Source: Meiothermus ruber DSM 1279 (GTDB taxonomy: Bacteria > Deinococcota > Deinococci > Deinococcales > Thermaceae). From it: DNA of 64,000 nt. How positions within the stretch are numbered: position 1 is the stretch's first letter; each line of letters starts with the position of its first letter. The position numbers and the translations under genes are program-made. Of the stretch, positions 1-64,000 are shown in pieces. The stretch lies in NCBI RefSeq assembly GCF_000024425.1, contig NC_013946.1, forward strand, positions 248,001-312,000, in the 5' to 3' direction. The notes under the pieces were generated by a model. The model searched no databases. It was not told where the DNA came from and saw only the letters and a program-made list of their open reading frames with translations.

Positions 1-17
1 TGACAGCGCTTTCAAAA
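1..17. promoter_or_regulatory. LacI-type operator, imperfect copy
   Basis: TGACAGCGCTTTCA at 1-14 differs by one base from the core TGAAAGCGCTTTCA of the perfect palindrome at 1135-1152. It lies about 50 bp before the LacI-family gene, which suggests autoregulation. Its upstream part is cut by the window edge. Confidence 0.6.
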
Positions 18-65
18 TCTGATTTACTCTTCCCTCAGAAACCTAAAGCAGTTCTAGAGGTCAGC

Positions 66-1094
66 ATGCGCGAAGCCGTAACCCTTAGCGATGTAGCCCG
101 TGAGGCCGGAGTCTCGCCCAGCACCGTTTCGCGGGTGATCAATGGCACGGCTCGAGTAGCTGCCAGCAAGCGGGAAGCCGTTCTCAGGGCCATTGAGCGC
201 CTGCACTACCGCCCCAACATCATGGCTAAGGGCCTGGCCCAGGGTCGCTCGCTCACCATCGGGGTCATCACCCAGGAGATCAGCAGCCCCTACTACGCCG
301 AGATGCTCAAGGGGGTGGAACAGGCCCTCGAGGGCACCGCCTACCACCCCATCTTTGCCAGCGGACACTGGCGGGTTGACCAGGAAGAGGCGGCCTTGAA
401 GGTGCTGGTGGGCCGCCAGGTGGATGGTCTGATCGTGATGGACGGCAGCGTGCCGGAGGAGCGCCTGAAGGAACTGGCCCACACCATGCCGGTGGTGGTG
501 GTGGGCCGCAGGATACCAGGTTTGCAATGCCTGGGTATAGACAACCGACGGGCAGCCTATGAGGGCGTCCAGCACCTGATTGAGCTGGGCCATCGCCGGA
601 TTGCCCACATTGCCGGCCCCACCTCCCATCCCGACTCTATCGAGCGCCTCGAGGGCTACCGGGCGGCCCTCGAGGATGCCCATATCCCCTTCGACCCCGC
701 CTTGGTGGTGGTGGGGGACTACATGGAGCAGTCCGGGGTGCTGGCCGTCGAGGCGCTGCTGGCTCGAGGCGCTCTGTTCACCGCCATTTTCGCCGCCAAC
801 GACCAGATGGCCTACGGCGCCAATGTGGCCCTGTACCGCCGGGGAATTCGCGTTCCCCACGATGTCTCGCTGGTGGGCTTCGACGATCTACCCAGCTCCA
901 GCTACTTCACCCCACCCCTCACCACCGTCCGCCAGCCGGGCCCGGCCATGGGCTGGGAGGCTGCGCGCCTGATGCTGGCCCTCCTCGAGGGGCGCGATTA
1001 CACCCCTAAACCCCTCTCCACCCACCTGGTGGTACGGGAATCCACAGCCCTGATCCGTTCTACGGGCGCCCTGGCTGCGCACCTGTTGACCTGA
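66..1094 (+). CDS. LacI/GalR-family transcriptional regulator of the xylan locus
   Basis: A 342-residue protein of normal LacI-family length. The N-terminal helix-turn-helix (about residues 6-27, with TLSDVAREAGVSPSTVSRVIN spread over it) is typical of the family, and the remainder fits a periplasmic-binding-protein-like effector domain that dimerises and binds a sugar. The ATG at 66 follows a short AGAGG ribosome site. The gene is co-directional with, and directly upstream of, a sugar ABC transporter and three glycoside hydrolases. AAGCGCTTT palindromes occur in front of both the gene and the transporter, so it probably represses both until a xylan-derived sugar is present. The inducer is inferred from the neighbours. 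Confidence 0.93.
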   Translation: MREAVTLSDVAREAGVSPSTVSRVINGTARVAASKREAVLRAIERLHYRPNIMAKGLAQGRSLTIGVITQEISSPYYAEMLKGVEQALEGTAYHPIFASGHWRVDQEEAALKVLVGRQVDGLIVMDGSVPEERLKELAHTMPVVVVGRRIPGLQCLGIDNRRAAYEGVQHLIELGHRRIAHIAGPTSHPDSIERLEGYRAALEDAHIPFDPALVVVGDYMEQSGVLAVEALLARGALFTAIFAANDQMAYGANVALYRRGIRVPHDVSLVGFDDLPSSSYFTPPLTTVRQPGPAMGWEAARLMLALLEGRDYTPKPLSTHLVVRESTALIRSTGALAAHLLT

Positions 1095-1134
1095 CGGCTG
1101 GAGTGAAGGAGGTGATGAAGGCTATCTGAATAAC

Positions 1135-1165
1135 TTTGAAAGCGCTTTCAAAACCGGCTTAGGCA
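1135..1165 (+). promoter_or_regulatory. Perfect 18-bp LacI-type operator overlapping transporter promoter
   Basis: TTTGAAAGCGCTTTCAAA at 1135-1152 is a perfect inverted repeat. It contains a possible -35 box (TTGAAA, 1136-1141); a weak -10 (TAGGCA, 1160-1165) follows 18 bp later. Binding here by the adjacent LacI-type protein would block transcription of the binding-protein gene. Confidence 0.75.
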
Positions 1166-1188
1166 ATCTGCTTGTTTAGGAGGAAACC

Positions 1189-2421
1189 ATGAAGCAAATC
1201 CCATCGCTGCTGGCACTGCTGGTACTGTTTGGACTGGGCCTGGCCCAGAAAACCACCCTCACGGTTGGGGTCTTTCCCAACCTGGACGACGCCCTTAAAG
1301 CCCAGATACAGCTGTTCAACAAGAAGTACCCCGACGTCGAGGTCAAGCTGGTAATCCAGCAGTACGCCGACCACCACAACGCCCTCACCACCGCCCTGGC
1401 TACCGGGCAGGGCCTGCCCGACGTGGCGGCCATCGAGATTGGCTTTGTGGGCCGCTTTGCCGAGGGGCAGGGTTTCGAGGATCTGAACAAGGCCCCCTAC
1501 AACGCCGGGCAGTACAAGCGGTTCTTTACCCCCTACACCATCGCCCAGGCCACCGCGTCGGATGGCCGGTTTATTGCCATGCCGGTGGACATCGGCCCCG
1601 GCACCTTCTTCTACCGGGTGGATATCCTGCAAAAAGCCGGTGTAGACCCCAAGAACATGATGACCTGGCCGGGCTACATTGCAGCAGGCCGCAAGATCAA
1701 GGCCACCACCGGCGCTTTCCTGATTGCCGATGCTTCCGATGTGGCCTGGATCAATATCTTCGCCACCACCCCGGCCAATACCAGCCCCTACTTCGATGCC
1801 CAGGGCAAGGTGATTGTGGACAGCCCCCGCTTTGTGCGGGCCTTTGAGCTGGCTAAAAACATTCGTGCGGCTGGGCTGGATGCCCGGGTTGGGGCCTGGA
1901 CCAACGAGTGGTACGATGCTTTCAAAAAAGGTACCGTGGCCACGCAGTTCTCTGGGGCCTGGCTGCAAGGCCACCTGCAAAACTGGATGGCCCCCGAAAC
2001 CAAGGGACTGTGGCGGGTGCAGCAACTGCCCGAGGGGATGTACGCGTCCTGGGGTGGTAGCTTCTACGCCATTCCCACCACTTCCAAGAACAAGGCCCTG
2101 GCCTGGGAGCTCATCAAGTTTGTAACTACCACCAAAGAAGCGCAGGTGGCTGCTTTTAGGGCCATCGGCGCCTTCCCCTCTCTATTGTCGGCCCAGGAAG
2201 ACCCCTCCTTTAACGAGCCCATTGAGTTCTTGGGTGGTCAGCAGGCCCGGCTGCTCTGGCGCGACGCAGCCCGCCGGGTCAAGCCCCTCAAAGCTAATAA
2301 GTATGACCGCATCGCCAACGAGATTCTGACCCAGGCGCTGTCCCAGGTGCTGGACGAGGGCAAGGACATCCAGGCTGCCCTGACTGAAGCCAAGCGGCTC
2401 ATCGAACGCCGTATGCGCTAG
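1189..2421 (+). CDS. Sugar ABC transporter substrate-binding protein (family 1)
   Basis: A 410-residue extracellular solute-binding protein. Residues 1-20 form a signal peptide ending in LAQ, and the mature part opens with KTTLTVGVFPN, typical of carbohydrate-binding lipoprotein-like receptors. The ATG follows a strong TAGGAGGA ribosome site at 1177-1184. It is the first gene after the palindromic operator and is followed by two permeases, giving the usual order binding protein, MalF-like, MalG-like. No ATPase gene is present, so a shared MsmK-type ATPase elsewhere probably energises the system. Substrate is inferred to be a xylo-oligosaccharide from the GH10, GH1 and GH43 genes downstream. 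Confidence 0.93.
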   Translation: MKQIPSLLALLVLFGLGLAQKTTLTVGVFPNLDDALKAQIQLFNKKYPDVEVKLVIQQYADHHNALTTALATGQGLPDVAAIEIGFVGRFAEGQGFEDLNKAPYNAGQYKRFFTPYTIAQATASDGRFIAMPVDIGPGTFFYRVDILQKAGVDPKNMMTWPGYIAAGRKIKATTGAFLIADASDVAWINIFATTPANTSPYFDAQGKVIVDSPRFVRAFELAKNIRAAGLDARVGAWTNEWYDAFKKGTVATQFSGAWLQGHLQNWMAPETKGLWRVQQLPEGMYASWGGSFYAIPTTSKNKALAWELIKFVTTTKEAQVAAFRAIGAFPSLLSAQEDPSFNEPIEFLGGQQARLLWRDAARRVKPLKANKYDRIANEILTQALSQVLDEGKDIQAALTEAKRLIERRMR

Positions 2422-2472
2422 CCCAACGGGGGGAGGAGGGTAGGCCCTTCTCCCTCTTTCTGAGGAGCATCC

Positions 2473-3456
2473 GTGCGAAAGTCTGTTCGCATCCCAACCT
2501 CCGGCCATGCCGGCCCCAGCCTGGCTATGCGCTGGAGCAGCTTCCAGCGCCGCTATGCGCCCTACATTTTTGTCAGTCCCTTTTTCATCCTTTTCCTGAT
2601 TTTTGGCCTGTACCCCACGCTGTTTTCTCTGTACATGTCCTTTCAGGCCTGGACGCCCAGCGACGGGTGGGGCCGGTGGAAGTACGTGGGCCTCGAGAAC
2701 TACACCTTCACCCTGACCGACCCCATGTTCTGGCGCTCCATGTGGAACACCGTCTGGCTGGGGGTGTTCTCGGGTATCCCACAGCACCTGATTGCCATTC
2801 CGCTGGCCTTTGTGATTCACATGGTGCTCAGCCGCTTCAAGACCTTTGTCACGGCGGTTTACTTCCTCCCCTACATCACTTCTTCGGTGGCCATTGCCCT
2901 CATCTTCAACACCCTTTTTGCCACCAACAACGGTGTTATCAACCTGGTGATCGCCCACCTCAACACCTGGCCTCTGCTGGGTGCGCTGCTGCCCGACCAG
3001 AACATCAACTGGTTCACCAGCGCCAACATCAAGTACGCCCTTGCACTGGTGGTAATCTGGCAGTTTACCGGCTGGAACACTCTGCTCTACCTCTCGGCCA
3101 TCCAGGCCATTCCCAAAGACCTTTACGAAGCCGCTGCGGTGGATGGGGCCACCCGCGTTCAGCAGTTCCGCTACATCACCCTGCCCCTTCTGCGGCCCAT
3201 GATGTTTTTTGCTGTTAGCCTCACCATCATTGGCAACATGCAGCTTTTTGAGCAGCCCTTTGTGTTGCTGAACGGGGGCGCCAGCGCGGCCACACCGGGG
3301 GGACAGACCGCCACCATGTACATGTACCGCACGGCTTTTGAGTGGCTTGAGATGGGCACGGCGGCTTCCATCGCCTGGATACTCTTCGTTTTTATCGGCA
3401 TACTCACCTACCTCAACAACCTGATTTTTGGGCGTGCAGCTCGAGGAGGCGATTAG
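2473..3456 (+). CDS. Sugar ABC transporter permease (MalF/UgpA type)
   Basis: A 327-residue inner-membrane permease with several hydrophobic segments and the ATPase-contacting EAA loop near residue 218 (YEAAAVDGATRVQQF, then TLPLL). The start used is GTG at 2473, 9 nt after a GAGGAG-like site; an ATG at 2527 would remove 18 polar residues and is possible. It lies 51 bp after the binding-protein gene and 1 bp before the second permease. It should form the heterodimeric channel with the next product. Confidence 0.93.
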   Translation: MRKSVRIPTSGHAGPSLAMRWSSFQRRYAPYIFVSPFFILFLIFGLYPTLFSLYMSFQAWTPSDGWGRWKYVGLENYTFTLTDPMFWRSMWNTVWLGVFSGIPQHLIAIPLAFVIHMVLSRFKTFVTAVYFLPYITSSVAIALIFNTLFATNNGVINLVIAHLNTWPLLGALLPDQNINWFTSANIKYALALVVIWQFTGWNTLLYLSAIQAIPKDLYEAAAVDGATRVQQFRYITLPLLRPMMFFAVSLTIIGNMQLFEQPFVLLNGGASAATPGGQTATMYMYRTAFEWLEMGTAASIAWILFVFIGILTYLNNLIFGRAARGGD

Positions 3457-3457
3457 T

Positions 3458-4297
3458 ATGGCTCGAGTTTCCCCGGGGGGTTGGCTGCTGCGCCTGGGGG
3501 GGTACGCCCTCCTGGTGCTGGGTGGGGTGCTGACCATCGCGCCGTTCTACTTTATGTTCGTGTTTGCGACGCACCAGCGCTCGGAAATTTTCGGCTTTCC
3601 ACCCCCCATCTGGTTTGGAGAACACTTCCTGACCAACTACCAGATTCTGATCGAGAAGATACCCTTCTGGCGGGCTTACTGGAACAACTTTTACCTGGCC
3701 CTGATGACCACCATCACCAGCCTGTTCTTTTGCAGTCTGGCTGGTTTTGGCTTTGCCATGTACCAGTTCCGCTGGCGCGAACAGCTCTTTGCGGTGGTCA
3801 TGGCGACCTTGTTGATACCCGCCATTCTCAACCTGATTCCCTTCTATTTGCTCATCTACCAGATCGGCTGGATCAACACCCCCAAAGCCCTCTGGGTGCC
3901 GGCCATGGCCGGTGCGCTGGGCATCTTCCTGATGCGGCAGTACATCATCTCGGCCATTCCCAAGGAACTGGTGGATGCGGCGCGAATTGATGGCTGCAGC
4001 GAGTTCCAGATTTACTGGCGCATCGTGCTGCCCCTGATCCGCCCGGCCCTGGGCACCCTGGGCCTGATTACCTTTATCGGCTCATGGAACCGCTTTGCCG
4101 ATGTGAACGTGATTATGCGTACCCAGGAGACCAAAACCCTGCCGGTGGTGCTGCGCACCCTGCAAGGGGCCACCGACGTGGAGTGGGGGGCCATTATGGC
4201 CGGGACGGCCCTGCTGGTTGCCCCGCTGCTGCTGGTGTTTGCCCTGGCGGCCCGGCAGCTCATGGAGGGGTTGACCTCGGGGGCGGTCAAGAGCTAA
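3458..4297 (+). CDS. Sugar ABC transporter permease (MalG/UgpE type)
   Basis: A 279-residue permease with about six transmembrane segments and an EAA loop (VDAARIDGCSEFQIYWR) before LPLIRP. The ATG at 3458 is chosen because a CGAGGAGGC ribosome site sits at 3442-3450; a TTG at 3428 lies inside the previous gene. Only one base separates it from the upstream permease stop, so the two are probably translationally coupled. It completes the membrane part of the presumed xylo-oligosaccharide importer. Confidence 0.93.
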   Translation: MARVSPGGWLLRLGGYALLVLGGVLTIAPFYFMFVFATHQRSEIFGFPPPIWFGEHFLTNYQILIEKIPFWRAYWNNFYLALMTTITSLFFCSLAGFGFAMYQFRWREQLFAVVMATLLIPAILNLIPFYLLIYQIGWINTPKALWVPAMAGALGIFLMRQYIISAIPKELVDAARIDGCSEFQIYWRIVLPLIRPALGTLGLITFIGSWNRFADVNVIMRTQETKTLPVVLRTLQGATDVEWGAIMAGTALLVAPLLLVFALAARQLMEGLTSGAVKS

Positions 4298-4386
4298 GGC
4301 GGCACGGAAAAGTTGAAGAACGGTTCCACCTTATGGGCCGGGCTCGAGGTTCATTACGGCCGATTCCATACGCGATAGGAGGTTAG

Positions 4387-5388
4387 ATGTACCTAACTCG
4401 CTGGACTTTCGTGGGGGTTTGCTTGGGACTGATGGTATGGGCCCAGCCCGGCCCGCCGCTGCGAAGCCTGGCCGAGGCTCGGAAAATTCAGATCGGAGCG
4501 GCTGTGGAACCGAGTCTGCTGCTGCAGGAACCCCAGTACGCCCAGGTGCTGGCTCGGGAGTTCAACCTGGTGGTGGCCGAGAACGTGATGAAGTGGGGGG
4601 CCTTGCAGACCGCTCGAGGTGAGTACAACTTTGCCGCTGCCGACCTGCTTCTGAACTTTGCCCAGAGGAACCGGCAGGCGGTGCGGGGGCATACCCTGGT
4701 CTGGCACCAGCAACTGCCCCGCTGGATGTACGGCAGTTTTACCTCGGCCGAGATGGAGGCCATCCTGAGCGATCACATCCGCACCGTGGTGGGGCGTTAC
4801 CGCGGCCAAATCGCCTACTGGGACGTGGTGAACGAGGCGATCGGCGACGATGCCCGGCTGCGCTCGACGCCCTTCGATGTGCTGCCCGGCTACCTGGAAA
4901 AAGCCTTTCGGCTGGCCCGTGCGGCCGACCCCAGCGCCAAGCTGTTCTACAACGACTACGGGGCCGAGGGCCTGGGGGCCAAGTCGGATGCCATCTACGC
5001 GCTTCTGAAGGAGCTCAGAGCAAGGGGGGTGCCGGTGGATGGGGTGGGCTTCCAGGTGCACGTGGACTCGAGCTTCTCCCCCAGGCAGGTGCGGATGGCC
5101 GAGAACCTCGAGCGCTTCGCCCAGCTCGGACTGGAAATTCACATCACCGAGATGGACGTGCTGCTAAGTAGCACCGGCTCCAGAGCCGAACGGCTCGAGA
5201 GGCAGGCCCAGGTGTACCGCGAAGTGCTGCAAGTCTGCTTGCGCCAGCCCCGCTGCAAGGTCTTCACCCTGTGGGGCTTTACCGATGCCCACTCCTGGCG
5301 GGGGGCCAGCGAGCCCCTCATCTTCGACGTGGATTACCAACCCAAACCGGCCTACTTTGCCCTCCAGCGCACCTTACAACAACCCTAA
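4387..5388 (+). CDS. Secreted endo-1,4-beta-xylanase, GH10
   Basis: A 333-residue protein with a short signal peptide (residues 1-19, ending VWAQ) followed by a single GH10 catalytic barrel of usual length. The acid/base glutamate is E150 in WDVVNEAI and the nucleophile is E255 in ITEMD; the substrate-site patterns RGHTLVWHQQLP and the late aromatic WGFTDAHSW also fit. No carbohydrate-binding module or S-layer domain is attached. It should cut xylan backbone outside the cell and feed oligosaccharides to the upstream ABC system. A GGAGG ribosome site precedes the ATG. It lies 90 bp after the permease gene and is probably co-transcribed. Confidence 0.95.
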   Translation: MYLTRWTFVGVCLGLMVWAQPGPPLRSLAEARKIQIGAAVEPSLLLQEPQYAQVLAREFNLVVAENVMKWGALQTARGEYNFAAADLLLNFAQRNRQAVRGHTLVWHQQLPRWMYGSFTSAEMEAILSDHIRTVVGRYRGQIAYWDVVNEAIGDDARLRSTPFDVLPGYLEKAFRLARAADPSAKLFYNDYGAEGLGAKSDAIYALLKELRARGVPVDGVGFQVHVDSSFSPRQVRMAENLERFAQLGLEIHITEMDVLLSSTGSRAERLERQAQVYREVLQVCLRQPRCKVFTLWGFTDAHSWRGASEPLIFDVDYQPKPAYFALQRTLQQP

Positions 5389-5396
5389 GGAGACCT

Positions 5397-6727
<1,331 letters not shown>

Positions 6728-6731
<4 letters not shown>

Positions 6732-8326
6732 CCCGGATCCTCAACCCCATCCTGCGGGGCTTCCACCCCGACCCCTCCATCCTGCGGGTGGGGGACGACT
6801 ACTTCATCGCCACCTCCACCTTCGAGTGGTGGCCGGGGGTGCGGCTGCACCACTCGCGCGACCTGGTGCACTGGCGGCCCATCGGCTACGCCCTGACCCG
6901 CACCTCGCAGCTCGAGATGCTGGGCAACCCCGACTCCGGGGGCATCTGGGCCCCCTGCCTGAGCCACGATGGGGCGCAGTTCTACCTCATCTACACCGAC
7001 GTGAAAACCTGGGGCAACGGCGAGGTCTTCAAGGATGCGCACAACTACCTGGTAACCGCTCCAAGCATCGAAGGCCCCTGGTCGGAGCCGGTGTACCTCA
7101 ATTCCTCGGGCTTCGACCCCTCGCTCTTCCACGACGAGGACGGGCGCAAATGGCTCTTGAATATGCGCTGGGATCACCGCAAGGGCCGCAACGCCTTTGC
7201 CGGCATCCTGCTGCAAGAGTACGACCCCCAGCAAAAGCGGCTGGTGGGGCCGGTGCACAACATCTTCCGGGGAACCCCCCTGGGCGTGACCGAGGGGCCG
7301 CACCTGTACAAGAAGGACGGCTGGTACTACCTGGTGGTGGCCGAAGGCGGTACGACCTATGCCCACGCGGTGACGGTGGCCCGCTCGCAGCGCATTGAGG
7401 GGCCCTACGAGGTGGATCCCTGCTACCCCACCCTGACCGCTCGAGGCCACCCGGAACTACCCCTGCAAAAAGCCGGCCACGCCTCGCTGGTGCAGACCCA
7501 GCAGGGGGAGTGGTACATGGCCCACCTGGTCGGGCGCCCCCTCGAGCCCCCCCAGGCCCTGCGCCGCCACTGCCCGCTGGGCCGCGAAACGGCCTTGCAA
7601 AAGATCCGCTGGAGCCCGGATGGCTGGCCCCGGCTCTGGCACGGGAGCAATACCCCGGCCCTGGAGGTGGAAGCCCCGGCCCTTCCCGCCCACCCCTGGC
7701 CGAAGGAACCCGAACGCGACGACTTCGAAGCGCCAACCCTGAGCCTCCACTTCCAGACCCTGCGCCACCCCCCCGATCCCTCCTGGCTCTCGCTCACCGA
7801 GCGCCCCAGCTACCTGCGCCTTTTTGGCCGGGAGTCGCTCAGTTCGCGCCACCGCCAGAGCCTGGTGGCCCGCCGCCTGCAGCACTTTTACGCCGAGGCC
7901 GAGACGGTGCTGGAGTTCGAACCCCAGCACTTCCAGCAGATGGCCGGGCTGGTCTGCTACTACGACACTGGCAACTGGGTCTACCTACGGGTGAGCCGCG
8001 ATGAAGCACTGGGCAAAACCCTTAGCATCCTGACCTGTGACAACGGCCACTACGACGAACCGCTGGATGGGGAGCTGGGAATCGAGGGCTGGTCAAGGGT
8101 CTACCTCAAGGTGCGATACCAGCGCGATACCTTTGGCTTCGCCTACTCAGCCAATGGCCTGGACTGGAGCGAGATTCCCCTGCGCTTCCCGGCCTACAAA
8201 CTCTCCGACGACCACTGCCGGGGGCTGGGCTTTACCGGTACCTTTATCGGGCTGTGCGCGCAGGATCTGAGCGGAGCGCGCCTGCACGCCGATTTCGACT
8301 ACTTTGTCTACCGGGGGCTCGAGTAA
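6728..8326 (+). CDS. GH43 beta-1,4-xylosidase / arabinofuranosidase
   Basis: A 532-residue protein with no signal peptide. The first ~320 residues are a five-bladed GH43 propeller with catalytic base D15 (GFHPDPSI) and general acid E189 (GVTEGPHLY); the last ~200 residues resemble the C-terminal beta-sandwich of GH43 beta-xylosidases. The ATG at 6728 overlaps the GH1 stop by four bases. It should hydrolyse xylobiose and short xylo-oligomers to xylose in the cytoplasm, completing the pathway begun by the GH10 enzyme. Arabinofuranosidase activity cannot be excluded. No terminator is seen between this gene and the rRNA promoter. Confidence 0.93.
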
Positions 8327-8331
8327 GCCTA

Positions 8332-8360
8332 TTGACATAACCCAAAGCATTTGATAATCT
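8332..8360 (+). promoter_or_regulatory. Strong sigma-A promoter of the 16S rRNA gene
   Basis: TTGACA at 8332-8337 and TAATCT at 8355-8360 are separated by 17 bp. This near-consensus promoter begins five bases after the GH43 stop and about 120 bp before the mature 16S sequence. Confidence 0.85.
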
Positions 8361-8430
8361 CCTCTTTGCGTCGCCAAACGGTGATGCGAGAATCTTGAAA
8401 GCGCAGGTTAGGAAACACATACGACAAAAA

Positions 8431-8471
8431 CGTGGTTTTCCACGTTACAAATCTTGAGCATCACAGCTCAA
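8431..8471 (+). other. 16S rRNA leader hairpins
   Basis: Two adjacent stem-loops lie in the pre-16S leader: CGTGG/CCACG with a TTTT loop (8431-8444) and TTGAGC/GCTCAA with a six-base loop (8454-8471). They may guide precursor processing or antitermination. No longer pairing with the 3' flank was found by eye. Confidence 0.5.
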
Positions 8472-8480
8472 ACCCAAATG

Positions 8481-9975
<1,495 letters not shown>

Positions 9976-9982
9976 AGTTCAT

Positions 9983-9998
9983 GCGCCCTTTGTGGCGC
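9983..9998 (+). other. Post-16S hairpin
   Basis: GCGCC/GGCGC stem with a CTTTGT loop just after the mature 16S end, likely part of the 3' processing region. Confidence 0.4.
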
Positions 9999-10072
9999 CA
10001 ATCTGGCGGCTGTCGTAGCCGAGCCAGACTTCGCGCAAGCGAAGACTCGCCTAACCTGCGCCAAGATTTATG

Positions 10073-10096
10073 CCCGCCCTTCGGGGCGGGTTTTTT
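10073..10096 (+). terminator. Rho-independent terminator of the 16S gene
   Basis: CCCGCCC (10073-10079), a TTCG loop, GGGCGGG (10084-10090) and six T residues. It ends the rRNA transcript about 105 bp after the mature 3' end. Confidence 0.93.
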
Positions 10097-10142
10097 ATTT
10101 GCGTGGTAGAACCTTCCAGGCCTTGCAGTATTCTTTATCTGG

Positions 10143-11438
10143 ATGATTCTGGATCCCACCGAACTCGAGCTACGCCAAGACCCGCTGGCTTTTTTTGTCC
10201 ACCTCTCACGCACCAGCCCCGATATCACCACCTTTCGCTTTGCTTCGGGTAAGGAGATCGTTTTTCTCAACCACCCTGACCTGATCCGGGAGGTGCTGAT
10301 TGAGCGGGCCGAGCAGTTTCATAAGTCCGACCTGACCCGCTCCTTCGCTGGAGGGATGGGCAACGGCATCCTGCTTTCCGAGGGGGAGTTCTGGAAGCAG
10401 CAGATTCGCTTGATGCGCCCGGCCTTTCACTACAAGCGCCTGCAGGGCTATGCCGAGGTGATGAGCCGCTTCACCCTGGAGATGCTTTCGCACTGGCAAA
10501 ACAGCGAAATCCGGCACATCGACGAAGACATGAACGCCCTTACCCTGCGGGTGGTGGCTAAGTGCATGTTCGACGTGGAAGCTGGCGAAGACCGCGAGAT
10601 TATGCACCAGGCCATCATGCTGGGGCAGAAGGTGGTGGGGCAGATGGTTTATGGCTGGCTCAACCTGCCCGACTGGCACCCCGGCCTCAACCGCGATGGC
10701 ATCCGGGTGGTGCGGGCCCTGAACGACATGGTGAGCCGCCATATCGCCTACCGGCGCGAGCGCGGTGACCTGGGCGACGACCTACTCTCAATGCTGCTAG
10801 AAGCCCAGAACCAGCCCGGTGTCGAGCTATCCGACCGGCAACTGCGCGACGAGGTGCTCACGGTCATTACGGCGGGTCTCGAGACCACCGCCAACGCCCT
10901 GATATGGACGTGGTATCTGCTCGACCAGCATCCAGACGTCAAGGCCCGGCTCAAGGCCGAAGTGGACAGCCTGGGCAAGCTGCCCGGCTTCGAGGATGTG
11001 CAGCGGCTGCCCTACCTGGATCAGGTCTTCAAAGAGAGCCTGCGACTGTACCCGCCGGTCTGGATCATCGGGCGGGAAAACGTGGAGGAGCTGGAGCTGG
11101 GGGGGATGCGCCTCGCGCCCAGAACCCAGATCGTGATGAGCCAGTGGGCGGCCCACCGCGACCCCCGCTTCTTCGAGCACCCCGACGAGTTCCGGCCCGA
11201 GCGCTGGACGCCGGAGTTCGAGAGGTCGCTGCCGCGCGGGGCTTACTTCCCCTTTAGCCTGGGGCCCCGGGTGTGCACTGGGCAGGGGTTTGCGACCCTC
11301 GAGTACAAGCTGATTGTAGCCACGGTTTTGCAGCAGTTTGACCTCGAGCTCGTCCGTCCCGCGCCTGTGCGCCCGGAGCCCAACTTCACCCTCTGCGCCC
11401 ATGGTGGGATGCCCATGCGGGTGCGCCGGTGGAAGTAA
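10143..11438 (+). CDS. Cytochrome P450 monooxygenase
   Basis: A 431-residue soluble P450. The oxygen-binding I-helix motif TAGLETTANAL, the ExxR pair E298/R301 (KESLRLYPP) and the haem-ligand loop FSLGPRVCTGQG with C378 are all intact. The WIIGRENVEELELGG and HGGMPMR segments recall the Thermus carotenoid hydroxylase CYP175A1, but this protein is longer by about 40 residues and the subfamily is not settled by eye. A carotenoid or fatty-acid substrate is a guess. A TATTCT box (10129-10134) ends 8 nt before the ATG and there is no ribosome site, so the mRNA is probably leaderless. No ferredoxin or reductase gene is adjacent. Confidence 0.93.
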   Translation: MILDPTELELRQDPLAFFVHLSRTSPDITTFRFASGKEIVFLNHPDLIREVLIERAEQFHKSDLTRSFAGGMGNGILLSEGEFWKQQIRLMRPAFHYKRLQGYAEVMSRFTLEMLSHWQNSEIRHIDEDMNALTLRVVAKCMFDVEAGEDREIMHQAIMLGQKVVGQMVYGWLNLPDWHPGLNRDGIRVVRALNDMVSRHIAYRRERGDLGDDLLSMLLEAQNQPGVELSDRQLRDEVLTVITAGLETTANALIWTWYLLDQHPDVKARLKAEVDSLGKLPGFEDVQRLPYLDQVFKESLRLYPPVWIIGRENVEELELGGMRLAPRTQIVMSQWAAHRDPRFFEHPDEFRPERWTPEFERSLPRGAYFPFSLGPRVCTGQGFATLEYKLIVATVLQQFDLELVRPAPVRPEPNFTLCAHGGMPMRVRRWK

Positions 11439-11443
11439 TGCCG

Positions 11444-11479
11444 GGCTGGGGTGGATTTGGAGAACCGCCCACCCCAGCC
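11444..11479 (+). terminator. Hairpin after the P450 gene
   Basis: A perfect 11-bp stem, GGCTGGGGTGG (11444-11454) with CCACCCCAGCC (11469-11479), five bases after the P450 stop. The T-run is weak, so it may act as a terminator or an mRNA-stabilising hairpin. Confidence 0.6.
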
Positions 11480-11506
11480 GAATAGTTGCTTTGAATCCGG
11501 TATTAT

Positions 11507-11644
11507 ACCGTTTCCGCTTGAATCCTTCGCCGTTGAACGAAGTCAGAGGTGAAGGATTCAAGCCGACCGAAGGGAGTAGAAAATCCTTTCGGTAGTATCG
11601 TTTAGGCTTGCCGAAGTGAACGATACTACCGAAATGCGTATTAC
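11507..11644 (+). repeat. Double-hairpin intergenic repeat, copy A
   Basis: It runs from ACCGTTTCCGCTTGAATCC to AATGCGTATTAC. It contains two stem-loops: CTTGAATCCTTC (11517-11528) with GAAGGATTCAAG (11551-11562), and GGTAGTATCGTT (11591-11602) with AACGATACTACC (11619-11630). An inverted near-identical copy lies at 14463-14591 and a partial copy at 31447-31553. The last bases supply the stop codon of the minus-strand lipoprotein gene. Confidence 0.88.
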
Positions 11645-12627
11645 TCCACAGGCTGTCCGTTCAGGGTCACGGTAAACTGCCCACAACCGCTGAACTCGAT
11701 GCGCAGGGTGGATCTTTCACCCGCTGGGTTGGTGTAGACAAACACCTTGGCCCCGCTGTCGAAGTTCATCAGGCGGCCCAGGGGATTCTGGCAGGCTGCG
11801 CGGTTCCAGTGCAGGCTGGGGTCGGTGTACCAGATCAGGCTGCGGGTGTTGTTGTTGCGCGTCCAGGTGGCGCTGCCGGGGTTGTTTTGCTCAACCGTGA
11901 TGCTGCCGGCATCCCAGGGGTTGCTGTTGCCGTCCTGGTCAGGGGCATAGGTCTTGCTGACATCAAAGACCAGCGAGCCGGTGTAGGTGTTGTTGAAGAC
12001 GGTCTTGGTGACGGCATGGGTGTAATTCTTGGTGATCTTGAAGAGGGTGGCATCCTGCTTGTCGATGGAGTAGCTACCATTCAGGGTGCGCTCGATGCTG
12101 GTGTTGCCGCTGGTCAGGCGCGTGGTGAACCGGTCGAAGGCAACGCTGTAGCCGCTGTAGGGCTGGTTGTCGTTGGTGTCTTGCAGGGTCACGCTGCCCT
12201 TCAGACTGTAGCTGGTGTTGCCAGGGCCGGTATAGGTGCAGTCGTAGGTGGTGGTGGCGCTGGCTGGTACGCCGTCGTTGTCGGCATCCACCGGGGTGGC
12301 GGGGTTGGTGCTGATGGAGCAGTTGGCGCTGGAGGTGGGGGGTAGGTACAGCACGCCCACCGCCCGCAGAATCAGGCTGCCCCTACGCGGCAGGCCCCAG
12401 GCCTGGGCGGCGGCCTCGAGGCCATCCACCTGGCCCTGGGCGCCCAGTGCGGCAGTACTTGCGTCGCCGAGCATGGCGCCGGTGAGTTGCAGATCCCCCT
12501 GAACCGCTTCAGATAGGGCCTGGGCATCGCTCTGGCTGAGCTGGTCGGAGCTCGAGGACGGATTGCTGCAAGCCGCCAGAAGCCCCAGTAAGGCCAGTCC
12601 TGCGAGTGCGCGAAGGTGTTTGTGCAT
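11641..12627 (-). CDS. Hypothetical lipoprotein
   Basis: A 328-residue protein I do not recognise. It has a lipoprotein signal (LALLGLLAACSN) with the lipidated cysteine at about residue 20, then a Ser/Gln-rich linker. The body contains many short beta-strand-like stretches (Thr, Asn, Ser and Tyr rich), suggesting an exported beta-sandwich attached to a membrane. A GGGAGGA ribosome site precedes the ATG. Its TAA stop is formed by the end of the double-hairpin repeat. It stands alone on the minus strand. Cysteines late in the protein could form a disulfide. Confidence 0.8.
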   Translation of the reverse strand: MHKHLRALAGLALLGLLAACSNPSSSSDQLSQSDAQALSEAVQGDLQLTGAMLGDASTAALGAQGQVDGLEAAAQAWGLPRRGSLILRAVGVLYLPPTSSANCSISTNPATPVDADNDGVPASATTTYDCTYTGPGNTSYSLKGSVTLQDTNDNQPYSGYSVAFDRFTTRLTSGNTSIERTLNGSYSIDKQDATLFKITKNYTHAVTKTVFNNTYTGSLVFDVSKTYAPDQDGNSNPWDAGSITVEQNNPGSATWTRNNNTRSLIWYTDPSLHWNRAACQNPLGRLMNFDSGAKVFVYTNPAGERSTLRIEFSGCGQFTVTLNGQPVE

Positions 12628-12775
12628 GGTTGTTCCTCCCGGTTTAACAAGCTGCGCTTTAAAGCTGAAGGCCAGAGGGGTATAAGCTTAAGCCAGCCTT
12701 AAGGTGGAAAATGTGAAATGATTGGGTACTCTAGATTCTAAAGTGCTCCTAAGCTAGGGTTTCAAGGGTGATCCA

Positions 12776-13384
12776 ATGGCAACGCAATCAAAAAAGAAAA
12801 GGAAAGCAGCCGCCAAGTACCGCTCCCAGCCCAAGCCCTCGCCCATGCCCTGGGTGCTGGGGGGGGTGGTGGTGCTGGCGGTGCTGGTGGGTGGCTATTT
12901 CTGGTGGCAGTCCAGGCAGACCGCACAGGCCTTTGAGAGGCTGGTTGCGGCAGGCAAGGCCAGTCTGGCGGCGCGGGAGATTACCTACCCCGATGCCGGG
13001 CGGGGCCATAGCAACATCGGGGTGTCCATCGTATATGCCACCGACCCGCCCACCTCGGGGGTGCACTGGCCCAACTGGACGGAGCCGGGGTTTTACACCC
13101 GCCCCGAGCCCAAGGAAAAGCTGGTACACGCCCTCGAGCACGGCAACATCGTCATTTACTACGACCAGCCCTCAGCCGAGGCCCTGAGCCAGATTCGCGC
13201 CTGGCAGCGCCGCTTTACCGGGGCCTGGGATGGGCTGGTGGTGGTGCCCAAGCAAGGGCTGGGTCAGACCATCGAACTCACCGCCTGGACCAAGCTGCTG
13301 CGCCTGGAGACCTGGGATGCCGCTTTGGCTGCGGCCTTTATTGATGCCTACCGGGGCCGGGGGCCGGAGAACCCGGTGCGCTAA
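12776..13384 (+). CDS. DUF3105 membrane-anchored protein
   Basis: A 202-residue protein with a basic N-terminus (MATQSKKKRKAAAKYR), one transmembrane helix at about residues 25-45, and an outward domain with the DUF3105 hallmarks PPTSGVHWPNW and LVHALEHGNIVIYY. The histidines in these motifs are conserved in the family and could bind metal, but no biochemical role is established. The gene lies 18 bp before a secreted hydrolase gene and may share its transcript. Identification of the family is firm; function is unknown. Confidence 0.85.
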   Translation: MATQSKKKRKAAAKYRSQPKPSPMPWVLGGVVVLAVLVGGYFWWQSRQTAQAFERLVAAGKASLAAREITYPDAGRGHSNIGVSIVYATDPPTSGVHWPNWTEPGFYTRPEPKEKLVHALEHGNIVIYYDQPSAEALSQIRAWQRRFTGAWDGLVVVPKQGLGQTIELTAWTKLLRLETWDAALAAAFIDAYRGRGPENPVR

Positions 13385-13402
13385 AGTAGGCCACGGCCAA
13401 CC

Positions 13403-14368
13403 ATGAGCCACACCCTGCGCTTTGGAACAACGCTGCTGGCGGTCTTGCTGGGTACGGCGCTGGCCCAGGGGGGGCTCGAGGCCCATCCCATGTCCATCGA
13501 GGCCCTGCGCCAGGGCAGCTATCCGGGCAGCGCCATCACCCTCGAGCAAACCCTGGCCCCCGGCGCCAACTACCGCCGCTATATTGCTTCATACCGTTCG
13601 GAGGGGCTGAAAATCTACGGCCTGCTCACCGTTCCCAACGGCGCACGCCCCCGGGCGGGCTGGCCGGCCATCGTCTTCGTGCATGGCTACATCCCACCGG
13701 CCCAGTACCGCACCACCGAGCGCTATGGGGCCTATGTGGACGCGCTGGCCCGGGCCGGCTATATCGTGTTCAAGATTGACCTGCGCGGGCACGGCAACTC
13801 CGAGGGCACCGCCAGCGGGGCCTACTGGTCGCCGGACTACACCATTGATACCCTCAACGCCTTTGCCTCGCTGCGCCGGTTTCCCCAGGCCAACCCCGAG
13901 CGCATCGGCATCTGGGGCCACTCCATGGGGGGCTACCTGGCCCTGCGGGCCATGGTGGTGGAGCCGCGCATCCGGGTGGGGGTGATCTGGGCGGGGGTGG
14001 TGGGCACCTACGAAGACCTGCTCTACCGCTGGCGGCGCAGCCCCCCGGCCCAGCTTCCGCCGGGCGCCTTGCGGCGGCGTGAGCTGTTTCTGGCCCGCTA
14101 CGGCTCGCCCGAGAGCAACCCCGGTTTCTGGGCCTCCATCACCGCCCACAACTACCTCGAGCGGGTCGGGCCCATCCAGCTTCACCACGGCCTGGCCGAC
14201 ACGGTGGTGCCGGTGAGCTTTTCCCAGCGCCTGGCCCAGTACCTGCGGGCCGCCGGGCGGCCCTACGAGCTTTTTACCTATCCTGGCAACGACCACAACC
14301 TGAGCCAGAGCTTTAGCCTGGCCATGCGGCGCTCGGTGGCCTATTTCGACCGTTACCTGAAGCGCTGA
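13403..14368 (+). CDS. Secreted alpha/beta hydrolase, prolyl-oligopeptidase/esterase-like
   Basis: A 321-residue protein with a signal peptide (residues 1-22, ending ALAQG). The nucleophile elbow is GHSMGG with S174; the acid is likely D in HGLADTVVPV and the histidine in PGNDHNL, giving a complete triad. IVFVHGYIPPAQY supplies the oxyanion-hole HG pair. The family includes acyl-peptidases, esterases and dienelactone hydrolases, so the substrate is open. The start at 13403 is an ATG 18 bp after the DUF3105 gene. Confidence 0.85.
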   Translation: MSHTLRFGTTLLAVLLGTALAQGGLEAHPMSIEALRQGSYPGSAITLEQTLAPGANYRRYIASYRSEGLKIYGLLTVPNGARPRAGWPAIVFVHGYIPPAQYRTTERYGAYVDALARAGYIVFKIDLRGHGNSEGTASGAYWSPDYTIDTLNAFASLRRFPQANPERIGIWGHSMGGYLALRAMVVEPRIRVGVIWAGVVGTYEDLLYRWRRSPPAQLPPGALRRRELFLARYGSPESNPGFWASITAHNYLERVGPIQLHHGLADTVVPVSFSQRLAQYLRAAGRPYELFTYPGNDHNLSQSFSLAMRRSVAYFDRYLKR

Positions 14369-14410
14369 GAGGGGCTTGACTCACCCGGACGCAGGTGTGG
14401 CACGCTAAAG

Positions 14411-14432
14411 CCTCCCCTACGCGGTAGGGAGG
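14411..14432 (+). other. Hairpin after the hydrolase gene
   Basis: CCTCCCCTAC and GTAGGGAGG pair around a GCG loop with one bulged C. No clear T-run follows, so it is only a possible terminator. Confidence 0.4.
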
Positions 14433-14462
14433 ACTTTACCATGCCGTTTCGGCTTATTGGAG

Positions 14463-14591
14463 GTAATACGCATTCCGGCAGTATCGTTCACTGTGGCAAG
14501 CCTAAACGATACTACCGAAAGGATTTTCTACTCCCTTCGGTCGGCTTGAATCCTTCACTACAGGGCGGTGAAGGATTCAAGCGGAAACGGT
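14463..14591 (-). repeat. Double-hairpin intergenic repeat, copy B (inverted)
   Basis: Reverse-complement copy of the element at 11507-11644. Hairpin arms CTTGAATCCTTC (14545-14556) and GAAGGATTCAAG (14570-14581) are identical to copy A while the loop differs. The second hairpin, GCAGTATCGTT with AACGATACTACC, has one mismatch. Conserved arms with variable loops point to selection on, or spread of, a folded structure. Confidence 0.88.
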
Positions 14592-14652
14592 AAAAGACCC
14601 AATCCCCTTGAATCCGCTCTGGCCTGCCTCGAGCAAAAAGTGACTTTTGTCC

Positions 14653-14682
14653 TTACCCCACCCCAGGGGGGGTGGGTATACT
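14653..14682 (+). promoter_or_regulatory. CsoR-like operator and promoter of copZ-csoR-copA
   Basis: TACCCCACCCCAGG followed by GGGGGTGGGTA (14654-14678) forms a G/C-tract dyad flanked by TA ends, as expected for CsoR sites. It overlaps a TATACT -10 box at 14677-14682. The same TACCCCACCCCAGG core recurs at 19155 before the second copper ATPase. Confidence 0.75.
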
Positions 14683-14700
14683 GGCGCTGTGGAGGTAACC

Positions 14701-14898
14701 ATGACCCAACTCAAGATTGAAGGCATGAGCTGCAACAACTGCGTGCGTCACGTGACCGAAGCCCTCAAAAAGGTGCCGGGGGTTGAGCACGTGGAGGTCT
14801 CGCTGCAGGAGGGCCGGGCCACCGTAACCGGGACGGCGCCGGTGGATAAGCTGATCGAGGCGGTGCAGGAAGAGGGTTACACCGCCCGGGTGGCCTGA
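14701..14898 (+). CDS. copZ: Copper chaperone CopZ
   Basis: A 65-residue HMA-domain protein with the metal-binding motif MSCNNC at residues 9-14 and the ferredoxin-like fold pattern (LKIEGMSC, VEHVEVSLQEGRATVTG, GYTARVA). It should carry Cu(I) to the CopA ATPase or to CsoR in the cytoplasm. The ATG at 14701 follows GGAGGTAACC; an upstream start at 14647 would cover the operator and is rejected. The next gene, csoR, starts one base after its stop. Confidence 0.95.
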   Translation: MTQLKIEGMSCNNCVRHVTEALKKVPGVEHVEVSLQEGRATVTGTAPVDKLIEAVQEEGYTARVA

Positions 14899-14899
14899 G

Positions 14900-15184
14900 A
14901 TGACCCACGAACACACCCTGCACCTCGACCCCAGGGTGCGGCAGGAGGCCCGCAACCGGCTGCTTTCGGCCAAGGGGCACCTCGAGGGCATTCTCAAGAT
15001 GCTCGAGGGTGAGCCGTACTGCGTGGACGTGCTCAAGCAGATTAAGGCCGTGCAGGGGGCCCTCGACAAGGTGGGGGAGATGGTGCTCAGAAGCCACCTC
15101 GAGCACCACGTGGCCAGCGCCGCTGTGCGGGGCGACACCCAGAGGATGGTAGAGGAACTGATGGAGGTGCTCAAATACCGCTAA
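14900..15184 (+). CDS. csoR: Copper-sensing repressor CsoR
   Basis: A 94-residue all-helical DUF156/CsoR protein. The Cu(I) ligands fall at C41, H66 and H70, the C-H-H set described for Thermus thermophilus CsoR rather than the C-H-C set of Mycobacterium. It starts one base after copZ and ends 30 bp before copA, in the same order as in Thermus. In the family, apo-CsoR binds the operator and copper releases it; the TACCCCACCCC sites at 14654 and 19155 are the likely targets. Confidence 0.95.
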
Positions 15185-15213
15185 CCAAGGAGCTACAAAT
15201 CGGCGTTCAGGGC

Positions 15214-17694
15214 ATGACCTGCGCGGCCTGTGTCAACCGGGTGGAGCGCGGGCTGGGAAAGCTCGAGGGGGTGGCGCTGGCCTCGGTCAACCTGGCCACC
15301 GAACGCGCCCGGGTGGTCTACGACCCCGAGAAGACCACCCCCCAGGCCCTGCTGGAAAAGGTACGGGAAGCGGGCTATACCCCGGAGGTGGCCGAGGTTG
15401 AACTGGGCATTACCGGCATGACCTGCGCGGCCTGCGTGAACCGGGTCGAGCAGGCCCTGCAGCAGTTGGACGGGGTGCTGGAGGCCCGCGTTAACCTGGC
15501 GACCGAGCGGGCTTTGGTGAGATACCTTCCGGCCAGCACCGGGGTGGCCCAGTTCAAGCGGGCCATCCGCGCGGCGGGCTACGGCGTGCTCGAGCTGGGG
15601 AGGGGCCAGGAGCGCGCCGACCTCGAGCGCGAGGCCCGCGCCCGCGAGCTGGCCAGCCTGCGCCGGGCGCTGCTGGTCGCGGCGGTGTTTGCCCTGCCCC
15701 TCTTCCTGATCGCCATGCTGCCCATGCTCTTCCCGCCCGTCGAGGCCTGGTTGATGGGCACCTTTGGGCACGGGGTGATGAGCGCCCTGAACTGGGTGAT
15801 GCTGGCCCTGGCCACCCCCATTCAGTTTGGCCCTGGCCTGCGCTTTTACCGCCACGGCTGGAGGAGCCTGCGCTCGGGCTCGCCCGATATGAACGGCCTG
15901 GTGATGATTGGCACCAGCGCGGCCTACTTTTACAGCCTGGGGGTGGTGCTTTTTCCGGGCCTCTTCCCCCCGCAGGCCCGCCACGCCTACTTCGAGGCGG
16001 CGGGGGTGGTCATCACCCTGATTTTGCTGGGCAAGTACCTCGAGGCCATCGCCAAGGGCCGCACCTCCGAGGCCATGCGGCGGCTGCTCTCGCTGCAGGC
16101 CAAAACCGCCCGCATCGTGCAGGACGGCCTCGAGCGGGAAATCCCGGTGGACGAGGTACTGGTGGGCGACCTGGTGCAGGTCAGGCCCGGCGAGAAGATA
16201 CCGGTGGACGGGGTGGTGGTCGCGGGGCAGAGCTATGTGGATGAGTCCATGATTACCGGCGAGCCCCTCCCGGTCTACAAAACCGAGGGGGCCCCGGTGG
16301 TGGGGGGGACGCTGAACCAGAACGGAACTCTCACCTTCCGGGCTACGGCGGTGGGCGAGGGCACCGTGCTGGCCCAGATTATCCGGCTGGTCGAAAACGC
16401 CCAGGCCTCCAAGCCGGCCATCCAGAACCTGGCCGACCGGGTGGTGGCGGTCTTCGTGCCCATCGTGCTGGCCATCGCCGCCCTTACAGCAGGGGTGTGG
16501 CTGGTATTGGGCGGCGAAAATGCCCTTACCTATGCCCTGGTCAACACCGTAGCGGTGCTGATTATCGCCTGCCCCTGTGCCATGGGCCTGGCCACCCCGG
16601 TGAGCATCATGGTGGGCACCGGCAAGGCCGCCGAGCTGGGGGTGCTTTTCCGCAGGGGCGAGGCCCTGCAGACGCTGCAGGAGGCCCGCGTCATCGCCCT
16701 CGACAAGACCGGAACCCTCACCCAGGGCAGGCCCGAACTCACCGACCTCGAGGTGCTGGAAGGCTTCGACGAAGCCGAGGTGCTGCGCCTGGTGGCCTCG
16801 GTCGAGCAGAAATCCGAACATCCCCTGGCCCGCGCCATCGTGCGCGCGGCTCGGTCCAGGGGCCTCGAGCTGGCCGAGCCGGAAGATTTCGAGGCCTTCC
16901 CCGGCTTTGGGGTGAGGGGTCGGGTGGGCCTCTACCGGGTGGAGGTGGGGGCCGATCGCTATATGGCTCAACTGGGCCTCGAGGTGCACACCCTGGCGGC
17001 GCTGGCCCAGAAGCTGGCCGAAGCCGGTAAAAGCCCCCTCTACGCGGCCATCAACGGAAAACTGGCCGCCATCCTGGCCGTGGCCGACCCCCTCAAGCCC
17101 GGCAGCGCGGAGGCTGTGGCCGCCCTGCACCGCCTGGGTTTGCGGGTGGCCATGATTACCGGCGACCATACCCGCACCGCCCAGGCCATCGCCCGGCAGC
17201 TTGGCCTCGACGAGGTGCTGGCCGAAGTTCTGCCCCACGGCAAGGCCGAAGCGGTACGGACGTTGCAGGCCAAGGGCCACAAGGTGGCCTTCGTGGGCGA
17301 TGGCATCAACGATGCCCCCGCGCTGGCCCAGGCCGATGTGGGTATCGCCATCGGCACCGGCACCGACGTAGCCATCGAGACTGCCGACGTAATTTTGATC
17401 TCGGGCGATCTGCGCGGCGTGCCCAATGCCCTGGCGCTCTCGAGGGCCACCCTCAGGAACATCCAGCTCAACCTGTTCTGGGCCTTTGCCTACAACGTGC
17501 TCCTGATTCCGGTGGCCGCCGGGGCCCTGTACCCTCTCACGGGCTGGCTCCTTTCGCCGGTGCTGGCCGGGGCGGCCATGGGCCTCTCCTCGCTGTTTGT
17601 GCTGTCCAACGCGCTGCGCCTGCGCGCTTTCAGGCCGCCCTTTGGGCCGGGTGAACAAACCACAATGGGAAAGCTGGTACGGGAAATGGGATAA
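15214..17694 (+). CDS. copA: Cu(I)-exporting P1B-type ATPase CopA
   Basis: An 826-residue (from this ATG) copper exporter with two N-terminal HMA domains, each with [11 protein letters not shown], then eight expected membrane helices. The actuator loop TGEPLPV, the transport motif CPC (from residue 453), the phosphorylation motif DKTGTLTQG, the nucleotide-site HP pair (SEHPLARAI) and [22 protein letters not shown] spread over the hinge are intact. The late SNALRL fits the P1B-1 class. The ATG used cuts into the first strand of HMA1; the AAGGAG at 15187-15192 would better serve an in-frame ATC at 15199, and no ATG, GTG or TTG is available there. Confidence 0.95.
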
Positions 17695-17729
17695 AGGCCT
17701 CGCTGGAGCGTTTAACGTTTACTCGAGTG

Positions 17730-17762
17730 CTTTATACCAGCTTAACAACACCCCCCTATGGT
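17730..17762 (+). promoter_or_regulatory. CTTTA-N6-CTTAAC box, copy 1
   Basis: CTTTATACCAGCTTAAC (17730-17746) has two half-sites (TTTATA, TTAACA) starting 11 bp apart, like OmpR-family response-regulator sites. A possible -10 (TATGGT, 17757-17762) follows ten bases later. The same layout recurs before copRS and the multicopper oxidase. Confidence 0.7.
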
Positions 17763-17779
17763 GAGAAAGGAGGTTGAAG

Positions 17780-18013
17780 ATGATGCACTGGTGGCCTTAT
17801 GGCTATGGCATGATGGGCGGCTGGGGTTGGCTGGGCATGCTGATTCAGCTTGCCATCCTGGTGCTACTGATCTACCTTCTGGTGCGGGCTTTCTCCCGCC
17901 CAGCCTCGAGCGAGGGAAGAGACCGCGCCCTGGAGATCCTGCGGGAACGCTACGCCAGAGGAGAGATCGATAAGGAGACCTTCGAGCGCATGAAGCACGA
18001 CCTGAATGGGTGA
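17780..18013 (+). CDS. Small SHOCT-domain membrane protein of the copper island
   Basis: A 77-residue protein with an N-terminal Met/Trp/Gly/His-rich stretch (MMHWWPYGYGMMGGWGWLG), one transmembrane helix, and a C-terminal SHOCT motif (ALEILRERYARGEIDKETFERMK). The ATG at 17780 is 6 nt after AAAGGAGG; a TTG at 17774 overlaps that site. The methionine- and histidine-rich face could bind Cu(I) near the membrane surface. It is 12 bp before the next gene, so the pair is probably one operon driven by the box at 17730. SHOCT proteins are common but poorly understood. Confidence 0.85.
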   Translation: MMHWWPYGYGMMGGWGWLGMLIQLAILVLLIYLLVRAFSRPASSEGRDRALEILRERYARGEIDKETFERMKHDLNG

Positions 18014-18024
18014 GGAGGTCTGAC

Positions 18025-18654
18025 ATGCGACGCGAGATGCTCTGGGTGGGAATCACAGGCCTGGTTTTGGTAGGCGTTGTCCTCACCCAGGGTCTGTGGG
18101 GCTACGGGGGCCCCATGCACGGCTACGGATACGGCCCTGGAATGATGGGTGGAGGAATGGGCATGATGAGCGTTTACCCCGCCCAAGCCCAGCCCATCCC
18201 CCCTGCCGAAGCCAGGGCTCGCCTCGAGTCCTTCGCTAAACGCTTCGGTTCCGAGGCCAGGCTCAAGGACTTCATGAGCTTCAGCGAAAACTACTACGCC
18301 CAGGTAGTTGATGCCAAGGGGAACGGGCTGGTGGAGATCCTGGCCGATCGCTACACCGGTAGCGTCTACCTCGAGCCCGGCCCCAACATGATGTGGAACA
18401 CCCGCTGGGGCATGGGCATGATGCAAGTCCAGCCTTCTGTAGCTGTGCGCTACGACAAGGCTGCCGCACAGAAGCTGGCCGAACAGTTTCTCAAGGGCTA
18501 CCTGCCGGGAGCCAGGGTCATGGAGGGCCAGGCTTTCAGCGGTTACTACACCTTTGACTTTGGCCGCAAGGAGATCGAGGGCATGATGTCGGTGAGCGCC
18601 TATACCGGTGAGGTCTGGATCCACACCTGGCATGGGGTCTTCTTGGGCGAGTAG
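18025..18654 (+). CDS. Met-rich, PepSY-like exported protein
   Basis: A 209-residue protein with an N-terminal membrane anchor or signal (about residues 7-24), then a Gly/Met/Tyr/His-rich linker (YGYGPGMMGGGMGMM) and a second Met patch (MGMGMM). Two repeats resemble PepSY halves: one ends VEILADRYTGSVYLEPG and the other SVSAYTGEVWIHTWHG. Methionine clusters are typical of periplasmic Cu(I)/Ag(I) carriers, so a copper-binding role outside the cytoplasm is plausible. The ATG at 18025 follows GAGGAGG; an earlier GTG at 18010 overlaps the previous gene. Confidence 0.82.
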   Translation: MRREMLWVGITGLVLVGVVLTQGLWGYGGPMHGYGYGPGMMGGGMGMMSVYPAQAQPIPPAEARARLESFAKRFGSEARLKDFMSFSENYYAQVVDAKGNGLVEILADRYTGSVYLEPGPNMMWNTRWGMGMMQVQPSVAVRYDKAAAQKLAEQFLKGYLPGARVMEGQAFSGYYTFDFGRKEIEGMMSVSAYTGEVWIHTWHGVFLGE

Positions 18655-18697
18655 TGAACATGCGTGCCAGGTTAGGATTGCGATTCGAGGAGAAACC

Positions 18698-19144
18698 GTG
18701 GCAATCACCGAAGCTTCACTGGGTCAGTACGTTGCCAGCCTCAAGGCCAGTAAAGGCCTCGTGCGCGACTGCGAAGCCTTTCTCGAGCGCTGCCGCAAGT
18801 ACCAAACCCCCAGCCTCGCGGGCTTCCCGATGGTGGGACTGGGCGGTAGTTGCGGCAAGCCTGCTTTTCTTCTGCCCTTTGTCGTCCGCTTCGACTTGCC
18901 CAAGGTGCTGGCGCTCGAGGCGTGGTTTCGCCGAACGAAGTGAGGGGTGGCCGTGGCCGAGCGCTTCGGCATGTACGTCGAGTACGGGGCCTATCCCCAC
19001 CTCAAGCTGCCCGTCGACACCGAAATCGCCGCTGTGCAAGACTGGACCAACGCCACGTTGGTCTTCCTGCGGCCTTCTTACGAGAGCAAAGAAGAGTTGA
19101 TCGCGGCAATTCCGGTGTTGGTGATTTGTAAGCCACAGGGCTAA
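18698..19144 (+). pseudogene. Interrupted gene of unknown function in the copper island
   Basis: Two open segments lie in the same frame, separated only by TGA at 18941-18943. The first (GTG 18698, after a CGAGGAG site) gives 81 residues with scattered cysteines (DCEAFLERCRKY, GGSCGKP). The second (GTG 18953 or 18947) gives 63-65 residues beginning AERFGMYVEYGAYPHLKLP. Read through, they form a smooth protein of about 148 residues, so this is probably one gene broken by a stop or a short insertion. The second GTG has GAGGGG five bases upstream, so two coupled small proteins remain possible. I do not recognise the family. Confidence 0.55.
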
Positions 19145-19154
19145 ACCAATCCAA

Positions 19155-19180
19155 TACCCCACCCCAGGTGGGTTGGAATA
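19155..19180 (+). promoter_or_regulatory. Second CsoR-like operator, before the CopB-like ATPase
   Basis: TACCCCACCCCAGG (19155-19168) followed by TGGGT repeats the core found before copZ, with a shorter G tract. A weak -10 (GGAATA, 19175-19180) overlaps its downstream end. Confidence 0.65.
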
Positions 19181-19210
19181 AAGAGAGAAACCTCCCAACG
19201 AGATTCAGTC

Positions 19211-21631
<2,421 letters not shown>

Positions 21632-21640
21632 CAATGTGCT

Positions 21641-21674
21641 CTTTATGGAAGCTTAACCAAGCCTGGCGCACAAT
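21641..21674 (+). promoter_or_regulatory. CTTTA-N6-CTTAAC box, copy 2, with -10
   Basis: CTTTATGGAAGCTTAAC (21641-21657) has half-sites 11 bp apart and is followed by a CACAAT -10 box (21669-21674), five bases before the response-regulator ATG. This predicts autoregulation of the two-component pair from a leaderless mRNA. Confidence 0.72.
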
Positions 21675-21679
21675 AAGGT

Positions 21680-22345
21680 ATGGCCCGGGTGCTGCTTGTA
21701 GACGATGACCCCGCTATTCGCGAGGTGCTGGGGGTGTATTTGCGGCAAGAAGGCTGCGAGGTGCTGGAGGCCACCAACGGGCTCGAGGCCCTTCAGCTCC
21801 TTCCCCAAGCCGATGTGGTGATTTTGGATCTGATGCTACCCCAGCTTACAGGCTGGCAAGTAGCCCAGGAGTTGCGCCGGGACTACCCCGACCTGCCCTT
21901 GCTGATGCTGACGGCTCGAGGTGAAGAAGCAGAACGCATCCAGGGGCTTGAGCTCGGCGCGGACGACTACGTCACAAAACCCTTTAGCCCCCGTGAGGTG
22001 GTGGCTCGAGTGCGGGCCCTACTACGCCGTAGCGGCTTCAAACAGGAACTGGTGTTTGGCGATCTCATCTTACGGCCCCGTCAACGCGAAGCCCTTTTCA
22101 AAGGGCAGGCCCTCAACCTGTCCAAGCTGGAGTTTGACCTGCTGCTGACGCTGGCCCAGCACCCGGGGCTGGTGTGGAGTCGCGAACGCCTGCTCGAGCG
22201 GGTATGGGGGAGCGATTTTCCCGGGGTGGATCGGGTGGTGGATGTGCATGTGGCAGGCTTGCGTAAAAAGCTAGGAGAAGATGCGGAGAACCCCCTGTAT
22301 ATCGAGACGGTGCGCGGCGTGGGCTACCGCTTTCGGGGAGAATGA
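21680..22345 (+). CDS. copR: OmpR-family response regulator, probably copper/silver (CopR/CusR-like)
   Basis: A 221-residue regulator with a receiver domain (acidic pocket D8-D10, phosphoacceptor D50 in VVILDLMLP, K in VTKPFSP) and a C-terminal winged helix (residues ~125-221) ending in the usual VRGVGYRF. It overlaps the sensor kinase start by four bases. Three CTTTA-N6-CTTAAC sites, one at its own promoter, are the likely targets. The copper role rests on the neighbours and site distribution, not on the regulator sequence itself. Confidence 0.88.
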   Translation: MARVLLVDDDPAIREVLGVYLRQEGCEVLEATNGLEALQLLPQADVVILDLMLPQLTGWQVAQELRRDYPDLPLLMLTARGEEAERIQGLELGADDYVTKPFSPREVVARVRALLRRSGFKQELVFGDLILRPRQREALFKGQALNLSKLEFDLLLTLAQHPGLVWSRERLLERVWGSDFPGVDRVVDVHVAGLRKKLGEDAENPLYIETVRGVGYRFRGE

Positions 22346-23424
22346 TGTTTGTACGCCTGTTCATTACCCACTGGTTGGTGGCCCTGGTGGCCCTGGTGGC
22401 CTTGCTGGCCTTTGCCGAGTGGCTTGCACCCCGGTTTTACCGCAGCCACCTCGAGCAGATGATGACCCTGATGGGGAGCCAGAGCTTGGAGTTGCGCAGC
22501 GACCTCGAGCGCGGGTTGCGTTCGACTCTGACCACGGCCTGGCTGGCCTCGCTGCCTTTGGCCGGGTTGCTGGCGGGCCTTATGGCCTGGCTGGCCTCGA
22601 GGCGCATCAGTCAAAGCGTGCGCCAGCTTGCGCAGGGGAGCCGGGCGATAGCCTTGGGCCAGTATCAAAACCGTCTAAAAGTCCAGGGCGACGACGAGCT
22701 GGCCTCGCTGGCCCAGGACTTCAACCGAATGACCGAGGCCCTGGAAAAAGTTGAACAACACCGCACGGAACTGCTGAGTAGCGTGGCCCATGAGCTGCGT
22801 ACCCCCCTGAGCGCGCTGCAGGGCTACAGCGAGGCCCTAGCAGATGGGGTTTTGCCGCCCGAACAAGCGGCAGCTCATATCGAACGCGAGGTGCGGGCCA
22901 TGGGCCGCCTGATTGACGATCTGGCCCTGGTGTCCCGCATCGAGGCCCAGGCGGTGGAGCTGCACCCCCAGGTGGTCGCTGTAGAAGCCGCTTTCCAGGA
23001 AGCACTCGAGCGCTACGCGACGGCCTTTGAGGCCTGTGGGGTGGCTCTAAAGCTAAATCCCCTCCCTTCTTCCGTTGCGCTGTGGGCCGACCCGTTGCGC
23101 CTACAACAGGTGCTTTCCAACCTGCTTTCCAACGCCCTGCGCTATACCCCAGCCGGAGGGGAGGTCGTGCTCAGCGCCAGCCTTCAGTCGCACCACGTGC
23201 GCATTTGTGTGTGTGATACCGGTGTGGGAATCCCGCTCGAGCACCAGCCCCGCATTTTCGAGCGTTTTTATCGAGCCGACCCTGCCCGCAGCCGCCATAC
23301 AGGGGGTAGTGGCGTGGGCCTTACCATTGCCAAGGGCCTGGTTGAAGCCATGGGCGGTCAGATGGGCTTCGAGAGTGAAGTGGGCAAGGGAAGTTGCTTC
23401 TGGTTTACCCTGCCCAGGGCCTAA
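22342..23424 (+). CDS. copS: Membrane sensor histidine kinase (CopS/CusS-like)
   Basis: A 360-residue kinase with two transmembrane helices (about residues 7-27 and 65-88), a HAMP region, a dimerisation/phosphoacceptor helix with H150 (SSVAHELRTPLSAL), and a HATPase domain with N, G1 (VCDTGVGIP), F and G2 (GGSGVGLTIAKG) boxes. The segment between the two helices is only about 35 residues, short for a periplasmic sensor loop. The start overlaps the regulator stop (ATGA), so the two proteins should be made together. Copper sensing is inferred from context. Confidence 0.88.
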   Translation: MMFVRLFITHWLVALVALVALLAFAEWLAPRFYRSHLEQMMTLMGSQSLELRSDLERGLRSTLTTAWLASLPLAGLLAGLMAWLASRRISQSVRQLAQGSRAIALGQYQNRLKVQGDDELASLAQDFNRMTEALEKVEQHRTELLSSVAHELRTPLSALQGYSEALADGVLPPEQAAAHIEREVRAMGRLIDDLALVSRIEAQAVELHPQVVAVEAAFQEALERYATAFEACGVALKLNPLPSSVALWADPLRLQQVLSNLLSNALRYTPAGGEVVLSASLQSHHVRICVCDTGVGIPLEHQPRIFERFYRADPARSRHTGGSGVGLTIAKGLVEAMGGQMGFESEVGKGSCFWFTLPRA

Positions 23425-23426
23425 GA

Positions 23427-23459
23427 CTTTACAAAGCCTTAACACCCCTTCTGCACAAT
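23427..23459 (+). promoter_or_regulatory. CTTTA-N6-CTTAAC box, copy 3, with -10
   Basis: CTTTACAAAGCCTTAAC (23427-23443), with half-sites TTTACA and TTAACA 11 bp apart, followed by CACAAT at 23454-23459. It begins three bases after the kinase stop and should drive the multicopper oxidase and DUF305 genes. Confidence 0.72.
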
Positions 23460-23512
23460 GGCGCTGGAAGCGATAGATAACCCTCGAGCTTCCACACACG
23501 GGGAGAATCCCA

Positions 23513-25012
23513 ATGAAGCTAACCCGACGCAACACCATCAAACTACTGGGCGCTGGCCTGGGCAGTGCCCTGGTAGGAGCCCATTGGCCCGGCCTGGCCC
23601 AGGGAACCCTGGCCTTCCCCGAGCCCAAGTTGCTTCCACTCAGGCGACTCGAATCAGGCTTGGTTGAAGCCAGCCTTGCCGCCAGGGAGAGCAATCTAAG
23701 CATAGGCGGCAAGCCCGTAACCCTGCTGACTTACGGGGGCATGCCAGGGCCAACCCTACGACTCCGGGAAGGGGAGACGGTGCGGCTGCAGTTCACTAAC
23801 CACCTGACCCAGGTAACCAACCTACACCTGCACGGACTGCACGTATCGCCCGAGGTAGACGATCCCCTGGCCCAGATTCAGCCTGGTCAGAGCCGTATGT
23901 ACGAGTTCACGGTTCCCAAAGGTTCGGCGGGCACCTACTGGTACCATCCCCATATCCACGGAAGGGTGGCCGAACAGCTATATGCGGGGTTGCTCGGTCT
24001 CATCGTGGTAGAGGGCCCTGTGGATGCCATACCCGAACTAAGAGAAGCTGAAGAGCACGTACTGGTGCTAAAGGACTTCGCTTTTTCTGGCAGCCGCATT
24101 GCCCCTTTCACCCCGATGGACTGGATGAACGGCAAGGAGGGGGACCTACTGACCGTCAATGCCGTAATTCGCCCGACTTTGCGGGCCCAGCGGGGAACTT
24201 TGCGATTGCGCATCTTGAATGCCAGCAACGCCCGCTACTATCGGCTGGCCCTGGAAAACCATCCCCTTTACCTGATTGCCACCGATGGCGGTTTTGTCGA
24301 GAAGCCGGTGGAGCTTCGCGAGCTCCTGCTGGCCCCGGGTGAGCGGGCCGAAGTGCTAATACGCCTAACCCAGGCAGGCAGCTTCCGCCTACAGGCCTTG
24401 CCCTACGATCGGGGTGCGATGATGATGCACGGTGGCGGGATGGGGATGATGAATCATCAGGGCATGGGTGGAATGAGCCATGGAGGGGAGCAAAGTACGC
24501 TGGCAATGCAGGGTATGATGATGGGGATGGGGCCAAGCCGCCTCGAGACCCTTCTAACCATCGTCGCACCGCCCAACCCCAAGCCGCTGCCCCTACCTAC
24601 TTCCCTGGCCACGGTCGAGCGGCTCGACCTTACCAAGGTGGCCGCTACCCGCCGCTTTGAGCTGGGTGAACGTATGATGCAGGCTGAATTTTTCATCAAC
24701 GGTCGGATGTTTGATCCAGGCCGGGTAGATGTGCGGGCTCGACGGGGCACCCTCGAGGTTTGGGAGCTGATTAATAAAACCGACATGGATCACCCTTTCC
24801 ACCTACACACCTACCCATTCCAGGTGCTTTCGATCAACGGTAGGCCCCAGCCTTACCGGGCCTGGAAGGACACCGTCAACCTAAAGAAAAATGACGTGGT
24901 GCGCATTGCCATCCCCTTTCGCGACTTTATTGGCACCACGGTGTACCACTGCCATATCGTCGAGCACGAAGATCGTGGCATGATGGGGGTCTTGCAGGTA
25001 GAAGCCGAATAA
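23513..25012 (+). CDS. Tat-exported multicopper oxidase (laccase/CueO-like)
   Basis: A 499-residue three-domain oxidase. The N-terminus (MKLTRRNTIKLLGAG) carries a twin-arginine signal ending near LAQG. All four copper-binding motifs are present: HLHGLHV, WYHPHIHG, HPFHLHTYPF and HCHIVEHEDRGMMG. Between domains 2 and 3 lies a Met/His/Gly-rich insert (about residues 302-345), the kind of substrate-copper-binding segment seen in CueO. Thermus thermophilus has a related thermostable laccase. It most likely oxidises Cu(I) to the less toxic Cu(II) outside the cytoplasm. A CTTTA-N6-CTTAAC site lies upstream. Confidence 0.94.
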   Translation: MKLTRRNTIKLLGAGLGSALVGAHWPGLAQGTLAFPEPKLLPLRRLESGLVEASLAARESNLSIGGKPVTLLTYGGMPGPTLRLREGETVRLQFTNHLTQVTNLHLHGLHVSPEVDDPLAQIQPGQSRMYEFTVPKGSAGTYWYHPHIHGRVAEQLYAGLLGLIVVEGPVDAIPELREAEEHVLVLKDFAFSGSRIAPFTPMDWMNGKEGDLLTVNAVIRPTLRAQRGTLRLRILNASNARYYRLALENHPLYLIATDGGFVEKPVELRELLLAPGERAEVLIRLTQAGSFRLQALPYDRGAMMMHGGGMGMMNHQGMGGMSHGGEQSTLAMQGMMMGMGPSRLETLLTIVAPPNPKPLPLPTSLATVERLDLTKVAATRRFELGERMMQAEFFINGRMFDPGRVDVRARRGTLEVWELINKTDMDHPFHLHTYPFQVLSINGRPQPYRAWKDTVNLKKNDVVRIAIPFRDFIGTTVYHCHIVEHEDRGMMGVLQVEAE

Positions 25013-25046
25013 AGAAAGTCGAGCAAAAAGAAACAAGGGAGGATAC

Positions 25047-25625
25047 ATGATGCGCAGATTGTGGATGGTTTTTGTTCTTTTGGGATTGAGCTTTGCCCAG
25101 ATGGATCACACAGGCCATGGGGGTATGACCATGCAGGCCACGGCCGAGCTGCAAAAGCTCCAGGGGCGCGACTTCGACATCGCCTATATGTCCATGATGA
25201 TTGACCACCACAAGGGGGCGGTGGAGATGGCCCAGGCCATTCTGAAGGTTTCCAAAGACGCCCGCATCCGCAAAGCCGCCCAGGAAATTATCGCGGTGCA
25301 GAACAAGGAAATTACCCAGCTTACCGGTTGGCTTAGAAGCTGGTACGGCGTAGCCCCCAGCCAGCGCTACATGGCGATGATGCGCGCAGACATGCAGGCC
25401 ATGATGGACACTGCCATGATGGGCATGATGCCGGGGCACGGCAGCTCCCCCGACCGGGCTTTTTTGCAGGGCATGATTCCCCACCACCAGGATGCCGTGG
25501 ATATGTCCAGGCTGTGTTTGCAAAAGGCGGCCAGGGCCGAACTCAAACGCTTCTGCCAGGGTGTCATCACCGTACAGAGCCGCGAGATTGAGCAGTACCG
25601 GCAGTGGTTGAAAAACCTGCCCTGA
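25047..25625 (+). CDS. DUF305 exported protein of the copper island
   Basis: A 192-residue protein with a signal peptide (ending SFAQ, residue ~17) and two ferritin-like DUF305 halves marked by MMIDHHKGAVEMA and MIPHHQDAVDMS. Additional Met clusters (MMDTAMMGMMPGH) resemble copper-binding patches. DUF305 proteins often sit beside multicopper oxidases and copper ATPases. The ATG follows GGGAGGATAC and lies 34 bp after the oxidase stop with no terminator between, so both are probably in one transcript. Biochemical activity is unknown. Confidence 0.88.
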   Translation: MMRRLWMVFVLLGLSFAQMDHTGHGGMTMQATAELQKLQGRDFDIAYMSMMIDHHKGAVEMAQAILKVSKDARIRKAAQEIIAVQNKEITQLTGWLRSWYGVAPSQRYMAMMRADMQAMMDTAMMGMMPGHGSSPDRAFLQGMIPHHQDAVDMSRLCLQKAARAELKRFCQGVITVQSREIEQYRQWLKNLP

Positions 25626-25635
25626 GCCTTAGCGA

Positions 25636-26088
25636 TCAGGTCGCTGTGTGCTTCTGGAAGAAGGCCTCGAGGGCCCCGTCGAGCATCTGATAAACCGCCT
25701 CAAAATCCTGGGGCCCGCCGTAGTAGGGGTCGGGCACCTCGCCCCCGCCGTTCAAGTCCAAAAGCAGCCGGGCCTTGCCCCGATGGGCGGGAAACATGCG
25801 CTCGAGGGTGCGCAGGTTTTCCCTATCCATCACAAAGATGTGATCGAAGTACAGCAGGTCTTCTGCACGAACCTGGCGGGCCACATGGGGAAAATGGGCG
25901 TCGTACTTGCTCAGCACGGCCTGGGTGCGGGGGTCGGCGGGCTCGCCCGCGTGCCAGCCGCCCGTACCGCAGGAGTCCACCTCAAACTGCCCCTCCAGCC
26001 CCCGCTCGCGCAGCTTGCGACGGAAGATGCCCTCGGCCATGGGGCTGCGGCAGATGTTGCCCATGCAAACGAACAGCACGCGGGTCAT
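25636..26088 (-). CDS. Low-molecular-weight protein tyrosine phosphatase
   Basis: A 150-residue phosphatase with the active-site P-loop VCMGNICRSP (nucleophile C8, R14) at its N-terminus and the general-acid aspartate in DPYYGG near the C-terminus. The length and the single tyrosine pair after the Asp are usual for the family. Its start overlaps the alpha-glucosidase stop by four bases, so it is the last gene of the minus-strand amylosucrase-glucosidase unit. The link to sugar metabolism is not obvious and may be only operon convenience. Confidence 0.92.
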   Translation of the reverse strand: MTRVLFVCMGNICRSPMAEGIFRRKLRERGLEGQFEVDSCGTGGWHAGEPADPRTQAVLSKYDAHFPHVARQVRAEDLLYFDHIFVMDRENLRTLERMFPAHRGKARLLLDLNGGGEVPDPYYGGPQDFEAVYQMLDGALEAFFQKHTAT

Positions 26089-27662
26089 AGCTTTACAATC
26101 AGGCCTTCGTGGGGCCGCAGCTCGAGCACCCCTTCCACCTTCCCGTAGCGATCCAGATGGGTCGAAAGCAGAATTTCCCCGCCGGGTGTCGAGAGCGCTT
26201 GGGGCTTCTGGGTAAAGTTCAGCGCCACCAGCACCTCCCCCCCACGCAGGTAGGCGAACACCCCCTGGGGGGCCTTGTAGCTCTGGTAGGCCCCGTGCAG
26301 GAGGGCCGGCGTTTCCTTGCGCACCACCAGCAGGGTGCGCACCAGGGTCAGCATCGAGAAGGGGTCGGCGTCCTGGGCCTCCACGTTGCGCTCGGGGTAG
26401 TCCGGGTTGATGGGGAGCCAGGGCTCACGGGTGCTGAAGCCGGCATAGGCGTGGGGGGTCCACTGCATGGGGGTGCGCTCGGGGTCGCGGCCGTGTTCGC
26501 CCGCGGCCCCGCGCTGGCGCAGGGCCGCGGGGTCCTGCACTTTCTCAGGGGGGATCTCTCCGTTCACCATGCCAATCTCGTCGCCGTAGTACCAGGTGGG
26601 TGAGCCCCGCAGGGTAAAAAGCAGCATGGCCGCGATCCGGGCCTGCTCGTGCCCGATGCGGGTGGCCAGGCGGTGCTGGTCGTGGTTGCCCAGCACCCAG
26701 TTGGGGGTGGCGAACGGGGGCAGGCTGGCCTCGTACTCCTCCACAATGCTGCGGATGTTCTCAGCCGTCCAGTTGTTCAGGCCCCTGGAAATCAGGTGGA
26801 AGTTGAAGGGCAGGTGGCAGCCGGGTCGCTCCGGGGTGCCGTAGTAGGGTATAAGCTGGTGGTAGGGCAGGTAAATTTCCCCAATCATCACCCGGTTGCC
26901 GGGGTACTCGTCCAGCACGGCGCGCATCTCCTGCACAATCTCGCGGGTCTCGGGCTGGTCTTCCTGGTAGATGTGGATATGGCGGAAGCGGTCAATGTCG
27001 CCGGGCTTGTACTGGGGGTTGTCGGGCTCGTCGCGGAAGAGCGCATCCTCCACCAGCAGCCAGATCACATCAACGCGGAAACCATCCACCCCCTTGTCCA
27101 GCCAGAAGCGCATTACGTCGTACATGGCCTGGCGTACCTCGGGGTTGCGCCAGTTGAGGTCGGGCTGCTCGGGCAGGAACTGGTGCAGGTAGTACTGGCC
27201 GGTCTTTTCGTCCAGCGTCCAGGAGGGACCGCCGAAGTGGGCCTGCCAGTTGTTGGGGGGGCCTCCGTCCGGGGCGGGGTCGCGCCAGACGTACCAGTCG
27301 CGCTTGGGGTTGTCGCGGCTGCTCCTGGACTCCAAAAACCAGGGGTGCTGGTCGGAGGTGTGGTTGGGCACAAAGTCGATGAGCACCTTGAGGCCCAGCC
27401 GGTGGGCCTCGGCCAGGAGCTCGTCGAAGTCTTTGAGCGTGCCGAAGATGGGGTCTACGTCGCAGTAGTCGGCCACGTCGTAGCCGAAGTCCTTCATGGG
27501 CGACCTGTAAAAGGGCGAGAGCCAGATGGCGTCGAAGCCCAGGTCGCGGATGTAGGGGAGGCGCTTACGGATGCCTGGCAGGTCGCCAATCCCATCGCCG
27601 TTGGAATCTTGAAAGCTGCGCGGGTAAATCTGATAGATGCTTGCGGTTTTCCACCATTCCAT
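26085..27662 (-). CDS. GH13 alpha-glucosidase / oligo-1,6-glucosidase
   Basis: A 525-residue cytoplasmic GH13 enzyme. N-terminal YQIYPRSFQDSNGDGIGDL is characteristic of oligo-1,6-glucosidase-like subfamilies. The catalytic nucleophile lies in GFRVDVIW, the acid/base in MIGEIYLP, and the transition-state Asp in LGNHDQHR. The start at 27662 (MEWWKTAS) follows AAAGGAGC; a longer reading from 27698 overlaps the upstream gene. It sits 11 bp after the amylosucrase gene and could hydrolyse maltose, isomaltose or sucrose-type glucosides, supplying glucose or reusing glucan products. Specificity within GH13 is not resolved. Confidence 0.92.
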   Translation of the reverse strand: MEWWKTASIYQIYPRSFQDSNGDGIGDLPGIRKRLPYIRDLGFDAIWLSPFYRSPMKDFGYDVADYCDVDPIFGTLKDFDELLAEAHRLGLKVLIDFVPNHTSDQHPWFLESRSSRDNPKRDWYVWRDPAPDGGPPNNWQAHFGGPSWTLDEKTGQYYLHQFLPEQPDLNWRNPEVRQAMYDVMRFWLDKGVDGFRVDVIWLLVEDALFRDEPDNPQYKPGDIDRFRHIHIYQEDQPETREIVQEMRAVLDEYPGNRVMIGEIYLPYHQLIPYYGTPERPGCHLPFNFHLISRGLNNWTAENIRSIVEEYEASLPPFATPNWVLGNHDQHRLATRIGHEQARIAAMLLFTLRGSPTWYYGDEIGMVNGEIPPEKVQDPAALRQRGAAGEHGRDPERTPMQWTPHAYAGFSTREPWLPINPDYPERNVEAQDADPFSMLTLVRTLLVVRKETPALLHGAYQSYKAPQGVFAYLRGGEVLVALNFTQKPQALSTPGGEILLSTHLDRYGKVEGVLELRPHEGLIVKL

Positions 27663-27673
27663 AACGCGCTCCT

Positions 27674-29584
27674 TTATACCGGGCGCTGGGTCAGCCATAG
27701 CCGGGCATAGGGCCCCAGATAGGCCGGGGCCGGGGCCTGGGTGATCTGGTCGAAGGGCTGCACGATGCCTTCTTGCTGAAGGGCCTCGAAGGGGAAGGGC
27801 TGATCCTGCTCGCTGAAGTTGTAGACCTGCACCAGCCGGCCCTGGGGGTGTTCACGCCTGAGCAGAAGCAGGTGGGGGTTGGGTTGCCAGAGGGCCTGCG
27901 TAGGGAAGGCCGCATGCATCTGGGGGATGCGGGCTCGAGCCTGCAAGAGCCCTTTGATGCCGTGGAAAATCCGGTGCTCCACGGTGCCTTCCTGGTGGCG
28001 CTTCTGGGCTTTGGCCCAGTCCATTCTGGGCCGGTGCAGCCAGCGGTTGTCGTCCTGGTGGGCGGGCTCCTGGGCGTAGTCGTAGTCGTTGAGCATCCCC
28101 AGCTCGTCGCCCATGTAGATGAGCGGGATGCCCTCCCCATAGCCGATAAAGACCGCGTGGGCCAGCAGAATGCGCTCGATGGCCAGGTTGATCAGGCGGG
28201 GATTCCCGGACTCGAGCGCGGCCTCCAGCCCGGCCAGGCTGGCCGCACTGCCCGAGGTGCGCCGGTCGCCGGTGGCGGGGTTCTCCTGGAAGTGCAGGCC
28301 TCGAGCGAACGAGCCCGGGAACTCGCCCCTGTAAAAGTCCGATAAAAAGCGCCGGTGGGCCGGGCCGCTCAGGCCCACCGCGGCGGCGTCGGTGTCGGAG
28401 ATGGCCCAGCCGATGTCGTCGTGGCAGCGCAGGTAGGTGGCCCAGGCGGTGCTGGGGGGTTTTTGCGGAAAGCGCCGGAGGGCCTGGGTAAAAAGCCGGG
28501 TGTCGCGGCTGGCCAGGCTGCTCCAGATCTGCACCATCAGGGTGTTGTGGTAGGCCAGCTCGCTCACCTTGCCGTAGTGCTTCCCGCTACCCAGGTAGGC
28601 GATCAGGTCTTCCGGGGCCACGATGGCCTCGGCCTTGAAGGCCACCGCCGGCGCGGCGATGCGCACCGCGGCCCGCAGGGCCTGGGTGAGGGCGTGCACC
28701 TCGGGCTGGTTCTGGCAGTGGGTGCCCAGGCGCTTCCAGGTAAAGGCGATGGCATCCAGCCGGAAGACCTCCACCCCTTTGTTGGCGAGCCACAGAATCA
28801 GGTCGAGGTACTCCAGAAACACCTCGGGGTTGCTCCAGTTCACGTCCCACTGCCAGCGGTTGAAGGTCGTCCAGACCCAGCCCTGCAGCTCCTCGTCCCA
28901 GGTGAAGTTGCCGGGGGCGAAGTCGGGGAAGACCTCGGGCAGGGTGCGCTCGAAGGCGTCGGGGAGGGTGCGGTCGGGGTAGATGTAGAAATAAGCGCGG
29001 TACCTGGGGTCGCCACGCCGGGCGGCCTGGGCCCAGGGGTGCTCGCGGGCCACGTGGTTGAGCACCAGATCCAGGCAAAGGCTGATGCCTTCGTGGCGGA
29101 GCTGGGTGCAGAGGGCCTCGAGGTCCTCCATGCTGCCGAGGTCGGGGCGCACCTGCCGGTAGTCGGCCACCGCGTAGCCGCCGTCGTTCTCGCCCTCGCG
29201 CGGGAGCAGCAAAGGCATCAGGTGCAGGTAGCGGATGCCCAGTTCCTTCAGGTAGCCGATGTGCTGTCCAACACCCTTTAGCGTGCCCGCGAACCGGTCG
29301 GCGTAGGCGATGTAGCCGTGCATATGGGGTTGCTGAAACCAGTCCGGGGTGTGGATGCGCTCGAGGTCCAGAGCCAGCAGTTCGGCCGGGCGCTCGGCCA
29401 GGTTCCGCCCAATCACCTGGGCCGCCCGCCCGGCCACGGCGGGGGCCTGGGGGTAGACCGCCTGCAAACCGGCCATCAGGTCGGGGAAGTGGCGGCGCAC
29501 CCGGGCCTGCAAATCGGCGGTACGGTAGGCGTCGGGTGCGCCCATCTGGCCGGCCATGCCTGCAAAAAAAAGGGCCTCGTCCAT
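27674..29584 (-). CDS. Amylosucrase-like GH13 glucansucrase
   Basis: A 636-residue protein, the same length as characterised amylosucrases. It has the N-terminal helical domain, the barrel with nucleophile FRLDAIAF, acid/base VAFKAEAIV and Asp in RCHDDIGW, and a long B' insertion (around [26 protein letters not shown]) typical of the family. Amylosucrase makes an alpha-1,4-glucan from sucrose and releases fructose. The start [10 protein letters not shown] at 29584 is preferred; 40 more codons upstream look non-coding. A TAAAAT box lies about 10 nt before the ATG with no ribosome site, so a leaderless mRNA is likely. Confidence 0.9.
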
Positions 29585-29805
29585 GCGCCCATGTATTTTA
29601 CGCAATCTTTGGGAGCCTGGCCGGGTGGGTGGCTTAATCTTGCAGTGCCTGGGAAGCCCGTGTGTGAGTTTGGTTAGGACTTTCTGAGCCAATCTGGCTT
29701 TCATTCTTAAGCTGTGGTTAATCCAGAAAAGTAACGGTCAAAACACCTTGTACTTTGGTGGCTAAGGGTTGTTCACAGCTCGAGCAGGGCACAGGAGGAA
29801 GACCA

Positions 29806-31386
29806 ATGCGACGAACCAAAATGCTTTTGCTGCTGGGCGGCCTGGGCCTGCTGCTGGGGGCCTGCGGCGGGGAGTACACCGACAACCCCACCCCCGATAG
29901 CTCCAACGGCCCCTTCCTGGCCGAGCCCCTCACCCAGCACCCCACCAACCTGCCCCTGACCCTGCTCAACCGCTACCTGGTGGTGAGCGAAGAGGACGGG
30001 CGCTTGCGGGCCAGCTACAGCGGGCTGCGCTACTGGCCGCGCCAGGCCGACAAAAACCGCAACCCCAACAACCCCAGCCAGCCCTCGGGGCCGCGCTTTA
30101 CCCAGTACGCCGGCTGGGACATCCTGGACGTGCCCGGCTCGAGCGTCTCGCGGGCCGACTGGCTGCGCCTGAGCCTGACCCGCCCCGCCACGGTGGTGGT
30201 GGCCTGGGAACACTCGGCGCTGTGGCTGGCGGGTTGGCAGAAAGGGGAGACCACCGCTGCCGATGGCAAGAAGTTCAACACCTATACCCGTACCTTCCGG
30301 GCTGGTGAGATCACCCTGGGCTCCCCTGAGGGCAAGGGTGAGTACTGGGTGCTGCTGGCCGAAGGCAACGGGCAACCTTCGGCAGAACCCCCCCTGCCCA
30401 GCGGCATCACCGAACGGCCGGTGCCCAACACCACCTGCCCCTCCTGGCTCGAAAACCTCTGGCAGGCCAAAGGGCCGGATGGGCGCAACTACCCAAGCTG
30501 GCACCCCCAGATCGACCCGGTTTACTGGTGTTACTACCGCCACGACCACAACGCCGACCCCGGCCTGATCGGCTACCAGGCCCCCTTCCTCTACACCGCA
30601 CAGTACACCAACAACCAGCCTGAGCGGGCCGAGGGCTTTAAGGGCTTTGCCATCCGCGACGGCGAGATCGGCTGGTATTTCAACATCCACTCCGAGACCA
30701 GCACCGACCAGCGGGTCTGCGCCCGCTTCCACACCGTGGTGGTGGTGGCTACGCGCTGGCGCACCGGCGAGAAGCTGGCCGAGCTCAACTACAAAGGCGA
30801 CTTTGGGGCCTCGAGGCAGAACCAGGGCGACAATCCCTTCTTCGCCAACACCTGCACCGACCCCCGCACCGGCCAGCAGGTCACCCAGGAGCAGATCGGC
30901 CAGCAATTGCAAAGCACCACCCGGGCCTCCAAGCGCATCCGCATCGCCGCCAACAACTCGGGCTACGAACAGTGGGATGGGGGCCTGGTCAAGGCCTTAG
31001 GCATGGAGTTTAGCGGCCCCGGCATGGGCATTGACATCCAGAACCCGGCCACCGCCTGCAACGCGCTTCACTGCACCGATCTGGTCACCAACAACTCCTC
31101 CAGCACCCGCCGCACGCTGCAAATCATGAACCTGCGGCTGCGCTACAAGCCCGAACTCGACCCCGACGGCGACGGCTACTTCGAGACCAACCTGTACGGC
31201 GATGGGCCTTACATCGCCGGCGACCGCAACTCGGGGATTGGCCCCCTTAAGCAGTACATCAAACCCGGGACCGACCTGCGCCTGGACGGCTTCTTCACCA
31301 CCGAGGATGCCTGGCGCGGGCTGTATGTGCGTGGTGGCAGTACCCAGGATGTCGAGCTCGAGGGCGCGCTGGGCACGGTGAACTAA
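29806..31386 (+). CDS. Hypothetical large lipoprotein
   Basis: A 526-residue protein with a lipoprotein signal (MLLLLGGLGLLLGACGGE, Cys at about residue 23). I do not recognise a family. It is rich in Trp, Asn, Asp and Pro, with a segment HPQIDPVYWCYYRHDHNADP that could bind metal and several Cys that could form disulfides. A C-terminal part with RLRYKPELDPDGDGYFETN resembles a calcium-binding loop. The ATG follows ACAGGAGGA. It is followed by a terminator hairpin at 31402. Confidence 0.8.
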   Translation: MRRTKMLLLLGGLGLLLGACGGEYTDNPTPDSSNGPFLAEPLTQHPTNLPLTLLNRYLVVSEEDGRLRASYSGLRYWPRQADKNRNPNNPSQPSGPRFTQYAGWDILDVPGSSVSRADWLRLSLTRPATVVVAWEHSALWLAGWQKGETTAADGKKFNTYTRTFRAGEITLGSPEGKGEYWVLLAEGNGQPSAEPPLPSGITERPVPNTTCPSWLENLWQAKGPDGRNYPSWHPQIDPVYWCYYRHDHNADPGLIGYQAPFLYTAQYTNNQPERAEGFKGFAIRDGEIGWYFNIHSETSTDQRVCARFHTVVVVATRWRTGEKLAELNYKGDFGASRQNQGDNPFFANTCTDPRTGQQVTQEQIGQQLQSTTRASKRIRIAANNSGYEQWDGGLVKALGMEFSGPGMGIDIQNPATACNALHCTDLVTNNSSSTRRTLQIMNLRLRYKPELDPDGDGYFETNLYGDGPYIAGDRNSGIGPLKQYIKPGTDLRLDGFFTTEDAWRGLYVRGGSTQDVELEGALGTVN

Positions 31387-31401
31387 AGAGGCCCATCACC
31401 A

Positions 31402-31432
31402 ACCGGCGGGTGGTGCCTCGCCGGTGGTTCTT
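31402..31432 (+). terminator. Terminator after the large lipoprotein gene
   Basis: ACCGGCG (31402-31408) pairs with CGCCGGT (31419-31425) and is followed by GGTTCTTTT. Confidence 0.65.
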
Positions 31433-31446
31433 TTGCAGCGCATAGC

Positions 31447-31553
31447 GGTATCGTTTTGATTAGCGACGACGGGCCAGGGGGTGAAGCTTCCCGTGGGTAT
31501 CCTTCACCCATGACTACACCCGACGGCGAAGGATTCAAGCGGAAGCGGTATTA
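31447..31553 (-). repeat. Double-hairpin repeat, degenerate copy C
   Basis: On the minus strand it begins TAATACCGCTTCCGCTTGAATCCTTCG, split over 31527-31553, matching the start of copies A and B. CGGTATCGTT (31446-31455) recalls the second hairpin. The middle is degenerate. As with copy A, its end supplies the TAA stop of a neighbouring minus-strand lipoprotein gene. Confidence 0.65.
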
Positions 31554-31991
31554 GGGCATGCTCCACTGTATGGTGATGCTGCGCTGGGACTGGCCGCTGC
31601 AGCCGTTGCTGGTGCAGGCGATGCCATAGATGTAGAAAAAGGGCCTCTTTTCCATGGGGTCTACGCCGCGGTCGGTTACGGTAAAAGTGGCGCTCTGGGT
31701 GTTGGCGCTGCCCCGCACGGCGTTTTGTTCTACGGGGGTGACCTCGAGGCCCCCGGTGTTGCTCTGGTACCTCAAAAAAACCCGCGTCAGGTTGCTGGCG
31801 TTGAAGGTCACCCGCACCGTGAGGGTGGCGGTGCCGCCCCGGGACAGGGTGAAGGGATCGGCGGCCAGGCTAAAGCTTTCACCGGGGGCGGGGGGTGGGG
31901 GTGTGTTGGGGGGTCGGAAGACGCTCTGGCCGCCGCAGGCCGCCAGCAGCGGGGGGAGCAGCAGGGCCAGGTACGCGGGGCGCATAAGCAT
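31551..31991 (-). CDS. Small hypothetical lipoprotein
   Basis: A 146-residue protein with a lipobox (LLPPLLAACGGQ) and a proline-rich linker, then a short Ig-like beta-sandwich of about 100 residues (FTLSRGGTATLTVRVTF is typical of a bacterial Ig or adhesion module). Function is unknown. A TAGACT box ends 7 nt before the ATG with no ribosome site, so it is probably leaderless. A second ATG two codons later is an alternative start. Confidence 0.75.
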   Translation of the reverse strand: MLMRPAYLALLLPPLLAACGGQSVFRPPNTPPPPAPGESFSLAADPFTLSRGGTATLTVRVTFNASNLTRVFLRYQSNTGGLEVTPVEQNAVRGSANTQSATFTVTDRGVDPMEKRPFFYIYGIACTSNGCSGQSQRSITIQWSMP

Positions 31992-32107
31992 AATTGGCAG
32001 TCTAGGGAGGGGGGTGCGCGGGAAGTCTTAGGGCCGGCTAATGAAATCTTTATGTAACACGGGGTCGGGCTCTGGGAGTCTTAAAAACGGCATAAAATAG
32101 CCCCATC

Positions 32108-32581
32108 ATGGGCAAACAAATCGCAGTGTTTTTCCTGCTATGCCTGGGTTGGACGGCCCTTGCCCAAAGCGCCAGGCCTTTCGCGGGGGCCAGCCTGGTA
32201 TTTCAGTGGGTGGAAGGAACCTCTCTTACCAGCCTGATGCTGCAGGCTGGCAGCTACAACCTGGGCGGTGGTCTTGGGGCGCGGGCCAGTGTGGGCATCG
32301 GGTTGAGCCCCAGCTTCCTCGAGCTCGGCGCCGACCTGCTCTTTCCTTTTGGGACGGGCCGCCTGCTGCCGTATGGGGGTCTGGGGGGCAACTGGGTGGG
32401 CCTGGGGGCGCTGAACTTTTTTGGTATTCGGGGTCTGGCTGGGGTTAGCTACAGCACCGCCAGCGATACGGGCCTGTTTGCCGAGGCCGTGCCAACCCTT
32501 TACCTGGCCAGCGATGCTACGGGCATTTACGGTACAGCCTTCGGTATCCAGCTCCGCTTTGGGGTGAACTACCTTTTCTGA
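32108..32581 (+). CDS. Small outer-membrane beta-barrel-like protein
   Basis: A 157-residue protein with a signal peptide (MGKQIAVFFLLCLGWTALAQ). The mature part alternates small and hydrophobic residues in strand-length stretches with Gly/Ser/Asn turns (GGGLGARASVGIGLSPSFLELGADL) and ends in Phe (FGVNYLF), the usual end of an outer-membrane barrel. The family is not recognised. TAAAAT at 32093-32098 lies 9 nt before the ATG, suggesting a leaderless transcript. The TetR gene follows 75 bp later. Confidence 0.72.
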   Translation: MGKQIAVFFLLCLGWTALAQSARPFAGASLVFQWVEGTSLTSLMLQAGSYNLGGGLGARASVGIGLSPSFLELGADLLFPFGTGRLLPYGGLGGNWVGLGALNFFGIRGLAGVSYSTASDTGLFAEAVPTLYLASDATGIYGTAFGIQLRFGVNYLF

Positions 32582-32655
32582 AGGAAGCTGCCCTGAACGC
32601 CAGTGTTGTGGAAACCACACCCCGGCCCGAGGCAGGAGGCGTAGGCTATAGCTGC

Positions 32656-33204
32656 ATGGACACCCGCCAAGCCCTCTTGCAGAGCGCCCGTAAAGCGTTT
32701 GCAGAGCGGGGGTATGCCGCAACCAGCCTGGAAGACCTGGCCCGCACCCTGGGCCTGACCAAGGCCGCGGTGTACCACCACTTCGCTTCCAAGCGCGAGC
32801 TGCTGGAGGCTTTGTTGCAGGAGGGCTTTGCCGAGACCCAGCGGGCCCTGGCCCAGCCGGGCACGCTGCACCAGCGCCTGATGGCCCTGGCCCTGGCCTA
32901 CCGGGGGCAGGTGGAGCCCCTGACCGCCCTGATGACCGCCTACTCGAGCCGCCGGGGCGGCGACCTCGAGGCGGTCAAGCTGGCCCGCGAGGCCATGCAG
33001 CGTGGCATCGAACAACTGGCCGGGCTGCTGGAGCAGGTTGCGCCGGGGCATGGCCGGGCCCTGGCGGTTATCTTTGCCTCGATTGTGCACGGGGCCTACA
33101 TGACCGCCCAGCACATGCCCGGCTACTCGGCCGAGGCGCTTTTGCAGGAAGGGGTGGCCCTGTTTGTGCGGGGCTTACCGGACAAGGCCGGGGAGTCCAC
33201 CTAA
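32656..33204 (+). CDS. TetR-family transcriptional regulator
   Basis: A 182-residue regulator. The N-terminal helix-turn-helix (about residues 6-48, AFAERGYAATSLEDLARTLGLTKAAVYHHFASK) is a clear TetR_N domain; the rest is helical and should bind a small effector. The start at 32656 is an ATG without a ribosome site, preceded by TAGGCTATAG, so it may be leaderless; a GTG at 32608 would add 16 unlikely residues. No obvious operator dyad was found nearby. It lies between a small outer-membrane-like gene and a two-component pair; targets are unknown. Confidence 0.88.
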   Translation: MDTRQALLQSARKAFAERGYAATSLEDLARTLGLTKAAVYHHFASKRELLEALLQEGFAETQRALAQPGTLHQRLMALALAYRGQVEPLTALMTAYSSRRGGDLEAVKLAREAMQRGIEQLAGLLEQVAPGHGRALAVIFASIVHGAYMTAQHMPGYSAEALLQEGVALFVRGLPDKAGEST

Positions 33205-33236
33205 CGGGCGGCAGGGGTTTCTGCCAGAATAGAGGC

Positions 33237-33887
33237 ATGGCCCGGGTGCTGCTCATCGAAGACGATGCCGGGGTGCGCGAGGCGTTGCGCCTGGGGCTGG
33301 AGCTCGAGGGCTACACGGTGCTCGAGGCAGCCAACGGCGCCGAAGGGCTGCGCAGGCTGGCCGAAAACCCCGAGCTGGTGGTACTGGACGTGCTGCTGCC
33401 CGGCGGCGATGGCTTTGGGGTGCTGCGCGAGATTCGCCGGCAAAGCGCGGTGCCGGTGCTGATGCTTACCGCGCTGGACGAGGTGGAGTGGCGGGTCAAG
33501 GGCCTGCGGGAGGGGGCCGACGACTACCTGGTGAAGCCCTACGCCCTCTCGGAGCTGGTGGCCCGCCTCGAGGCCCTTTTGCGCCGCAGCAAGCGCCCGG
33601 AGGAGGTGCTTTCCTACGCTGATGTGGTGCTGTATCCAGGCAGGATGGAGGCCCGCCGGGGTGGGCGGCTGCTGGAGCTTTCGCCCAAAGCCCTGCAGCT
33701 TTTGCAGTGTTTTCTGGAGCACGCCGAGCGCCTGCTGCCCAAGGAAACCCTAATGCAGCGGGTCTGGGGCCAGGAGGTGGAGCCCAACACCCTCGAGGTG
33801 CACCTCTCGGCCCTGCGCCGGGAACTGGGCGAACCCATGCTGCTGCACACCCTGCGGGGGCACGGCTACATTCTTAAGCGGCCATGA
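33237..33887 (+). CDS. OmpR-family response regulator
   Basis: A 216-residue regulator with receiver residues E8-D9-D10, phosphoacceptor D51 (LVVLDVLLPGG) and K in DYLVKPYAL, then a winged-helix DNA-binding domain ending LRGHGYILK. CAGAAT at 33225-33230 lies 6 nt before the ATG, so the mRNA may be leaderless. It overlaps the kinase gene by four bases. No CTTTA-N6-CTTAAC box is present here, so it is distinct from the copper pair. Its signal and targets are unknown. Confidence 0.9.
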   Translation: MARVLLIEDDAGVREALRLGLELEGYTVLEAANGAEGLRRLAENPELVVLDVLLPGGDGFGVLREIRRQSAVPVLMLTALDEVEWRVKGLREGADDYLVKPYALSELVARLEALLRRSKRPEEVLSYADVVLYPGRMEARRGGRLLELSPKALQLLQCFLEHAERLLPKETLMQRVWGQEVEPNTLEVHLSALRRELGEPMLLHTLRGHGYILKRP

Positions 33888-35161
33888 CCCTCCGCCTGCG
33901 CCTTCTGCTGTGGCTGTTGCTGGCCCTGGTGCTATTGTTGTTTCCGCTGGGAGCCCTGACGGTACAGCAGGCCCAGCGCACCGTGCAGGAGGCCCTCGAG
34001 CGGGCGGTGCTGGCCCGGCTGGGTTTTCTGGTCAGCCAGGGGATAGTGCGGGTTCAGGATCTGGCCCAGGTGGTGCAGGAGTTTGGCGGGGTGGGCTTTA
34101 TTCTGGGCCCCGAGGGCCGCATAACCTTTACCGACCTGGGCGATTACCGGCTCCCCGAGGGCCTCGAGCAGGCCCTGCGAGCGGGGCGGGGTTTTCGGCA
34201 GGTGCGGGACAACTGGCTGTGGGTGGCGCTGCCCGGCGAGGAGGGGGGCCTGGGTCTGGGCACGCCCCTGGAGGAGGTGGCGGCCCTGCCCCAGCGGCTG
34301 TTGCAGCTTTATCTGGGGCTGGGGGGGGTGCTGGCCCTGCTGGCCTTTAGCGTGGGGGCCTGGGGCCTGACCCGCTCACTCCGGCCCCTGGAGACCCTCT
34401 CGCGCGAGCTGGCCCGCCGCAATGCCGAAAACCTCGAGCCCCTCCCGCCCCCGGGGCTGCCCGAGGTGCGACCGGCGGTAGAGGCCATGAACGCCCTGAT
34501 GGGTGAACTCGAGGCCGCTTTGCACCGCTCGAGGGTGCAGGAGCAGGCCGCGCGGCGCTTTGCCTATGGGGCCTCCCACGAACTGCGCAACCCCCTGGCG
34601 GCCCTCAAGGGGTATCTGGAAGTCTTGCAGCGCCGGCCCGGCGAGCCCCGGGCCACCGAGGGGGCGCTGCGCGAGGCGGCCCGGATGGAGTCGCTGCTGC
34701 AAGGCCTGCTGACGCTGGCCCGCCTCGAGGGCCAAGGGCGGGTGCGGGGCCAGCCGCTGAGCCTGAACGCCTTCCTCCAACAGCGCGGGCTTAGGGTGGA
34801 GGGCGACGGCTGGGTGGAGGCCGACCCCGATCTGCTGGCGCTTATTGTAGAGAACCTTGTGCAGAACGCCACCAAGCACGGCGGGGGCGTGGAGAAGGTG
34901 GAGCTCGAGCCCGACGCTGGGGGCCTCTGGCTCTGGGTATGCGACCGGGGGCCCGGCTTCCCACCGGAACTGCAACCCAGGGCCTTTGAGCCCTTCGTCA
35001 AAAGCGACCAAAGCGACGGGGTGGGCCTGGGCCTGGCCCTGGTGGCTGCAGTGGCCCGGGTGATGGGCGCTCAAGTGCGGGCTGAAAACCGCCCCGAGGG
35101 GGGCGCGCGGGTGGGGTTCTGGTGGCCCGAAGCCCGGGGCCGGGATAAACCTGTGCGATAG
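33884..35161 (+). CDS. Membrane sensor histidine kinase
   Basis: A 425-residue kinase with transmembrane helices at about residues 4-26 and 144-166, an extracytoplasmic region of roughly 115 residues, a HAMP linker, a HisKA domain with H232 (GASHELRNPLAALKG), and a HATPase domain with N (ENLVQNATKHG), G1 (CDRGPGFP) and G2 (GVGLGLAL) boxes. The outer domain does not match a sensor fold I recognise. It is coupled to the regulator by an ATGA overlap. Confidence 0.9.
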   Translation: MTLRLRLLLWLLLALVLLLFPLGALTVQQAQRTVQEALERAVLARLGFLVSQGIVRVQDLAQVVQEFGGVGFILGPEGRITFTDLGDYRLPEGLEQALRAGRGFRQVRDNWLWVALPGEEGGLGLGTPLEEVAALPQRLLQLYLGLGGVLALLAFSVGAWGLTRSLRPLETLSRELARRNAENLEPLPPPGLPEVRPAVEAMNALMGELEAALHRSRVQEQAARRFAYGASHELRNPLAALKGYLEVLQRRPGEPRATEGALREAARMESLLQGLLTLARLEGQGRVRGQPLSLNAFLQQRGLRVEGDGWVEADPDLLALIVENLVQNATKHGGGVEKVELEPDAGGLWLWVCDRGPGFPPELQPRAFEPFVKSDQSDGVGLGLALVAAVARVMGAQVRAENRPEGGARVGFWWPEARGRDKPVR

Positions 35162-35180
35162 TTCAGCGAGGGGCCTCAAC

Positions 35181-35597
35181 TTATGGCTGCAACCACCCTA
35201 CCCCCAGCTTTTTGAAGTCCTGGTCGAAGGAGGCGACCCTGCCCCCCAGTTCCTGGGCCATTACGGCCAGGTAAGTGTCCTCGAAGTCTATGTTGTGCTG
35301 CACCTGGAGGGCCAGGGCCGACTCACAGCGCTGCCGCTCCACCACCTCCACCGCTCCCGAGGCAAACAGCCGCAGCAGGGCCGCCTCGATCTCGGTATAT
35401 TCCATCTGGTACAGTTTTTTTAGCACATACACCACGTCGGCTAGGGTAAGGGCCTCGAGCACCAGGCGCACCGCGCCTTGTTGCCCCGAGGCCAGCAGGT
35501 CGCGCGCCCGCAGGGCCTGCTCGAGCGGGGTTTTGGTGATGAAGCGCAGCAGGACATTGGCGTCCAGCACGCACAGCGGGGCCGGTTCCGAACTCAC
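35181..35597 (-). CDS. vapC: PIN-domain toxin, VapC type
   Basis: A 138-residue PIN nuclease. The acidic metal-binding residues appear in VLDANVLLRF, in IEAALL/EVVE, in FEDTYLAV and in SFDQDFKKL, as expected for VapC. These toxins cleave specific RNAs when freed from their antitoxin. The start overlaps the antitoxin stop by four bases, and the two genes read on the minus strand between a kinase gene and a GMC oxidoreductase gene. Target RNA is unknown. Confidence 0.9.
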   Translation of the reverse strand: MSSEPAPLCVLDANVLLRFITKTPLEQALRARDLLASGQQGAVRLVLEALTLADVVYVLKKLYQMEYTEIEAALLRLFASGAVEVVERQRCESALALQVQHNIDFEDTYLAVMAQELGGRVASFDQDFKKLGVGWLQP

Positions 35598-35848
35598 CGC
35601 TGCTCCTTGCGCGCATGGCGTGCCCGCATGACCTCGCGCTCCTTCGCAGGGCCGGGATAGGGCACCGTCGCTCCGGGCAGTTGCTCGAACAGTTCCTCAA
35701 TGCGCATGCGGGGAACCACCTTTAGCCGGATGGTATCGCCTGTAACCTCAAAATTAATTTGATCGCCTTCCTTAATTCCGAATTTTTCGCGTATTTCTTT
35801 GGGAAGGGTTAGCTGTCCGCGAGCAGCTAGAGTTGTCCGATAAATCAT
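35594..35848 (-). CDS. vapB: AbrB/SpoVT-like antitoxin, VapB type
   Basis: An 84-residue protein whose first ~45 residues (TTLAARGQLTLPKEIREKFGIKEGDQINFEV) form a swapped-hairpin AbrB DNA-binding domain; the C-terminal ~35 residues would wrap the toxin. The ATG at 35848 is chosen over longer frames that run through the neighbouring gene. A TATACT box lies 11 nt upstream on the minus strand. In such pairs the antitoxin, alone or with toxin, represses its own promoter, here divergent from the oxidoreductase gene. Confidence 0.9.
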   Translation of the reverse strand: MIYRTTLAARGQLTLPKEIREKFGIKEGDQINFEVTGDTIRLKVVPRMRIEELFEQLPGATVPYPGPAKEREVMRARHARKEQR

Positions 35849-35902
35849 AACTAATCTGAAGTATAGCACGGGGCTGGAGGTCTCGAGGTATGCTAAAACC
35901 CA

Positions 35903-37438
35903 GTGAGAAAGGAATACGACTACGTTATCGTAGGGGCCGGGGCAGCGGGGTGTGTGCTGGCCAACCGCCTCTCGGCCCGGCCCGACCGGACGGTGCTGGT
36001 GCTCGAGGCCGGTGAGCCCATGCAGGGGCTGTACTGCAAGGCCCCGGCGGCCTTCCCCAAGCTGTTCAAGGGGCCCTACGACTGGGCTTTTTTTACCGAG
36101 CCCCAGGCCGAGCTGGAGGGGCGCAGCCTGTACTGGCCGCGGGGCAAGGGGCTGGGGGGGAGCAGCGGGATCAACGCCATGATCGTCATTCGTGGCAACC
36201 CCCGCGACTACGACGACTGGCAGCAGCCGGGGTGGTCGTTTGCCGAGGTGCTGCCCTACTTCAAGAAGCTCGAGACCCACCCCCTGGGCCCCTCCCCCTA
36301 CCACGGTGACCGGGGCCCTTTGCACGTGGAGGTGCGCAAATACACCAACCCCCTGACCGAGGCCTTCCTCGAGGCCGCCCAGCAGTGGGGCCTGAAGCGC
36401 AACGACGACTTCAACGGCCCCGAGCAAGAAGGGGTGGGCCTGTTCCATGTCAACCAGAAAAACGGGGCCCGGCACAGCGCCGCCGCGGCCTACCTGACCC
36501 CGGCCCTGCCGCGCCCCAACCTGGATGCCCAGACCGGGGCCCGGGCCCACCGCATCCTGTTTGAAGGGGCTACAGCGGTGGGGGTGGAGTACCGCCACCA
36601 GGGCCAGCGCTGGCAGGTGCGGGCCCGCCGGGCGGTGATCGTCTCGAGCGGGGCGGTGCAGTCCCCCCAGCTCCTGATGCTCTCAGGTATCGGCCCTGCC
36701 GACCACCTCAAAGCCCTCGGCATCGAGGTGCGGCAGGATTTGCCGGTAGGGCAGAACCTGTGGGATCACCTGGCCCTGCCGGTCATCTGGCACAGCACCC
36801 GGCCCGTGAGCCTGGACAAAGCCGAGAACCTCGCCAACATCCTGCGCTACCTGCTGGCCCAGCGCGGCCCGTTCGTAAGCAACATCGCCGAGGCCGGGGC
36901 CTTTTTGCGCACCCAGCCCCAGGCCAAAGCACCCGACCTGCAGTTTCACTTTGGGCCGGCCTTTTTCAGCAACCACGGCTTCGACCGCGAGGAAGGCTTC
37001 TTTTTCACCATTGGCCCCACCCTGGTGGCCCCCCAGAGCCGGGGCTTTATTGCCCTCAGAAGCGCCGATCCGGAGGCCGCGCCCCTCATCCAACCCCGCT
37101 ACCTGAGCGAGCCGCACGACCTCGAGGTTCTGCAAGCCGGGGTGCTGATCGCCCGCGAAATTGCCGCGCAAAAAGCCTTCGATCCCTACCGCGGCCAGCC
37201 CCACGCCCGGCAGGCTGCGGAGATCCAGGCCTACATCCGCCGCTATGCCCAGACCCTCTACCACCCCGCCGGAACCTGCAGCATGGGGCAGGTGGTGGAT
37301 GCAGACCTGAAGGTTTACGGCACCGAGAACCTGTATGTGGTGGATGCCTCGGTGATGCCGGGGGTGGTGCGGGGCAACACCCACATCCCTACCCTGATGC
37401 TGGCCGAGAAGGCCGCCGATGGGTTGCTGAGCCTCTAG
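35903..37438 (+). CDS. GMC-family FAD oxidoreductase (choline dehydrogenase-like)
   Basis: A 511-residue flavoprotein. The N-terminal FAD-binding motif is YVIVGAGAAGCVLANRL, followed by the GMC signatures GKGLGGSSGINAMI and SSGAVQSPQLLMLSGIG. The active-site His lies in LYHPAGTCSMG, and the second residue in VRGNTHIPT. The substrate (choline, an alcohol or a sugar) cannot be told from sequence. The GTG start at 35903 has no ribosome site; TATGCT at 35889-35894 lies 8 nt upstream, so translation is probably leaderless. Confidence 0.92.
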   Translation: MRKEYDYVIVGAGAAGCVLANRLSARPDRTVLVLEAGEPMQGLYCKAPAAFPKLFKGPYDWAFFTEPQAELEGRSLYWPRGKGLGGSSGINAMIVIRGNPRDYDDWQQPGWSFAEVLPYFKKLETHPLGPSPYHGDRGPLHVEVRKYTNPLTEAFLEAAQQWGLKRNDDFNGPEQEGVGLFHVNQKNGARHSAAAAYLTPALPRPNLDAQTGARAHRILFEGATAVGVEYRHQGQRWQVRARRAVIVSSGAVQSPQLLMLSGIGPADHLKALGIEVRQDLPVGQNLWDHLALPVIWHSTRPVSLDKAENLANILRYLLAQRGPFVSNIAEAGAFLRTQPQAKAPDLQFHFGPAFFSNHGFDREEGFFFTIGPTLVAPQSRGFIALRSADPEAAPLIQPRYLSEPHDLEVLQAGVLIAREIAAQKAFDPYRGQPHARQAAEIQAYIRRYAQTLYHPAGTCSMGQVVDADLKVYGTENLYVVDASVMPGVVRGNTHIPTLMLAEKAADGLLSL

Positions 37439-37609
37439 TAGGGCAGCGCGACCCGAGCGGCTGGTCGCCGAATCAAGGCGCAGGGCTCCGAGCAAACCGC
37501 TAGGAGTTCAGGCGCTTTTCGCCCAGGTTGCCTGGCATATACAAAGCTGCCCGTATCGGCTAGACTACTAGGGTTGCCCGCCGCCGCGCGAGCCTTTCCC
37601 GGAGAGACA

Positions 37610-39397
37610 ATGGAACTCAGAAACATCGCAATTATTGCGCACGTGGACCACGGTAAGACCACCCTGGTAGACGCGATGCTCAAGCAGGCCAAAGCCCTCT
37701 CGCGCCACGAGGCGGAGGGCGAGCGCATTATGGACTCCAACGACCTCGAGCGCGAGCGCGGCATCACCATTCTGGCCAAAAACACCGCGGTGGAGTGGGG
37801 GGGCGTGAAGATCAACATCGTGGATACCCCCGGCCACGCCGATTTTGGTGGCGAGGTGGAGCGCGCGCTTTCGATGGTGGATGGGGTGCTGCTCCTGGTG
37901 GACGCTGCCGAGGGCCCCATGCCCCAGACCCGCTTCGTGCTCAAGAAGGCCATCGAGGCCGGCCTCAAGCCCATCGTGGTGATCAACAAAGTGGACAAGA
38001 AAGACGCCCGGCCCGACGAAGTTCTAAACGAGACCTTCGACCTGATGGCCGAGCTGGGGGCCTCCGACGAACAGCTCGACTTCCCCTACCTCTACGCCAT
38101 TGGCCGCGAGGGCGCGGCCTGGCTGGGCGACCAGCCCAAGCCCGACCTGACCGACCTTTTCGAGACCATCCTCAAGCACATCCCGGCCCCCCAGGTGGCC
38201 CAGGGCCCCTTCCAGCTTCGGGTGGCCAACCTCGACTACTCCAACTTTTTGGGCAAGATTGCCCTGGGCAAGGTGCACCGCGGCACGGTGCGCAAAAACC
38301 AGTTTGTGACCATCGTGGGGGAGCACGGCAACCGCGACCTCAAGGTGGTGGCGGTGTTTACCCATCGGGGCCTGGAGCGCCTCGAGGTGGACGAGGCCAC
38401 CCCCGGCGATATCGTGGCCATCGCCGGGATGGAAGGCGTCGAGATTGGCGATACCATCGCGGCCCGCGAAGCCCCCGAGGCCCTGCCCCGCCTGGCGGTG
38501 GACGAGCCCACGGTGAGCATCACCGTGACCCCCAACACCTCGCCCTTCGCCGGGCGGGAGGGTAAGTACGTGACCAGCCGCCAGATCCGCGAGCGGCTGT
38601 TGAAGGAGCTCGAGACCAACGTGGCCCTGCGGGTCATCGAGGTCACGCCCGATACCTTCGAGCTGCACGGGCGCGGCGAGCTGCACCTGTCGGTGCTGCT
38701 CGAGACCATGCGGCGCGAGGGCTTCGAGTTCTCGGTGGGCCAGCCCAGCGTGCTGTTCAAAGAGATCGAGGGCCAGATTCAAGAACCCTACGAGTACCTG
38801 GTGGTGGACGTGCCCGAGGCCAAATTCGGCCCGGTGATGGAGGCCCTGGGCAGCCGCAAGGCCCAGATGGTACACATGGAGCAGGAATCGGGGCGCATTC
38901 GGGCCGAGTTCACCGTACCGGCTCGAGCCCTGTTCGGCTTCCGCACCATGTTCCTTACCCTCACCGCGGGGGAGGGGGTGATGAGCCACAGCTTCCACGC
39001 CTACGGGCCGCACGTGGGCAGCCTGGAAACCCGCACCACCGGCAGTGCGGTGGCGATGGAGGCCGGCGTGGCCTATGCCTACAGCCTGTACCGCTTGCAG
39101 GAGCGGGTCAATTTTTTCATCGAGCCCGGCACCGAGGTGTACGTGGGCATGATCGTGGGCGAGCACGTGCGCGACAACGACCTGAACGTCAATGTCAACA
39201 TCAACAAAAAGCTCACCAACGTGCGGGCCGCCGGCTCCGATGAGAACATCCGCCTGATTCCGCCGCGCAAGTTCACCCTGGAGGAGGCGCTGGAGTTCCT
39301 GGCCCCCGACGAGCTTCTGGAAGTTACCCCCCAAAGCCTGCGCCTGCGCAAGCGGGTGCTCGACCCCAGCCAGCGCAAGCGGGCTGAGACGGTTTAG
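37610..39397 (+). CDS. typA: Translational GTPase TypA/BipA
   Basis: A 595-residue ribosome-binding GTPase. G1 (AHVDHGKTT), the switch RGITI, G3 (DTPGHADF) and G4 (NKVDKKDA) are intact, followed by EF-G-like domains II, III and V and the TypA-specific C-terminal domain. TypA assists 50S assembly and growth under stress, including low temperature. The ATG at 37610 follows GGAGAGA; a start at 37574 adds unlikely residues. It appears monocistronic. Confidence 0.96.
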   Translation: MELRNIAIIAHVDHGKTTLVDAMLKQAKALSRHEAEGERIMDSNDLERERGITILAKNTAVEWGGVKINIVDTPGHADFGGEVERALSMVDGVLLLVDAAEGPMPQTRFVLKKAIEAGLKPIVVINKVDKKDARPDEVLNETFDLMAELGASDEQLDFPYLYAIGREGAAWLGDQPKPDLTDLFETILKHIPAPQVAQGPFQLRVANLDYSNFLGKIALGKVHRGTVRKNQFVTIVGEHGNRDLKVVAVFTHRGLERLEVDEATPGDIVAIAGMEGVEIGDTIAAREAPEALPRLAVDEPTVSITVTPNTSPFAGREGKYVTSRQIRERLLKELETNVALRVIEVTPDTFELHGRGELHLSVLLETMRREGFEFSVGQPSVLFKEIEGQIQEPYEYLVVDVPEAKFGPVMEALGSRKAQMVHMEQESGRIRAEFTVPARALFGFRTMFLTLTAGEGVMSHSFHAYGPHVGSLETRTTGSAVAMEAGVAYAYSLYRLQERVNFFIEPGTEVYVGMIVGEHVRDNDLNVNVNINKKLTNVRAAGSDENIRLIPPRKFTLEEALEFLAPDELLEVTPQSLRLRKRVLDPSQRKRAETV

Positions 39398-39519
39398 TCG
39401 GCGAAGTCATCCGGCTCGAGCCGCTTTTCATAGAGAGCGCGGTGGCCTGCGTTCCGTTCGGCCCGGCGCAGCTCGCGCTCGAGGGCGATGGATGTTTGAT
39501 ACCACCACGCATCTGCGGC
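39394..39519 (-). other. Possible small ORF tail overlapping the typA end
   Basis: On the minus strand a protein-like stretch ending WWYQTSIALERELRRAERN...RLEPDDFAD (about 40 residues, charged, helical) terminates at 39394, overlapping the typA stop. No in-frame ATG or GTG with a ribosome site is visible near its plausible beginning. It could be a degraded gene, a gene with a rare start, or chance. Confidence 0.25.
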
Positions 39520-39570
39520 CTGCCCAGGCCTGATGTGAGGCTGACAGGGGAAGCCTAGATTGGGGCAGGT

Positions 39571-40392
39571 ATGAAACCCCCGCTGCCCGTGCTCGGCCTC
39601 GCCCTGCCCATCGAACGCCTGCTCGAGTTTCGCCCCTGGCTTCTGGAGCACGGAGGGCGCGACCTCGAGCTACAGGATGCGGTGCGCCCGGAGGTGCTGG
39701 ACGGCGACTGGCAGCCCCTGGTGGCCCGGGCCCGGCAGGCCCTGGACGGCTACACCGGGCGACTGGGGATTCACGGCCCCTACGACGGCCTCTGGATGGC
39801 CTCCTTCGACCCCTTTGTGCGGCGGATGATCGCCGAGCGCTACCGGCGGGCCCTGGAGTTTGCCGCCGACCTGGGGGCCAGCCATATGGTCATTCACAGT
39901 CCTTTTCTATTCTTCGGCCACCCCCAGATGGCGCATACGCCCGGCAACGGCCTCGAGCGCGAGATCGAGTGGGTGCACGACACCCTCCAGACTGTGCTGC
40001 CGCTGGCCCGCAACCTGGGGTTGGTGCTGGTCATCGAGAACATCCGCGATACCAACCCACAGCCCCTGCGCACCCTGGTGCAGTCGTTTGGCTCCGAGCA
40101 GGTGCGCATGAGCCTGGACGTGGGCCACGCCCACCTGATGCAGCAGCTCGGGGGCCCCGCGCCCGACCAGTGGGTCAAAGAAGCCGGCCCGCTGCTGGCC
40201 CACCTGCACCTGCAGGACAACGACGGCCTGCTGGATCGCCACTGGAGCCCCGGCCAGGGCGGGGTCAACTGGCGGGCCCTGTTTGCGGCCCTCCAGACCC
40301 TCCCAAGCCAGCCCCGCCTCATCCTGGAGGTGCGGCATGAGCAACTGCCCGTGGCCGCTCAGTGGCTGGTAGCGCAGGGGCTGGCCTGCTAG
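39571..40392 (+). CDS. Sugar phosphate isomerase/epimerase-like TIM-barrel protein
   Basis: A 273-residue AP-endonuclease-2/xylose-isomerase-like barrel. Likely metal ligands lie in HGPYDGLW, HMVIHSP, VIENIRD, LDVGHAH and HLHLQDNDG. Members include epimerases, isomerases and dehydratases, so the reaction is open. It precedes a UgpAEB-like transporter with a 76-bp gap on the same strand and could process the imported compound. The start at 39571 follows a GGGGCAGGT stretch with no good ribosome site. Confidence 0.85.
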   Translation: MKPPLPVLGLALPIERLLEFRPWLLEHGGRDLELQDAVRPEVLDGDWQPLVARARQALDGYTGRLGIHGPYDGLWMASFDPFVRRMIAERYRRALEFAADLGASHMVIHSPFLFFGHPQMAHTPGNGLEREIEWVHDTLQTVLPLARNLGLVLVIENIRDTNPQPLRTLVQSFGSEQVRMSLDVGHAHLMQQLGGPAPDQWVKEAGPLLAHLHLQDNDGLLDRHWSPGQGGVNWRALFAALQTLPSQPRLILEVRHEQLPVAAQWLVAQGLAC

Positions 40393-40468
40393 CCCGCACG
40401 GTCAGCGGAGTGTAAGCCCGCGGCTGATGTTTTTTTGAAATTGCTGGCGGATTCTTTTGGGTGCGGCC

Positions 40469-41401
40469 ATGATTAATGCCAAAAACTCCGAGCAAAACCT
40501 GCAAAATTCCATCCCAATGCGCCGGATAGGGCGGCTGGGCGAGGGCCTCGAGGTAGCCCTGCTGCTGGTTCCAGGGCTGCTCTTGCTGCTAGTGTTCACC
40601 GTCTGGCCTACCCTCAACGCCTTCTGGCTTTCCTTTCACCGCGAGAACCTTCTGGGAACCGAGCGGGACTGGGTGGGCCTGGCCAACTACGCCGAGATGC
40701 TGCGCGACCCGGCTTTCTGGCGTGCGGTGGGGGCCACCTTCCTGTTTGCGGCCATCGTGGTTCCGGTACAGCTTTTACTGGGGCTGCTGGCGGCGCTGAT
40801 GGTGGCGCGGCCCTTTCCCGGCGTGGCGTTGTTTCGCACCCTGTTCTTCCTTACCACCGCGGTACCGACCGCGGTGGCGGCGGTGGCCTGGGGCTGGTAC
40901 CTGCACCCCATCGGCGGAACGGTCAACCGCTGGCTGGAGGCGGTGGGCCTGCCGGCCCAGCCCTGGCTGACCAGCCCCGAGCTGGCCTTGCCCACCCTGG
41001 CGATTGTGACCGCCTGGGCCGGGGTGGGCTTTACCGCCATCCTCTTGACCGCGGGGCTCCAGCAGATCCCCGAAGACCTCTACGAGGCCGCCCGGATCGA
41101 TGGGGCCGGAGCCTGGAGGCAGTTCTGGCACATCACCCTGCCCATGCTCTCGCCCACCCTGTTCCTGGTGGCCCTGCTGACGGTGCTCACCAGCCTGACC
41201 GCCTTCGGCCAGATCCACCTGCTGACCCGCGGCGGCCCCATGGAGAGCACCACGGTCTGGATTTACCGCATCTACCAGGATGCCTTCTTCAACTTCCGCT
41301 TTAGCTATGCGGCGGCGCAGTCGGTGGCGCTGTTCTTGGTTCTGCTTTTGCTGGCCGCGCTGCAGTTCCGCGGTCTGGGCCGGAGGGTGCACTATGAGTA
41401 G
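40469..41401 (+). CDS. ugpA: ABC transporter permease (UgpA-like)
   Basis: A 310-residue permease with an EAA loop (YEAARIDGAGAWRQFWHITLPML) and six predicted helices. The start is uncertain: ATG 40469 is given, and ATG 40517 (MRRIGRLGEG) is a good alternative that removes a polar 16-residue head. The assignment to the Ugp type rests on the downstream binding protein. It overlaps the next permease by eight bases. Confidence 0.88.
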   Translation: MINAKNSEQNLQNSIPMRRIGRLGEGLEVALLLVPGLLLLLVFTVWPTLNAFWLSFHRENLLGTERDWVGLANYAEMLRDPAFWRAVGATFLFAAIVVPVQLLLGLLAALMVARPFPGVALFRTLFFLTTAVPTAVAAVAWGWYLHPIGGTVNRWLEAVGLPAQPWLTSPELALPTLAIVTAWAGVGFTAILLTAGLQQIPEDLYEAARIDGAGAWRQFWHITLPMLSPTLFLVALLTVLTSLTAFGQIHLLTRGGPMESTTVWIYRIYQDAFFNFRFSYAAAQSVALFLVLLLLAALQFRGLGRRVHYE

Positions 41402-42218
41402 CCTGCCCCGTTGGCTGGCCCGCCCGTTGTTTTACCTGCTCCTGGGGGTCTATGCCTGGCTGTTGGTGCTGCCGCTTTTGAGCCTGCTCTCGGCCAGTTT
41501 TCGCACCGAAGCCGACCTCTTTACCCCTGGGCTGCTACCCCCCCAGCCCACCCTCGAGGCCTACCGGGAAGCCCTGGCCAAACACCCCATCCTGCGCTAC
41601 CTGCTCAACAGCCTGGGGGTCTCGCTGGCCATCACTTTAGGCGTGCTGCTGACCTCGGCCACCCTGGGGTATGCCCTGGCCCGGGTTCGCTTTGCCGGGC
41701 AGAGCCTTTTGTTCGGCTTTGTGGTGGGGCTCCTGCTCATCCCCGACGAAGTGACCTTCCTGCCGCGCTACCTGCTGGTACAGGAACTGGGCTGGATCAA
41801 CAGCTACTGGGCGCTGATCGTGCCCTTTCTGGCCTCGCCGCTCGGCATCTTCCTGATGCGGCAGTTCCTTAAGAGCCTGCCCCAGGACCTGTTTGATGCC
41901 GCGCGGATCGACGGGGCCGGCCACCTGCGGACGCTCTGGTACGTGGCCCTGCCCCTGGCCGCCCCGGCCCTGGGGGCTTTGGGGGCGCTGAGCTTTCTGG
42001 GGGCCTGGAACATGTACCTCTGGCCGCTGGTGGTGATTAACCAGAACGAGATGAAAACCGCGCAGATTGCCATCGCTCAGGTGCAGAGCGTGGAGGTCTC
42101 GAGCTGGAACGTGGTGGCGGCGGCAGCGGTGCTGGTGCTGCTGCCCACTTTGCTGGCCTTTTTGCTGGCCCAGCGGGCCTTTATCCGGGGCATCGCGCTG
42201 GGCGGGCTGAAGGGATAA
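41394..42218 (+). CDS. ugpE: ABC transporter permease (UgpE-like)
   Basis: A 274-residue permease with six membrane helices and an EAA loop (FDAARIDGAGHLRTLWYVALPL). The ATG at 41394 overlaps the previous stop, indicating coupling; frames starting earlier read through the upstream gene. It lies 15 bp before the binding-protein gene. No ATPase gene is present in this cluster either, so both sugar-type importers in the window probably use a common ATPase encoded elsewhere. Confidence 0.9.
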   Translation: MSSLPRWLARPLFYLLLGVYAWLLVLPLLSLLSASFRTEADLFTPGLLPPQPTLEAYREALAKHPILRYLLNSLGVSLAITLGVLLTSATLGYALARVRFAGQSLLFGFVVGLLLIPDEVTFLPRYLLVQELGWINSYWALIVPFLASPLGIFLMRQFLKSLPQDLFDAARIDGAGHLRTLWYVALPLAAPALGALGALSFLGAWNMYLWPLVVINQNEMKTAQIAIAQVQSVEVSSWNVVAAAAVLVLLPTLLAFLLAQRAFIRGIALGGLKG

Positions 42219-42233
42219 CGCTAGGAGGCAGAT

Positions 42234-43541
42234 ATGCTAAGACGTTGGTTGATTCTGGCAGGCATCGCACTGGGGGGGCTGGGTCTGGCCCAGCAGCGCA
42301 TCACCATCGACTTCTGGCACTCCATGGGCGGGGTGCTGGGCGAGGCCACCGAGGCCCTGGTCAAGGACTTTAACGCTGCGCAGAACCGGGTTACGGTGCG
42401 CAGCCAGTTTGTAGGCTCCTACGACGACGGCCTTAACAAGCTGCGGGCGGCTTTGCAGGCTGGGGGGCAGGGCCGGCCCAACGTGATCCAGGTCTACGAT
42501 ATCGGGGCCCGCTTTATGGCCGACTCGGGCGCGGTCTTGCCCCTCGAAGACCTGGCCCGCGCCAACAACTTCGACCTCTCCCAGTTTGTGCCGCAGCCCC
42601 GCAACTACTACACCGTGGACGGCAAGCTGTATGGGCTGGCTTTCAACAGCTCGAATCCCATCCTCTACTTCAACGCCCAGGCCCTGGAGCAGGCCGGCAT
42701 TCCCTACCGCAACACCTGGAGCCTGGCCGACCTCGAGGCCGCCGCGCGTAAGCTGACCATCAAAGATGCCTCTGGCAAGACCACCCGCTACGGCCTCTCC
42801 ATTCCCATAGATAGCTGGTTCATGGAGCAGTTTAGCTACAACTCCGGCCAGTACTTCTGCAACAACGAGAACGGCCGCAAAGCCCGGGCCACCGAGGTGA
42901 CCTTCAACAACCCGGCGGCGGTGGCCTTCCTGGACACCTGGGCCCGCCTGGTGCGGGAAGGGGTGGCGGCCAACACCGGGCGCAACTGGGCCGATAGCCA
43001 GAGCCTGTTCGCCCAGGGCAACGCGGCCATTGCGGTGTACTCCACGGCCTCGCTTACCGGGGTGCTGCGCCAGGTGGGCAACCGCTTCCCAGTGCGCACC
43101 GCCTTCTACCCCTACCTGCGCGAGCGCAACGGCACGGCCATTGGCGGGGCGGCGGTCTACCTGATCCGTGGCTTTAACGACGAGCAGAACGCGGCCTCGT
43201 GGGAGTTCATCCGCTTCCTGCTGCGCCCCGAGACCCAGGCCAAATGGACTATTGCCACCGGCTACTTCCCGGTGGTTAAGGGGGTGACCGAGCTGCCCAG
43301 CGTGCGCCAGGCCTATGTGCGCCAGCCCAACTACACCACCGCGGTAAGGCAGCTCGAGACCTCCAAGGTCAACACCGCTTCGGCGGGCTGCTTGATGGGC
43401 GGCTTCACCGAGATCCGCCAGATCGTGCAGTCGGCCATCGAGGAGGCCCTGCGGGGCAAGCCGGCCCAGCAGGCCCTCGACGAGGCCAAGCAGCGGGCCG
43501 ATCAGGTACTTGCCCGCTACAACGCCAGCGTCCGGCCGTAA
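42234..43541 (+). CDS. ugpB: ABC solute-binding protein, UgpB-like (glycerol-3-phosphate type)
   Basis: A 435-residue binding protein with a signal peptide (ending GLAQQ). Its mature N-terminus (FWHSMGGVLGEATEALVKDFN), the VIQVYDIGARFM and FNSSNPILYFN blocks, and the IGGAAVYLIRG block closely follow E. coli UgpB, which binds sn-glycerol-3-phosphate and glycerophosphodiesters. The ATG follows TAGGAGGCAG. It ends the transport operon; a strong terminator follows 20 bp later. Confidence 0.88.
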   Translation: MLRRWLILAGIALGGLGLAQQRITIDFWHSMGGVLGEATEALVKDFNAAQNRVTVRSQFVGSYDDGLNKLRAALQAGGQGRPNVIQVYDIGARFMADSGAVLPLEDLARANNFDLSQFVPQPRNYYTVDGKLYGLAFNSSNPILYFNAQALEQAGIPYRNTWSLADLEAAARKLTIKDASGKTTRYGLSIPIDSWFMEQFSYNSGQYFCNNENGRKARATEVTFNNPAAVAFLDTWARLVREGVAANTGRNWADSQSLFAQGNAAIAVYSTASLTGVLRQVGNRFPVRTAFYPYLRERNGTAIGGAAVYLIRGFNDEQNAASWEFIRFLLRPETQAKWTIATGYFPVVKGVTELPSVRQAYVRQPNYTTAVRQLETSKVNTASAGCLMGGFTEIRQIVQSAIEEALRGKPAQQALDEAKQRADQVLARYNASVRP

Positions 43542-43561
43542 GCAAACCTGATCGGTCAGGG

Positions 43562-43588
43562 CCCACCTGTGGCACAGGTGGGTTTTTT
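43562..43588 (+). terminator. Terminator of the Ugp-like operon
   Basis: CCCACCTGT (43562-43570), GGC loop, ACAGGTGGG (43574-43582), then six T residues. Confidence 0.94.
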
Positions 43589-43654
43589 CTGTGGAGTTTT
43601 TGGGACTCGCTGCACGCAGGCAGCTTGAGATTTAGAGGCCTTAGCCTTTAGCCT

Positions 43655-44524
43655 GTGGCAGATATGCAGTCGGATACCACTGCACGCCTTCTGATTACCT
43701 GCCCCGACCGGCCCGGCATTGTGGCGGCGGTCTCGAATTTCCTCTTCAACCACGGGGCCAACATCACCGCGCTCGACCAGCACTCCACCGACCCCGAGGG
43801 GGGGCTCTTCTTCATGCGGCTGGAGTTCCAGACCCCGCACCTCGATGTGTCGCGGGAAATCCTCGAGAAAGCCTTTGCCGAGCGGGTGGCGGCCCGCTTC
43901 GAGATGAACTGGCGCATCGCCTACGCCGCCGACCTCAAGAAAGTAGCCATCCTGGTCTCCAAATACGACCACGCCCTGCTGGAGCTTCTCTGGCGGCACA
44001 GCAACCGCGAGCTGCCCTGTACCATCACCCAGGTTATCTCCAACCACCCCGACCTGCGGCCCGAGGTGGAGCGCTTCGGCATCCCCTACCACCACGTGCC
44101 GGTGGAGAAAGACCGCAAAGAAGAGGCCGAGGCGCAGATCCTGCACCTGCTGGGGGATACCGACCTGGTGGTGCTGGCCCGCTACATGCAGATTCTCACC
44201 CCGCAGTTTGTGGCCCGCTACCCCCACCGCATCATCAACATCCACCACTCCTTCCTGCCGGCTTTTGTGGGGGCCAATCCCTACAAACAGGCCTATATGC
44301 GGGGCGTGAAGATCATCGGGGCCACCGCCCACTACGTGACCGAGGAGCTGGATCAGGGCCCCATCATCGAGCAGGACGTGGCCCGGGTCTCGCACCGGCA
44401 CGACGTGGCCGACCTGGTGCGGCTGGGGCGCGACCTCGAGCGCAACGTGCTGGCTCGAGCGGTGCAGTGGCACCTGGAAGACCGCATCATCGTGTACGGC
44501 AATAAGACCGTGGTGTTTTCATAA
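43655..44524 (+). CDS. purU: Formyltetrahydrofolate deformylase PurU
   Basis: A 289-residue enzyme with an N-terminal ACT domain (residues ~10-85, [19 protein letters not shown]) and a formyltransferase domain with catalytic N and H in [12 protein letters not shown] and D in ELDQGPII. It hydrolyses 10-formyl-THF to THF and formate, balancing one-carbon pools and feeding formate to purine synthesis. The start is GTG 43655, with ATG 43664 as an alternative; there is no ribosome site, and TAGCCT lies just upstream. Confidence 0.93.
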
Positions 44525-44582
44525 TTGCCCTTCATGCCGTCTTCACCGTGATTGATTACACTGCTAGGTGGAGGTCTTTGAG

Positions 44583-45824
44583 ATGTCCATGAGAAATTCT
44601 TCCATTCTCCTGGGTTTGCTGATGATGGTGGGTGGGGGGGTGCTGTGGTTTAACCTGAGCAAGAGCCAGACCGAGGCCTCACCCACCCCGCCGACACAGG
44701 TGCAGGCCCAGAGCTTCGACCAGAACCGCGCTTTCCTGGAAAACGAACGCAACACCATCGATGTTGTTCAGCGCACTGGGGATGGGGTGGTGTTCGTGGC
44801 GGTGCGGGCCACCCCCAGGGTGAGCAGCGATTTTGGTTTCTTCGCGCCCTTCCTGCAGCCCCAACCTCAGGAGGGCACGGGTTCGGGCTTCGTGCTTGAC
44901 CAGGATGGTCTGATTCTCACCAACTACCACGTGATCGAAGGGGCCGACCAGATCACCGTGCGCTTCCACAACGATCCCAAGAGCTACCCGGCGCGGGTGA
45001 TAGGCCGGGCCGAGCCCCTCGACATAGCCCTGATCCGGGTGCAGGCCCCGCGCGAGAAGCTGAAGCCCATGCCATTAGCCGACTCCGACCAGGTGCGGGT
45101 GGGACAGAAGGCCATCGCCATGGGCAACCCCTTTGGCCTCGAGTTCACCGTGACCGAGGGCATCGTCTCGGCCATAAGGCGCAACCCCAACGACGGCAGC
45201 AGCGGCGGCCAGGGGGCTTTTGTGCCCACCGTGATTCAGACCGACGCGGCCATCAACCCCGGCAACTCAGGTGGGCCCCTGCTCAACTCCCGCGGCGAGG
45301 TGATCGGGATCAACACCTTCATCTACAGCTCGGCGGGGGCCCTTGGGGCTGCGCAGTCGGCAGGGATTGGCTTTGCCATCCCCATCAACCTGGTCAAGCA
45401 GTACCTGGCCGACCTCAAGGCCGGCAAGGACATCACCGCTGAAGACATCGTGCGCTCCCGGCCCCGCCTGGGCGTGACCCTCTCGCTGCTCTCGATGGCC
45501 GAGTACCCCGAGAACATCCGCCGGCAGAACCGCCTGCCCGATACCGGCCTGATGATCCAGCAGGTGGAGCGGGGCAGCCCGGCTGAGCGGGCCGGACTGC
45601 GGGCCGCCACCCGCACCGTGCAGCTCCAGCTCCGCACCGGTCAGGTGATTGAGCTGGGGGTGAACGGCGACATCCTGCTCGAGGCCGATGGCAACCCCAT
45701 CAGCAACATCAACGACCTGCGCGCGGTGCTGCTTTCCAAAAAGCCAGGGGAAGCCGTGACCCTTAAGATCTGGCGCGACGGACAGACCCGCGAGGTGCGG
45801 GTGGTGCCGCAGGTGATCCGCTAA
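44583..45824 (+). CDS. HtrA/DegP-type serine protease
   Basis: A 413-residue S1C protease with an N-terminal membrane anchor (about residues 6-23), a trypsin-like domain and one C-terminal PDZ domain (from about 290). The triad is H116 (NYHVIEG), D147 (DIALIRV) and S229 (NPGNSGGPL). It should degrade or refold damaged envelope proteins. The ATG at 44583 lies 8 nt after GGAGG; the longer GTG frame from 44568 covers that site. A terminator follows at 45843. Confidence 0.93.
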   Translation: MSMRNSSILLGLLMMVGGGVLWFNLSKSQTEASPTPPTQVQAQSFDQNRAFLENERNTIDVVQRTGDGVVFVAVRATPRVSSDFGFFAPFLQPQPQEGTGSGFVLDQDGLILTNYHVIEGADQITVRFHNDPKSYPARVIGRAEPLDIALIRVQAPREKLKPMPLADSDQVRVGQKAIAMGNPFGLEFTVTEGIVSAIRRNPNDGSSGGQGAFVPTVIQTDAAINPGNSGGPLLNSRGEVIGINTFIYSSAGALGAAQSAGIGFAIPINLVKQYLADLKAGKDITAEDIVRSRPRLGVTLSLLSMAEYPENIRRQNRLPDTGLMIQQVERGSPAERAGLRAATRTVQLQLRTGQVIELGVNGDILLEADGNPISNINDLRAVLLSKKPGEAVTLKIWRDGQTREVRVVPQVIR

Positions 45825-45842
45825 CCCCAGCCGCGCTTCCAG

Positions 45843-45866
45843 CCCTCCCGCGCGCGGGAGGGTTTT
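45843..45866 (+). terminator. Terminator after the HtrA-type gene
   Basis: CCCTCCCGCG pairs directly with CGCGGGAGGG (45843-45862), followed by TTTT. Confidence 0.88.
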
Positions 45867-45901
45867 CCTTTGCTTCATCTTGATTGCCTATACTGGGCCC
45901 A

Positions 45902-48607
45902 ATGTTGCGCTTCCTGGCGGTTGCTTTGCTGATTGGTTCGCTGGCCCTGGCCCAGTTTGACCCCACCCAGCGCTGGTTTACGGTGCGCACCGAGCACTTC
46001 GACATCCACTACCACAGCGGCCTCGAGCGCGTAGCTACCGAGGCCGCCATCTACGCCGAAAAAGCCTATGCGTTGCTACTAGAAGACTTCGAGGCCCCAC
46101 CAGGGCGCATCAGCATCGTGCTATCGGACGTGGGGGATACCCTCAACGGCTTCGCCAACCCCGTCAACAACCTGGTGGGCATCTTTACCGGGCAGTTCCG
46201 CAGCTCGGACTTGTTCAATCCCCGGCTTTCCTCCTGGTGGGAGACGGTGATTTTCCACGAAATTGCCCATATCTTCGATCTCTCCCAGGTGCGCGGCCCG
46301 CTCAAAGAGCCCACCCGCATCTTCGGGCAACTGCCAGCCCAGAGTGCGGTCAAGCCCTTTCCTTTCGTGGAGGGCACGGTGCTTTATCTCAAACACAAAA
46401 AGCTGGGCGAGTCGCGCCTGAACGACGCCACCACCCGCATGATGCTGCGCCAGATGGTGCTTTCGGGCCGGTTCCCTAGCCTCGACGAGATTCGCCAGGC
46501 CTACAGCCGGTCCACCTGGCCCTACCTGGGCTTTCTGGTCTACAACTACAGCGCCTGGCTGGTGCAGTACCTCGAGGTGCGCTTTGGCGAGGACGCCTAC
46601 CGGCGGTTCACCGAGGCCAACGCCGGGATGCTGGCCTTCAAAGACTTCAACGAACCCTTCCTGAAGGCCTTTGGGGTCTCGCTCGACCAGATTTACGCCG
46701 ATTTTGTGCGCTGGCTGCCCAGCCAGTTTGAGGGTGAGATCGCCCGCATCCGCGCCGAGGGCCTGACCCCGGTGCAAAAGCTCAGCAGTTTGGGGTTTTT
46801 TAGCGAGGGCCCGGCGGATTCGGCCAACGGCCTGGTGTATGCACACGCCTCGCCGCTGCGCAGCGGCCTGCGTATCATCGTCAATGAGAACGAACGCGAG
46901 CTGCTGAACGGCCCCGCCCAGCACCCACAGTGGTCGCCCGACGGGCGTTACCTGCTCTTTACCACCAGCAGCGCGACCAGCCCTTACTTTGTGGCGAGCG
47001 ACCTTTACCAGTACGACCGCCTCGAGGGCCGCGTCCAGCGCCTGACCCAGGGTGAACGCGTTTATTACGCCCGCTACGCGCCCGACGGCAAGAGCATCTT
47101 CCTGGCTAAAAACACCCCCGACGGCTCCACCGAGCTGGCCCGCTACTTTATCGAGTTCAACCGCACCCAGCCTCTGCGCAGCTTTCCCCACCAGGACGGG
47201 GTGATCCACTCGTTTGCAGTGGCCCCGGACGGCCGCTCCCTGGTGCTTGCCTTGCTGCGGCGGGGGGGTTTTCAAGATCTTTACCGCTACACCCTGGAAA
47301 CCGGGGCCCTTGCGCCCCTGACCCAGGACAGGAACGTGGATAGCGATCCGGTTTTCAGCCCCGATGGGCGTTACGTGATCTACAGCAGCGATGTGAACCG
47401 GGTCTACAACCTGTACGCCTACCGCCTCGAGGACGGGGCGGTCTTCCAGGTGACCAACCTGCTCACCGGGGCCTTCCAGCCCACTTTTTCACACAGCCAG
47501 CAGCAGATAATCTTCTCCGGCTACGACGAGACCGGCTACAACCTCTACCAGTTGCCCTACAACCCCAGCGCCTGGAAACGGGTGGAGCTACCGCGCGAAC
47601 CCCTGCCCGCGTTCAAGCCCGCCGAGGCCGCCAGCGGTGAGCCCTACAACCCCTTCCACTACCTGCGCCCGCTGTACTGGCTGCCCATCGCCGGGGTGGG
47701 GGTGGAGGGGTTCGGTCTGGGGGTTTCGTTTGCGGCTTCCGACCCGGTGGGCCTCCATGCCTACGCGGTCGGGGCTGGTTTCGACAGCAGTTTGCGGGGG
47801 GTGTTCTACGACCTGGCCTACCAGTACACCGGGCTGGGCTTCCCGCTGGTGTTGCAGGCGGTGGGGGCAGGCCGGGACAGCGCCCAGGGGGTGGGTGCCT
47901 CGTTCTGGTCGCCGCAGGGCAGCCTGGGCCTGCAGTACGTGCGCTTGGACGTGCTCGAGCCCGCCCTCGACCCCAGCCAGAACACGGTTACCCATGCCTT
48001 CTCGCTTCGCTTGAACGGGGCCAGCACCAGCGCCAGCGACCTCTTCCGTTCGAGCAGCAGCCTGAGCGCCGTGGGCACAGCCTTCGTGCGCGAGGGCAGC
48101 CCGGACTGGCGCTACCGTGTGCAGGGGGCGCTGGGCTTCCAGTTCCGCCTGCCGCTGGAAGCCTCGCACCTGATCGGGCTGCGGGTGGGGGGTGGCTTCA
48201 CCACCTCGCCGCTGGCTTTGGATGGCTTCGACCTGGGGGCCTGGCCCCTGGTGGCCGGGGGCCAGCCGCTGCTGGCGGTGCGGGGGTATGGGCCGGGCCA
48301 GCTTCGCGGCCAGCAGGCGCTGGTGGGCTCGCTCGAGTACCGCCTGCCGCCCTGGAGCCTCGAGCGCGGCCTGGGCAACTGGCCGCTGTTCTTCGACGAC
48401 CTGAGCCTCTCGGTTTTCCTGGACGCGGGGGCTGCCGGTTCGCCTCTGGATCTGAGCCAGGTGCGCTTTTCGCTGGGGGCCGAGCTGCGCCTGGGCCTGA
48501 CGCTGTTTTATCTGGCGCCGGGCAGCAGCGTGGCCCTGGGCGGCGCGCAGGGTTTTGGGGAGCCGGGGCCAAGGTTTTATCTCAGTCTGGTGTTGCCGGG
48601 CTTGTAG
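45902..48607 (+). CDS. Secreted metallopeptidase / TolB-like propeller / outer-membrane barrel fusion
   Basis: A 901-residue exported protein. After a signal peptide (MLRFLAVALLIGSLALAQF) comes a peptidase MA-like domain with a zinc-type motif HEIAH at residues 119-123 and a possible second ligand region YNYSAWLVQYL. Residues about 330-560 contain repeated PDGR blocks (SPDGRYLLF, APDGKSIFL, APDGRSLVL, SPDGRYVIY) forming a TolB/PD40 propeller. The last ~320 residues alternate strand-like and turn segments and end FYLSLVLPGL, like a surface-antigen outer-membrane barrel. It may be a cell-surface protease or assembly factor. TATACT at 45889-45894 sits 7 nt before the ATG, implying a leaderless mRNA. 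Confidence 0.88.
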   Translation: MLRFLAVALLIGSLALAQFDPTQRWFTVRTEHFDIHYHSGLERVATEAAIYAEKAYALLLEDFEAPPGRISIVLSDVGDTLNGFANPVNNLVGIFTGQFRSSDLFNPRLSSWWETVIFHEIAHIFDLSQVRGPLKEPTRIFGQLPAQSAVKPFPFVEGTVLYLKHKKLGESRLNDATTRMMLRQMVLSGRFPSLDEIRQAYSRSTWPYLGFLVYNYSAWLVQYLEVRFGEDAYRRFTEANAGMLAFKDFNEPFLKAFGVSLDQIYADFVRWLPSQFEGEIARIRAEGLTPVQKLSSLGFFSEGPADSANGLVYAHASPLRSGLRIIVNENERELLNGPAQHPQWSPDGRYLLFTTSSATSPYFVASDLYQYDRLEGRVQRLTQGERVYYARYAPDGKSIFLAKNTPDGSTELARYFIEFNRTQPLRSFPHQDGVIHSFAVAPDGRSLVLALLRRGGFQDLYRYTLETGALAPLTQDRNVDSDPVFSPDGRYVIYSSDVNRVYNLYAYRLEDGAVFQVTNLLTGAFQPTFSHSQQQIIFSGYDETGYNLYQLPYNPSAWKRVELPREPLPAFKPAEAASGEPYNPFHYLRPLYWLPIAGVGVEGFGLGVSFAASDPVGLHAYAVGAGFDSSLRGVFYDLAYQYTGLGFPLVLQAVGAGRDSAQGVGASFWSPQGSLGLQYVRLDVLEPALDPSQNTVTHAFSLRLNGASTSASDLFRSSSSLSAVGTAFVREGSPDWRYRVQGALGFQFRLPLEASHLIGLRVGGGFTTSPLALDGFDLGAWPLVAGGQPLLAVRGYGPGQLRGQQALVGSLEYRLPPWSLERGLGNWPLFFDDLSLSVFLDAGAAGSPLDLSQVRFSLGAELRLGLTLFYLAPGSSVALGGAQGFGEPGPRFYLSLVLPGL

Positions 48608-48652
48608 GGGGCTGGGCTTTTCGCTTTGGGCTTTTGGCTTTAGGCTATACCC

Positions 48653-49855
48653 GTGCCAGGAATCGCCATTATTGGAGCCCAGTGGGGTGATGAAGGAAAA
48701 GGCAAAGTAACCGATGCCCTCGCTGAAGACGCCGATTTTGTGGTGCGCTACCAGGGGGGGGCCAATGCGGGGCATACCGTGGTGGCCCAGGGCAAAACCT
48801 TCAAGCTGAACCTGCTGCCCACCGGGGTTATTCACCCCCAGGCCACCAACGTGCTGGGCGATGGGATGGTGATCGATGCCTACCGCTTTGCCGAGGAGAT
48901 GCAGAACATCCGGGCCGAGGGACTGAACCCCAGGGTGCTGGTCTCGGACAAGGCCCACCTGGTGCTGCCCCACCATAAGACAGTGGAGGCCCGCAACAAC
49001 TTTGTGGGAACCACCAAGCGCGGTATCGGGCCGGCCTACTCCGACCGGGCCCGGCGGGTGGGCATCCGCGCCGGCGATCTGCTCAACGAGGCAGTGCTTA
49101 GAGAACGGGTCGAAACCCTGCTGACCGAGAAGCCCAACTCGACCCGAGAAGCGGGCTGGGATACCCCTGAAAAAGCCCTGGCCGACCTCTACCGGATGCG
49201 CGAGATCCTGGCCCCTCACATTACCGACACCGGCCGCCTGCTGCGGGAGGCCATCCAGCAAGGTAAAAAAGTCTTGTTTGAAGGGGCCCAGGCCACCCTG
49301 CTTGACCTCAACTACGGCGACTACCCCTACGTGACCAGCTCGCACCCCACGGTGGGGGGGATTATTGTGGGGGCGGGTGTGAACCACAAGGCCATCAACA
49401 AGGTCTATGGGGTGGCCAAGGCCTATGCCACCCGGGTGGGCAACGGCCCTTTCCCCACCGAGCTTTTTGGTGAGGAGGACGAGTATTTGCGGCAGAAAGG
49501 GGGTGAGTTTGGTGTGACCACCGGGCGGGCCCGGCGCACCGGCTGGCTCGACCTGGTGCTGCTCAAGTACGCTTGCGAGGTGAACGGCTTTGATGGCCTG
49601 GTGCTCACCAAGCTCGACGTGCTCTCGGGTTTTCCGGTGGTCAAGGTGGGTGTGGAGCACCGGCCGGACGGTAGCGTAAAGTACGCGGAAATTCCCGGCT
49701 GGGGCGACCTGACCGGCATTCAGAGCCGGGAGGAGCTACCGGCCAGCCTGAAGCAGTTTATCGAACTGGTCGAAGACTTTACCCAGACCCCGGTGGTGAT
49801 GTTTTCTACCAGCCCGCGCCGGGAGGACACCTTTGGGGCGGTGAGCTGGGTTTAG
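48653..49855 (+). CDS. purA: Adenylosuccinate synthetase
   Basis: A 400-residue enzyme with the GTP-binding loop GAQWGDEGKGK, the IMP-site NAGHTV block and the GTTKRGIGPAYSDRA motif. It catalyses IMP + Asp + GTP to adenylosuccinate in AMP synthesis. It is slightly shorter than the E. coli enzyme (about 430). The GTG at 48653 has no ribosome site; TAGGCT (48641-48646) lies 6 nt before it. The stop overlaps the convergent deacylase stop by four bases. Confidence 0.95.
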   Translation: MPGIAIIGAQWGDEGKGKVTDALAEDADFVVRYQGGANAGHTVVAQGKTFKLNLLPTGVIHPQATNVLGDGMVIDAYRFAEEMQNIRAEGLNPRVLVSDKAHLVLPHHKTVEARNNFVGTTKRGIGPAYSDRARRVGIRAGDLLNEAVLRERVETLLTEKPNSTREAGWDTPEKALADLYRMREILAPHITDTGRLLREAIQQGKKVLFEGAQATLLDLNYGDYPYVTSSHPTVGGIIVGAGVNHKAINKVYGVAKAYATRVGNGPFPTELFGEEDEYLRQKGGEFGVTTGRARRTGWLDLVLLKYACEVNGFDGLVLTKLDVLSGFPVVKVGVEHRPDGSVKYAEIPGWGDLTGIQSREELPASLKQFIELVEDFTQTPVVMFSTSPRREDTFGAVSWV

Positions 49856-50334
49856 TCGCTCTTCAGGGCCACCACGCGGCCTCCGGTAAGGGCCAGCAGC
49901 TCTTCCGGCGAGAGGCCAAACAGCGCAAAAGGGGTTCCAGCGGCCGCATAGATCCGTTCGTACTGGAGCAGGTCGGGGTCGACGAGGGCCTCGAGGGCCT
50001 GGGCGTGACCAACGGGCGGCACCCCGCCGATGGCAAAGCCGGTGACCTGGCGCACATAATCGGCGTCGGGCTTTTCCAACTTTTCCCCTAGAAGGGCCTC
50101 GAGCCGCGCCACATCCACCCGGTTGGCCCCCGAGACCAGGAGCAGGTAGGGCCTGGCGCTCTCGGCTCCCCGAAAGACCAGCGATTTGACAATCTGGCCC
50201 ACCGCACAGCCCACCGCCGCGGCGGCCTCCTGGGCGGTGCGGGTAGAGGCCGACAGCTCCTGCACCTGTAGGTGAGCAAAGCCCCGCTGATTCAGGGCTG
50301 CCTGTACTTTCAGGGCGCTGGGGGATAGTTTCAT
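49852..50334 (-). CDS. YbaK/EbsC-family aminoacyl-tRNA deacylase
   Basis: A 160-residue single-domain protein matching the YbaK/ProX editing fold, with the conserved K in VKSLVFRG, SGANRVD and the GGVPPVGH loop. Such proteins remove mischarged amino acids (Cys or Ala) from tRNA-Pro. The start overlaps the M20 peptidase stop by four bases, so the two genes form a minus-strand pair. Confidence 0.9.
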   Translation of the reverse strand: MKLSPSALKVQAALNQRGFAHLQVQELSASTRTAQEAAAAVGCAVGQIVKSLVFRGAESARPYLLLVSGANRVDVARLEALLGEKLEKPDADYVRQVTGFAIGGVPPVGHAQALEALVDPDLLQYERIYAAAGTPFALFGLSPEELLALTGGRVVALKSD

Positions 50335-51449
50335 TGGGAAAGCTCGTGCAGAATGCCGCTAAGCAGAGCGATCCGGGTGGGTATTTGGGGGATGTAGACA
50401 TTCTCGCTGAGCTGGTGGGCGGCTTCGCCGAACAGGCCCAGCCCGTCCAGGGTGGGCACACCCAGGGCGGCGGTAAAGTTGCCGTCGGAGCCACCCCCCA
50501 CCCGGCCGGCCCCCAGGTGCAGGCCCAGTTCGGCCCCGATGCGCCGGGCCATCTCGAAGAGCTCGAGCGAGGCCGGGCTGGGCTCCATGGGGGGGCGGTT
50601 CAGGCCGCCCTCCACCGAGAGGGTAGCACCCGGCAGCAGCGGCTCCAGGGCCTTAAGCGCTTTCTCGATGCGCTCCGCTTCGGCCATCGTCCAGACCCGC
50701 AGGTCGATCTCCACCCAGGCGGTGGCCGCCACCACGTTGCTGGTGGTGCCCCCCTTGATCACGTTGGGCCCCAGGGTGGTGCCCTGTTCCCAGTCCTGCA
50801 GGGCCACAATTCTGCTTATTTGATGGGCCAGCTCGACGATGGCGTTGACCCCCTTCTCGGGCTCGACGCCCTGGTGCGCGGGCTTGCCGTGGGCGGTGAG
50901 GCGGTACTGGCCCACCCCCTTGCGGGCCACCTTGAGGTCGCCGTTGCCCATGGGGGCTTCCAGTACCAGCACCAGGTCGTTGCGCAGAGCCCCGGCCTCG
51001 ATGGCCGCGCGCGAGGCCGCGGAACCCACCTCCTCGTCGGGGGTGAAGAGCAGCTCGAGGGTGGGCAGGCCCAGCCCCAGGGCCCGGTTGGCGCGCAAGG
51101 CCCACAGGAGCTGCACGATGTTGCCCTTCATGTCGTAGATGCCGGGGCCGTAGGCCCGGTCGCCCTCAATCTTCCAGGGTGTGGCAAAGGCCCCCACCGG
51201 GTGCACGGTATCGAAGTGGCATAGCACCAGCACCTTTTTGCCCGCGCCCGGGATGCGCACCCTTAGCAGCGGGCCGTTGGGGGTTTCTTCGCGCTCGAGG
51301 CTTCCCAAAGGCCCAAACTGCGCTGCAATCCAGTCGGCCACCTTCGCCAGGCCGGGCAGGTCGTGGGAGGGGGCCTCGAGGGTCACGATGGCCTCGAGGT
51401 CTTGCAGGATGGCTGGAAGTTGGGGCTGAAGGTACTCGATCGGCTTCAC
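50331..51449 (-). CDS. M20-family metallopeptidase (carboxypeptidase G2/ArgE-like)
   Basis: A 372-residue zinc hydrolase. Metal ligands and the base lie in CHFDTVHP, GIYDMKGN and PDEEVGS; the late HQLSENVYI supplies the last histidine. The lid-domain insertion has GKPAHQGVEPEKG, typical of M20A enzymes. Substrates in the family range from N-acyl amino acids to folate analogues. It is divergent from argS with only 56 bp between starts. Confidence 0.9.
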   Translation of the reverse strand: MKPIEYLQPQLPAILQDLEAIVTLEAPSHDLPGLAKVADWIAAQFGPLGSLEREETPNGPLLRVRIPGAGKKVLVLCHFDTVHPVGAFATPWKIEGDRAYGPGIYDMKGNIVQLLWALRANRALGLGLPTLELLFTPDEEVGSAASRAAIEAGALRNDLVLVLEAPMGNGDLKVARKGVGQYRLTAHGKPAHQGVEPEKGVNAIVELAHQISRIVALQDWEQGTTLGPNVIKGGTTSNVVAATAWVEIDLRVWTMAEAERIEKALKALEPLLPGATLSVEGGLNRPPMEPSPASLELFEMARRIGAELGLHLGAGRVGGGSDGNFTAALGVPTLDGLGLFGEAAHQLSENVYIPQIPTRIALLSGILHELSQ

Positions 51450-51505
51450 GGGCCCATACTACTGTTTGGGGCGGCTTAGGGGAATCTTTCTGTTATCCTA
51501 TTTCG

Positions 51506-53347
51506 GTGCTAGCATCTCGCCCCGAGATCAAGTCCCAGCTCAAAGCCGCCATCGCCCAGGCCCTGGAGGCCCTGGGCCTGCAGGAGTGGCCCGAAATTGT
51601 CGTACAGGAAACCCCGCCGGACAAGGAAGGCGACTACGGTACGCCAGTCGCCATGAGCCTGGCCCGCACCCTGCGCAAAGCCCCGCCCCAGATTGCCGCC
51701 GACCTGCTCCAGAACATCCAGCTTCCGGCCTGGGTTCGGCGTACTTTTGTGCTGGGGGGCTACTTGAATTTCGAGCTCGATCCGGCCTTTCTGGTGAAGT
51801 CGGCCACGTTGCCCGTTGCGCCTTTCCCCAAGGTTGCAGGCAAGGTGCTTCTGGAACACACCTCGGTCAACCCCAACAAAGAGCTGCACGTCGGCCACCT
51901 GCGCAACATCTGCCTGGGGGACTCGCTGGCGCGCATACTGCGCTTTGTGGGCCGCGACGTAGAAGTAATGAACTACATCGACGACACCGGGCGGCAGGCC
52001 GCCGAGAGCCTATATGCCCTGCAGTATTTTGGCCTTAAGGAAGCCCCCGCCCAGACCAAATACGACCACTGGGTGGGCGAGGCCTATGTGCGGCTGCACC
52101 AGGCCATGGAAGACCCTGAGCAAAAAGCCCGCATCGAACAGGGCGTGCAATCCACCCTCCACCGCCTGGAGGCGGGCGAGCTGCGCGACGCGGTAGACAA
52201 AATTCTGCGGGCCCAACTGCAAACCATGTACCGCCTGGGCGCCGAGTACAACGCCCTGGTCTGGGAGTCCGACATCGTGCGGGAAGGGCTGCTGGGCAAG
52301 GCCATGAAAATCCTGGAAGGCTCGCCCTACGTTTCCCGTCCTACCGAGGGCAAGTATGCGGGGGCCCTGGTCATGGATACCAGCGCTTTCATTCCCGGCC
52401 TGGAAGACCCCTACCTGGTGTTGATCCGCTCCAACGGCACCTCCACCTACACCGCCAAGGACATCGCCCTGCAGTTCTGGAAGATGGGCCTGCTCGAGGG
52501 CCTGCGCTTCGTGACCTACGATACCCAGCCCAGCGGGGCGCCCCTGTACAGCACCCACCCCGAAGGCGTGCCCCTGCCGTTTGGTGGGGCCAGCGAGACC
52601 ATCAACGTGGTGGACGCCCGCCAGAGCCACGCCCTGCGGGTGGTGCAGGCCTCGCTCGAGGTCGAAGGGCGGCCCGACCTGGCCGAGAAGTGCTTCCACC
52701 TGGCCTACGAGACGGTGCTGCTCGAGGGCCGGCAGATGTCCGGGCGCAAGGGCATTGTGGTCTCGGTGGACGAGGTGATGGACGAAGCGGTTAAGCGGGT
52801 GCGGGCGGTCATCGCCGAGAAAAACCCCGACCACCCCAGCCCCGCGGAAGCCGCCGAGCAGATTGGGGTGGGAGCGGTGCGCTTCGCCATGCTCAAAACC
52901 GAGGCCAAGAAGCAGATCGACTTCCGCTACGACCAGGCCCTGAGCTTCGAAGGGGATACCGGCCCCTACATCCAGTACGCCTACGCCCGCGCAGGCTCGA
53001 TCCTGCGCAAGGCCGAAGAGCAAGGGGTTATCCAGGAAGCCCCCGACTTCACCCAGGCCACGCCCTACGAGGTGGCCCTGGCCAAGACCCTGCTGCGCTT
53101 CCCCGAGGCCGTGCAGGATGCTGCCCGTAACAAAGCCCCGCATATTGTGGCCCAGTACCTGCTCGAGCTGGCCGCGGCCTGGAGTAGCTTCTACAACGCC
53201 AAAACCCCCGATGGCCGGCCGGCCACCCCGGTGCTCAGCGCGCCCCCAGAGTTGCGTGGGGTGCGGCTGGAGCTGGTCAAGGCCCTGCGCCAGACCCTCA
53301 AGCAGGGCCTGGGCCTGCTGGGCCTGGAAGCCCCCGAGGTCATGTAA
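51506..53347 (+). CDS. argS: Arginyl-tRNA synthetase
   Basis: A 613-residue class I synthetase. The HIGH-type motif is HVGHLRN; the KMSK-type loop reads QMSGRKG, a divergence known in many ArgRS. The N-terminal Add-1 domain and the C-terminal DALR anticodon-binding domain (from about residue 500, SFEGDTGPYIQYAYARAGSIL) are present. The GTG at 51506 is chosen because the upstream frame to 51179 overlaps the divergent M20 gene. TATCCT at 51494-51499 lies 6 nt before it, suggesting a leaderless mRNA. Confidence 0.95.
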   Translation: MLASRPEIKSQLKAAIAQALEALGLQEWPEIVVQETPPDKEGDYGTPVAMSLARTLRKAPPQIAADLLQNIQLPAWVRRTFVLGGYLNFELDPAFLVKSATLPVAPFPKVAGKVLLEHTSVNPNKELHVGHLRNICLGDSLARILRFVGRDVEVMNYIDDTGRQAAESLYALQYFGLKEAPAQTKYDHWVGEAYVRLHQAMEDPEQKARIEQGVQSTLHRLEAGELRDAVDKILRAQLQTMYRLGAEYNALVWESDIVREGLLGKAMKILEGSPYVSRPTEGKYAGALVMDTSAFIPGLEDPYLVLIRSNGTSTYTAKDIALQFWKMGLLEGLRFVTYDTQPSGAPLYSTHPEGVPLPFGGASETINVVDARQSHALRVVQASLEVEGRPDLAEKCFHLAYETVLLEGRQMSGRKGIVVSVDEVMDEAVKRVRAVIAEKNPDHPSPAEAAEQIGVGAVRFAMLKTEAKKQIDFRYDQALSFEGDTGPYIQYAYARAGSILRKAEEQGVIQEAPDFTQATPYEVALAKTLLRFPEAVQDAARNKAPHIVAQYLLELAAAWSSFYNAKTPDGRPATPVLSAPPELRGVRLELVKALRQTLKQGLGLLGLEAPEVM

Positions 53348-53885
53348 CGCTGCTGGGCTCCGGCAAGCAATTGCACCCCGACGGCTCCAGGCTGGGCGGA
53401 CTGGTCGTCCTGCGGCGCCGTTAATGGCCTGCCCCACACGATGCGTACGGCTGGTTTAGCCCAGCCGGCAGGGGGTGGGTTGCTGCTGCGAATTTCCACG
53501 GCTTTGGCTGCACCGGAAAATGCATCGGGGTGCGTTGCTGGGTTTATTCATCACACCCTGCTTCGGGCTGCAGGTGTTACGTGGATGTGCATTTTGCACA
53601 AGGGGTTGGTTTTCACCGTGTTACCCTGCATGGGAGGTTTAACGGAGGAGTTCACGCCTTGAGAAGGGGAGGTAGCAAGCACAGGCGAGATGGTTCAAGC
53701 CATCCGATTGAAACTTTTTTCCGGCAGGGCTTGCTGAAACAGTCCCGTGCTGAATTGGCCCTGGTGGTATGCCTTTATGCCCTCATAGCGTCGCGCCACA
53801 GCCAACAGGGCCTTCATGCCGGACAGGTGTGTGGTCGCCCATATACCGCTTGGGGCCCTTGGGGAATTGAGCAAGGAGTGTGTGC
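53348..53885. other. Long intergenic region before the SARP-like gene
   Basis: No convincing full-length gene. It contains a GGCTGG/CCAGCC hairpin (53449-53466) without a T-run, and a possible 76-codon ORF from TTG 53659 with GGAGGAG upstream, whose TGA overlaps the next ATG. Base composition is less GC-rich than neighbouring genes. Confidence 0.6.
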
Positions 53886-55726
53886 ATGAATAAATCCGGA
53901 GGACCCATTCAGCTCAAACTATGGGGCCCGGCCCGGCTGGAGTACCAAGGCCGCGAATTAAAGCTCCAGCGCAAGGGTCTGGCCATTCTGTACTACCTGG
54001 CCCTGGAAGGGGCTACCCGCCGCGAAGTGCTGGCCGACCTGCTCTGGGGCCACTCGGCGGCCTCACAGAACCTGCGGGTTGAGCTGCACCGCCTGGGTCA
54101 GGCCCTGGCCCCCCTGGGCTACACCCTGTTTAAAGCCGGCGAAGACCCCTTGCAGCTCCCGCCTTTCGTGACCCTGGATCGCACCCCGGCGCCGGGGGCG
54201 CCCATGGAAGGGCTGGAGGAGATCTCGGTGGAGTTCAGAGCCTGGCTCGAGGGCCAGCGCTCACAGCTCATGGCCAACAGCTCCGGCACGGTGGGGCGGG
54301 AGCGGCTGGTACAGGAGGTGGCCTCGCAGATCGTGTTGCCCTCGGTGTTGATTCTGACCGGACGGCCCGGTTCCGGGCGCACGGCCTTTGCTCAAGCCCT
54401 GGCTAAAGCCCTGGGGATGCCCTTTTTAGAGGGCCCTCGAGGCGGCGGCAAGGCCCTGCACTACCTGCGCCCCCCTACGCCGATGTCTCGATAGAACGCA
54501 TCCTTACCGACCGGGACGGGCTTTGGGTGGTGGAGCGCTCCTCCTATGGCGAAGATCCCAGGCTCATCCTGGAGCTGAGAAGCCATTACCCCGCCGAGCG
54601 CACCCGCTACATCACCCTGCCGCCCCTGTCCTGGGCGGAGGCCCGCGCTTCCATGCTTTCCAACCTACCCTTTGCCCAGGCGGCGCGGCTGTTTCTGGCC
54701 TCGGGGGGCTCGCCCGGCCACCTGCGGGAGCTGCTGGCTGTGCCCCACAACGGCACCGAGATGCCCTTGCCCCAGCGGGTGCGGGCGCAGGTGCAGCTCG
54801 AGTCCCGGATGCTGTCGCTGGAGGCCCGGCTGGCCCTGGAGCGCCTGTCGGTGCACCCCGGCCCTTACAGCCAGGGTCTGCTGGACGCCCTCGAGGCCAC
54901 GCCCTACCTCGACGAGCTCGAGCGCCGTGGCTGGTTAATTTACGCCGGCCAGTGGCAGTTTTCCGATGACGCCAGCCGCCGGGTTCTGTACCTGGGGTTG
55001 CAGCCCGGGCGGCGCCAGCAGTACCACCGCCAGGCCGCCCTGCAGTGTGCGATGGAGGAGCAGCGCATGGCCGAGGCCTACCACCGCCTGATGGCCGGGG
55101 ATACCGCCGACTGGGGCACCTTTGTCAACACCTTGCCGGGCTGGACCCGCTACGGCCTCAAGGCCTGGCTGGGTATGCACGAAAACCTTCCGATGGGCCC
55201 CAGTACCGGCGAGGCGGCTCGAGGCAGCGAACTGGCCTTGCTGGAAGAGGCTCGCTTTGGACAGGGCTTCGAGGTCGAAGGGCGTCATGTGCGCTGGATG
55301 CGCACCCCCTCCATGAGCAGCGCTTCGGGCATTATCTGGGCGGCGCATGACGAACCTTCGCTGCTGCACCTCAAGGGCAATGCCTACGTAGAGAACCCCC
55401 TGGGGGTGGGCATCTCGGGGCGCGCTGCCCCTCTGATGCTTGAAATTCAAGAACCCCGCGAAGCCCGCATCATCTTCCTCCCGGGTATTCAGGCGGGGGC
55501 CCTGGCCGATAACGCCCTGTTGTTGCCTTTGCAGGAAGAGCTGGATGTCTGGTTCCGGGTGCCAGCCGGGGCTAGCATCCGCCTGACCAGCAGCGCTGAG
55601 AGCGGCCTGATCGACCTCGAGGTCACCTCCTACCGCGTGGCGCCGCCTCCTTTGGCGCAGTCGGCTCCCAGAGTGGAGGTATTCGAATTTTTTCGTAGCG
55701 CGGTAGAAGCCGCCAGGAAAAGCTAA
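53886..55726 (+). pseudogene. SARP/AfsR-like regulator with P-loop domain, frameshifted at a C run
   Basis: Two frames together encode about 613 residues. The first (ATG 53886, after CAAGGAG) has an OmpR/SARP-like winged helix at residues ~5-75 and a P-loop-like [11 protein letters not shown] in which the usual Lys is Arg. It stops at 54494. The second frame continues smoothly from about 54476 (YADVSIERILTDRDGLW) to 55726. The shift coincides with six C residues at 54470-54475; seven would restore one frame reading HYLRPPYADVS. It may be a mutation, a programmed slippage site or a sequence error. The C-terminal ~200 residues are not recognised. It could instead be two separate proteins. Confidence 0.7.
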
Positions 55727-55779
55727 ATTGGCTGCGGGCTGGGGCCGGCTTTCCCAACACACTGCTACGGCGGTGCTTG

Positions 55780-56040
55780 CTATGGCTGGCCGGCTTGCAG
55801 GCCGACCTGCTCCATCCAGGCTTTGAGCTTGCTGATGGAAAAGCGGCTCAGCGAGGTGGCGTGTTCTTTGTACACCAGGGTGGGCACGCTGCGCTTACCG
55901 TTGTTGACCTTCATTACCAGCTCGGCTGCGGTGGGGTCGTGTTCGATATTGACTTCCTGGAAGGGCAGTCCGAGGCTGGTCAGGGCTTGTTTGGCGGCGT
56001 GGCAGTCGGGGCACCAGGAGGTTGTGTACATCGTAATCAT
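55780..56040 (-). CDS. Glutaredoxin-like thiol-disulfide oxidoreductase
   Basis: An 86-residue thioredoxin-fold protein with active site WCPDC at residues 9-13, the cis-Pro segment VPTLVYK, and NNGKRS before it. The CPDC site and size resemble mycoredoxin- or NrdH-like proteins rather than classical CPYC glutaredoxins. It may reduce mixed disulfides with a low-molecular-weight thiol such as bacillithiol; that is inference. It is convergent with the upstream regulator gene. Confidence 0.9.
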   Translation of the reverse strand: MITMYTTSWCPDCHAAKQALTSLGLPFQEVNIEHDPTAAELVMKVNNGKRSVPTLVYKEHATSLSRFSISKLKAWMEQVGLQAGQP

Positions 56041-56180
56041 GGCCAGCGAGTAGTTTAGAGAAGACCCGGGCTAGGCACTGTGCGTTTGCTGACGTGTTTG
56101 GCCCGAGGGGTGGGGTTTGCGGTCTTGGTTGGGTGCGACAGGGTTGTTCCGGCCAGGGGCTGGTATAACCATAAACGGCC

Positions 56181-56987
56181 ATGCCCGAACTACCCGAAGT
56201 GGAAACCACCCGGCGCATCCTCGAGCCCTACCTGCTGGGCCAGCGCATCCAACAACTCCTGCACCAAGACCCCGCCCGCTACCGCAACACCGAGCGGGCC
56301 GAGGGGCGCAGGGTGCTGGGCACTTCCCGCCGGGGCAAGTACCTGATTATTCACCTGGACGAGAACCTCGAGCTCATCGTGCACCTGGGTATGACCGGGG
56401 GCTTTCGCTTTGAGCCGCACCGCCATACCCGGGTCACCCTGCACCTGCCCCACCAAACCCTCTACTACACCGACCCCCGGCGCTTTGGGAAGTGGTGGGT
56501 GGTGGAGGCGGGCGACTACCGCGAAATTGACCTGCTGTGCCGCATGGGGCCCGAGCCGCTCTCGGACGATTTCACCCTCGCACACTTCCAGCAGGCACTC
56601 CGCACCCCCCGGAAAATCAAGGAGGTGCTGCTCGCGCAAGAGGCGGTGGCCGGGGTGGGCAACATCTACGCCGACGAGTCGCTGTGGCTGAGCCAGATCC
56701 ACCCCGAGCGGCCTGCCGCCTCGCTTTCAAGTCCCGAAGTCCGGCGGCTGTACAAGGCCATCCGGGTGGTGATGGAGCGGGCGGTGGAGGCTGGAGGTTC
56801 CACGCTCTCGGATGCGAGCTACCGGCAGCCCGATGGCCAGCCCGGCTACTTTCAGTTCCAGCACAACGCCTACGACCGCACCGGCCAGCCCTGCAAGCGC
56901 AAGGGCTGCACGGGCCGGATTGCCAAAATTGTGGTGGGCGGGCGTGGAACCCACTTCTGCCCGCAGTGCCAGCAAAATAGCCGCTAG
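56181..56987 (+). CDS. mutM: Formamidopyrimidine-DNA glycosylase
   Basis: A 268-residue base-excision enzyme. PELPEVETTRR at the N-terminus gives the catalytic Pro2 and Glu3, GNIYADESLW marks the helix-two-turn-helix region, and the zinc finger CKRKGC...CPQC closes the protein. It removes 8-oxoguanine and formamidopyrimidines and nicks the strand. It is probably monocistronic; the next gene is convergent, 5 bp away. Confidence 0.96.
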   Translation: MPELPEVETTRRILEPYLLGQRIQQLLHQDPARYRNTERAEGRRVLGTSRRGKYLIIHLDENLELIVHLGMTGGFRFEPHRHTRVTLHLPHQTLYYTDPRRFGKWWVVEAGDYREIDLLCRMGPEPLSDDFTLAHFQQALRTPRKIKEVLLAQEAVAGVGNIYADESLWLSQIHPERPAASLSSPEVRRLYKAIRVVMERAVEAGGSTLSDASYRQPDGQPGYFQFQHNAYDRTGQPCKRKGCTGRIAKIVVGGRGTHFCPQCQQNSR

Positions 56988-56991
56988 CAGT

Positions 56992-57324
56992 TCAGCCCGA
57001 CTTTTCCGACCCGGCCTGTGGCAGCTTTCCCTGCTCGGCCAGGGTGTTGGTCACGATCCAGGCCTCGGCCTCCTCGGGGGTTTTGACCCGGTAGACTTCC
57101 TCACCGGTGCGCTTGTCCACGATGCCGTAGGCCTTGCTGCCCTTGAGGGGCCTGTACTCGTAAGGGGCCGACTGGAGGAAGGCCTCGAGATCCACCCCCT
57201 CCCCCAGCATCTGGCGAAACCAGGCCTGCTGGGCCTGCTCGACCCGCCGGTAGCCCCAGTAGTTGACCAGGCCAAACAGGGCGATGAGCACAAAGAGGGC
57301 CAGAAAAACCACAAGCCAGCTCAT
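56992..57324 (-). CDS. Small hypothetical membrane protein
   Basis: A 110-residue protein with one N-terminal transmembrane helix (residues 2-23, SWLVVFLALFVLIALFGLV) and a soluble tail (YRPLKGSKAYGIVDKRTGEEVYRVKTPEEAEAWI) that looks like a small alpha/beta module. Family not recognised. It lies between convergent mutM and a WYL regulator gene on the same strand, 36 bp downstream of the latter's stop. Confidence 0.75.
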   Translation of the reverse strand: MSWLVVFLALFVLIALFGLVNYWGYRRVEQAQQAWFRQMLGEGVDLEAFLQSAPYEYRPLKGSKAYGIVDKRTGEEVYRVKTPEEAEAWIVTNTLAEQGKLPQAGSEKSG

Positions 57325-57363
57325 TCGCTCAGTTTAAGCCAGAGACAGGGCTGGTAGCTTTGG

Positions 57364-58329
57364 TCAGCTCACAGGCCGAGCCTGGGTCTGGTACAACGCC
57401 AGGGCTTTGCTCAGCGCCTCGAGCACCTGCTTGCGGAACTCGAGCGGCTCGAGGGCTTCCACCCCGGCGCCAGCGGCCAAGACCCAGCCCAAGGCTTGCT
57501 CGGGGTATTCGAAGCGAATCTGGGCTTTCAGCCAGCTATCGCCTGCCGGCTTGCAGTGCTCGAGCTGCCCCCAGTGGCTGGCAGGGTTGGAACGCGCCAG
57601 CACCTTTTCTTGAACGCGAACCCAAATGCGGTAGGAGGGAATTTTGGCGCGAAAGTCGGCGCGGGCTTTGTGCCAGTAGGCCTCGAGGTCGAAGTCGGCA
57701 GGGCGTTGGGAAGGTTCGTCCAGCACGCTGGCCTCGAGGATTCTCGAAACACGGTACGAGCGCAGTTCGCCCTGTCTGGAGGCAACCAGATACCACACGC
57801 TTCCCTTGACCACCAGGCCCAGCGGGTCTACGGTGCGCTCGGCCGGTTGCCCCTCCATCGGTTCGTAGACCAGCCGTAGCTTTCGGTCTTGCCAGACCGC
57901 TTCCTGCAAAACAGGCAACAAGGGAACTTTTTCCTGATAACGCTGAATGTCTACCAGAATACGTTGACGCGCGTACTCGGCCCCCCGCCGCTGGGCAGCA
58001 GGCAGGGCGGCCAGCATCTTGATAAGGGCATTTTCACCGGCTTTGCCCAGGCCCAGGTCGCGCAGGAGTTGGGTGGGTTTGAGTGCAAACAGCGCCATAA
58101 TTTCCGGCTGGCTAAGGCCAGTCAGGTTGGTGCGGTACTCCTCCAGGAGCCGCCACCCCCCCTTGCTACCCCGCTCGGCGTAGACCGGTACACCCGAGGC
58201 GGTGAGGGCCTCCATGTCGCGGTGGATGGTGCGTGGGGAGACCTCGAGGCGCTTGGCCAGCTCTGCCGTGGTAGCCCGCCCTCTGGTCTGCAACAGCAAC
58301 AGTATCGAAACCAGACGATCCGCCCGCAT
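57364..58329 (-). CDS. WYL-domain transcriptional regulator (YafY type)
   Basis: A 321-residue regulator. Residues ~5-60 form an HTH_11 winged helix (TTAELAKRLEVSPRTIHRDMEAL), the middle holds a WYL domain (ERTVDPLGLVVKGSVWYLVASR), and a WCX-type extension ends the protein. WYL proteins sense nucleotides or other ligands. It is divergent from an SDR gene with a TATGACA-N5-TGACATA dyad between them, so it probably controls that gene and itself. Confidence 0.92.
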   Translation of the reverse strand: MRADRLVSILLLLQTRGRATTAELAKRLEVSPRTIHRDMEALTASGVPVYAERGSKGGWRLLEEYRTNLTGLSQPEIMALFALKPTQLLRDLGLGKAGENALIKMLAALPAAQRRGAEYARQRILVDIQRYQEKVPLLPVLQEAVWQDRKLRLVYEPMEGQPAERTVDPLGLVVKGSVWYLVASRQGELRSYRVSRILEASVLDEPSQRPADFDLEAYWHKARADFRAKIPSYRIWVRVQEKVLARSNPASHWGQLEHCKPAGDSWLKAQIRFEYPEQALGWVLAAGAGVEALEPLEFRKQVLEALSKALALYQTQARPVS

Positions 58330-58350
58330 ACCTCAACCCTACCCCACCAA

Positions 58351-58373
58351 TATGACAGAAGGTGACATATAAC
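58351..58373. promoter_or_regulatory. Dyad operator between the WYL regulator and SDR genes
   Basis: TATGACA-N5-TGACATA at 58351-58369 is an inverted repeat with one mismatched pair per arm. TATAAC (58368-58373) overlaps its end and could be the SDR -10 box. Confidence 0.6.
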
Positions 58374-58402
58374 GGGTCTAGGCTGAACCATGGAGGGACT
58401 TT

Positions 58403-59317
58403 ATGTCTAATCTCAAAGAGAAAATTGTGGTTGTGGCCGGGGCGACCAGAGGCTGTGGGCGGGGCATTGCGGTGGAGTTGGGCGCAGCCGGCGCAACCGT
58501 CTACTGCACGGGCCGTAGCACGCGCGGCAACCCCTCCGATCTGAACCGCCCCGAAACCATCGAGGAGACTGCAGAACTGGTCACCAAGGCGGGCGGAACG
58601 GGGATTGCGGTGCGGGTGGATCATACCCAAGAAGCCCAGGTCAAGGCCCTGTTCGAGCAGGTTAAAGCGGAGCAAGGCCGACTGGATATCTTGGTGAACG
58701 ACGTCTGGGGTGGCGATGGCCTGATCGAGTGGGGCAAGCCCTTCTGGGAGATGGACATGGCCCTGGGCTGGCGACTGCTGGAACGCTCGGTTTATAGCCA
58801 TCTGCTCACCAGCCGCTACGCGGTGCCGCTGATGCTCGAGCAGAATAGCGGCCTGATTGTCGAGGTCACCGACGGGGATACCCTGAACTACCGCGGAAAC
58901 TTCTTCTACGATCTGGTCAAGACCACCGTAATCCGTCTCGCGCACAACATGGCCGAGGAGTTCAAGGGCCAGCGCATCAACGTATTGGGCCAGCCCAACC
59001 CCGTTCGCGCGAACATCACCGCCCTGGCCCTCACCCCTGGCTTCCTGCGCTCAGAGGCGATGCTGGAGCACTTTGGGGTGAGCGAGGCCAACTGGCGCGA
59101 TGCCATTGCCCAAGACCCCTACTACGCCGAGTCGGAGACCCCGCATTACATTGGTCGGGCGGTTGTCGCGCTGGCTACCGATCCAAAGGTTCACGAAAAG
59201 GCAGGCCAGGCCCTGGCCACCTGGCACCTGAGCCGTGAGTACGGTTTCACCGATATAGACGGCAGAGCCCCGCACTGGCAGGAGTTCTACGAAGGCAAAA
59301 AGGCCGCCGAAGCCTGA
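58403..59317 (+). CDS. Short-chain dehydrogenase/reductase
   Basis: A 304-residue SDR with the cofactor motif VVAGATRGCGRGIAVELG, the NAD(P)-site LVNDVWGG in place of NNAG, a catalytic Ser region (LIVEVTDGD) and YDLVK as the YxxxK pair. CTGRSTRG after strand 2 favours NADPH. The long C-terminal part and the VNDVWGG variant resemble DHRS1-like proteins. The substrate is unknown. The ATG follows GGAGGGA; regulation by the divergent WYL protein is likely. Confidence 0.92.
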   Translation: MSNLKEKIVVVAGATRGCGRGIAVELGAAGATVYCTGRSTRGNPSDLNRPETIEETAELVTKAGGTGIAVRVDHTQEAQVKALFEQVKAEQGRLDILVNDVWGGDGLIEWGKPFWEMDMALGWRLLERSVYSHLLTSRYAVPLMLEQNSGLIVEVTDGDTLNYRGNFFYDLVKTTVIRLAHNMAEEFKGQRINVLGQPNPVRANITALALTPGFLRSEAMLEHFGVSEANWRDAIAQDPYYAESETPHYIGRAVVALATDPKVHEKAGQALATWHLSREYGFTDIDGRAPHWQEFYEGKKAAEA

Positions 59318-59360
59318 GGAGCGCAGTGCAAGGCTTCGATTCGCCCGCCTTGCTGCCGGT

Positions 59361-59389
59361 TTGACGTACTGACCTCGGCATTGGACAAT
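59361..59389 (+). promoter_or_regulatory. Sigma-A promoter upstream of ddl
   Basis: TTGACG (59361-59366), 17 bp spacer, GACAAT (59384-59389). A GTG occurs 7 nt later (59397), opening a 74-codon frame that ends on the ddl start. Confidence 0.75.
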
Positions 59390-59396
59390 ACACATC

Positions 59397-60586
<1,190 letters not shown>

Positions 60587-60867
60587 GCCAGGCAACACAA
60601 CAGCCGCTCCTGGCTCACGCATGGGGCACTTCAATACCGATAGGACGTACGCAGTTGGGTGAAGGATGTGGATGGGATTGGCCAGGTAACTTCACGCCAA
60701 TTCGGAAAAGAACCTGACACCCGGTAGAAATAAGGGACGGGAGGCTGCTCATACGACATTACCCGTCCCTACTGGGGATTGCAGCAGCCGTGCGCGCCCT
60801 GCTCCTGCCCAGACACACAAGGACGTAAGCCCTGCTATAGCAATGAAGCTATTCGCATGGGCATCAG
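60587..60867. other. Gene-free region after ddl with a long hairpin
   Basis: No gene seen. AGGGACGGG (60733-60741) pairs with CCCGTCCCT (60762-60770) across a 20-base loop. No T-run follows. It may relate to the adjacent transposase remnant or be a terminator for ddl. Confidence 0.5.
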
Positions 60868-61368
60868 GTGCCCGCACCCTCCACCTTCTGCGCACGCGAA
60901 GGGAAGCCACTTCCCCAGGTGATTCGGGCCGCTCTGCTCAACCCCGCCCCCTGTCTTCCCATGGATTCCAGGAAGCTGCCCACCGCCGCCCTGGCGCGGG
61001 CCAGACTCCCCGGTAGCATCGGTCGCGACCACGCCAACCGTCCATACTTTTACGGGCTGCGCTTGCACGCGCCGGTGGATGAGCAGGGCTTTTGGCGACG
61101 GGCGCTGCTGGCTTTGGCCCACGCGCATGATGGGGTGGAGGTATCGGGTGGTCACGGGGGACAGGGGCTATCGGAGCTGGGCGCTCAAGGCACAGGTGGC
61201 CTGGCGGAAGGAGTGCTTTTTGCGAGGGCATCGGCTGGTCGGAGTGGTGCTTCTGGGCTATGGCCTCCTCAGGTTGATGGAGCGCGACCCCACCTGGCGC
61301 CTTCTGGTGGGGCAGTTCAGAGAAATTTGGCTTTTCCGAATTGGGGTTTATTTTTAGAAAGTTTTTAG
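60868..61368 (+). pseudogene. Decayed DDE transposase remnant
   Basis: One frame encodes RPYFYGLRLHAPVDEQGF and LALAHAHDGVEV, typical of the middle of IS4/IS5/IS982-type DDE transposases; after a frameshift near 61110-61150 another frame continues VVTGDRGYRSWALKAQVAWRKE and on to the end. The N-terminal part and clear terminal inverted repeats are missing. The element is inactive and its family is not settled. It lies directly before the exporter operon. Confidence 0.72.
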
Positions 61369-61391
61369 TCTGAATTCCTACCCTGAGCGCG

Positions 61392-63479
61392 ATGAAATTG
61401 GTTCGCCAGGTGGATAGCACCGACTGTGGGCCGGCCTGCCTGGCCATGGTGTTGGGGTACTGGGGCCGGAAGGAACCGCTGTACCGGCTACGGACATTAG
61501 CCGGTACCACCCAGTCGGGCACCTCGATGCTGGGCTTGGTGCGTGCTGGTAGGCAGCTCGGCCTCGAGGTTCGGGCGCTGGAAGCGGATCTGGAAGGGCT
61601 CCGAACCCTAAGAACCCCCCTGGTGCTGCACTGGGAGCACAACCACTACGTGGTTCTGGTTCGCCTCACCCCGCGCAAGGTTCAGATTGCCGATCCCGCG
61701 GTGGGGTTGCGTTGGATTGGGCTTGGGGAACTGCAAAAGAAGTGGACGGGCAAGCTGTTGTGGCTCAAGCCGGAGCCTGCCTTCGAACGGGGCAACTTTG
61801 TGAGCAAGAGAGGACTCAAGGGCTTCCTGGCCCACCTGGCACATTTTCGCGGCACGGGTGGGGTGCTGCTGGAGCTCACCCTGGCCACCATCGCCCTGAG
61901 CCTGCTGGGCTTGGGTGGGCCTGTCTTGAGCCAACTGGTCTTCGATCGGGTGCTGACCTTCCGTGAGGAGAGTCTGCTGCCTTATCTGCTGGTGGCGATT
62001 TTCGCCCTGACCTTTTTCCAGACCTTGCTGGCGAGCCTGCGGGCACACCTAGCCACCCAACTCTCGATGCGCCTCAACTACCGGCTCAAACTAAGCTACC
62101 TGCACCACCTGCTGCGTTTGCCGCTGCGGACGCTCGAGGCCCGGCTGCCTGGCGACCTGCTCTCGCGGTTCGGCGATCTGGGCCAGGTTGAAAGCATCCT
62201 GCGCAACCTGTTGGTGGGATTGCCCTCGACCCTACTCACCCTGGTGTTGAGTTTTGTGTTGCTTTTCACCTACAACCCCAAACTGGCCTGGGTGGCGCTT
62301 CTGGTGGTTCCCATTCATCTGGTGTATCTGCTCTGGCTGGCCCCGCGTTTGCGCGAGAACAGTCTCCAGAGCCTGCGCAAAGGTGCCGAGGTAGATAGCT
62401 ACGTGCTGGGGAGTCTGGAAGGGGTGACGGCCCTCAAGGCCTTGCGGGGAGAGGGATGGGCGCTGAGCCGAGGCCGAGACCAGATTGCCGGCCTGAACGA
62501 CATTCTCTGGCAGGGATTTCTGCTCTCCAACTGGGGTGGGGCTTTGGTGGCCTTGCTGGGCGGGCTATTTAGCCTATTTTTGCTGTGGTATGGCGCCGGA
62601 CTGGTCTTGCGCCTCGAGCTCACCGTGGGCCAGTTGGTGGCCGCCTACGGTTTGGTGCAGGGGGTCACGGCGGCCCTGGGTAGCCTTAGTGGCACTGTAA
62701 TGGCCATTCAGCAAGGTATTGTGGCCTCCGACCGCCTGGCCGAGGTGGTCGAACTCGAGCCCGAACAGGAACAAAAGAACGCCGTGTTGCGCCCCCTCGA
62801 GCGGGCAATTGCCCTCGAGCATCTCTGCTTTAGCTACCTGCCCGAGCGCCCCCTGCTCAAAGACCTGTGCCTGGAACTGCCCAAAGGGAGCTACACCGCG
62901 ATTGTAGGGCCCAACGGGGCGGGAAAGAGCACCCTGGGGGGTTTGTTGGCGCGGATGCTCGAGCCCCAATCGGGGCGTATTAGCTGGGATGGGCGCGACC
63001 TGGCCGAGCTTTCCCCCGATGCGGTACGGGAGCGGGTGGCGTATTTGCGCCAGGAGGTGCCCCTGTTCTACGCGACCCTGCGTGAAAATCTGAGCCTGGG
63101 ACACCCCCTGCCGGAGGAAAGACTTTGGCGGGTTCTGGAGCTGGTGGGCCTCATGCCTGCGGTACGGCGCTTACCCGAGGGGCTCGACACCGTGGTGGGT
63201 GGCGAGAGCCTCTACCGCTTCAGCAGCGGCGAGCGGCAACTGCTGGGGGTGGCCCGCGCCCTCCTAAGCCCTGCCGACCTGCTAATTCTGGACGAGCCCA
63301 CCGCCACCCTCGACCCCGATAAGGAGCGCCAAATTGTCGCCCTGCTCCGGGCTTTTAAGGGTGAGCGTACCCTGCTGGTGATCACCCACCGGCCTGCCCT
63401 GCTCGAGCCCGCCGATCAAGTCTTCGCGTTGCAGGATGGGGTTCTGAAGCCCGTCGAACCGGTGTTGCAGGGGGTGTAA
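61392..63479 (+). CDS. Peptidase-containing ABC exporter (C39 bacteriocin-type)
   Basis: A 695-residue PCAT protein. The N-terminal C39 protease has C12 ([15 protein letters not shown]), the His in HNHYVVLV and the Asp in IADPAVG. Six membrane helices follow (about residues 155-430), then the ATPase with Walker A GPNGAGKS near residue 506, signature SSGERQL and Walker B LILDEPT. Such exporters cut double-glycine leaders and secrete the peptide. No leader-peptide gene was found in the window. TACCCT lies 7 nt before the ATG, suggesting a leaderless mRNA. Its HlyD-type partner starts 3 bp after the stop. Confidence 0.93.
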
Positions 63480-63482
63480 GCA

Positions 63483-64000
63483 ATGAGCCAGGGCCGCCTC
63501 GAGTGGGAACTCCCGCCTGCCCGCAAAAGCCGCTGGGTGCTGTGGCTGCTGCTCCTAATTCTGGGCATCCTGGTGGTGGGGGCTTGGCTAACACCGGTGC
63601 AGGTGTATGCCCTTGCGTCGGGCGCACTGGAACCCAGGGGCCAGGTGCTGCGGGTACTGGCTCCTTCCGGCGGACGGCTCGTCTATGTAGGCGTACAGCC
63701 CGGCCAGCTCGTGCAAAAAGGACAGCGGCTTTACACCCTGGATGGCCTGGGCAGCAGCCCGGAGGAGGCCCGCTTGCAGCTTCAGACCGCTATGGCCCAG
63801 GCCGAAGAAGCCGTGCGAACCCTGGCCCAGGTACGCGAACAGCTCGCGCAGCGTCGGCGCATCGCGCAAATCCAGACCAGCCTTTATCAGGTAGGGGCCA
63901 TCGCGCGTGTGGAGTACCTCGAGGCCCTGGAAAACCTGCGCCAAGCCGAGGCTGCTGTCAGGGTGGCCGAGGCCAGGGTTAGCACCCTGCGAGCCCAGGC
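63483..64000 (+). CDS. HlyD-family membrane-fusion protein, partial
   Basis: Open to the window end (172 residues seen). A short cytoplasmic head is followed by one transmembrane helix (about residues 18-38, WVLWLLLLILGILVVGAW), a biotinyl-lipoyl half (VLAPSGGRLVYVGVQPGQLVQKGQRLYTLDG) and a coiled-coil hairpin rich in Ala, Glu and Gln. It would join the C39 exporter to an outer-membrane channel. The ATG is three bases after the exporter stop, so the pair is one operon. Confidence 0.88.
   Translation, partial: MSQGRLEWELPPARKSRWVLWLLLLILGILVVGAWLTPVQVYALASGALEPRGQVLRVLAPSGGRLVYVGVQPGQLVQKGQRLYTLDGLGSSPEEARLQLQTAMAQAEEAVRTLAQVREQLAQRRRIAQIQTSLYQVGAIARVEYLEALENLRQAEAAVRVAEARVSTLRAQ

Follow-up and report, generated by a model that had tools for sequence, protein, structure and literature searches.

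Does the C6 run at which two open reading frames of Meiothermus ruber DSM 1279 meet mark a damaged gene, a sequence error, a site of programmed slippage or simply the border between two genes? The locus lies in a stretch of 64,000 nucleotides of the chromosome (hereafter the window), for which an earlier note had proposed that one added C would join both frames into a single SARP-like regulator of about 613 residues. The elements of the locus are the following:

53886..54494, forward strand, reading frame of the 5′ fragment (ATG at 53886, TAG at 54492-54494, 202 amino acids)
54407..55726, forward strand, 3′ reading frame with 439 open codons
54470..54475, forward strand, C6 run; relatives have one base more here, in the codons CGN CCN CCN TAY for R195-P-P-Y198

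Reading frames at the C6 run

Inspection of the sequence places the run between a G at 54469 and a T at 54476. The start codon of the 5′ fragment is preceded by the Shine-Dalgarno-like sequence AAGGAG, and its product, which carries an N-terminal DNA-binding-like domain and a P-loop-like motif, shows 98-99% identity over residues 1-198 to both the joined protein and the closest relative, before it ends with a few out-of-frame residues at the TAG. Homology in the 3′ frame starts approximately at the C run. Adding one C to the run indeed yields a joined protein of 613 residues with no internal stop, as the earlier note had predicted, but judged by the window sequence alone the junction could lie at any point within 54407-54491. 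The gene is flanked by argS and mutM, an arrangement shared by L032, L035, G012 and G001.

The 538 bp between argS and the regulator-like gene (53348-53885) are without a convincing gene and show several indels compared to relatives, which is consistent with noncoding sequence.

The gene is uninterrupted in other Meiothermus species

The genus search covered 18 Meiothermus genomes, namely that of the window and 17 others, each from a different species. In all 17 other genomes, the joined protein is encoded in one uninterrupted frame with 86-98% identity (one copy ends at a contig end), and the two-piece form was found exclusively in the genome of the window. Two sister genera contain one-frame matches at 66-71% identity, while Thermus-like genomes show approximately 40-50% identity, with most Thermus copies being uninterrupted. 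When 111 genomes of the order were searched, a frame of approximately 520-680 codons nearly always enclosed the 3′ part. One homologue from a related genus (G034:C61:53164-54330) contains a single in-frame TAG inside the matched stretch, possibly an independent break in this one copy.

In a DNA alignment with the 17 relatives, the window row contains a single gap column over the whole gene, and this column is located at the C run. On the basis of this alignment, exactly one base is missing at the C run of the window. A C7 run is present in four relatives (L002, L003, L004 and L015), the first three of which are the nearest ones; in the other relatives, the run is broken by other third-position bases, for example as CCCGCCC. 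Thus, R-P-P-Y is conserved as amino acids, but the nucleotide run is not.

Homopolymer runs and frameshifts elsewhere in the genome

For an estimate of how common such differences are, 464 kb of the M. ruber genome were compared with 480 kb of the relative G012, and blocks of 500 bases or more gave approximately 160 kb of alignment. The 464 kb contain 421 G/C runs of exactly six bases and 120 of seven. Among 43 aligned 7-base G/C runs of G012, 28 were identical in M. ruber, 14 were substituted, and a single one, the C6 site, differed in length; it is also the only within-gene frameshift in the aligned part. The C6 run itself is common; it is the uninterrupted homologous frame to either side that stands above chance.

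A protein-level census relative to G012 revealed nine candidate frameshift pairs in the genome of the window, including one duplicate. The other candidates were rejected on alignment, since they represented gene boundaries, intergenic indels or junctions, or antisense open frames.

A further length difference was observed at position 14666, where a G7 run of the window is opposed to G8 in G012. This run is located just upstream of a gene for a small CopZ-like metal-binding protein (MTQLKIEGMSCNNC...), and the difference likely falls outside the coding part.

Selection on both halves and age of the break

Comparison of the window with its two nearest relatives (L002 and L003) gave dN/dS values of 0.048-0.055 overall, with 0.024-0.027 for the 5′ part and 0.052-0.069 for the 3′ part. 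The value between L002 and L003 (0.042) is near those of the window. Where the window departs from a codon shared by L002 and L003, 63 of the differences were synonymous and seven non-synonymous, and all seven window-specific non-synonymous codons carry residues found in other relatives. According to these substitution patterns, both halves are under strong purifying selection, with no decay visible. Since no decay has begun, the loss is either very recent or not real. These data, together with the intact frame in every relative, bear out the earlier view that both halves keep coding character and that the break is recent or a sequence error.

Origin of the missing base

Taken as a whole, the locus is very probably an otherwise intact, conserved gene of 613 residues with a young one-base deletion that is private to the M. 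ruber record, be it a real loss or a sequence error; none of the points collected speak against a private one-base loss. In this scenario, a C7 run would have lost one C, and the resulting C6 would break the frame. We regard it as an ordinary one-base loss or a sequencing slip and not as a special decoding site. The literature search revealed no paper on the locus.

According to a large survey, frameshifts that are unclustered and confirmed by BLASTP should be expected to stem from sequencing errors and not from genuine indels (PMC3711429). The M. ruber site resembles the GeneTack singleton class of that study, as one genome is affected, homologues are uninterrupted across the site and restore the frame by homology, no shift site is conserved and a homopolymer is present at the break; nothing notable differs. 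This prior is, however, weakened because the genome was Illumina-polished. The published data comprise 9.84x Sanger and 27.4x 454 coverage in addition to the Illumina polishing, with a stated error of less than 1 in 100,000 and 38 pseudogenes (PMC3035268). For DSM 1279, PMC7448439 refers to another record, CP005385.1.

The data show that one base is missing, where it is missing, that the frame is intact in the relatives and that decay is absent; real loss and consensus error both fit, and the choice between the two is an inference. Slightly favoured, with about an even chance, is that the sequenced strain lost the base through replication slippage, i.e. a very young knock-out, whereas an error in run length in the consensus of 2010 is given a little less than that; this split is a matter of judgement. 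The availability of Sanger and Illumina data besides 454 argues against a pure error, while retention of the gene by all other species of the genus and the absence of subsequent decay speak against a real loss.

If the deletion is real, the strain would make a truncated product of 202 amino acids and no functional full-length protein. The type strain would then be without this protein, which matters to users of the reference strain. Otherwise, the result is mainly one of annotation hygiene, as the M. ruber record has probably either divided this regulator-like gene in two or dropped it, although it is intact in the other Meiothermus species examined.

Slippage, phase variation and separate genes as alternatives

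The earlier note had also suggested a used slippage site, as in Thermus dnaX. Here, either RNA polymerase would add a C or ribosomes would shift by -1 on C_CCC_CCT, giving both the short and the 613-residue form. We consider this very unlikely, and the same holds for its fullest version, in which C6 is real and slippage of polymerase or ribosome at this GC-rich run yields enough full-length protein for selection on the gene to continue, so that the thermophile would compensate its frameshift. By inspection, the upstream frame reads CGC CCC CCT, so that both codons would still pair as proline after a shift by -1, and the purifying selection on both halves agrees with use of the site; recency explains this selection equally well. 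One would expect a shift site in use to be retained, but in the 17 relatives the protein is made from a single frame, the run is interrupted in most of them, and no conserved shift site with the same frame arrangement was found. As neither the split nor the run persists, its use is unsupported. Furthermore, the 100 nt downstream fold no better than shuffled sequences (z = +0.88, pseudoknots being outside the model) and thus provide no sign of the stimulatory RNA structure of programmed -1 ribosomal frameshifting. With E. coli RNA polymerase, detectable insertion needed at least seven T or eight A (PMC6260861), and a precedent for C6 was not found in the literature.

The comparison with T. thermophilus dnaX, which shares with our locus the related bacterial host and a homopolymer inside a coding region, does not hold on closer view. 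In dnaX, slippage occurs at nine A/T bases and the full-length product is encoded in one frame (PMC5009743); in M. ruber, the run is a C6, the long product is out of frame and the run is not conserved. The arrangement is hence opposite to that of dnaX, and a slippage site is disfavoured because the relatives neither need one nor conserve the run. The C6 site opens no new decoding mechanism.

Phase variation, in which a C6/C7 tract would switch the regulator on or off between cells or strains, appears slightly less probable still. It could draw on the in-frame C7 of four relatives, including the three nearest, since runs of this kind can be expected to contract by mutation. However, the run is short and unconserved in the genus, runs of six and seven bases are common in the genome, and the off state was not observed in any relative.

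Two separate genes, a DNA-binding protein of 202 amino acids and a C-terminal protein with its own start, are the least credible reading: both frames are open, but the split form occurs in no relative of the genus, the break lies inside a nucleotide-binding-like region, and the first in-frame starts after it (GTG at 54527 and 54530) are without a Shine-Dalgarno-like sequence. Translational restart for the 3′ fragment is likewise disfavoured, as no start with a ribosome-binding site is present near the break.

Protein family and domain architecture

Two motifs, one on either side of the break, are relevant for the classification of the protein:

54360..54383, forward strand, P-loop-like motif GRPGSGRT, 5′ of the break, with R at the position of the Walker A lysine
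54518..54538, forward strand, GLWVVER, 3′ of the break, suggested by alignment as a possible Walker B-like strand

The designation as SARP-like was appropriate for the N-terminal domain only. This domain is 37-47% identical to the N-termini of large Meiothermus regulators, of which the two examined contain BTAD, and it gave a weak match below the cut-off to the OmpR-type winged-helix domain Trans_reg_C (E = 0.0095). BTAD (PF03704), the domain defining SARPs, showed no match at the locus but three matches elsewhere in the genome. The protein shares with the large SARP/BTAD-type regulators (e.g. L021 and L028) a similar, putatively winged-helix-like N-terminus and a P-loop region further on, but differs by the absence of BTAD, by its length (613 versus approximately 1000 amino acids) and by the arginine replacing the Walker A lysine.

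With respect to STAND/AAA ATPases, the motif GRPGSGRT deviates from the Walker A consensus GxxxxGK[ST], Pfam AAA scores were below the cut-off, and the matches to AAA ATPases in a PDB profile search were local and confined to the P-loop. AlphaFold2 models of four full-length relatives had a mean pLDDT of 36, too poor to use. Comparison with the homologues L002-L017 and L094-L105 revealed the arginine in place of the lysine in Meiothermus and a variable motif in Thermus-like homologues (GPPGSGRR, GRLGSGQR, SPLGSDPE). This motif variation suggests that the nucleotide-binding domain is degenerate and perhaps non-hydrolysing. The break falls between the P-loop-like motif and the rest of this domain, and neither piece would therefore form a complete nucleotide-binding domain.
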